Shown here: positions 1 to 33,985 of the stretch, in pieces
Numbering within the stretch: the stretch's first letter is position 1
Layout: every line of letters begins with the position of its first letter
Assembly (NCBI GenBank): GCA_947626045.1
Contig: CANQQS010000011.1
Coordinates: 1 to 33,985, forward strand
Direction of reading: 5' to 3'
Length of the DNA stretch: 33,985 nt
Source of the DNA: an uncultured Clostridia bacterium
GTDB lineage: Bacteria; Bacillota; Clostridia; UBA1381
Program-made: the position numbers and the translations under genes
The notes under the pieces: model-generated
Told to the model about the DNA's origin: nothing
The model's input: the letters and a program-made list of their open reading frames with translations, nothing else
Database searches by the model: none

Positions 1-441
1 GGCACAGTTGAAGAAATCAAAGAGATGGAAATTGTCGGCGTAAAGCGTCAGTATTACGTTGTTCGTTTTGCTATCGGTAACATGGTAACAAACATACCTA
101 TAGAGAGCGCGGACGGGATAGGCATACGTCCCGTAATCGACAAAAGCGAAGCGAAAAAAGCTCTCCAGTCGTTTCTCGACGCGGACGTTGAGGACGACAG
201 CAACTGGAACAAGCGCCAGCGCGACAATCTCGTAAAGGTTAAGTCGGGGGACATATATCAGGTACTTGCGGTCGTTAAGGAATTAATGTACCGCGACAAG
301 ACAAAGGGGCTTTCCACGAGCGAGCGCAAAACGCTCGGCAGCGCGAAGCAGATAGTGGTAAGTGAGCTTGTGCTTTCGGAGGTCGCGGACATAGGCGACA
401 TCGAAAGCATAATGAACGATACCGTAGAGGCTCTTATATAG
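1..441 (+). CDS. CarD/CdnL-family transcriptional regulator, C-terminal part (5' end outside window)
   Basis: Frame stays open to base 1 (GTVEEIKEMEIVG...); the C-terminal helical region (..RQRDNLVKVKSGDIYQVLAVVKELMYRDKTKGLSTSERKTLGSAKQIVVSELVLS) is typical of CarD; followed directly by ispDF. Confidence 0.85.
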   Translation, partial: GTVEEIKEMEIVGVKRQYYVVRFAIGNMVTNIPIESADGIGIRPVIDKSEAKKALQSFLDADVEDDSNWNKRQRDNLVKVKSGDIYQVLAVVKELMYRDKTKGLSTSERKTLGSAKQIVVSELVLSEVADIGDIESIMNDTVEALI

Positions 442-447
442 TAATTG

Positions 448-482
448 TCGGCACATTTCTTAATCGGAAATGTGCCGATTTA
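448..482 (+). terminator. Rho-independent terminator after carD
   Basis: Perfect 11-bp stem tcggcacattt / aaatgtgccga (448-458 / 468-478) followed by a short T-rich stretch. Confidence 0.6.
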
Positions 483-508
483 TGCTGCGTAAAAAACGGG
501 AGGATAAA

Positions 509-1198
509 ATGAAAATCACGGCTGTAATAGTTGCCGGAGGCAAGGGTACGCGCATGGGCGCGGGACGGAACAAGGTCTTTCTCACAATCGGCGGGCGAGA
601 GGTAATACATTTTACGCTGTCGGCGTTCGAATGGAATAAAAACATTGATGAAATAGTGATAGTAACGGGCGCGGACGACATTGAAGAGTGCAAAAAAATC
701 GTGCGAGACAGCGGCTTTAAAAAGGTCGCCTGCATAACCGATGGCGGCGAGACGCGTAGGCAGTCTGTATATAACGGTCTTAAAAAAGCGACGGGCGATA
801 TTGTGCTTATTCACGACGGCGCTCGCGCGCTTGTGACCGATAAGGAAATCGACGCGGCATTGGAGGACTGCATACATTTCGGCGCGGCAGCGGTTGGTGT
901 AAAATGTAAGGACACGCTGAAAACCGCCGATGAAAAAGGCTACATTACAGACACTCCCGACCGCGAAAGCACATATTTAATACAAACCCCGCAGGCGTTT
1001 TATACCGCTGACATACTTGCAATGCACAAAAAAGCGGAAGAAGAAGGTTTTGAGGTGACCGACGACTGCATGATAGCGGAACACTTCGGCAAAAGGGTAA
1101 AAATAAGCGAGGGCAGCTACGACAACATAAAGCTTACAACTCCTATCGACATGATTGTGGCGGAGGAAATTTTAAGGAGCAGGGGAGATATAGAATGA
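509..1198 (+). CDS. ispD: 2-C-methyl-D-erythritol 4-phosphate cytidylyltransferase
   Basis: [17 protein letters not shown] nucleotidyltransferase motif, [12 protein letters not shown]; gggagg RBS upstream of ATG 509 (the ORF-track start at 470 lies inside the upstream hairpin). Confidence 0.93.
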
Positions 1199-1662
1199 GA
1201 ATAGGACAAGGCTATGACGTACACAAGCTCGTCGAGGGACGCGACTGCATAATATGCGGCGTAAAAATACCGTACGAAAAAGGACTGCTCGGTCACAGCG
1301 ACGCGGACGTCGCGCTTCACGCGCTGTCGGACGCGATACTCGGCGCGGCGGCGATGGGAGATATAGGAAAGCACTTCCCCGACACCGACCCCAAATATAA
1401 AGGTGCTTCGAGCCGCGCGCTTCTTTGCGAGGTTATGAAAATTGTCGGAAGCAGGGGATACAAGGTTGTAAACGCCGATATTACAATAGTGGCGCAAAAA
1501 CCTAAAATGTCGCCGTACATTGACGAGATGCGGAAGAATGTGGCTGAGGATTTGGGTGTTGACACTGACGCTGTGAGCGTAAAGGCGACCACAACGGAAA
1601 AGCTCGGCTTCGAGGGACGCGGCGAAGGCATTTCGGCTATGGCGGTCGTGCTGCTCGATTAA
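1195..1662 (+). CDS. ispF: 2-C-methyl-D-erythritol 2,4-cyclodiphosphate synthase
   Basis: [66 protein letters not shown] overlap with ispD. Confidence 0.96.
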
Positions 1663-1675
1663 GGAGGAAACTTTT

Positions 1676-2638
1676 TTGAATATATACGATTTTGACGAAA
1701 CTATCTACGACGGCGACAGCACGAGGGATTTCTATTTTTACAGCCTGAAAAAACACCCGTCGATACTGCTCACCGTTCCGTACATGGCGTGGGGATTTTT
1801 TCTTTATATAATAGGCGCGATAGAAAAAACGCGCGCGAAGGAAATAATGTACCGATTTCTGCGCCACATTCCCGACGCTGACGCGGATATAGAGGACTTC
1901 TGGAACAGAAACGAAAACAAAATAAAGCCGTGGTACAAAAACAGGCAGCAAGAGGACGACGTTATAATCTCCGCGTCGCCCGAGTTCCTGCTCGCGCCGA
2001 TATGTGAAAGGCTCGGCATAAAGCATCTTATCGCATCACGTGTGGACAAGAAAACGGGTAAGTACACCGGTAAAAACTGTCACGACACGGAAAAGGTAAC
2101 GCGTCTTAACGAAGCTCTGCCCGACGCGCACTGCAACGAATTTTACTCCGACTCTCTCTCCGACGCGCCGCTTGCAGAAATCTCGGACAAGGCGATGATA
2201 ATAAAGGGCGACAAGCTTATTCCGTGGGACGAGTATAAGCCGTCAAAACTCAGTATGTTCTTTACGCGCGAGTTTTTGTCGTTCGTGATAGTCGGCGGTA
2301 TAAACACATTGAGCAACGTGATTTTTTCCACGATATACTCGTTCTTTATACATGATGCGACGCTTGCGTTCATACCCGGGTATATAACGTCGAATGTTGT
2401 TTCGTACCTGTTAAACAGCTTCCTCACATTTAAGGAAAAGCTCGGCGTTGTGAAATTTATAAAATTTTTCATATCATATATACCGAACTTTATAATACAG
2501 ACCGTGATCGTATGGCTTTACAGCCGATTTGTCGGCGGAAGCCCGATAATAGCCTACGCGATAGCGGCGGTTATCGGTGTGCCGGTCACGTTTGTGCTTA
2601 TGAAGATATTTGCCTTCGGTAAAAAGAAGGAAAAATAA
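1676..2638 (+). CDS. HAD-superfamily (HAD-IB/PSP-like) phosphatase fused to GtrA-family membrane domain
   Basis: N-terminal YDFDETIYDGDS HAD motif I plus YSDSLSDAPL; C-terminal FLSFVIVGGINTLSNVIFSTIYSFF...VVSYLLNSFLTFKE GtrA signature. TTG start preceded by aaggagg. Confidence 0.85.
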   Translation: MNIYDFDETIYDGDSTRDFYFYSLKKHPSILLTVPYMAWGFFLYIIGAIEKTRAKEIMYRFLRHIPDADADIEDFWNRNENKIKPWYKNRQQEDDVIISASPEFLLAPICERLGIKHLIASRVDKKTGKYTGKNCHDTEKVTRLNEALPDAHCNEFYSDSLSDAPLAEISDKAMIIKGDKLIPWDEYKPSKLSMFFTREFLSFVIVGGINTLSNVIFSTIYSFFIHDATLAFIPGYITSNVVSYLLNSFLTFKEKLGVVKFIKFFISYIPNFIIQTVIVWLYSRFVGGSPIIAYAIAAVIGVPVTFVLMKIFAFGKKKEK

Positions 2639-2643
2639 AAAAG

Positions 2644-2701
2644 AAGGCTCCATGCCTCCTACAGAACGTCTTTGGCGTTCCTTAAGGGGAGCATGGAGCC
2701 T
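2644..2701. terminator. Bidirectional terminator between convergent genes
   Basis: aggctccatgc (2644-2654) / gcatggagcct (2691-2701) with an inner gaacg/cgttc pair; T-rich on the minus strand (ggagccttcttttttatttt) and gttttgtt on the plus strand. Confidence 0.8.
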
Positions 2702-4821
2702 GTTTTGTTCCACATATAAATCCTTACCGAATTTATCGCCTTATTATTGTCCGCGCACAGCGTTACCGTTTCAAGCATATCGGCTTCGTTTACCGTCTTT
2801 TCTGAAAAGCCCGTCAGCGCTCCGTTTTCGTCGTACACAGCCAGAATCACCGTGAACGGCTCAACCGACCGCGAGTATTCTCTCGTAAGACGCGCGGAGG
2901 TGTTCGGAAAGTCGATATAAGCCATTATCCGCGGCGGAGAGTCTCCTTTTTTTACCTCGGTACCGTTATCGTCCGTAATACGCGCCGACATATCAAGCGT
3001 ATCGAAAGTGATATATTTCAGCGTGTATTCTGCGTCGCCGACAACCTCCGTAATATCGGGTTCCCATACGGGAACATTCACATAATATCCGTCAAGCGGC
3101 TCTTTATCGTATTCGCCGTTGTATTCGGGCATTTCTCCGTAAGGCATAGAATCCGTTTCAAGAACATTTCCGATTTCGTCCTTCCATGTTATCGTGTATT
3201 CTCTGAGTGTCTTTGTAAACCGCGCCGTGTACGCCGTATCTTCCGTGACGGCGGACGGTTCGGGATCCCAGCCGTCAAATGTATAAACATATTTGTTGTC
3301 GGCTTCTTTTTCAACCGGCGCGTGGCTCGGAATACTTCCGCGCATCACCGATTCACTGTCTATAACGCTGCCGTCGTCACCGAGCCATGTTATTTCAAAA
3401 AAGAAATGTTCCTCCGCGTACCGCATTGCGCCGCTTGCGCTGAGCCTGCGGTTCCCGTTCACATAGTGGCCCGAATATGTCATCGTGTCAACCGCGTCCG
3501 CTCCGCCCGTTATGCACTCCTTTATATCGGCTGGAGTAAACGACGGATATTTTCCCTTCAGCACAGCAGCCATACTTGAGACGAGCGGCGTTGCCTGTGA
3601 TGTGCCGGAAAGCTGTTTATATGAATCATTCTGTAAATTTGTATTGGCGGTACTCCATATTTTATCCCCCGGCGCGGCTACATCCACCGAATCACCGTAA
3701 TTTGAAAAATACGCGAGTTTATCGTCCGCGGTGCTTGCGCCCACGGATATAACGTTGTCAAAGTCGTACTGCGCGGGATATGAGACTGTGTTGGGACTGT
3801 CGTTGTTTGCGCCGGAATTGCCCGCCGCGGCGACAAAAAGCGTACTTTCGCACGACTGTATCGCCTCTTTCATTGCGTCGCTGTCAATGCCGCACCAGCT
3901 GCAGTTCGCAATGGGGATATTCATTTTCTTTACATAATTTATGGCTTCCGCAATTATCTCAATATCGGTAGTTTTTGTTCTTGAGCCTCCCAATATTGCG
4001 TCGTAAAAGACCTTGAGCGGCAATATTTTTGCAGCGCCGCTTTCGATGCTGCCGGCAAGCGAGGCTGTGCCAACGCCGTTGCCCGTTACGGCGCTAATTA
4101 CTCCGGAAACGTGAGTGCCGTGACCCTGCATGGGGTACTGAGTGTTATATCCGTCGTCGGGGTCGTTATCGCCGCCCTTGCTGAAATCCCAGCCGCTCAC
4201 ATCGTCCGTGTAACCGTTATTGTCGTCGTCCTCGCCGTTATCGGGTATTTCGTCGGGATTTACCCATATGTTATCCGCAATATCCTCCTGCTGCGCGAAA
4301 ATTCCCGAATCAAGCACTGCCACGGTGACGTCCGAGCAGTCAATATCCATGTTCCAGACAGCTTCCGCGTCCACTATGCCGAACTGATAGTTTTTCGCGG
4401 AATCGTCGCCCAGATAAATCGGGTCGTTCGGTATCGAATCAAGGTAATAGTAATAATTCGGTTCGGCATACTTCACCGCGCCGGATGCATTGAGTGCGTC
4501 AACCGCTTCAAGCACTTTATCCTCACCGGCTTCGGGCAGCGTAAGCTTTACAATGCTGCCGCCGGTTTCGGACATCAGCGATATGCCGCCCGCATTTGCG
4601 GACAAATCCATAAGCTTCCTCGTATCGGTTATACCGAGACGCGCGAGAGTATCCTCGTAGCCTCCCGCGCCTGCCATACGTATACGCGTGTAATCGGGCT
4701 TTGTCACGACGATAACCGAGCTGTCATCAAATTTCGGCAAATCCTCCGCTTCCGCGCCGCATGAAAAAAGGAGTGCAAAAAGAACAGCCGTAAACATCAT
4801 CACAAATCCGCGCTTGTTCAT
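2659..4821 (-). CDS. Secreted S8 (subtilisin-like) serine peptidase with C-terminal InlB-B-type repeat-like region
   Basis: Signal peptide (MNKRGFVMMFTAVLFALLFSCGAEA); catalytic motifs VAVLDSGI, GHGTHVSGVI, GTSQATPLVSS; YTITWKDEIGNVLETDSMPYGEMP-type repeats. ATG 4821 has an RBS at the expected distance (track start at 4830 is a GTG). Confidence 0.92.
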   Translation of the reverse strand: MNKRGFVMMFTAVLFALLFSCGAEAEDLPKFDDSSVIVVTKPDYTRIRMAGAGGYEDTLARLGITDTRKLMDLSANAGGISLMSETGGSIVKLTLPEAGEDKVLEAVDALNASGAVKYAEPNYYYYLDSIPNDPIYLGDDSAKNYQFGIVDAEAVWNMDIDCSDVTVAVLDSGIFAQQEDIADNIWVNPDEIPDNGEDDDNNGYTDDVSGWDFSKGGDNDPDDGYNTQYPMQGHGTHVSGVISAVTGNGVGTASLAGSIESGAAKILPLKVFYDAILGGSRTKTTDIEIIAEAINYVKKMNIPIANCSWCGIDSDAMKEAIQSCESTLFVAAAGNSGANNDSPNTVSYPAQYDFDNVISVGASTADDKLAYFSNYGDSVDVAAPGDKIWSTANTNLQNDSYKQLSGTSQATPLVSSMAAVLKGKYPSFTPADIKECITGGADAVDTMTYSGHYVNGNRRLSASGAMRYAEEHFFFEITWLGDDGSVIDSESVMRGSIPSHAPVEKEADNKYVYTFDGWDPEPSAVTEDTAYTARFTKTLREYTITWKDEIGNVLETDSMPYGEMPEYNGEYDKEPLDGYYVNVPVWEPDITEVVGDAEYTLKYITFDTLDMSARITDDNGTEVKKGDSPPRIMAYIDFPNTSARLTREYSRSVEPFTVILAVYDENGALTGFSEKTVNEADMLETVTLCADNNKAINSVRIYMWNKTGSMLPLRNAKDVL

Positions 4822-4862
4822 TTTATTCACTCCTCGCTTGTCGTTTATTCGTTGTTTTTGAA

Positions 4863-6125
4863 CTATCCCAGACTGTAAAAATCATCGAAGAACGACGGGT
4901 ACGACACACACGCGCACGTTTCGTCGTCAAGCGTTGAAACGCCGTCGGCAAGCTGCGACAAAACGGTTAAGCTCATAGCCATTCTGTGGTCGCCGTACGT
5001 CTTAAAGTCAGCACCGTGAATAGACTTGCCGCCGTTTATAATCATACCGTCGTCCGTTTCGGTAATATCAACGCCGCACTTTGTAAACTCATCAACAACG
5101 GCACGTATTCTGTTCGTTTCCTTAACCTTCAATTCCTGCGCGTCCTTTATAACCGTCGCGCCTTCGGCAAAAACAGCCGCGACGGCGATAATCGGCAGCT
5201 CGTCGATAAGCCTCGGTATAATGTCGCCGCCTATCGTGACGGCGCGCAGCGAGCTTGACCTGACCGTAATATCCGCCGCGCTTTCACCCGCGCTCACACG
5301 CTCGTTTTCAACCGTTATATCCGCACCCATATCCTTCAAAACGTCAATAATACCCGTTCTCGTCGGATTTGTGCCGACATTTTTTATCGTGATTTCGCTA
5401 TTCGGCATAATCGAGCCGAGTACCATGAAAAACGCCGCCGATGAAATATCCCCGGGAACAACCACATCTGCCGCTGACAGCCTGTCCGTGGTTTTTACCG
5501 TAATATCAAGCCCGTCAACGCTTATATCCGCGCCCATCGCGCCGAGCATAAGCTCCGTATGGTCGCGTGATTTTTCGATTTCTCTCACAATCGTTACTCC
5601 TTCGGCGTACAGTCCGGCGAGAATAATCGCCGTTTTAACCTGTGCCGACGCCACCGGCATTTTGTAGTCTATGCCGTGCAGACGCGAGCCGTGTATATAA
5701 AGAGGACAGTATTCGTTCTCAATGTTCGCGCCCATCAGCGCGAGCGGCTTTGTGACGCGCCCCATGGGACGCTTGCATATCGAAGCGTCGCCCGTTATCT
5801 CCGTATCGAACGGCTGCGCCGACAGTATGCCGCACAAAAGGCGCGTGGTCGTGCCGCTGTTACCCGTATACAGCGTCTTTTCCGGCTTTACAAGACCGCG
5901 CATACCGTTGCCGCGCACGGTCACCCTGTCGCCGCGCGCGTCTATTTCAACTCCCATACTGCGGAAGCAGTCTATTGTGGAAAGACAGTCCGCTCCCGGT
6001 AAAAATCCCGTAATCTCCGTAACGCCGTCCGCAAGCGAACCGAGCATTACGGCGCGGTGTGATATTGACTTGTCGCCCGGCACAGTGAGTACGCCGCGCG
6101 CGCTTTTTAACTTCTTAATCTCCAT
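4863..6125 (-). CDS. aroA: 3-phosphoshikimate 1-carboxyvinyltransferase (EPSP synthase)
   Basis: MEIKKLKSARGVLTVPGDKSISHRAVMLGSLA, GNSGTTTRLLCGIL, ELPIIAVAA, YGDHRMAMSL; ATG 6125 with ggagg RBS (the 74-aa extension in the ORF track is not supported). Confidence 0.96.
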   Translation of the reverse strand: MEIKKLKSARGVLTVPGDKSISHRAVMLGSLADGVTEITGFLPGADCLSTIDCFRSMGVEIDARGDRVTVRGNGMRGLVKPEKTLYTGNSGTTTRLLCGILSAQPFDTEITGDASICKRPMGRVTKPLALMGANIENEYCPLYIHGSRLHGIDYKMPVASAQVKTAIILAGLYAEGVTIVREIEKSRDHTELMLGAMGADISVDGLDITVKTTDRLSAADVVVPGDISSAAFFMVLGSIMPNSEITIKNVGTNPTRTGIIDVLKDMGADITVENERVSAGESAADITVRSSSLRAVTIGGDIIPRLIDELPIIAVAAVFAEGATVIKDAQELKVKETNRIRAVVDEFTKCGVDITETDDGMIINGGKSIHGADFKTYGDHRMAMSLTVLSQLADGVSTLDDETCACVSYPSFFDDFYSLG

Positions 6126-6153
6126 TCTTGTTCCTCCGATGTATTCTAAATCG

Positions 6154-6182
6154 ATTATACCACAAATAAAATAAAAAGACAA
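6154..6182 (-). promoter_or_regulatory. Sigma-A-type promoter for aroA
   Basis: Minus strand TTGTCT-17 nt-TATAAT upstream of aroA. Confidence 0.7.
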
Positions 6183-6213
6183 TACTTTCATATTAAATAC
6201 AAGGTGGTGCGGC

Positions 6214-7737
6214 ATGGAAAAAAGAAGCATAATAACGGGCGCGGTAATACTTATGGCTGCGAACGCCGTATCGAAAATACTCGGCGCGGTGCTGAAAATA
6301 CCGCTCGCATACATACTGCGCGAGGAAGGCATGGCGGTATACAACATCGCCTTTGAGGTTTACATAATGTTCCTATCGTTTATAATATCGGGACTGCCGT
6401 TCGCAATATCGAAACTGTCGGCGGAAGCCGCGTCGCGCGGTCAGCGTCTTCGTGAGCGCAGAATAGTGTCGCTGTCAACGTGGCTGCTTATCGCGATAGG
6501 CGCGGCGGGGTCGGTCATACTTTACTTTGCCGCGCCGTTTTTCGCGCTCGCCATGAAAGAGGAAAAGGCGGTGTACGCTATACGAATGATTTCACCGTCA
6601 ATATTCTTCGTCGCGCTCGGAACGGGATACAAAAGCTATTTCCAGGGCGTTTCGCACATGATTCCTGTCGCCGCGTCACAGGTCGCGGAAAGCTTCGTAA
6701 AGCTCATCGCCGGTTACGGACTGGCGCTATTGTTTATACACATGGGTACGGAGAAAACAGCGGGCGGCGCGATTATGGGCGTGACGGCGGGGGAGATAGT
6801 CGCGACGGCAATACTCGCGTTTGGCTATATTTTCCGTAAAAAGGAGGTTTACATAAAATCGGAGAACGCAAGCCGACGAGAAATACTTCGCGACCTTATG
6901 TCGCTAGCGCTGCCGCTTCTTTGCGCGTCGGTGGTATCGAACGCGCTCGGCACAGCCGACACGACGCTCACGAGAGCACGCCTTCTCGACGCCGGACTTA
7001 CGCCGGACGACGCGCGTTTTCTCTACGGCGCGTACACGGGCTACGCGCTCACGGTTTTCCACCTTCCCGTCGGAATACTCGCGACACTCGGAGTGAGCAT
7101 ACTTCCCGTGATAGCCGGCGCGTACGCGTCGGGTAACGAAAGGGGAGCGGGGAAAGCAGCTGAAATGGGCGTGAAAATATCGGTCGCACTGTCGGTGCCG
7201 TGCGCGGTGCTTATGTACGCGCTCAGCGGCGAAATACTCACGCTGCTGTTTAAAAACGACACATCCGCGCTTATGCTGAAAACCGTCGCACCGTGCGCCG
7301 TGCTGATGTGCGCCGCGCAGATGTCGGCAGCGGTGCTGCAGTCGGCGGGGAAGATAATGACGCCGTTCTTTAATTCGCTTATTGGTATAGGAATAAAGCT
7401 CGCGCTCGGCTATGTTCTTATCGGCAACCCCGAAATCAACATATACGGCAGCGTGATAGGCGCGATTGCGGCAAACGGCGCGGTAATGGCGCTCAACTTT
7501 ATATCGCTCCGAAGAAAGCTCAACATACGCCTCAACCTTGTAAACACGCTTGTAAAGCCGATATTCTGCGGCGCTGCCATGTTGTTTGTCATACAAATAA
7601 TACAGCCGCCTCTCTCGGGCTTCGGAACGCTTGCTTACACTGCGTCCGTATCGGCAGTATCATGCGCCGCGTACGCACTCACGCTGCTCGTAACGGGAAC
7701 GGTGTCGCGCGAGGAGATACGGCTTGTCGCGAGGTGA
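6214..7737 (+). CDS. MOP-superfamily polysaccharide/oligosaccharide flippase (SpoVB/YabM/MurJ-like)
   Basis: Polytopic; MEKRSIITGAVILMAANAVSKILGAVLKIPLAYILREEGMAVYNIAFEVYIMFLSF is typical of the SpoVB/YabM group; position before the mazG/yabO/yabP/yabQ/divIC cluster matches yabM. Confidence 0.85.
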   Translation: MEKRSIITGAVILMAANAVSKILGAVLKIPLAYILREEGMAVYNIAFEVYIMFLSFIISGLPFAISKLSAEAASRGQRLRERRIVSLSTWLLIAIGAAGSVILYFAAPFFALAMKEEKAVYAIRMISPSIFFVALGTGYKSYFQGVSHMIPVAASQVAESFVKLIAGYGLALLFIHMGTEKTAGGAIMGVTAGEIVATAILAFGYIFRKKEVYIKSENASRREILRDLMSLALPLLCASVVSNALGTADTTLTRARLLDAGLTPDDARFLYGAYTGYALTVFHLPVGILATLGVSILPVIAGAYASGNERGAGKAAEMGVKISVALSVPCAVLMYALSGEILTLLFKNDTSALMLKTVAPCAVLMCAAQMSAAVLQSAGKIMTPFFNSLIGIGIKLALGYVLIGNPEINIYGSVIGAIAANGAVMALNFISLRRKLNIRLNLVNTLVKPIFCGAAMLFVIQIIQPPLSGFGTLAYTASVSAVSCAAYALTLLVTGTVSREEIRLVAR

Positions 7738-7794
7738 CACGGCGGCTGCTGAATAAAAATTTAAAAAAGCGCCTAAAAAATTAATATTATTCCT

Positions 7795-7823
7795 TGATTT
7801 TAGCGAAGAAAAGTGATACAATA
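7795..7823 (+). promoter_or_regulatory. Sigma-A-type promoter for nifJ
   Basis: TTGATT-17 nt-TACAAT, about 58 bp before the ATG. Confidence 0.7.
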
Positions 7824-7881
7824 CCTTTATGTATATAAAAGATACACAAAATGACAAAAATAAAAGGAGGATTTTTTTCAG

Positions 7882-10800
7882 ATGGCAAGGAAAATGAAAA
7901 CAATGGACGGCAACAACGCCGCGGCATACGCATCATACGCGTTTACCGATGTTGCTGCCATCTACCCCATCACACCATCATCAACAATGGCGGAGGTCAC
8001 AGATAAGTGGGCAGCCGCAGGTCAGAAGAATATCTTCGGACGTACGGTAAAGGTTGTTGAAATGCAGTCGGAGGCGGGCGCAGCGGGCGCTGTTCACGGT
8101 TCGCTTACGGCTGGCGCACTCACGACAACATACACCGCTTCACAGGGTCTTCTCCTTATGATCCCGAACATGTTCAAGATTGCGGGCGAACAGCTTCCGT
8201 GCGTATTCAACGTATCGGCAAGAGCTATCGCTTCACACGCGCTTTCGATCTTCGGCGATCACAGCGACGTTATGGCGTGCCGTCAGACAGGTTTCGCAAT
8301 GCTCGCTTCGACAAACCCGCAGGAAGCTATGGATCTCGGCGCGGTAGCACACCTTTCGACAATCAAGTCGAGAATACCGTTCCTTCACTTCTTCGACGGC
8401 TTCAGAACGTCGCATGAGTATCAGAAGGTAGCTTGCTGGGATTATGACGAGCTTGCAAAGATGGTTGACTGGGATGCTATAAACGACTTCAGAAGAGGCT
8501 CGTTAAGCCCCGAACATCCGGCTCAGAGAGGTACGGCGCAGAACGGCGACGTATTCTTCCAGGCGAGGGAGTCGTGCAACAAGACATATGACGCAGTTCC
8601 CGAGGTCGTAGAGGAGTACATGAATAAGGTCAACGCCGCAATTGGTTCTGACTATCATCTGTTTAACTACTACGGCGCACCCGACGCGGAGCAGGTAATC
8701 GTTGCTATGGGCAGCGTCTGCGATACTATCGAGGAAACCGTTGACTACCTCAACAAGAACGGTCAGAAGGTTGGTCTTGTAAAGGTAAGACTGTACAGAC
8801 CGTTCTCGGCTAAGCACCTTATTGACGCTATCCCCGACACTGTTAAGAAGATTTCGGTTCTCGACAGAACGAAGGAAGCCGGTTCAATCGGCGAGCCGCT
8901 TTACCTCGACGTTGTAGCCGCTCTCCAGAACAGCAAGTTTGCCGGCGTTGACATTTACGCGGGACGTTACGGTCTCGGTTCAAAGGACACAACTCCGGCT
9001 TGCATTATCGCTGTATACAAGAACACGGAAAAGAGAAGATTTACGGTCGGCATTAACGATGACCTTACAAACCTCTCACTGCCGCTTGACGAGAACCCCG
9101 ACACAACGCCGGAGGGTATCACAAGCTGTAAGTTCTGGGGTCTCGGCGCGGACGGTACGGTAGGCGCTAACAAGAACTCCGTTAAGATTATAGGCGACCA
9201 CACCGAAATGAACGTACAGGCATACTTCGACTACGACTCAAAGAAGTCGGGCGGTCTCACATGCTCGCACCTCCGTTTCGGTCACCCGAAAATCACATCA
9301 ACATATCTTATCAACAAGGCTGACTTCGTTGCGTGCCACAAGGCTTCATATGTAAGACAGTACGACATGGTACAGGACGTTAAGCCGGGCGGCGTATTCC
9401 TCTTGAACTGCTCATGGAATGTTGACGAGCTTTCCGAGCATCTTCCCGGACAGGTTAAGAAGTACATCGCCGACAACAACATTCAGTTCTATACGATAGA
9501 CGGCGTTAAGATAGGTAAGGAAATCGGTCTCGGCAACAGAATAAACACCGTTCTCCAGTCGGCATTCTTCAAGCTTTCGGGCATACTTCCCGAGGCAGAC
9601 GCTATCCGGTACATGAAGGACGCAGCTACCGCTTCCTATTCAAAGAAGGGTGACGCGGTTGTTAAGATGAACCACGACGCTATCGACGCGGGCGCTCAGC
9701 AGGTTGTTAAGGTTGACGTTCCCGAGGATTGGAAGAATGCGGAATATGAGGATCTTGCTATTAAGCACGAGGGCGAGGGCAAGCTCATTGACTTCGTAAA
9801 CGACATTCTCGTTCCTATAAATCAGTTCAGAGGCGCAAGCCTTCCCGTTTCGGCGTTCGAGAAGTACCAGAGAGGTGAAGTGCCTCTGGGCAGCGCGGCG
9901 TTTGAAAAGAGAGGCATCGCTATCGACGTTCCCGTATGGAACAACGAAACATGTATCCAGTGCGGCAACTGCTCGTACGTATGTCCTCACGCTTGTATCC
10001 GTCCCGTTGTACTCACGAAGGAAGAGCTTGACAACGCTCCCGAGGGTATCAAGTATCAGAACGCTATGCAGCTCGACGGACTTTACTACGCAATGGCTAT
10101 ATCGGTTCTCGACTGTACCGGCTGCGGAAGCTGCGCCAACGTATGTCCCGTAAACAACGCGGGCAAGAAGGATCCGGCTCTCGTTATGAAGCCGCTCGAC
10201 GAGAATCTTGACGAGCAGAAGGGTTATGACTACCTCGTAACTCTCGCTGAGAAGCAGGAGGTTCTTGACAAGTTCAAGGCTTCAACGGTTAAGGGCAGCC
10301 AGTTCAGAATGCCTTACCTCGAGTTTTCCGGCGCTTGCGCGGGCTGCGGCGAAACACCGTACGCAAAGCTCGTTACACAGCTCTTCGGCGACAGAATGTA
10401 CCTTGCGAACGCAACGGGCTGCTCGTCGATTTGGGGTGGTTCATGCCCGTCAACACCGTACACCACAAACAGTGAAGGTCACGGTCCCGCATGGGCTAAC
10501 TCGCTGTTTGAGGATAATGCGGAGTTCGGTCTCGGTATGTATATCGCTCAGAACACATTGAGAGAAGCAAATATAGCAAGACTTGAAAAGATCGCGGCTG
10601 AAAACGCTGACGTTAAGCCGGCTGTTGACAAGTTCATCGAAACAAAGAACGACGGCGAGGCTAACAAGGTTGCTACGGACGAACTTCTTAAGGCTATCGC
10701 GAACATCAACTCCGAGGAAGCTAAGAACGTACTCGCCGACAAGGAATTTCTTTCAAAGAAGTCCTGCTGGATATTCGGCGGCGACGGCTGGGCATACGAC

Positions 10801-11403
10801 ATTGGCTTCGGCGGCGTTGACCACGCTATCGCTTCGGGCGAGGATATAAACATTCTCGTATTCGATACGGAGGTTTACTCGAACACCGGCGGTCAGTCGT
10901 CAAAGGCTACACCGACAGGCGCTATCGCACAGTTCGCAGCTGCCGGTAAGGAAGTTAAGAAAAAGGATCTCGCGGCTATCGCTATGAGCTACGGCTACGT
11001 ATACGTTGCACAGGTAGCGCAGGGCGCTGACCAGAACCAGTTGCTTAAGGCTATGATCGAGGCTGAAAGCTACAACGGTCCTTCGATCATCATCGCTTAT
11101 GCTCCGTGTATCAACCACGGTATCAAGGGCGGTATGACGATTGCTCAGACCGAGGAGAAGAAGGCTGTACAGGCGGGCTACTGGCATCTGTTCAGATATG
11201 ACCCGAGACTTGCTATGGAAGGCAAGAACCCGTTCCAGCTTGACTCTAAGGCTCCGACAATGGATTACGAGGAGTTCATCATGGGCGAAGTTCGTTATAA
11301 CTCGCTCGCTCGCTCCAACCCCGAAAGAGCTAAGGAATTGTTTGCAAAGGCTAAGAAGACGGCGGAAGAAAAGTACGCACATCTTGTTGAGCTTGCAAAG
11401 TAA
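7882..11403 (+). CDS. nifJ: Pyruvate:ferredoxin (flavodoxin) oxidoreductase
   Basis: 1173 aa; N-terminal MDGNNAAAYASYAFTDVAAIYPITPSSTMAE; two 4Fe-4S motifs CIQCGNCSYVCPH and CTGCGSCANVCPV; TPP-binding region GGDGWAYDIGFGG...NTEVYSNTGGQ-type (VYSNTGGQSSKATPTG). Confidence 0.97.
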   Translation: MARKMKTMDGNNAAAYASYAFTDVAAIYPITPSSTMAEVTDKWAAAGQKNIFGRTVKVVEMQSEAGAAGAVHGSLTAGALTTTYTASQGLLLMIPNMFKIAGEQLPCVFNVSARAIASHALSIFGDHSDVMACRQTGFAMLASTNPQEAMDLGAVAHLSTIKSRIPFLHFFDGFRTSHEYQKVACWDYDELAKMVDWDAINDFRRGSLSPEHPAQRGTAQNGDVFFQARESCNKTYDAVPEVVEEYMNKVNAAIGSDYHLFNYYGAPDAEQVIVAMGSVCDTIEETVDYLNKNGQKVGLVKVRLYRPFSAKHLIDAIPDTVKKISVLDRTKEAGSIGEPLYLDVVAALQNSKFAGVDIYAGRYGLGSKDTTPACIIAVYKNTEKRRFTVGINDDLTNLSLPLDENPDTTPEGITSCKFWGLGADGTVGANKNSVKIIGDHTEMNVQAYFDYDSKKSGGLTCSHLRFGHPKITSTYLINKADFVACHKASYVRQYDMVQDVKPGGVFLLNCSWNVDELSEHLPGQVKKYIADNNIQFYTIDGVKIGKEIGLGNRINTVLQSAFFKLSGILPEADAIRYMKDAATASYSKKGDAVVKMNHDAIDAGAQQVVKVDVPEDWKNAEYEDLAIKHEGEGKLIDFVNDILVPINQFRGASLPVSAFEKYQRGEVPLGSAAFEKRGIAIDVPVWNNETCIQCGNCSYVCPHACIRPVVLTKEELDNAPEGIKYQNAMQLDGLYYAMAISVLDCTGCGSCANVCPVNNAGKKDPALVMKPLDENLDEQKGYDYLVTLAEKQEVLDKFKASTVKGSQFRMPYLEFSGACAGCGETPYAKLVTQLFGDRMYLANATGCSSIWGGSCPSTPYTTNSEGHGPAWANSLFEDNAEFGLGMYIAQNTLREANIARLEKIAAENADVKPAVDKFIETKNDGEANKVATDELLKAIANINSEEAKNVLADKEFLSKKSCWIFGGDGWAYDIGFGGVDHAIASGEDINILVFDTEVYSNTGGQSSKATPTGAIAQFAAAGKEVKKKDLAAIAMSYGYVYVAQVAQGADQNQLLKAMIEAESYNGPSIIIAYAPCINHGIKGGMTIAQTEEKKAVQAGYWHLFRYDPRLAMEGKNPFQLDSKAPTMDYEEFIMGEVRYNSLARSNPERAKELFAKAKKTAEEKYAHLVELAK

Positions 11404-11427
11404 TTCAAGCAATATGACAATAAAAAG

Positions 11428-11454
11428 CATACCGCGCGAGCGGTATGTTTTTTG
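11428..11454 (+). terminator. Rho-independent terminator after nifJ
   Basis: cataccgc-gcga-gcggtatg followed by tttttt. Confidence 0.88.
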
Positions 11455-11518
11455 CTTGCAAAATCGCGGATTTAATGGTAGAATTATATACATACTATAA
11501 ACAAAAAGGGAGATAAAT

Positions 11519-12286
11519 ATGGACAAGCAGTATACGATAGAAGATTTACGCGATATTATAGTGACGCTGCGCGGCGAGAACGGCTGCCCGTGGGACAGAG
11601 TGCAGACGCATCAGAGCCTTAAAAAGGATATGATTGAGGAGTGCTACGAGGCGATTGACGCGCTCGACAACGGCAGCGACCACGATTTCGCGAACGAACT
11701 CGGCGATGTGCTTCTGCAGGTTGTGTTCCATTCGCGTCTCGCGGAGGAACGCGGCGCGTTCACGTTTGACGACGTGCTTAACGAAATATGCACAAAGCTC
11801 ATAACGCGCCATACGCACGTGTTCGGCAAGGATAAGGCGGTAACGGCGGAGGAAGCGCTCGGCAACTGGGAGAAAAATAAGAAGAAGGAAAAGCAGCTTG
11901 ACACCTACACCGCCATGCTAAAGGACGTGCCGAGCTATCTTCCGGCGCTTATGCGCAGCGCGAAGGTTCAGAAGAAAGCCGCAGCGGCGGGCTTCGATTG
12001 GAACAGCACGGACGGCATATACGACAAAATATCCGAGGAAACGGAGGAGCTTAAAGAGGCGATCCGAACAGGCGAAGGAATTGAAGAGGAGTACGGCGAC
12101 CTGCTTTTCAGTGTCGTAAACCTCGGCAGGCATTTAAAGCTCACTCCGGAAATAGCGCTTTCAAATGCGACGGAGAAATTTATACGCCGCTTTGAAAAAA
12201 TGGAAACGCTGTCGAAGGAAAAAGGCATGGAGCTTGACAAATGCAGCATTTCCGAGCTTGACGCGATGTGGAATGAGGTCAAATAA
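11519..12286 (+). CDS. mazG: Nucleoside triphosphate pyrophosphohydrolase MazG (YabN C-terminal-domain type)
   Basis: LRGENGCPWDRVQTHQSLKKDMIEECYEAIDAL, NELGDVLLQVVFHSRLAEE, EEYGDLLFSVVNLGRHL. Confidence 0.95.
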   Translation: MDKQYTIEDLRDIIVTLRGENGCPWDRVQTHQSLKKDMIEECYEAIDALDNGSDHDFANELGDVLLQVVFHSRLAEERGAFTFDDVLNEICTKLITRHTHVFGKDKAVTAEEALGNWEKNKKKEKQLDTYTAMLKDVPSYLPALMRSAKVQKKAAAAGFDWNSTDGIYDKISEETEELKEAIRTGEGIEEEYGDLLFSVVNLGRHLKLTPEIALSNATEKFIRRFEKMETLSKEKGMELDKCSISELDAMWNEVK

Positions 12287-12338
12287 GCCCAAAATTATAC
12301 TTTTTTAGGAAATAATGGCTTAAAATGCTGTAAAACCC

Positions 12339-12367
12339 TTGACATTTAGTGAAAAATGTACTAAAAT
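12339..12367 (+). promoter_or_regulatory. Sigma-A-type promoter for hup
   Basis: TTGACA-17 nt-TAAAAT. Confidence 0.8.
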
Positions 12368-12427
12368 TGATTAATGGACAGGCACACGTGTCTGTGTAAT
12401 TTGAAAAAAAGATTAGGAGGAAAAAAA

Positions 12428-12700
12428 ATGAACAAGACAGAGTTGGTAGCAGCAGTAGCTGCAAAGGCTGAGCTCTCGAAGAAGGACGCTGAAAAGGCGG
12501 TTGCAGCTGTAACAGCATCGATTTCTGAGGCTCTTAAGAAGGGCGACAAGGTTCAGCTCGTTGGCTTCGGTACTTTTGAAGTAAGAAAGCGCAACGCAAG
12601 AACAGGCAAGAACCCCAGAACAGGCGAGAGCATCAAGATTAAGGCTTCCAAGGTTCCCGCATTCAAAGCCGGCAAGGCACTTAAGGATACAGTAAACTAA
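12428..12700 (+). CDS. hup: HU-family DNA-binding protein
   Basis: [28 protein letters not shown]...[36 protein letters not shown] preceded by aggagg. Confidence 0.96.
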
Positions 12701-12712
12701 TACACAAATAAA

Positions 12713-12740
12713 AAGGCGCCGCTTAACCGCGGCGCTTTAC
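12713..12740 (+). terminator. Likely terminator after hup
   Basis: aaggcgccgc-ttaacc-gcggcgcttt hairpin followed by a T-rich stretch. Confidence 0.6.
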
Positions 12741-12759
12741 TTTATAGGATTGATATATA

Positions 12760-13002
12760 ATGAGAATAGATAAATATTTAAAGGTAACGCGCCTTATAAA
12801 AAGGCGCACCGTTGCGAACGAGGCGTGCGACCGGGGCAGGATAACGGTAAACGGACGCGTCGTTAAAGCATCGTACGACGTTAAGGAAAACGATATAATA
12901 GAAATAACAATGGGCGAGCGCGTCATAAAGGTGCGCGTAAAGGCTGTGGCGGAGCATGTGTTAAAGAACGACGCTTCCGCGCTTTACGAGCAGGTTAAGT
13001 AA
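12760..13002 (+). CDS. rqcP: S4-domain RNA-binding protein, RqcP/YabO-like
   Basis: MRIDKYLKVTRLIKRRTVANEACDRGRITVNGRVVKASYDVKENDII closely resembles the B. subtilis YabO family; upstream of yabP/yabQ. Confidence 0.88.
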   Translation: MRIDKYLKVTRLIKRRTVANEACDRGRITVNGRVVKASYDVKENDIIEITMGERVIKVRVKAVAEHVLKNDASALYEQVK

Positions 13003-13047
13003 TATCAGCCCCGATTTCCGCATAGGTATATTGCGGGAGGGGATATT

Positions 13048-13305
13048 ATGGCGGAGAAGGAACACAGCCTGACGATGAACGGCAGACACGACATGTCGCT
13101 GACAGGAATAAAGGACGTAAAGGAATTTTCGGAAAACAGAGTAACGCTCAAAACACAGATGGGCGATATGTGCGTGCGCGGCAGAAAGCTCACGATAAGC
13201 CGCCTTGACACCGATACGGGAATACTTAGCGTAAGCGGTGAAATCGACATGATAAAGTACTCGTCGCCTGCCGGCGGCGGAATAATAGAGGGACTGTTCA
13301 AATGA
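13048..13305 (+). CDS. yabP: Sporulation protein YabP-like
   Basis: 85 aa: HSLTMNGRHDMSLTGIKDVKEFSENRVTLKTQMGDMCVRGRKLTISRLDTDTGILSVSGEIDMIKY; located between yabO-like and yabQ-like genes. Confidence 0.87.
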   Translation: MAEKEHSLTMNGRHDMSLTGIKDVKEFSENRVTLKTQMGDMCVRGRKLTISRLDTDTGILSVSGEIDMIKYSSPAGGGIIEGLFK

Positions 13306-13871
13306 TTTCGGACGAGACGGCGCTGTTTCTCGCAATGACCGTGTGCGGCGCGGCTGTGTCCGTGCTGTACGATTTCATGCGCGCCGTACGCGGCGCGGTA
13401 AAACCGCGGGCGGCTGTGACGGCTGTGACGGATGTAATATTCGCGTTCGCGTCATTTGCCGCCGCGTCATGGTGCGTCTTAAACTACGGAAACGGCAGAC
13501 TCAGAATTTATGAGGCTTTGGGTCTTTTGCTCGGAGCCATCGTTTATTTCACAGCATTGAGCGGCGTCATGTACAAGGTTTTTCTCTGCATTATAAAAAA
13601 ATTTTTGAAAATAACGATATTTATTTTCAAAATACTCTTGACACCGCTGCTGTTTTTGTATAAAATTTTAATAGTACCTATAAAAAAATACGCGGAAAGC
13701 ATTATACAAAGGAGTAGAAGCTCAAATGCTAAGCAAAATAAAAAATCAGGTAATAAGATACGTAACAGTCCACAAAAAGGGACTCGCAATCGCGGTTTTC
13801 GCGGCGCTGGTAGGAACAATGCTTTTAAGAGGCGTCATGCAGTATCCGAGATTGAGCGAGCAAAAAAATGA
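13302..13871 (+). CDS. yabQ: YabQ-like sporulation membrane protein with basic C-terminal tail
   Basis: Several hydrophobic segments, VSVLYDFMRAVRG motif; ATGA overlap with yabP; 3' end overlaps divIC in a different frame. Confidence 0.78.
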   Translation: MISDETALFLAMTVCGAAVSVLYDFMRAVRGAVKPRAAVTAVTDVIFAFASFAAASWCVLNYGNGRLRIYEALGLLLGAIVYFTALSGVMYKVFLCIIKKFLKITIFIFKILLTPLLFLYKILIVPIKKYAESIIQRSRSSNAKQNKKSGNKIRNSPQKGTRNRGFRGAGRNNAFKRRHAVSEIERAKK

Positions 13872-14055
13872 AATAGCCGCTTTAAATGCTCAGCTTGACT
13901 ATGAAGCCGAGCGTCAGAAGGAAGTAAAGGATTTATCGACCAAGGTTGACTCCGATGAGTACATAAGAAAAATCGCGACGGAAAAGCTCGGTCTTATTCC
14001 GAACAATGCAAAGATTTTCATAGACGTGTCGGGTGAACAGGATAACGTGCGGTAA
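13726..14055 (+). CDS. divIC: Septum formation initiator family protein (DivIC/FtsB-like)
   Basis: Single N-terminal TM segment, coiled coil (QKNEIAALNAQLDYEAERQKEVKDLSTKVDSDEYIRKIATEKLGLIPNNAKIF); aaggag RBS. Confidence 0.88.
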   Translation: MLSKIKNQVIRYVTVHKKGLAIAVFAALVGTMLLRGVMQYPRLSEQKNEIAALNAQLDYEAERQKEVKDLSTKVDSDEYIRKIATEKLGLIPNNAKIFIDVSGEQDNVR

Positions 14056-14081
14056 TAATAAGAAAGGTAATCAAGGATAGA

Positions 14082-14534
14082 ATGGTAGAGTTAGGCAGTA
14101 TAGTAGAGGGAAAGGTCACAAGCGTAATGCCGTTCGGGGCATTTATAGATTTACCCGGCAAACAGTCCGGACTGGTTCATATTTCGGAGCTGTCGTCAAG
14201 GTATGTTAAGGATATAAACGAGTACATCAAGAAGGGCGACGAGGTAAAAGTAAAGGTTATCAAGATAGACGATGACGGTAAAATCAGTCTTTCGATAAAG
14301 CAAGCCGAGAGCAAGAAGGAGAAAAGCAGCCGCGCCGGAAAAGAGCATCATGAGAAAAAGGAATTTGTGCGTCCGGCGGAGCTTGACTGGAGTACGTCGT
14401 CCGAGGGCATGTCCCTCGATGACATGCTGTCAAAATTCAAGCAGGACAGCGACGAGAAGATGCAGTCGCTAAGGCGCAGCAACGACTCCAAACGCAGCGG
14501 CGGATACAGCAGAAAGAGCAGCCATTCATATTGA
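14082..14534 (+). CDS. S1 RNA-binding domain protein (YabR-like)
   Basis: VELGSIVEGKVTSVMPFGAFIDLPGKQSGLVHISELSSRYVKDINEYIKKGDEVKVKVIKIDDDGKISLSIKQ. Confidence 0.92.
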   Translation: MVELGSIVEGKVTSVMPFGAFIDLPGKQSGLVHISELSSRYVKDINEYIKKGDEVKVKVIKIDDDGKISLSIKQAESKKEKSSRAGKEHHEKKEFVRPAELDWSTSSEGMSLDDMLSKFKQDSDEKMQSLRRSNDSKRSGGYSRKSSHSY

Positions 14535-14547
14535 TAAAAACAAGCCG

Positions 14548-14573
14548 GGCGGAAAGTGTTTCCGCCTGTTTTC
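14548..14573 (+). terminator. Rho-independent terminator closing the divIC/S1 cluster
   Basis: ggcggaaa-gtg-tttccgcc followed by tgttttctt. Confidence 0.85.
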
Positions 14574-14611
14574 TTGTATAAAGGCACGTCGGACATGACA
14601 CGGAGAAACAT

Positions 14612-16708
14612 ATGAGAGCATTGAAGGAAAACAAAAGAATATTCCCGCTCATAGGCGCAGTCATCGTGTTTGTGCTTGTTTTTTGCGTGCTTTATCTCGG
14701 CGACAACGTGGGACTCAGCGACAACGGCGACTTCCGCCGCGTGCTGCTCGTAAACAACCTCGAATACGAGAACGAAGACAACTACTATTACCTTTTCAAA
14801 CGCGACTATAAAATGAAGATTGAGGGTGACAATTTCGGCGAAAAAATAGCGTATCTGTGCAGCGACAACAACGCCGAGGAAATATACTCGTCGCCGCAGT
14901 TTGTCATAATCAAAGCGTCCAAGATAATGAATTTTCTTATAAATACCGTTTTTCGGCGCGATGAAAGCCATTACGACATAGGCTGTCTTGCGTTTATATA
15001 CACGCTTATGCTGTCGCTTGCGGCGTGGGGAATTTTTACGTTTTTTGCCGACTCAAAACGGCGAATACGGATAGCCGTATTTATAATTTTTATTGTTATG
15101 TTCTGCGACGCGGGCTACATACTGTATTTCAATTCATTCTACGGCGAACCGCTTCAATACGTGTCGCTTATGATGCTCGTCGCGCTCGGAATGTTAATAT
15201 ACAAACGACCTACAATCCCGAAGGTCGCCTGCTTTTTCGTATCGCTGTATTTTTTCGCGGGGTCGAAGCTCGCGAATGTGCCGTATGCCGTAATAGTGTC
15301 GTTCCTCGCTCTGTCGTTCGCCTTTTTGAGAAAGGGGAGAGGGTACAGGATAGGCGTTGCCGTATCGGTGCTTGCGGCGGCTGTCTGCATAGCCAATTTG
15401 TATGTCAGCATACCCGACTGGATGCACGACGACACCACATATCAGTCCGTATTTTTCGGCGCGCTCAAGGAAACGGAAACGCCCGAGCAGGACTTAAGAG
15501 AGCTTGGCATAGACGACAAGTACGCGCCGCTCATCAACACCCACGCGTATATGCAGGAGGACGAATATCCGATTGACATAAAAACGGACGAGTTCCGCGA
15601 GAATTTTTACGAGAAGGTAAACAAGCTTGACATAGTGTTCTTCTACATGCGCCACCCGATAAGATTTTTCGGGAAGGTCGCGTTCGCTATAGAAAACGCG
15701 TCGTGTCTGAGACCGTTAAACCTCGGCACGTCCGAAACGGTAATGATGGACAGCACAAACCGTTTCAGTTTGTGGAGCAATCTGCGAGTCGCAACCAAAT
15801 TCCTGTACAATCCGCTGATAGTATTTTTGATGGCGCTGTTTTTAACTGCATACGTCGTGCTTGTAAACGTGTTTCTCGTTAAAGAAAAGCGCGAAACGAA
15901 CGAAAAGCGTCTTTACATAATCATGGTAATGTATATACTTCTCGCGGGACTGTGGATAAATATGTGTCTGCCGATAATAGGCAACGGCGAGGCGGACATA
16001 ATGAAACATATGTTCCTGTTTGAGAACTGTATGGACGTGCTGACCGCCGGAATAATACTCGGCATTGTGAGCATGCACCGCCGCAACGCGATTATCTCGG
16101 TTACGGCGATGGCGGCTGTGATTACGGCGCTGCAGATAAGCAGACCGAAGGAAACTCTGGAGTTCGGAACGTATAACGGAAAACCCGTTCAATGGGAAGT
16201 TATGTCAACCGACACTGACGGTACAAAAACGCTTGTCACAAGGCAATGCGTTGAGCAGCTGGCGTTTGACACGGACAGCAATATGTGGGAGACGAGCGAC
16301 CTGCGCGAATGGCTCAACAGTGACTTTGTGAGGGAATTTACTCTCGATGAGTTGTCGCGCATAGTACCCGTGCAAAACGAAGTCATGCTGACGTATAATG
16401 ACCGCTTTATGGCGGAAAGCGGCGACCACACGCACATATGGAGCGCGACGCGCGCCGCCGCCGCAGACCTGAGCGAAACGGCGTATAAATATACCGTTGA
16501 CGACATGGTATATATCCCGACGCTCGACATGATGAGTACAATAGACGTGAACGGCTCGTACTGGGTTTTATGCCCGTACGGCTACAACGAGAAGATGCAG
16601 CGCTACATGAAAAACGACGGTTTTGTGCTTCACACAAATGTTGACAACGCAATGGGAGTGCGCGCCGTAATAAAGATAAGCCCGCCGATAAGCGAACAAG
16701 CGGAGTGA
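14612..16708 (+). CDS. Polytopic membrane protein with C-terminal extracytoplasmic DUF6273-like domain
   Basis: About ten hydrophobic segments, GLSDNGDFRRV motif after TM1; C-terminal about 185 aa ISRPKETLEFGTYNGKPVQWEVMSTDTDGTKTLVTRQCVEQLAFD...TSDLREWLNSDFVREFTLDELSRI resembles DUF6273 consensus (FG.Y....WEVL...LL.S...LR.WLN..F...F...E...I). Confidence 0.72.
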   Translation: MRALKENKRIFPLIGAVIVFVLVFCVLYLGDNVGLSDNGDFRRVLLVNNLEYENEDNYYYLFKRDYKMKIEGDNFGEKIAYLCSDNNAEEIYSSPQFVIIKASKIMNFLINTVFRRDESHYDIGCLAFIYTLMLSLAAWGIFTFFADSKRRIRIAVFIIFIVMFCDAGYILYFNSFYGEPLQYVSLMMLVALGMLIYKRPTIPKVACFFVSLYFFAGSKLANVPYAVIVSFLALSFAFLRKGRGYRIGVAVSVLAAAVCIANLYVSIPDWMHDDTTYQSVFFGALKETETPEQDLRELGIDDKYAPLINTHAYMQEDEYPIDIKTDEFRENFYEKVNKLDIVFFYMRHPIRFFGKVAFAIENASCLRPLNLGTSETVMMDSTNRFSLWSNLRVATKFLYNPLIVFLMALFLTAYVVLVNVFLVKEKRETNEKRLYIIMVMYILLAGLWINMCLPIIGNGEADIMKHMFLFENCMDVLTAGIILGIVSMHRRNAIISVTAMAAVITALQISRPKETLEFGTYNGKPVQWEVMSTDTDGTKTLVTRQCVEQLAFDTDSNMWETSDLREWLNSDFVREFTLDELSRIVPVQNEVMLTYNDRFMAESGDHTHIWSATRAAAADLSETAYKYTVDDMVYIPTLDMMSTIDVNGSYWVLCPYGYNEKMQRYMKNDGFVLHTNVDNAMGVRAVIKISPPISEQAE

Positions 16709-16721
16709 AAGGAGCAAGACG

Positions 16722-18167
16722 ATGAAAAGTGAAAGAAACATGACAATGCTCGTGGATTTTTACGAGTTTACTATGATGAACGGTTTTTATGAGAAAGGCG
16801 AGAAGGACAAGATTGCTTACTTCGACATGTTTTTCAGACGCGTGCCGGACGACGGCGGTTTTGCGGTAATGGCGGGCGTGGAGCAACTTATAGAGTACAT
16901 TAAGGAGATTGAATTTACCGATGCGGATATAGAGTATCTGCGCGGCAAGGGCATATTTTCCGAAGGCTTTTTGGAATATCTTCGCACGTTTAAATTCGAG
17001 TGTGACGTGTGGGCGATACCCGAGGGTACGCCGATCTTCCCGGGCGAGCCGTGCGTTACGGTGCGCGGACCCGCCATACAGGCGCAATTTGTGGAAACGA
17101 TGATACTGCTCACAGTGAACCACCAGAGTCTTATCGCGACAAAGGCAAACAGAATTGTGCGCGCCGCACAGGGCAGAACCGTTATGGAATTTGGTTCGCG
17201 CAGAGCGCAGGGCTACACCGGCGCGGTGATAGGCGCGAGAGCGGCGTATATCGGCGGCGTGGACGGCACGGCATGTACCATGTCGGACGAGATCTACGGC
17301 ATTAAGGCGCTCGGCACAATGGCGCACAGCTGGGTGCAGATGTTTGACAGCGAGTACGAGGCATTTAAGGCGTACGCCGAAACGTACCCGCACAGCTGCA
17401 CGCTTCTTATCGACACATACAACGTCATAAAATCGGGCATACCGAACGCGATACGAGTATTCGACGAGGTTTTAAAGCCGCTTGGGGCGCGTCCCATAGG
17501 CGTGAGAATAGATTCGGGCGATATAACGTACCTGTCCAAAAAGTGCCGTGAAATGCTCGACGCTGCGGGCTATGAGGACTGTAAAATTGTCGCGTCGAAC
17601 TCGCTCGACGAGTACATTATCCGCGATATGATGCTTCAGGGCGCGAAAATCGACAGCTTCGGCGTGGGCGAGCGTCTTATAACGTCGAAGTCCGAACCCG
17701 TATTCGGCGGAGTTTACAAGCTTGTAGCGGTCGAGGACGATGAGGGCAATATCATACCGAAAATAAAGATAAGCGAGAATGTGGCAAAAATCACCACGCC
17801 CGGCTTTAAGCAGGTACACCGCCTGTACTCGCGCAGGGACTCAAAGGCGATAGCCGACGTTATAACGCTTCACGGCGAAACAATAGACAACGAAAAGCCG
17901 ATAAACATATTCGACCCCGAACACACATGGAAGAAGAAAACCGTCACCGATTTTTATTCGCGCGAGCTTTTAAAGCCGATATTTGTAAAAGGCGAGTGCG
18001 TGTACGAAAGCCCGAGTATCGACGTGCTGCGCGAATACTGCAAAATGGAGGTTGACGGCTTGTGGGACGAGGTAAAGCGCTTTGAAAATCCGCACACATA
18101 CTACGTTGACTTGTCGGATAAGCTGTGGAACATGAAGCATACCATGCTCGAGGAATACCAAAATTAA
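16722..18167 (+). CDS. pncB: Nicotinate phosphoribosyltransferase
   Basis: MLVDFYEFTMMNGFYEKG, FFRRVPDDGGFAVMAG, EFGSRRAQG, GTMAHSWVQMF, GVRIDSGDI. Confidence 0.94.
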   Translation: MKSERNMTMLVDFYEFTMMNGFYEKGEKDKIAYFDMFFRRVPDDGGFAVMAGVEQLIEYIKEIEFTDADIEYLRGKGIFSEGFLEYLRTFKFECDVWAIPEGTPIFPGEPCVTVRGPAIQAQFVETMILLTVNHQSLIATKANRIVRAAQGRTVMEFGSRRAQGYTGAVIGARAAYIGGVDGTACTMSDEIYGIKALGTMAHSWVQMFDSEYEAFKAYAETYPHSCTLLIDTYNVIKSGIPNAIRVFDEVLKPLGARPIGVRIDSGDITYLSKKCREMLDAAGYEDCKIVASNSLDEYIIRDMMLQGAKIDSFGVGERLITSKSEPVFGGVYKLVAVEDDEGNIIPKIKISENVAKITTPGFKQVHRLYSRRDSKAIADVITLHGETIDNEKPINIFDPEHTWKKKTVTDFYSRELLKPIFVKGECVYESPSIDVLREYCKMEVDGLWDEVKRFENPHTYYVDLSDKLWNMKHTMLEEYQN

Positions 18168-18182
18168 GAAACAGAGGTTAAA

Positions 18183-19202
18183 ATGGAAACGAAATTATTT
18201 ACCGCAAGCGACGATGACATTGCTCTTGCGGGTGAAATCATAAAAAACGGCGGACTTGTTGCGTTCCCGACAGAAACGGTGTACGGACTGGGCGCGTCGG
18301 CGTTTAACCCGGATGCTGCGCGTAAAATTTACGCCGCGAAGGGCAGACCGTCCGATAATCCGCTTATAGTGCATATATGCGACAAGGCTCAGCTCAGCGA
18401 GATAGCGGAGAGTATCACGCCCGACGCGCAGAGCGTCATAGACGCGTTCATGCCCGGACCGATTACGATAATACTCAAAAAAAATCTCCTTATACCAGAC
18501 GCGGTAACGGCGGGACTTAAAACAGTTGCCGTGCGTTATCCGTCAAACGAAACGGCCTGCCGCCTGATACGCGCCGCAGGAGTACCGATAGCCGCGCCGA
18601 GCGCGAATTTGTCGGGCAAGCCCAGTCCCACTGACGTGTCGCACGTGATTGAGGACATGACGGGCAGAATTGACGCGATCATAGACGGCGGAAGGTGCGA
18701 TGTGGGCGTTGAGTCAACAATAGTTGATTTTACCGATGAACCCCCCGTGATACTCCGTCCGGGCGGCGTTACTTACGATGATTTGAAAAAAGTTGTCCCG
18801 ACGATTAAGATAGATAAAAACATTCTGCGCTCGATCGGTGCGGACGAAGTACCGAAGTCACCGGGCATGAAATACAAGCACTACGCTCCGAACGCCGAGG
18901 TGACCGTTATCGAGGGCGAGAAGGAAAACGTACAGAGGAAAATAAAAGAGCTTTTAAGCGATAATGAAGGCAAAATCGCGGGCGTACTCGCCATGTACGG
19001 CGCGGACTACGACAACGCCGTGATTTTGTCGGCGGGGGAGAGCAACAAAGAGTACGCGAAGAACCTCTTTTCCGCGCTCCGCGAGTTTGACCGCCTGGGC
19101 GTTGAAAAGGTGTACGCGGAGTTTTGCGAAAAGGACGGCTACGGTCTCGCCGTCAAAAACCGCTTGTACAAAGCCGCTGCGCAGAGGGTGATACACGTAT
19201 GA
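18183..19202 (+). CDS. L-threonylcarbamoyladenylate synthase (Sua5/YwlC type)
   Basis: GGLVAFPTETVYGLGASAFNPDAARKIYAAKGRPSDNPLIVHI, SANLSGKPSPT, ESTIVDFT..ILRPG, SPGMKYKHYAPNAEV linker plus C-terminal Sua5 domain. Confidence 0.95.
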   Translation: METKLFTASDDDIALAGEIIKNGGLVAFPTETVYGLGASAFNPDAARKIYAAKGRPSDNPLIVHICDKAQLSEIAESITPDAQSVIDAFMPGPITIILKKNLLIPDAVTAGLKTVAVRYPSNETACRLIRAAGVPIAAPSANLSGKPSPTDVSHVIEDMTGRIDAIIDGGRCDVGVESTIVDFTDEPPVILRPGGVTYDDLKKVVPTIKIDKNILRSIGADEVPKSPGMKYKHYAPNAEVTVIEGEKENVQRKIKELLSDNEGKIAGVLAMYGADYDNAVILSAGESNKEYAKNLFSALREFDRLGVEKVYAEFCEKDGYGLAVKNRLYKAAAQRVIHV

Positions 19203-19831
19203 AAACGAAAGTGTACATCGCCGACACATGTGTACTCCGCGACGGCGCGGCGTTCGACAGCTGCCTTGCGCGCGTGAGCGGCGAACGCTTAAACAAGATA
19301 AATCGGTGCGCGAAGCATGACGATAAAATACGGTCGCTCGCGGCGGGACTGCTGCTCGAAAAAGCGCTTGACAACATCGGTATAAGCGAGCGTGAAATAC
19401 GTATAGGAGACAATGGCAAACCGTATCTCGCAAACGGCGCAATTTTCTTTAATCTGTCTCACTCCGGCGAGCGTGTAATGTGCGCCGTATCGGACATGGA
19501 GGTCGGCTGCGATGTTCAAAAAATCGGGATTGCAAGCCTCAAAATTGCGGACAGGTTTTTCAGTGCTTCCGAACGTCAACTGCTTAACTCTATAGAGGAT
19601 GAAAGCGCAAAAATCAATATGTTTTACCGCCTGTGGACGCTTAAGGAAAGCTATATAAAGGCTGTCGGCACAGGCTTAAAAACCACGCTCAAAAGCTTCT
19701 CCGTAACGGCACAGGAAAACGTGAACGGATATTATTTTAAGGAATATTATATAAATGACGAATACGCGTATGCCGTATGCGGACAATCATCGAATATTGA
19801 CAATTTGGCTGTGCGGGTAACACTTATGTAA
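19199..19831 (+). CDS. 4'-phosphopantetheinyl transferase, Sfp type
   Basis: NGKPYLANGAIFFNLSHSGERVMCAVSDMEVGCDVQKI ... FFSASERQLL ... FYRLWTLKESYIKAVGTGL; ATGA overlap with the preceding gene. Confidence 0.93.
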   Translation: MKTKVYIADTCVLRDGAAFDSCLARVSGERLNKINRCAKHDDKIRSLAAGLLLEKALDNIGISEREIRIGDNGKPYLANGAIFFNLSHSGERVMCAVSDMEVGCDVQKIGIASLKIADRFFSASERQLLNSIEDESAKINMFYRLWTLKESYIKAVGTGLKTTLKSFSVTAQENVNGYYFKEYYINDEYAYAVCGQSSNIDNLAVRVTLM

Positions 19832-19892
19832 TATTAACAAAAATATTTACCAAATATTGTTAATAATTTATAAATAATTGCACCAAAAATTG

Positions 19893-19921
19893 TTGACATA
19901 ATACAAACTTTAGTATATAAT
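19893..19921 (+). promoter_or_regulatory. Perfect-consensus sigma-A promoter for the SLH protein
   Basis: TTGACA-17 nt-TATAAT exact. Confidence 0.88.
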
Positions 19922-19969
19922 TATTATCAGGTAATAATATTCATCTTCGTTAAAGAAAAGGAGTGTAAA

Positions 19970-22018
19970 ATGAAAAAGAGTAAAATTATTTCGTGGCTGC
20001 TGGCTGCGTCTATGCTGGCAGTAACCGCAGTACCGGCATTCGCGGCGGCTCCATCGGCGTATGACGGTCAGCCGTACGAGAGCGTAGGCTATACGTCGGA
20101 CGACCCGGACGGCGAGATTAACCTTGCGGTAATCGCTAACGGCAAGGTTGACATTGTGGGCGACGCAATGTACATTAAGGGCAGCGTGTACTCAAACGAC
20201 ACAATTTATGTCGGCAACGGCGCGGGCAACAAGGTTGACGGTCTGTTCATTTCCGGTGTAAAGGGTATGTGGGATTACAAGACGCCCGGAGACGGCGCTA
20301 CGGAGGATCAGTATCGTTACGGCTATATCCACGTTGATGACGATCATCAGATGACAACGAACGCGTACAGCACAACGCTCGATTACGAGGGTGCAATTCT
20401 CGATACGGAGACGAGCTTCGACTACGCTTACACACCGTACGAAATTCCCGAGATTGCAAACACCGTTGATAATCAGGTTGCAAACCAGTACTATCCCGGT
20501 GCTGTAACGATTGACAAGGACACACACTTCGGAACTCTTGAAATTCAGGGAAAGGGTCTTATTATTGATACAACAAACGGAGATGTCAATGTAGTTGTTG
20601 ACACCTTGAATTTCAGAGCTGGTGACGCTGAAATCCTTGTAAAGGGTGAAAACAAGGTAAATTTCTATGTGGTTGATTCAAACACCTTCGATAACTTCAA
20701 TTTGTCATTCCATGCGGAGGATATAGATGTATGGAATCTTGAAGGCGCATATGCCGGTTTCTACAACTACAAGGAGCCGCCTTCATGGCAGCCCGTCAAT
20801 CCTGTTGAGACATATTTTGAAGGTCTCGGCAATCCCGACCAGATAAATCTTTATCTCGGCGAGGCAGGCGACAGCATCGTATTAAATGGCGGCAGAGTTG
20901 CTATGAATCTCTACTCAAATGCTGATTCGTTTAAGATAGGGGGTAGTGCGAGAGTAAAGGGTGTGCTTACAACTGGCGCGGCAAACGTAATAATGGACGG
21001 CGAAGGCACATATTTTGAAGGTCAGATCGTTGCTCCGAACGCTGAAACTTTAGTTTCGGGTTCTGCTACGGTTCTCGGACAGGTAATCACAGATACTCTT
21101 ACAAACAACGGCGCGGGTCAGATTGTTTACAAGGCTGACACGGCTGCAACAAAGACAGCCACGCCTGAACCTGTCGCTACACCTGAGCCGACAGAGGAAC
21201 CCACACCCGAACCGACAGAAGAGCCGACTCCCGAACCTACTCTTCCCCCGCTTCCGTCGGGCAGTGAGATAGATATTTCCGGCGGTGGTTACGCTTACAT
21301 CTTCGGTTATGAGCCGGATAAAATCCAGATGATATGGGTTGACGATGAAGAAGGCGGTCACACAGACTGGGATATCGAAGTAAGAATGGCTCCGACAGAC
21401 GCTGTTACAAGAGAGCAGGTTGCGGCTATGATTATGAGAATGATTGATCAGAGCTACGACACAAAGAATGCAAATTATGCGGTTACGCCGAATATGGCGC
21501 AGCACGCCGGTACATGGTATGAGAGAGGTCTCGCGTATCTCGCAAGCAAGGGTACATTCGACGGCATTGAGTCTGTTGACGTAGGTCCCGTTACGAGAGG
21601 CGAAGTTGCGAAGCTTGTTGCGTTCGGTCTTAACCTTACGGACACAACCGAGACAACATTCACCGACATCGAAAACAGCCCCTACAAGCAGTATATCGAG
21701 ATTATGAACGCTTACGGCTACATGAACGGTGACAGCGATACAGAGTTCGCTCCCGACAGAATTATGAACAGAGCTGAATTCTGCTCGATGTTCAACAATA
21801 TCATCGGCAGAACTGACATGGGTCTTGAGGCTCAGGACGGTTCGATTGTTACACCGGATACCTACTATCTTGTAGACCTTCCGGATGACGCATGGTACAC
21901 AGACATCATGCTTAAGGCTACAAGCGCATATGATGAGTATGGTTATGTAGACGTAGACACGAGACTTTCGAACATCAGAAATATACTTGACCACTATGAT
22001 TCGCAGAACATTGCGTAA
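19970..22018 (+). CDS. Secreted SLH-domain surface protein with N-terminal beta-helix-like region and PT/PE-rich linker
   Basis: Signal peptide MKKSKIISWLLAASMLAVTAVPAFAA; GTYFEGQIVAPNAETLVSGSATVLGQVITDTLTNNGAGQIVY; linker TPEPVATPEPTEEPTPEPTEEPTPEPT; SLH-like repeats DAVTREQVAAMIMRM, GPVTRGEVAKLVAF..TFTDIENSPYKQYIEIMNAYGYMNGDSDTEFAPDRIMNRAEFCSMFNNII. Confidence 0.87.
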   Translation: MKKSKIISWLLAASMLAVTAVPAFAAAPSAYDGQPYESVGYTSDDPDGEINLAVIANGKVDIVGDAMYIKGSVYSNDTIYVGNGAGNKVDGLFISGVKGMWDYKTPGDGATEDQYRYGYIHVDDDHQMTTNAYSTTLDYEGAILDTETSFDYAYTPYEIPEIANTVDNQVANQYYPGAVTIDKDTHFGTLEIQGKGLIIDTTNGDVNVVVDTLNFRAGDAEILVKGENKVNFYVVDSNTFDNFNLSFHAEDIDVWNLEGAYAGFYNYKEPPSWQPVNPVETYFEGLGNPDQINLYLGEAGDSIVLNGGRVAMNLYSNADSFKIGGSARVKGVLTTGAANVIMDGEGTYFEGQIVAPNAETLVSGSATVLGQVITDTLTNNGAGQIVYKADTAATKTATPEPVATPEPTEEPTPEPTEEPTPEPTLPPLPSGSEIDISGGGYAYIFGYEPDKIQMIWVDDEEGGHTDWDIEVRMAPTDAVTREQVAAMIMRMIDQSYDTKNANYAVTPNMAQHAGTWYERGLAYLASKGTFDGIESVDVGPVTRGEVAKLVAFGLNLTDTTETTFTDIENSPYKQYIEIMNAYGYMNGDSDTEFAPDRIMNRAEFCSMFNNIIGRTDMGLEAQDGSIVTPDTYYLVDLPDDAWYTDIMLKATSAYDEYGYVDVDTRLSNIRNILDHYDSQNIA

Positions 22019-22038
22019 TTAAAACAAGTATATAATTT

Positions 22039-22069
22039 AAAACCGCCGACATTTTGTCGGCGGTTTTTA
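22039..22069 (+). terminator. Rho-independent terminator after SLH gene
   Basis: aaaccgccgaca-ttt-tgtcggcggttt followed by tt. Confidence 0.88.
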
Positions 22070-22111
22070 TGTTCTTTTGTCCAATTCTGTATACTTGTAT
22101 CGAATGAATGC

Positions 22112-22140
22112 TTGACATATTTAACTTATTATGATATATT
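22112..22140 (+). promoter_or_regulatory. Sigma-A-type promoter of orphan small RNA
   Basis: TTGACA-17 nt-TATATT, seven nt before the structured region. Confidence 0.7.
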
Positions 22141-22146
22141 ATTTTT

Positions 22147-22222
22147 GATGAGGGTATCATCAGTGTTCGCCGCAGGCAATAGGAGCCTGCTTGAAAGAGG
22201 CTGATGTATATCTTCTTTTTTT
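22147..22222 (+). ncRNA. Candidate structured small RNA with intrinsic terminator, no known class assigned
   Basis: Nested stems GAGGGTAT/ATATCTTC (22150-22157/22208-22215), CATCAG/CTGATG (22158-22163/22201-22206), GCAGGC/GCCTGC (22172-22177/22185-22190), then T7; own promoter; no ORF. Confidence 0.55.
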
Positions 22223-22227
22223 ACACA

Positions 22228-22256
22228 AAAACGGCGGCTCATTCAGCCGCCGTTTT
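22228..22256 (-). terminator. Terminator of nfnAB operon
   Basis: aaaacggcggct-cattc-agccgccgtttt, symmetrical, just after the nfnB stop on the minus strand. Confidence 0.82.
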
Positions 22257-22273
22257 ACATTCATATTAATCTC

Positions 22274-23665
22274 TTAGCCCTGAATATCTTTGTCAATCGC
22301 TTCAGCCGCAGCCTTACCCGCACCCATCGCGAGTATAACCGTAGCCGCGCCCGTTACGACGTCGCCGCCAGCGTTTACATGGTCGCGCGACGTTTTGCCG
22401 GTCGCTTCGTCCGCTATAATGCAGCCTTTGCGGTTTGTTTCAAGACCTTTTGTTGTCTTTCTTATAAGCGGGTTCGGCGTCTGACCGATTGCCACGATAA
22501 CAGTATCAATATCGAGTATCTCCTCGCTGCCCTCAACGGGTACGGGTCTGCGTCTGCCGCTGTCGTCAGGTTCGCCAAGCTCCATATGTATGACCTCAAT
22601 ATTCGTTACCCAGCCGTCCTCATTGCCGATAAATCTTGTCGGGTTCTGAAGCAGCTTAAATACAATACCTTCTTCCTCGGCATGGTGAACCTCCTCGGCT
22701 CTCGCGGGAAGCTCCTCCTTGCCGCGTCTGTATACAATATAAACGTTCTCCGCGCCGAGACGCTTCGCGCTTCTCGCAGCGTCCATGGCGACGTTGCCGC
22801 CGCCGAGTACCGCAACATTTTTGCCGACGTACACAGGCGTGTCGTATTCGGGGAACTTGTACCCCTTCATAAGATTTATTCTCGTAAGGAACTCGTTCGC
22901 GCTGTACACGCCGTTGAGACTTTCACCCTCAATACCCATGAAAGAGGGGAGACCCGCGCCGCTGCCGATATAAACGGCGTCGTAACCCATCTCGTCAAAC
23001 AGCTCGTCTATCATTATCGTCTTGCCGATAATAACGTTCGTCTGAATATCAACGCCCATGGCGCGCAGATTGTCGATTTCCTTCTGCACAATATCCTTCG
23101 GCAGTCTGAACTCCGGTATTCCGTACATAAGCACGCCGCCCGCGGTGTGGAACGCCTCGAAAACCGTTACCTTATAGCCGCGCTTCGCGAGGTCGCCGGC
23201 AGCCGTAAGTCCCGAGGGGCCGCTTCCGACAACTGCAACCTTTTTACCGTTCGGCTCCGGCACTTCTATTTTATCTTCCACATGCTGCATATGCCAGTCA
23301 GCCGCGAAACGCTCAAGTCTGCCGATACCGACACTTTCCTGTTTGATACCGCGTACGCACTTCGCCTCGCACTGCTTCTCCTGCGGACACACTCTGCCGC
23401 ATACGGCGGGGAGAGCGTTCGTTTCCTTAATCTTCCGGTACGCGCCCTCAAAATCACCCTCGGCTATACGCTCGATAAATTCGGGTATTTTGACGCTTAC
23501 GGGGCAGCCCTGCATACACGGTCTGTTTTTGCAGTTAAGGCATCTCTTTGCCTCGTCTATTGCCATTTCTTCGGTGTAACCCGTGGTTACTTCGAGGAAG
23601 TTTTTGTTTCTCTCATTGGGACATTGCTCCGGCATCGGATTTTTGTCCGGTCTCATATTAGGCAT
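22274..23665 (-). CDS. nfnB: GltD-like FAD/NAD(P) oxidoreductase; NADH-dependent ferredoxin:NADP+ oxidoreductase large subunit (NfnB/SudA-type)
   Basis: RCLNCKNRPCMQGCPVSVKIPEFI, CGRVCPQEKQCEAKCVRG, VAVVGSGPSGLTAAGDLAKRGYKVTVFEA, GGGNVAMDAARSA; adjacent to nfnA. Start at MPNMRPDKNPM (23665). Confidence 0.88.
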   Translation of the reverse strand: MPNMRPDKNPMPEQCPNERNKNFLEVTTGYTEEMAIDEAKRCLNCKNRPCMQGCPVSVKIPEFIERIAEGDFEGAYRKIKETNALPAVCGRVCPQEKQCEAKCVRGIKQESVGIGRLERFAADWHMQHVEDKIEVPEPNGKKVAVVGSGPSGLTAAGDLAKRGYKVTVFEAFHTAGGVLMYGIPEFRLPKDIVQKEIDNLRAMGVDIQTNVIIGKTIMIDELFDEMGYDAVYIGSGAGLPSFMGIEGESLNGVYSANEFLTRINLMKGYKFPEYDTPVYVGKNVAVLGGGNVAMDAARSAKRLGAENVYIVYRRGKEELPARAEEVHHAEEEGIVFKLLQNPTRFIGNEDGWVTNIEVIHMELGEPDDSGRRRPVPVEGSEEILDIDTVIVAIGQTPNPLIRKTTKGLETNRKGCIIADEATGKTSRDHVNAGGDVVTGAATVILAMGAGKAAAEAIDKDIQG

Positions 23666-23669
23666 AGTC

Positions 23670-24521
23670 TCAATCCTCCTTATTTGTTCTGCCGATACGG
23701 CAATGACCCTCGGCACACGACCTTTTCTCATAGTCCGCGAACATTCTTCCGCGCTTCATCGCGCTGTCCCAGTCAACCTTGTGACCGTCGAAGTCGGGGC
23801 CGTCAACGCACGCAAACTTTGTCTCGCCGCCGACGATAACGCGACAGCCGCCGCACATTCCTGTGCCGTCTATCATTACGGGGTTCATCGAAACCATAGT
23901 AGGTATGCCGTAGGGCTCTGTCACCTTGCATACGAATTTCATCATAACGAGCGGACCTATCGCGATTACCTCATCAAATTTTTCACCCGCGTCAATCTCC
24001 TTTTGAAGCATATCGGTGACAAAACCCTTGTTGCCGTTCGAACCGTCGTCGGTCGCGATAATGAGCTTGTCGGCAACTTCCTTAAGCTCATCCTCAAGAA
24101 TTATAAGCTCCTTGTTTCTAAAGCCGGTGATAACCGTGACGTTCGCGCCGAGCTTGTGGAGCTTCTTAGCCTGCGGATACGCGATAGCCGTACCGAGACC
24201 GCCGCCTATTACGGCAACCTTCTTCTTACCCTCGAGCGGAGTGGGGGTGCCGAGTGGGCCGGCAAAGTCGAGCAAGTATTCGCCAGCCTCAACCTTCGAT
24301 AAATCCTGCGTCGTTTTTCCGACAATCTGAACGATTATCGTAACGGTACCCTTCTCGCGGTCATAGTCGTTGATTGTGAACGGCACTCTTTCGCCATACT
24401 CGTCAATTCTTAAAATGATGAACTGACCCGGCTCTGCCTTTTTCGCAATTAAAGGCGCCTCAACCTCCATAAGGAAGATTGTCGGATTTAAAACCTCTTT
24501 TCTTACTACCTTGTAAGCCAT
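23670..24521 (-). CDS. nfnA: Ferredoxin:NADP+ oxidoreductase small subunit (NfnA; PyrK/SudB-like)
   Basis: GPLGTPTPLEGKKKVAVIGGGLGTAIAYPQAK; C-terminal MCGGCRVIVGGETKFACVDGPDFDGHKVDW 2Fe-2S motif. Confidence 0.88.
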   Translation of the reverse strand: MAYKVVRKEVLNPTIFLMEVEAPLIAKKAEPGQFIILRIDEYGERVPFTINDYDREKGTVTIIVQIVGKTTQDLSKVEAGEYLLDFAGPLGTPTPLEGKKKVAVIGGGLGTAIAYPQAKKLHKLGANVTVITGFRNKELIILEDELKEVADKLIIATDDGSNGNKGFVTDMLQKEIDAGEKFDEVIAIGPLVMMKFVCKVTEPYGIPTMVSMNPVMIDGTGMCGGCRVIVGGETKFACVDGPDFDGHKVDWDSAMKRGRMFADYEKRSCAEGHCRIGRTNKED

Positions 24522-24569
24522 TTATTTCACCTCTGTAAAAATAATTCACGTTTTTTCGCTTCACCTTTT

Positions 24570-24598
24570 ATGATAACATATTATCACGTTTTTTTCAA
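24570..24598 (-). promoter_or_regulatory. nfnAB promoter with overlapping palindrome
   Basis: Minus strand TTGAAA-17 nt-TATCAT; palindrome TGATAA-CATA-TTATCA at 24571-24586; TCACGTTTTTT direct repeats at 24546 and 24584. Confidence 0.6.
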
Positions 24599-25498
24599 TG
24601 CTTTTTGACTTACTTTTTTTATAAATTCTTCCATATCCGTCGGAATTTTGCTTGTAAATTCAATCACATTTCCGGTTACGGGGTGCGTAAAGCGTATATA
24701 ACTTGAATGAAGCATCTGACGGGGAACAAGAGCCTTGTTTTCCTCGCCGTACAGCCAGTCACCCGCGAGCGGATGACCTATGTGCGCCATGTGTACGCGT
24801 ATCTGGTGCGTGCGCCCCGTTTCAAGCGACATTTCAAGCACGGTGTAATCGCCGAGCCTGTCAATAACCCTGTAATGCGTCACAGCCTCGTGACCCGCCG
24901 CGCTCACGCACCGCTCTATCGCGCTGCCTTCCTTGCGCGCGATCGGCGCGTTCACCGTACCGTCCTCCGCAATATCGCCGCACACGACGCATATATATTT
25001 TCTTTGAAGCTCGCCCTCGGAAATTTCATCGGCGAGCCGCGCATGCGCGTAGCTGTTTTTCGCGACTGCCATAAGCCCCGACGTGTCTTTGTCGAGACGG
25101 TTCACCGCGCGGAAAAGATGCTCCTCACCGCGCGATAGGTAGTGGTACATAACCGCGTTCGCGAGCGAGTTTTCGTAGTTTCCGACCGATATGTGCGTCG
25201 GCATTGCGGGCGGCTTGTTCACAATTAAAACGTCCTCGTCCTCGTACACAATATCAATCGGTATGTTTACGGGCGTAATATTCTCTGACGCTTTATCGCG
25301 CATCGTTACCGTCACCACGTCGTCCGACTTTACCGTGTCAACCGTTCTTATATGACTTCCGTTCAGCTTAAGACCATCGGGCGCGAGCCTAAGCTCCTTT
25401 ATGAGTGACGTTGACATTTTAAAGTGATGCCGCAGCACAGTCATAACCGTTTCACCGTCAAACTGCGGTTCGACGGCGTATTCAAGCACGCGTTCCAT
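24584..25498 (-). CDS. RluA-family pseudouridine synthase
   Basis: VLIVNKPPAMPTHIS, RAVNRLDKDTSGLMAVAKN, LETGRTHQIRVHMAHIGHPLAGDWLYG. Confidence 0.95.
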   Translation of the reverse strand: MERVLEYAVEPQFDGETVMTVLRHHFKMSTSLIKELRLAPDGLKLNGSHIRTVDTVKSDDVVTVTMRDKASENITPVNIPIDIVYEDEDVLIVNKPPAMPTHISVGNYENSLANAVMYHYLSRGEEHLFRAVNRLDKDTSGLMAVAKNSYAHARLADEISEGELQRKYICVVCGDIAEDGTVNAPIARKEGSAIERCVSAAGHEAVTHYRVIDRLGDYTVLEMSLETGRTHQIRVHMAHIGHPLAGDWLYGEENKALVPRQMLHSSYIRFTHPVTGNVIEFTSKIPTDMEEFIKKVSQKALKKT

Positions 25499-26163
25499 CA
25501 GTTGTTAAAGCCCTGCAAAAGCTTTGTTGCGTACGCGCCGTCAACCTGCTCCCAGTCGAAGCTGTACGGCTTAACGCCCGACTCGCGCAGACTTGTATCG
25601 ACCGTTTTATACGTTGCAATCGGCACGCGCGAGGTATACGTCTGATTTTCTCTCGCGTCGTAGATCATAAACTCTATCTCGTCGCCGTCGCGCTTGCCGA
25701 AGCGGCACACCCTGTCAACGCTCTTGTCAATATCCTGCGATAAAATCATCAGCTTTATCATTTCTACCGTCTTGTCGTTCATGCCGTTGTCGAAAATCAA
25801 TATCTTTTCCAAAAGCTCGTTGTAATCGGTCACAAACCGCAGATTGTAGCCTTCGAGCTTACTAAGCTCACCCGACTCTTTCGAGGTTTTCCTGATATTG
25901 TCGAAAAGCTGTGACTTTAATATCGGATCATTACACGGCGAGAACGAAACCATAAGCTGCTTTTCCTCGTCGTGGTAAAGCATCGGCGTCGGCATAAGCG
26001 CCGCGTGACCGCATGACGGACAGCGGAACATATTAACCTGACCGTGCAGCAAATCCTGCTTTAAATCCGCGCTGTCGCTCACCGTGACGGAGTTCCATAC
26101 GGTCACGTCCGTCATTTGTCCGCACTTCGGACAGCGCACGTTTTGCTTTGAATTAAGACTCAT
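25498..26163 (-). CDS. CpXC-domain protein
   Basis: VRCPKCGQMTDVTVWNSVTVSDSADLKQDLLHGQVNMFRCPSCGHAALMPTPMLYHD: paired CpXC zinc-ribbon-like motifs; TGATG overlap with the RluA gene. Confidence 0.82.
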   Translation of the reverse strand: MSLNSKQNVRCPKCGQMTDVTVWNSVTVSDSADLKQDLLHGQVNMFRCPSCGHAALMPTPMLYHDEEKQLMVSFSPCNDPILKSQLFDNIRKTSKESGELSKLEGYNLRFVTDYNELLEKILIFDNGMNDKTVEMIKLMILSQDIDKSVDRVCRFGKRDGDEIEFMIYDARENQTYTSRVPIATYKTVDTSLRESGVKPYSFDWEQVDGAYATKLLQGFNN

Positions 26164-27449
26164 TTACTATCAGCCTTTCTTATCATATTATCGGCGGCGA
26201 CGATTATACCGAGCTTCGCGCTCTCGTACGTCAGACCGCCCTGCATGTACGCGATGTACGGCGGCTTAATGGGACCGTCGGCGCTAAGCTCTATCGACGC
26301 GCCCTGTGTGAACGCGCCCGCTGCCATTATAACCTTGTCGCTGTAACCCGGCATATCCCACGGCTCGGGCGTTACAAAGCTGTCAACCGGCGCACCCTTC
26401 TGTATGCCTTGACAGAACCTGATTAAATCGTCCTCGTTGCCGAACTTCACGGCTTGTATAATATCGTGGCGCACCTCGTTAGGCTTCGGACTTACCTCAT
26501 AGCCGAGCTTTTCAAATACCGCGCTGCACAGCACAGCCGCCTTCATAGCCTGCGCCACCGTATGCGGCGCCATAAAAAGCCCCTGAAAAAGCTGACGGTT
26601 AAAGCCGAGCGACGCGCCCGCCTCCTTACCGATACCGACCGACGTAAGACGGTAGGCGCAAAGCTCCACATACCGCTTTTTACCGGCGATGTAGCCGCCC
26701 GTAGGCGCAAGACCGCCGCCGGGGTTTTTAATGAGCGAGCCGGCAACAAGATCCGCGCCGTAATGCGTCGGCTCCTCCGTGTCGGCAAACTCGCCGTAGC
26801 AGTTGTCCACAATACAAATCGTGTCGGGGGAGATACCCTTTATAAATGAGATAATCTCTCCTATTTCAGCCGCGCTGTACGTCGATCTGTCGCCGTAACC
26901 CTTGCTGCGCTGTATCGTTACGGCTTTGATCGGCTTTGACGTAAGAACCTTTTTTATCTTTTCAAAGTCGGGCGTGCCGTCACTTAAAAAGTCGGCTTCA
27001 ATATAATCCACGCCGAAATCGCACAGCGAGCCGTCGCCCGTTTTGCCGCCGATACCGATTACCTCGGTAAGAGTGTCATACGGTCTGCCCGTGACGGCAA
27101 ACAGCGTATCGCCCGGACGCAGCACGGCGAAAAGAGTCGTTGAAATGGTGTGCGTGCCGGAAATGAAATTATGGCGCACAAGCGCGTTCTCCGCGCCGAA
27201 TATATCGGCGTACACCTTATCGAGCGTGTCGCGCCCTATATCGTCGTAGCCGTAACCCGTTGTCGGCATAAAATGCGTGTCCGACACGCGGTTATCGGCA
27301 AACGCCTTCATAACGCGCAGCTGGTTTATTTCCGCAATCTCGTCTATCCGCGCAAAACTCTCGCGAACCTCGCGCTCCGCCTCGTCCACAACACTAAGTG
27401 TTTTCTCCGATATGCCGAAGCTGTCTTTTATATACGTGTTTTTATCCAT
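26160..27449 (-). CDS. Methionine gamma-lyase family / aluminium-resistance-like PLP enzyme (YnbB-type)
   Basis: FMPTTGYGYDDIGRDTLDKVYADIFGAENALVRHNFISGTHTISTTLFAVLRPGDTLFAVTGRPYDTL; SLIKNPGGGLAPTGGYIAG PLP-lysine region. Confidence 0.9.
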   Translation of the reverse strand: MDKNTYIKDSFGISEKTLSVVDEAEREVRESFARIDEIAEINQLRVMKAFADNRVSDTHFMPTTGYGYDDIGRDTLDKVYADIFGAENALVRHNFISGTHTISTTLFAVLRPGDTLFAVTGRPYDTLTEVIGIGGKTGDGSLCDFGVDYIEADFLSDGTPDFEKIKKVLTSKPIKAVTIQRSKGYGDRSTYSAAEIGEIISFIKGISPDTICIVDNCYGEFADTEEPTHYGADLVAGSLIKNPGGGLAPTGGYIAGKKRYVELCAYRLTSVGIGKEAGASLGFNRQLFQGLFMAPHTVAQAMKAAVLCSAVFEKLGYEVSPKPNEVRHDIIQAVKFGNEDDLIRFCQGIQKGAPVDSFVTPEPWDMPGYSDKVIMAAGAFTQGASIELSADGPIKPPYIAYMQGGLTYESAKLGIIVAADNMIRKADSK

Positions 27450-27484
27450 AACCAAAATCCTTTCGGTATCTTATTAACCCAATA

Positions 27485-27513
27485 AGTATACCATTTATAC
27501 CGCGCCGCGTCAA
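27485..27513 (-). promoter_or_regulatory. Promoter of the PLP enzyme/CpXC/RluA operon
   Basis: Minus strand TTGACG-17 nt-TATACT; overlapped by inverted repeat GGTATCTTATT..AATAAGtATACC (27465-27492). Confidence 0.6.
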
Positions 27514-27543
27514 GAAAAAAGAACGCCGCTTTTTGCGGCGTTC
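27513..27543 (-). terminator. Terminator after rhaB
   Basis: gaacgccgc-tttttg-cggcgttc type stem (27521-27529/27535-27543); minus strand reads into ttcttttttcttg. Confidence 0.8.
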
Positions 27544-27556
27544 CTTGCGTAACACA

Positions 27557-29044
27557 TTATATGCTCTTAATAATCTTGAGCCACTTCTCATACGCTGCGT
27601 CCCATGCCTCACTGTCCTGCGGCTCGTAGGTAGCAATGTCGAAGGAGTTTCTTACGACCTTGCGCCCCTCGTTTATGTCCTTAATCGCGCCCATAGCCAT
27701 AGCCTGCACGATTACGTTGCCGATACTCGTCGCTTCAACGGGCCCGGTGCTTACCGTTCTCTTTGTGGCGTTCGCGGTGAACTGGCAAATCATCTTGTCC
27801 TTAATTCCGCCGCCCACGATGTTTACGACATTGTACTTGTTGCCCGTAACGGCTTCCATACCCTCAACCGTCTGGCGGTACTTAAACGCGAGGCTCTGCG
27901 CGATACATCTTACAACATCGCCCTTTGTTTCGGGTACCTTCTGACCGGTCTTTGCGCAGTAATCCTTAATGCGCTGCGGCATGTTGCCCGGCGTCTGGAA
28001 CGCGGGGTAGTCGGGGTCTATGAGGCTCGCAAACGGCTCGGCGGCATTTGCCTGTCTTTCAAGCTCGTCGAAGCTCAAAAGCTCGCCCTCTCTGTCCCAC
28101 TGACGGCGGCTCTCCTGAATGAGCCACAGTCCCATGATATTTTTAAGGAAGCGTATTGTCTTGCTTACGCCGCCCTCGTTTGTGAAGTTGTACTCAAACG
28201 CACCGTCCGACGTGTTGGGTTTGTCAAGCTCCACGCCCATAAGTGACCACGTGCCTGACGAAATGTATATAAAGTCCTTCTGATCCACAACCGGCACAGA
28301 CGCTACAGCGCTGCCCGTATCGTGCGACGCGACCGCCACGACGGGAACCTCCGCGATACCGAGTTCCTCCGCAAGCTCCTTTTTAACCGTTCCGACGATC
28401 TCACCGGGGAATATAACCTCGGTCAGAATATCGGTCGGTATACCCATTTTTTCGAGCATATCGTACGACCACTCATACTTTTCACTGTTATAGAACTGCG
28501 TCGTGGACGCGTTTGTGTACTCCGTCTTTTTAACGCCCGTGAGGAAGAAGTTAAAGAGGTCGGGCATCATAAGCATTGTTTTTGCGTTTTTGAGCGACGT
28601 GCTGCCGGAGAGCTTTTCGGAAAGGAGCTGATAGAGCGTGTTGAACCAGTTAAACGCTATACCCGTTTCCTTAAAGATTTTCTCCTTCGGAACGAGCTTA
28701 AACGCCTCGTCGTACATACCCTCGGTGCGCGTGTCGCGGTAATGGTAGGGATTGCCCAAAAGCTTGTCATGCTCGTCCAAAAGACCGTAGTCGACCGCCC
28801 AAGTGTCGATACCGATACAGTCTATATCGCGGTCGCCGGAGTTCGCACACTTTAATATGCCCTGCTTGATCTCAAAAAACAGTCTCAAAACGTCCCAGTG
28901 CAAATCGCCGTTGATATTTACCGGGTCGTTTGAGAAACGGTGCTTTTCCTCCAGTGTGATTTTCTCACCGTCAAACTTCGCCAGCATGGCTCTTCCCGAG
29001 GATGCGCCGAAGTCAAACGCCAGAAATTTGTATGTCTTGCCCAT
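27557..29044 (-). CDS. rhaB: Rhamnulokinase (FGGY family)
   Basis: FLAFDFGASSGRAMLAKFDG, IGIDTWAVDYGLLDE, PYHYRDTRTEGM, ISSGTWSLMGVE, NIVGGGIKDKMICQFTANAT. Confidence 0.93.
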   Translation of the reverse strand: MGKTYKFLAFDFGASSGRAMLAKFDGEKITLEEKHRFSNDPVNINGDLHWDVLRLFFEIKQGILKCANSGDRDIDCIGIDTWAVDYGLLDEHDKLLGNPYHYRDTRTEGMYDEAFKLVPKEKIFKETGIAFNWFNTLYQLLSEKLSGSTSLKNAKTMLMMPDLFNFFLTGVKKTEYTNASTTQFYNSEKYEWSYDMLEKMGIPTDILTEVIFPGEIVGTVKKELAEELGIAEVPVVAVASHDTGSAVASVPVVDQKDFIYISSGTWSLMGVELDKPNTSDGAFEYNFTNEGGVSKTIRFLKNIMGLWLIQESRRQWDREGELLSFDELERQANAAEPFASLIDPDYPAFQTPGNMPQRIKDYCAKTGQKVPETKGDVVRCIAQSLAFKYRQTVEGMEAVTGNKYNVVNIVGGGIKDKMICQFTANATKRTVSTGPVEATSIGNVIVQAMAMGAIKDINEGRKVVRNSFDIATYEPQDSEAWDAAYEKWLKIIKSI

Positions 29045-29084
29045 AATACACTCCTCTTTTCTTTTAAATATGTTCAATAAATTA

Positions 29085-29113
29085 ATTGTATCATAGCATG
29101 GTAAAATTGTCAA
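29085..29113 (-). promoter_or_regulatory. rhaB promoter
   Basis: Minus strand TTGACA-17 nt-TACAAT. Confidence 0.75.
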
Positions 29114-29156
29114 TATTATACAATAAGAAATATACATCAATTAAATTTTAAACATC

Positions 29157-29185
29157 TTGATTTTTTAAAAATTATATGGTAAAAT
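29157..29185 (+). promoter_or_regulatory. Promoter of the 98-aa ORF, divergent from rhaB
   Basis: TTGATT-17 nt-TAAAAT. Confidence 0.65.
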
Positions 29186-29223
29186 ATATCTAATATTGAA
29201 CAATAAGGAAAGGAGGAGCATGA

Positions 29224-29520
29224 ATGGCTGCGGCAAAAAAGAAAAAGCTGTTGATGTACAAAGGGAAGCCGCTTATAAGATGCGGCGACAGAATATATTA
29301 CGGAAACCTTGAGGATAAGTGTATTCTCGCGCTCGATATTGTGGAAAGTAAAGACCGCAATGGCGCGAAGGAAACTACAAAGGTAAAGGTTCAGGTCATG
29401 GACAACACAGGCGAGTTCGGAAAGGGTCAGATATACAGAAAAGGCGAGAGAGAAAATTTATATATGGCGCTTGACATAGGCGAGTGGTGGCTTAAGGACG
29501 CGCTTAATATGATAGGCTGA
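29224..29520 (+). CDS. Small conserved-looking hypothetical protein (98 aa)
   Basis: Promoter, aggagg RBS, terminator after stop; basic N-terminus MAAAKKKKLLMYKGKPLIRCGDRIYYGNLEDKCIL. Confidence 0.8.
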   Translation: MAAAKKKKLLMYKGKPLIRCGDRIYYGNLEDKCILALDIVESKDRNGAKETTKVKVQVMDNTGEFGKGQIYRKGERENLYMALDIGEWWLKDALNMIG

Positions 29521-29534
29521 TTAAATCCGACAGT

Positions 29535-29566
29535 AATACCCGATGCGCACGCGTCGGGTATTTGTT
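29535..29566 (+). terminator. Terminator after 98-aa ORF
   Basis: aatacccga ... tcgggtatt followed by tgttat. Confidence 0.65.
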
Positions 29567-29664
29567 ATAATAAGCGCGGCGGAAAAAAATTCGACCAAAA
29601 CGGCAATGACTGTGCTATCATACATTTCAAATCAAAAATATATTTATGAAGGAGCGGATGCGTT

Positions 29665-30147
29665 ATGTTTTTATCGAAAATCTCAGACTTTTTTAAAAAT
29701 CGCCAAGCGGGCGAATTGCCGCGGCAGACAGATGACGCCGGTAAAAAAATCTACTATCCGTTCAGTATATGGTATGTGGAGCGAGGCATACCGGTACTGT
29801 TCATAAACGAAAAAACAGGCGCGTCGAAAACGATAGTTGACGAGCACGGTAAAATACTGAATTTCCCCGGGATAGAGGACAGCGGAAAGGTTCGTCAAAT
29901 CGTTGACGACCCGAATTGTTTAAAGCCGTATACCCGATACGGAGGCAGCTTTGAAAGGCGCGGTGAAGAATATATAATGCTCTGGACGGTTCAGCCGGAC
30001 GGGCGCTACTGGGAGGACGAGGACGGCTTCGGCGGCACGAGCGACGAGGAAGTAATGATGTATGCGCTGATAGACAAAAAAGGCAGATTCAAAACACCGT
30101 TCCGTCTATACAAAGTAGGAAGGACGCGTTACGAAATTTCGGCTTGA
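29665..30147 (+). CDS. Hypothetical protein (160 aa)
   Basis: Open frame with gaagga RBS region; plausible globular composition; no family recognised. Confidence 0.7.
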   Translation: MFLSKISDFFKNRQAGELPRQTDDAGKKIYYPFSIWYVERGIPVLFINEKTGASKTIVDEHGKILNFPGIEDSGKVRQIVDDPNCLKPYTRYGGSFERRGEEYIMLWTVQPDGRYWEDEDGFGGTSDEEVMMYALIDKKGRFKTPFRLYKVGRTRYEISA

Positions 30148-30189
30148 AAAAGCGATATATAAAACATTTAAAGAAAAGAGGCGGAAAAA

Positions 30190-31923
30190 ATGAAAAAAAC
30201 ATTTAAAATATTAACGGCTGCGGCTTTGGCTATCACAGCTTCGTTTACCACTGCCGCGATGGCGGCGGACAACATATCTATATTAATCGACGGCGTTATA
30301 CTGTCTGCGCGCGACGCGAACGGAAACAGGGTATATCCGATCGAGCGCGGCGGCACTACATATCTCCCTGTAAGAGCCATCGGAACGGCGTTCGGACGCA
30401 GCGTTGATTGGGACGGAAACACGAGAACTGTGTACATCGGCGGTGGCAACCGCGCGACGGTGTCTCCGTCGGACGAAATACAAATATATATTGACGGAAA
30501 CAAAATAGACCCACGCGACGCGAACGGCGCGAGCGTTCCGCCGTTTATTGAGGACGGCACCACCTATATGCCTGTACGGGCAATCGCGCAGGCGTTCGGC
30601 AAAAGCGTCTCGTGGAACGGAGAGGATCAGCAGGTAGTCTTAGTATCGCCGGGATATGAGTATCCATGGGCGAAAGCGCAGGGTGACGACAAATTCACGC
30701 TTATTTTTACGGGCGGCTGGGACAAGGTACACCCGGCACACAAGGAATGGCTCGAATATCAGTTTAAGCACGTCTTTCCGAAGCTTATGGCAAGATGGGG
30801 AACGACCGGACGCGAAGCCAAAACCGTCGCGGTAAAATTGTCGGATAACCTGACAAAAGCCTCGCGCATTGCCGAAACGCTCGGACCGCAGATAAGTGTA
30901 TCGCCGACATGGGTAATAGACAAAACCCCGTCGGACTATCAGTATTTTTCCCACGAGCTTGTGCATGTCGTTCAGAACAGCCCGAATTTTAAGTCGCATT
31001 GGTGGAAGGAAAATATGGCGGAATACGGCTGCTTCCGGTATTTCCACTCCGTTATTGACGGGGAGGAGATAGTATACGATAAAAACGACCCCGAAGTGCG
31101 CGACTGGAACTGGGAGCCGTACGGCAAATGCGAATGGTTTTTCGCGTACATGGACTCAAAATATCCGACGCGGAAAACGGCGAACGGCATAGAGCCGGGA
31201 CTTATCGACTCAATCAATCTCGGCATTAAAAACGGCGTTATAACGGACGACGGAATCAAAGACCTTGACGGAAACCTTATCCATGACAACGACGCGTTTA
31301 ACGCGGTGGTAAAGTCTGTAACGGGTTTTGACAATATGGAGCTTTTAAGACAGCAGTACGTTCGCGACCTTGACTCCGGCGCGTGGAGCTTTAACGGCTT
31401 TGACGGCTACGAGGATAATTTCCCCACGGACGGAGTGAAGGCGGATGTTACGATCGTCAACGCGTACAGCGGCGATTGTCTGCCGCTTAAGCCGGGTAAT
31501 TATCAAAACTCGCTTTTCGAGGATTTTGATATGAGCAATGAATTGGCTGTACAGTACATGGGCGAAAGGACCGTATCGGCATACAAGCTGGTGGACGGAG
31601 ACACTGAAAGCCCGTCTCTTTGGAATGAAAATTCATCGCTTGAGATGGACTTGGGCGCGAAAAAGACGTTCAGCTCCTATGCACTTATAAACGGTGACAC
31701 TAACGATGTTGATGACTCGTGGCGCGGAATGGCTGCCCGCGAATGGAAGCTGTATGTGTCGGACGACGGTCAAAACTGGACTGAGGCGGATCACAGAACA
31801 GACGTAATACGCGGCGCTTCAACGTACGATATAGGAAATACATCGGCGCGGTACGTAAAGCTTGAGGTGCTTAAAACTGAACAGGAAACGGCGGCGCTGT
31901 ATGAGCTTATGCTTATTAAGTAA
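30190..31923 (+). CDS. Secreted protein: two copper-amine-oxidase N-terminal-like repeats, BSP-like HExxH peptidase domain, C-terminal F5/8C (discoidin)-like domain
   Basis: Signal peptide MKKTFKILTAAALAITASFTTAAMAA; repeats ISILIDG..YPIERGGTTYLPVRAIGTAFGRSVDWDGNTRTVYI and IQIYIDG..PPFIEDGTTYMPVRAIAQAFGKSVSWNGEDQQVVL; FSHELVHVVQN (HExxH); SSLEMDLGAKKTFSSYALINGD...REWKLYVSDDGQNWTEAD...TSARYVKLEVLKTEQ. Confidence 0.82.
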   Translation: MKKTFKILTAAALAITASFTTAAMAADNISILIDGVILSARDANGNRVYPIERGGTTYLPVRAIGTAFGRSVDWDGNTRTVYIGGGNRATVSPSDEIQIYIDGNKIDPRDANGASVPPFIEDGTTYMPVRAIAQAFGKSVSWNGEDQQVVLVSPGYEYPWAKAQGDDKFTLIFTGGWDKVHPAHKEWLEYQFKHVFPKLMARWGTTGREAKTVAVKLSDNLTKASRIAETLGPQISVSPTWVIDKTPSDYQYFSHELVHVVQNSPNFKSHWWKENMAEYGCFRYFHSVIDGEEIVYDKNDPEVRDWNWEPYGKCEWFFAYMDSKYPTRKTANGIEPGLIDSINLGIKNGVITDDGIKDLDGNLIHDNDAFNAVVKSVTGFDNMELLRQQYVRDLDSGAWSFNGFDGYEDNFPTDGVKADVTIVNAYSGDCLPLKPGNYQNSLFEDFDMSNELAVQYMGERTVSAYKLVDGDTESPSLWNENSSLEMDLGAKKTFSSYALINGDTNDVDDSWRGMAAREWKLYVSDDGQNWTEADHRTDVIRGASTYDIGNTSARYVKLEVLKTEQETAALYELMLIK

Positions 31924-31991
31924 TGCAAAATGCTCATGAAGTTATAATGAGGAGAACAAAACAACGATTAAGGACATCAAGAATAATTTGC

Positions 31992-32168
31992 TCAAATTAA
32001 GAGCCGATTTACCGACATGAATACCGTTTTTGTGCTTCTTTTACCTATGAACTTATATTTTAAGGGTTTATCACCCATAGAGGCATACAGCAGTCTTTTC
32101 AGTTTGTCGATATTTTCCGCAATGAAATTCAGTGCTTCATTTGTATTTGTATTTTGTTTTGTACTCAT
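31992..32168 (-). CDS. Small hypothetical ORF (58 aa), phage/mobile-element-like
   Basis: MSTKQNTNTNEALNFIAENIDKLKRLLYASMGDKPLKYKFIGKRSTKTVFMSVNRLLI, ATG 32168 with ggagtaacc upstream. Confidence 0.5.
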   Translation of the reverse strand: MSTKQNTNTNEALNFIAENIDKLKRLLYASMGDKPLKYKFIGKRSTKTVFMSVNRLLI

Positions 32169-32240
32169 TGTGGTTACTCCTTTTCTTGAAATTAAAAAAG
32201 GCATATGGACAGTTAATTGTCTATATGCCATATTTTTTGA

Positions 32241-32414
32241 TTATTTTGCCTTTTTAGCTGCATTTCTTGCATTTTCAGCTATTCGATATCCGTCTCTTGC
32301 AAGTTTGTACCGAAACCCCTCATCGGGATTGTTTTTTGCTTTTGCCCATTCCTTATCTGCTTTTTTCTTCCATGTTTCAGCTACTTTTAAATATGTTTCT
32401 TTTGATTTAGCCAT
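32241..32414 (-). CDS. Small basic hypothetical protein (57 aa), below the ORF-track cutoff
   Basis: Own translation: MAKSKETYLKVAETWKKKADKEWAKAKNNPDEGFRYKLARDGYRIAENARNAAKKAK*; strong RBS taggaggac upstream. Confidence 0.6.
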   Translation of the reverse strand: MAKSKETYLKVAETWKKKADKEWAKAKNNPDEGFRYKLARDGYRIAENARNAAKKAK

Positions 32415-32426
32415 TTGAATGTCCTC

Positions 32427-32603
32427 CTACTTATTTGTTACCTCGGTATTATCCTTGTCACCCGACGCAACAACGGAAACGACCTCGACATTGCGGTATG
32501 TCTCTAAGGACAGCTTGTCCAAAGCCTTTCTGACTTCCGTCTGGACGATGCTGACGATATATGAATTAAACGCGTCAAGTATCTTTTCATCTATCTGCTG
32601 CAC
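32427..32603 (-). CDS. Small hypothetical protein (58 aa), GTG start, phage-like
   Basis: Own translation: (V/M)QQIDEKILDAFNSYIVSIVQTEVRKALDKLSLETYRNVEVVSVVASGDKDNTEVTNK*; TAGTG overlap with the upstream ORF, gaggtg RBS. Confidence 0.55.
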   Translation of the reverse strand: MQQIDEKILDAFNSYIVSIVQTEVRKALDKLSLETYRNVEVVSVVASGDKDNTEVTNK

Positions 32604-32914
32604 TAAAAAATCACCTCATTTATGTTTTCTAAAGTAAGGGACAAACCGCTTGTAGGGGTAAAGCCAACATTCACATCGCCAAACTGCTCGGCTGCACCGA
32701 AGATGGTGGATATTGTTCCCTCTAAATCAGCGGCTTCCTGTTCCCAACTCTCAAGAGCATCCCTTTGTTTCTCGATTTCCTCATCTGTCCACTCAATAAC
32801 AGGTCTATCAAAGTGGTTGATGTTACCCGAAGCAATATCGGTGATTATAGTGGCGTCTTTGGATTGTGGGTACGTTGTCAAGATCCTGAAGAATCTGCCC
32901 AACTCGCCCGTCAA
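32603..32914 (-). CDS. Possible phage structural-type protein fragment, 5' end uncertain
   Basis: ..ITDIASGNINHFDRPVIEWTDEEIEKQRDALESWEQEAADLEGTISTIFGAAEQFGDVNVGFTPTSGLSLTLENINEVIF*; TTG start after an in-frame stop suggests 5' truncation. Confidence 0.45.
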   Translation of the reverse strand: MTGELGRFFRILTTYPQSKDATIITDIASGNINHFDRPVIEWTDEEIEKQRDALESWEQEAADLEGTISTIFGAAEQFGDVNVGFTPTSGLSLTLENINEVIF

Positions 32915-32979
32915 ATTGCTAATTTACCAGAACGAACGGATAACATACCCGTATCCGAGAATAAATAGGAGAAACGATC

Positions 32980-33270
32980 ATGTTACAAGATAAAAAAGAT
33001 GAGATAGATAGATTAGCAGAGAAGATAAAAAGTGAAGAACTCCCTATGTGGGAATCTTTTCAACGCATGTTGAATGAACTCCGTTGGCAAGTCGAATTTA
33101 GAGACTGTCGCCATTTAAGCGAAGGAATGCGGATAATTGTAAATAGAGACATAGATAAAATAGCGTTCTTTCTTGAAGGGTGGATATATGGATTAAAAAT
33201 GTGTGACAAAATTACATCTAATGAATTTCAGAAATGTTGCGAAAATCTGATGAGCGCAAGAAATAAATAA
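32980..33270 (+). CDS. Hypothetical protein (96 aa)
   Basis: ATG preceded by aggagaaacgatc; MLQDKKDEIDRLAEKIKSEELPMWESFQRMLNELRWQVEFRDCRHLSEGMRIIVNRDIDKIAFFLEGWIYGLKMCDKI. Confidence 0.65.
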   Translation: MLQDKKDEIDRLAEKIKSEELPMWESFQRMLNELRWQVEFRDCRHLSEGMRIIVNRDIDKIAFFLEGWIYGLKMCDKITSNEFQKCCENLMSARNK

Positions 33271-33315
33271 AAGAACTATTTGTTACACATTTACAACTGA
33301 ATATAGACTTTGCAC

Positions 33316-33344
33316 TTGCATATTAGACGTGTCTGTGGTATAAT
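33316..33344 (+). promoter_or_regulatory. Promoter of toxin-antitoxin-like locus
   Basis: TTGCAT-17 nt-TATAAT. Confidence 0.7.
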
Positions 33345-33377
33345 ATATACATAAAAAACAACGAGGAGCGTGATAAT

Positions 33378-33596
33378 ATGTCTAACAGAGAAAGGGCAAT
33401 AGATATAATCAACGCATTGCCGGAATACAAGATGCCATATATCGTAATGCTGCTACAAGGAATGCAATTTGATGACGACATTGAGGATGATATATTCTGC
33501 GAGTCGCTGTATCAGAGATATTTGGATGACCCTGATCCGTCAAAGGATGAAGAGTATTCGCTTGACGAATGCAAAAAGGAATGGGGTATTGCCTGA
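33378..33596 (+). CDS. Antitoxin-like protein (72 aa)
   Basis: MSNRERAIDIINALPEYKMPYIVMLLQGMQFDDDIEDD...SLDECKKEWGIA resembles Firmicute antitoxins paired with RelE/ParE-type toxins; gaggag RBS; TGATG overlap with the downstream ORF. Confidence 0.62.
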   Translation: MSNRERAIDIINALPEYKMPYIVMLLQGMQFDDDIEDDIFCESLYQRYLDDPDPSKDEEYSLDECKKEWGIA

Positions 33597-33751
33597 TGTA
33601 TCATATCGTTTTAAAGAAGCGGGCTAAGAATTATAACAATGTATGGAAACGCAGAGCGCATCACCCTGCAAATAAGCATAAACTCATGCAATTTTCAAGA
33701 TTATTGTTAGGGTCAAAACGCAAGGAGATGCATGGAAACTTACCTAAATGA
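33596..33751 (+). pseudogene. Truncated RelE/ParE-like toxin remnant (51 aa)
   Basis: Starts MYHIVLKKRAKNY like RelE-superfamily toxins, then loses the expected fold (NNVWKRRAHHPANKHKLMQFSRLLLG..); translationally coupled to the antitoxin-like ORF. Confidence 0.45.
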
Positions 33752-33782
33752 AAGCCCGTTAGGGTCAAAATTAGGGTCAAAA
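33706..33782 (+). repeat. Three copies of (g)ttagggtcaaaa
   Basis: gttagggtcaaaa at 33706-33718 and 33758-33770; ttagggtcaaaa at 33771-33782. Confidence 0.8.
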
Positions 33783-33881
33783 AAATAAATCAGTCGATCT
33801 TCATCAATATTTCTGTATTTTAAGATGTGTTTATATGAGTTTGCTATACAATGGTGCATTGATATAACCATATCTATGAAC

Positions 33882-33922
33882 GTAAAAAAAATAGGGCAGG
33901 GGACACTAAAATCCCTTGCCCT
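33882..33922 (-). terminator. Terminator for a minus-strand gene entering from the right
   Basis: agggcaggg ... cccttgccct imperfect stem; minus strand continues into attttttttacg. Confidence 0.65.
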
Positions 33923-33928
33923 GTTCTA

Positions 33929-33985
33929 TTACATACCTATTCGAGAAAACACAAATCCAAGCACAGCGCCTATAGCCGCAGTGAT
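33929..33985 (-). CDS. C-terminal end of a membrane protein (possibly holin/XhlA-like), partial
   Basis: Own translation: ..ITAAIGAVLGFVFSRIGM** - hydrophobic tail, followed by a terminator. Confidence 0.4.
   Translation of the reverse strand: MTAAIGAVLGFVFSRIGM

What the first reader, a model, noticed from the sequence alone, without database searches (positions are those of the whole stretch)
22112..22256. Orphan structured small RNA with its own promoter and terminator, between SLH gene and nfnAB
Seen directly: TTGACA-17-TATATT, then about 76 nt without an ORF folding as nested stems (GAGGGTAT/ATATCTTC, CATCAG/CTGATG, GCAGGC/GCCTGC) ending in seven Ts. It has no downstream gene on its strand, because the next element is the nfnAB terminator. 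The purine-rich internal segment TTGAAAGAGG and loop AATAGGA are unpaired. I could not match it to SRP RNA, 6S, tmRNA or common riboswitches. Inference: a stand-alone trans-acting sRNA, or a regulatory RNA that has lost its gene.
Basis: partly seen in the sequence, partly recalled or inferred. Interest (0 to 1): 0.65.

Follow-up and report, generated by a model that had tools for sequence, protein, structure and literature searches.

The report
Stand-alone antisense RNA from phage toxins
A small RNA gene between two ordinary bacterial genes turns out to be a freed copy of an RNA gene that many phages carry on the opposite strand inside the genes of their injected toxin-like proteins, which suggests a widespread and so far undescribed way of keeping such toxins silent.

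Summary
At window 22112-22222 there is TTGACA-17-TATATT, a 70-nt hairpin and seven Ts, with no Rfam match. It is not a lone orphan: a second copy (84% identical) lies elsewhere in the same genome, and relatives occur in sister genomes.

In three relatives (G002, G026, G030) the unit lies exactly antisense to the end of a phage-type MuF_C domain (PF18819, a predicted injected RNase) in polyvalent ORFs. MuF_C genes found by protein or profile carry an antisense promoter (at least 10 of 12) plus hairpin in 12 of 12 cases. Codon shuffling predicts about 29%; solo PBECR2/3 genes show it in 2 of 29. Outer stems are unrelated in sequence yet pair. Related units occur in many bacterial phyla, in E. 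coli and Pasteurella phages, and after some PBECR3 domains. Free-standing copies exist too, some in tandem arrays.

The window copy is a free-standing descendant: stop codons break the old frame, a sister genome has the empty site, and the RNA shows 0 substitutions in 70 nt where flanks are 11-19% diverged.

Best explanation: a domesticated antisense RNA that once silenced, and may still silence, MuF_C-type effector mRNA. Transcription and function are untested.

The parts
22112..22140 (+). Sigma-70 type promoter: TTGACA 22112-22117, 17-nt spacer, TATATT 22135-22140
   Evidence: Consensus scan 11 of 12; a promoter at this place in all seven close relatives
22147..22222 (+). Small RNA (predicted +1 about 22147) ending in its own terminator
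   Evidence: Fold; covariation on 7 sequences; 0 substitutions in 22147-22216 against G011
22150..22164 (+). 5' arm of the outer stem
22172..22190 (+). Apical hairpin GCAGGC-AATAGGA-GCCTGC: variable stem, 7-nt loop; homolog of the GGGCAATTGGAGCCC hairpin of MuF_C genes
22200..22215 (+). 3' arm of the outer stem
22216..22222 (+). T7 run of the intrinsic terminator
22102..22248 (-). Relic of MuF_C C-terminal coding sequence (49 residues aligned, 1 TGA and 2 TAA inside)
   Evidence: Protein search with the G030 MuF_C domain, E = 3.2e-5
22070..22226 (.). Approximate extent of the segment absent from the orthologous site in G015
   Evidence: Comparison of orthologous intergenic regions, junctions read by eye

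Best explanation
The unit is a small RNA gene that arose as an antisense RNA gene nested in phage polyvalent-effector genes. It lay at the 3' end of the MuF_C (PBECR-type, predicted RNase) coding module, with its own sigma-70 promoter and a hairpin-U terminator. In phages and prophages its most likely job is to silence the effector mRNA in the lysogen: the roughly 75-nt RNA pairs with the mRNA, probably starting at its 7-nt apical loop, giving RNase III-type cleavage or a translation block. In this genome the toxin gene is gone. The promoter-hairpin-terminator unit has been kept as a stand-alone gene, most likely acting in trans on MuF_C-type mRNAs of related elements. Shown by sequence: the unit, its MuF_C origin, conservation, covariation and the empty site. 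Inferred: transcription, silencing and trans action.
For: Nested antisense units in MuF_C ORFs of relatives; all MuF_C genes found by protein or profile carry antisense promoter plus hairpin: 11 of 11 with promoter at least 10 of 12 against 3.2 expected after codon shuffling, plus L158; solo PBECR2/3 genes 2 of 29; fold, promoter and T-run above the codon-shuffled null in 38 non-redundant phage units not selected on the promoter; unrelated outer stems that pair; stand-alone RNA without substitutions while flanks are 11-19% diverged; empty site in G015; strong predicted duplex with MuF_C mRNA of G030 (-91.9 against -43 kcal/mol) and G026.
Against: No transcript has been seen. Pairing of the window RNA with the MuF_C mRNA of G011, one of the two genomes that carry it, is no better than chance. 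No clear MuF_C gene was found in the window's own genome. Conserved protein motifs (LQLP, lysine-rich stretch, DIVN/VKY) overlap apical loop, T-run and -35 box and explain part of the signal.
Confidence: 0.5

Rival explanations
1. The RNA acts by its structure, not by base pairing with mRNA. Its apical hairpin binds and inhibits the MuF_C/PBECR nuclease itself (a type III-like RNA antidote or substrate decoy), and free-standing copies are immunity RNAs against injected effectors.
For: The short stem plus 7-nt loop stays while the stem sequence changes with compensation; stand-alone copies and arrays keep the fold but vary loop and stem; MuF-C is a predicted RNase or RNA-binding domain (PMC5512222).
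Against: The RNA lies antisense to the toxin module, which needs no protein binding to be useful. No binding data exist. Loop letters change between orthologous stand-alone copies.
Confidence: 0.2
2. The window copy is a functionless relic of a MuF_C gene fragment whose promoter and hairpin happen to persist.
For: The toxin frame is broken; only 2 of 16 genus members carry it at this locus; no expression evidence.
Against: 0 substitutions in the 70-nt RNA against G011 while coding and intergenic flanks differ by 11-19%; exactly the promoter-to-terminator unit is kept at two loci and in arrays elsewhere; compensatory changes among stand-alone and nested copies. Recent exchange between the genomes could mimic the first point.
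Confidence: 0.13
3. It is a selfish or mobile palindromic DNA element, comparable to Rickettsia palindromic elements or MITEs, that inserts in frame into phage effector ORFs and into intergenic regions.
For: Empty sites in G015 at both loci; tandem copies; GLQLP units in ORFs without an evident MuF_C domain (L213, L244).
Against: Position fixed right after the MuF_C domain across phyla; promoter spacing and T-run kept; no terminal repeats or target duplication seen in the one empty-site comparison.
Confidence: 0.1
4. A domesticated sRNA that now regulates host mRNAs unrelated to phage effectors.
For: Stand-alone position next to housekeeping genes here and in arrays elsewhere (L315, L264, L304, gene names read by eye); no clear MuF_C target gene found in this genome.
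Against: No host target was tested. The loop differs between sister copies.
Confidence: 0.07

Closest known systems
Type I toxin-antitoxin RNAs of prophages (C. difficile CD0977.1-RCd11 and relatives, PMC7699646; RalR/RalA, cited in PMC5576092)
   Same: Phage-encoded antisense RNA with its own promoter and terminator that would keep a toxin silent in the lysogen
   Different: Known toxins of this kind in C. difficile are 34-47 aa peptides; here the RNA gene is nested inside the coding sequence of a large virion-type effector, at the end of one domain, and has stand-alone descendants. Silencing is not shown here.
Type III toxin-antitoxin RNAs (ToxIN type; from own knowledge)
   Same: Structured RNA linked to a predicted RNase toxin; tandem copies occur
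   Different: Not a repeat array upstream of the toxin gene in one operon; each unit has its own promoter and terminator and lies antisense to the toxin. Binding to the protein is untested.
Polyvalent and MuF polymorphic-toxin genes of phages (PMC5512222, PMC5576092)
   Same: The host genes of the nested units; MuF_C/PBECR domains
   Different: Word searches of these papers found no mention of antisense or small RNA for these genes
Rickettsia palindromic elements (from own knowledge)
   Same: Palindromic sequence carried in frame within protein genes and also found in intergenic DNA
   Different: Here promoter and terminator on the antisense strand are kept, and the site is fixed after particular toxin domains
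Structured-RNA catalogues (for example PMC8040213, PMC2864571)
   Same: Comparative-genomics RNAs, among them RNAs from gut bacteria; intergenic copies might already be listed there unnamed
   Different: No Rfam 15 family matches the window or the units in 25 further loci, nested and free-standing; catalogue supplements could not be read

Membership tests
Type I toxin-antitoxin RNA | Antitoxin RNA overlaps, or pairs with, the toxin mRNA | tested here: inconclusive
   Met for nested units in MuF_C genes. For the window copy the toxin gene is absent; duplex with MuF_C mRNA is strong for G030 and G026 but not for G011
Type I toxin-antitoxin RNA | Own promoter and terminator | tested here: met
   By sequence:
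Type I toxin-antitoxin RNA | Toxin is a small, usually hydrophobic peptide | tested here: not met
   The partner is a predicted RNase domain inside long ORFs
Type I toxin-antitoxin RNA | RNA neutralises the toxin | not testable with these tools
   Needs co-expression
Type III toxin-antitoxin RNA | Repeat-array RNA directly upstream of the toxin gene in one operon | tested here: not met
   Nested units are antisense and separately promoted; no toxin gene flanks the window copy
Type III toxin-antitoxin RNA | RNA binds the toxin protein | not testable with these tools
   Needs a binding assay
Any Rfam 15 family | Covariance-model match above gathering score | tested here: not met
Antisense RNA nested in MuF_C genes (the class described here) | Sequence and structure homology of promoter-hairpin-T-run to MuF_C antisense units | tested here: met
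Mobile palindromic element | Terminal repeats or target-site duplication at the junctions | tested here: inconclusive
   Junctions read by eye in one empty-site comparison; no clear duplication

The most novel reading that the evidence does not exclude
Toxin modules of phage polyvalent proteins across bacteria are dual-coded: each module carries on its other strand its own antisense RNA gene. Bacteria have repeatedly captured these units as stand-alone, diversifying RNA genes and tandem arrays that protect against the toxins of incoming phages and conjugative elements.
Probability: 0.2. Interest if true: 0.95.

Novelty: new variant of a known kind. Interest (0 to 1): 0.85.

Why it matters
How a lysogen survives its own packaged, injected toxins is, as far as the papers read here show, open for MuF and polyvalent effectors. 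A conserved RNA gene on the opposite strand of the toxin module would be a direct and testable answer. It would also be a clear case of dual coding (protein domain end plus structured RNA with promoter and terminator) kept across phyla, with free-standing descendants that may be a host RNA defence.

Tried and rejected
Known RNA families: Rfam at gathering and at relaxed E-value gave nothing. A first pattern scan of viral contigs (GAGGNTATCATC..GGAGC) returned 88 stretches; the covariance model supported none of the 80 that were searched with it. L009, L039 and L040 were chance blastn matches inside other genes. RNAalifold on 31 diverse units found only the apical stem, because outer stems differ in register, so model R2 was not used; stems were tested by folding against codon-shuffled ORFs instead. 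An attempt to generalise from the protein motif VKYS gave too few sites (9). A search for further copies in this genome by the apical motif was inspected only for the one extra match with a single mismatch, which has no unit; two-mismatch matches were not read. The explanation by protein motifs alone was rejected as insufficient, because codon shuffling lowers promoter, fold and T-run signals, and because free-standing copies keep the unit without the ORF.

Full report
OBSERVATION. The promoter (TTGACA-17-TATATT, 11 of 12, with TG before the -10), the roughly 70-nt hairpin and seven Ts are at 22112-22222 as described. There is no Rfam match in the window, and only weak chance matches at relaxed threshold. 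The next element, 22228-22256, is the inverted repeat of the opposing operon, whose genes are a glutamate-synthase small-subunit homolog and an FAD/NAD-binding partner.

RELATIVES. A second copy lies in the same genome (C41:14912-14997, 84% identical). Copies occur in sister genomes G011 (98% over the unit, same locus), G010 and G013 (same locus as the second copy), G002, and in genomes of other genera, G030 and G026. The seven units compared first all keep a TTGAC -35, a -10 and the hairpin. On these seven sequences the structure pairs in 97.8% of cells; six pairs change on both sides and the covariation score is 0.311 against 0.166 in shuffles (0 of 500 reach it); sliding the partner destroys it. 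Many pair changes are G-U on this strand, which would be mismatches on the other strand, so this is the RNA strand (inference).

ORIGIN. In G030, G002 and G026 the unit lies exactly on the antisense strand of polyvalent-type ORFs, at the end of a MuF_C domain...YTKNNEDIHQLLSAGLQLPGAAADDTLINYNIPDDAEKVKYSMKEN in G030. Pfam identifies MuF_C, PF18819, E = 5e-19 in G030; G002's gene is itself decayed. MuF-C is one of the PBECR domains, predicted RNases that phages package and inject (PMC5512222). The window's minus strand still matches this coding sequence over 49 residues but with three stop codons. So the window unit is a free-standing descendant.

IS THE NESTED RNA GENE REAL? Two MuF_C genes 36% identical to the query (L144, L145) carry, antisense at the same place, a TTGACA-17-TATACT promoter, an unrelated outer stem (AGCCGTTGTT with GGCAGCGGCT in L144), an apical GGGCAATTGGAGCCC-type hairpin and a T-run. 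Profile-found MuF_C genes from the class all have it: all ten loci above the family cut-off were read (L152-L160, L169) and all have a promoter of 10-11 of 12 and a hairpin, including apical stems GGGG/CCCC, GGAA/TTCC and CATC/GATG around a 7-nt loop (stems of L152-L160 and L169 mostly read by eye). Formally, 11 of 11 genes tested together (nine of these ten plus L144 and L145) have a promoter of at least 10, where synonymous-codon shuffling predicts 3.2. For PBECR3 domains inside polyvalent ORFs it is 5 of 8 (expected 0.9). For solo PBECR2/3 genes it is 2 of 29. Phage Mu gene F, whose domain ends the gene, lacks it.

BREADTH. The exact apical word GGGCAATTGGAGCCC hits 85 viral contigs, and 75 ORF-embedded GLQLP sites come from these and the annotated phage and plasmid records. 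In 38 non-redundant phage or plasmid units, not selected on the promoter, the antisense fold beats the codon-shuffled null (mean z -2.1), promoters of at least 10 of 12 are 34% versus 9%, and T-runs of at least 5 are 61% versus 33%. E. coli: 422 of 5,426 complete genomes hold DNA similar to part of the phage segment. Phage and plasmid records show the same arrangement in E. coli, Pasteurella and Acinetobacter, and a hairpin with a weaker promoter in an Opitutaceae plasmid.

FREE-STANDING COPIES AND ARRAYS. Many hits have no long sense ORF yet have near-perfect promoters, paired outer stems and T-runs. In three Clostridia genomes they form tandem arrays of three to six units with different loops and stems, each with its own TTGACA-17-TATAAT-type promoter. 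L315 lies between a tRNA synthetase gene and what reads as rplQ/rpoA (gene names read by eye). The -10-to-apical distance is mostly 30 or 33 nt, multiples of three, also in free-standing units, which fits descent from coding units (inference).

THE WINDOW LOCUS. Among 16 genomes of the genus only G000 and G011 carry the unit here. In G015 the same upstream terminator is followed almost directly by the downstream one, an empty site. Between G000 and G011 the RNA (22147-22216) has no substitution (two gap columns), while adjacent coding is 86.7-88.8% and intergenic flanks 81-82% identical. At an 11% rate about eight changes would be expected, so selection, or recent exchange, protects the RNA. 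At the second locus G000, G010 and G013 share promoter and flanks, but G013 has a different core. G011 has a wholly different unit there, whose core (GGTGTCTTCGCCGCTTGGCGACTTCCC) resembles another antisense unit in the G002 polyvalent relic. G015 is empty there too. Cores therefore seem to be exchanged between copies (inference).

MECHANISM. Most likely the nested RNA silences effector mRNA in the lysogen, with housekeeping promoters giving steady RNA and late phage transcription overriding it during lytic growth. The stand-alone copy would act in trans on related mRNAs: its duplex with G030 MuF_C mRNA is -91.9 kcal/mol against a shuffled mean of -43, and with G026 -76.9, but with the G011 gene no better than chance. 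None of this is shown by experiment. The main rival is an RNA that binds the nuclease through its 7-nt-loop hairpin.

NOVELTY. No Rfam family and no paper found describes it. The library is incomplete and supplements of RNA catalogues were not readable, so an unnamed earlier listing is possible. Antisense toxin control is known; RNA genes nested in the toxin modules of polyvalent effectors, with free-standing arrays, would be a new variant.

LIMITS. No transcript evidence. Promoters are consensus matches. The codon null keeps the protein, whose own motifs overlap the signals. Many of the genomes are metagenome assemblies. Free-standing status was judged by ORF length, so some cases may be pseudogenes or contig ends.

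Noticed in passing
L035 (G002:C3), antisense positions 5169, 5845, 6199, 6411, 6769: A decayed polyvalent region carries at least five antisense promoter-hairpin units in 1.7 kb (promoters 10-11 of 12), several at ENVKYS-type linkers after domains other than MuF_C.
   Followed up: partly
L471, L493, L494, L496, L497, L499 (PBECR3 in polyvalent ORFs): A second RNA type lies antisense after PBECR3 domains, with a recurring CGTTTYGGRCGT-like hairpin; solo PBECR genes lack it.
   Followed up: partly
L275 6400-7200, L308 3480-4200, L315 2940-3280: Tandem arrays of free-standing units with individual promoters and diversified stems and loops; the L275 array also holds a longer unrelated hairpin RNA with the same promoter style.
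   Followed up: partly
G000:C41, G010:C16, G013:C2, G011:C27, just after a 554-aa LysM-like gene: At one orthologous locus promoter and flanks are shared while the RNA core differs between species (G013 core replaced, G011 whole stem replaced); G015 lacks it.
   Followed up: partly
L178, L192, L200, L239 (viral contigs): The LQLP/apical-hairpin segment is duplicated in tandem within the effector ORF.
   Followed up: no
L213, L244 (viral contigs): The GLQLP unit follows sequence without an evident MuF_C domain, as if the RNA module had moved on its own.
   Followed up: no
L161, L163, L166, within about 200 nt downstream of solo PBECR2-like genes: A conserved stretch of about 110 nt containing GTGTGGTCGGTACGAAAT..ACCACCTC follows these genes in three genomes; unexplained.
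   Followed up: no
G010:C16, G011:C27 and G013:C2 near the second unit: Palindromic intergenic repeats of the GGGCGGCCGATGACCGCCCCTACGG type and similar cassettes crowd this region, differently in each species.
   Followed up: no
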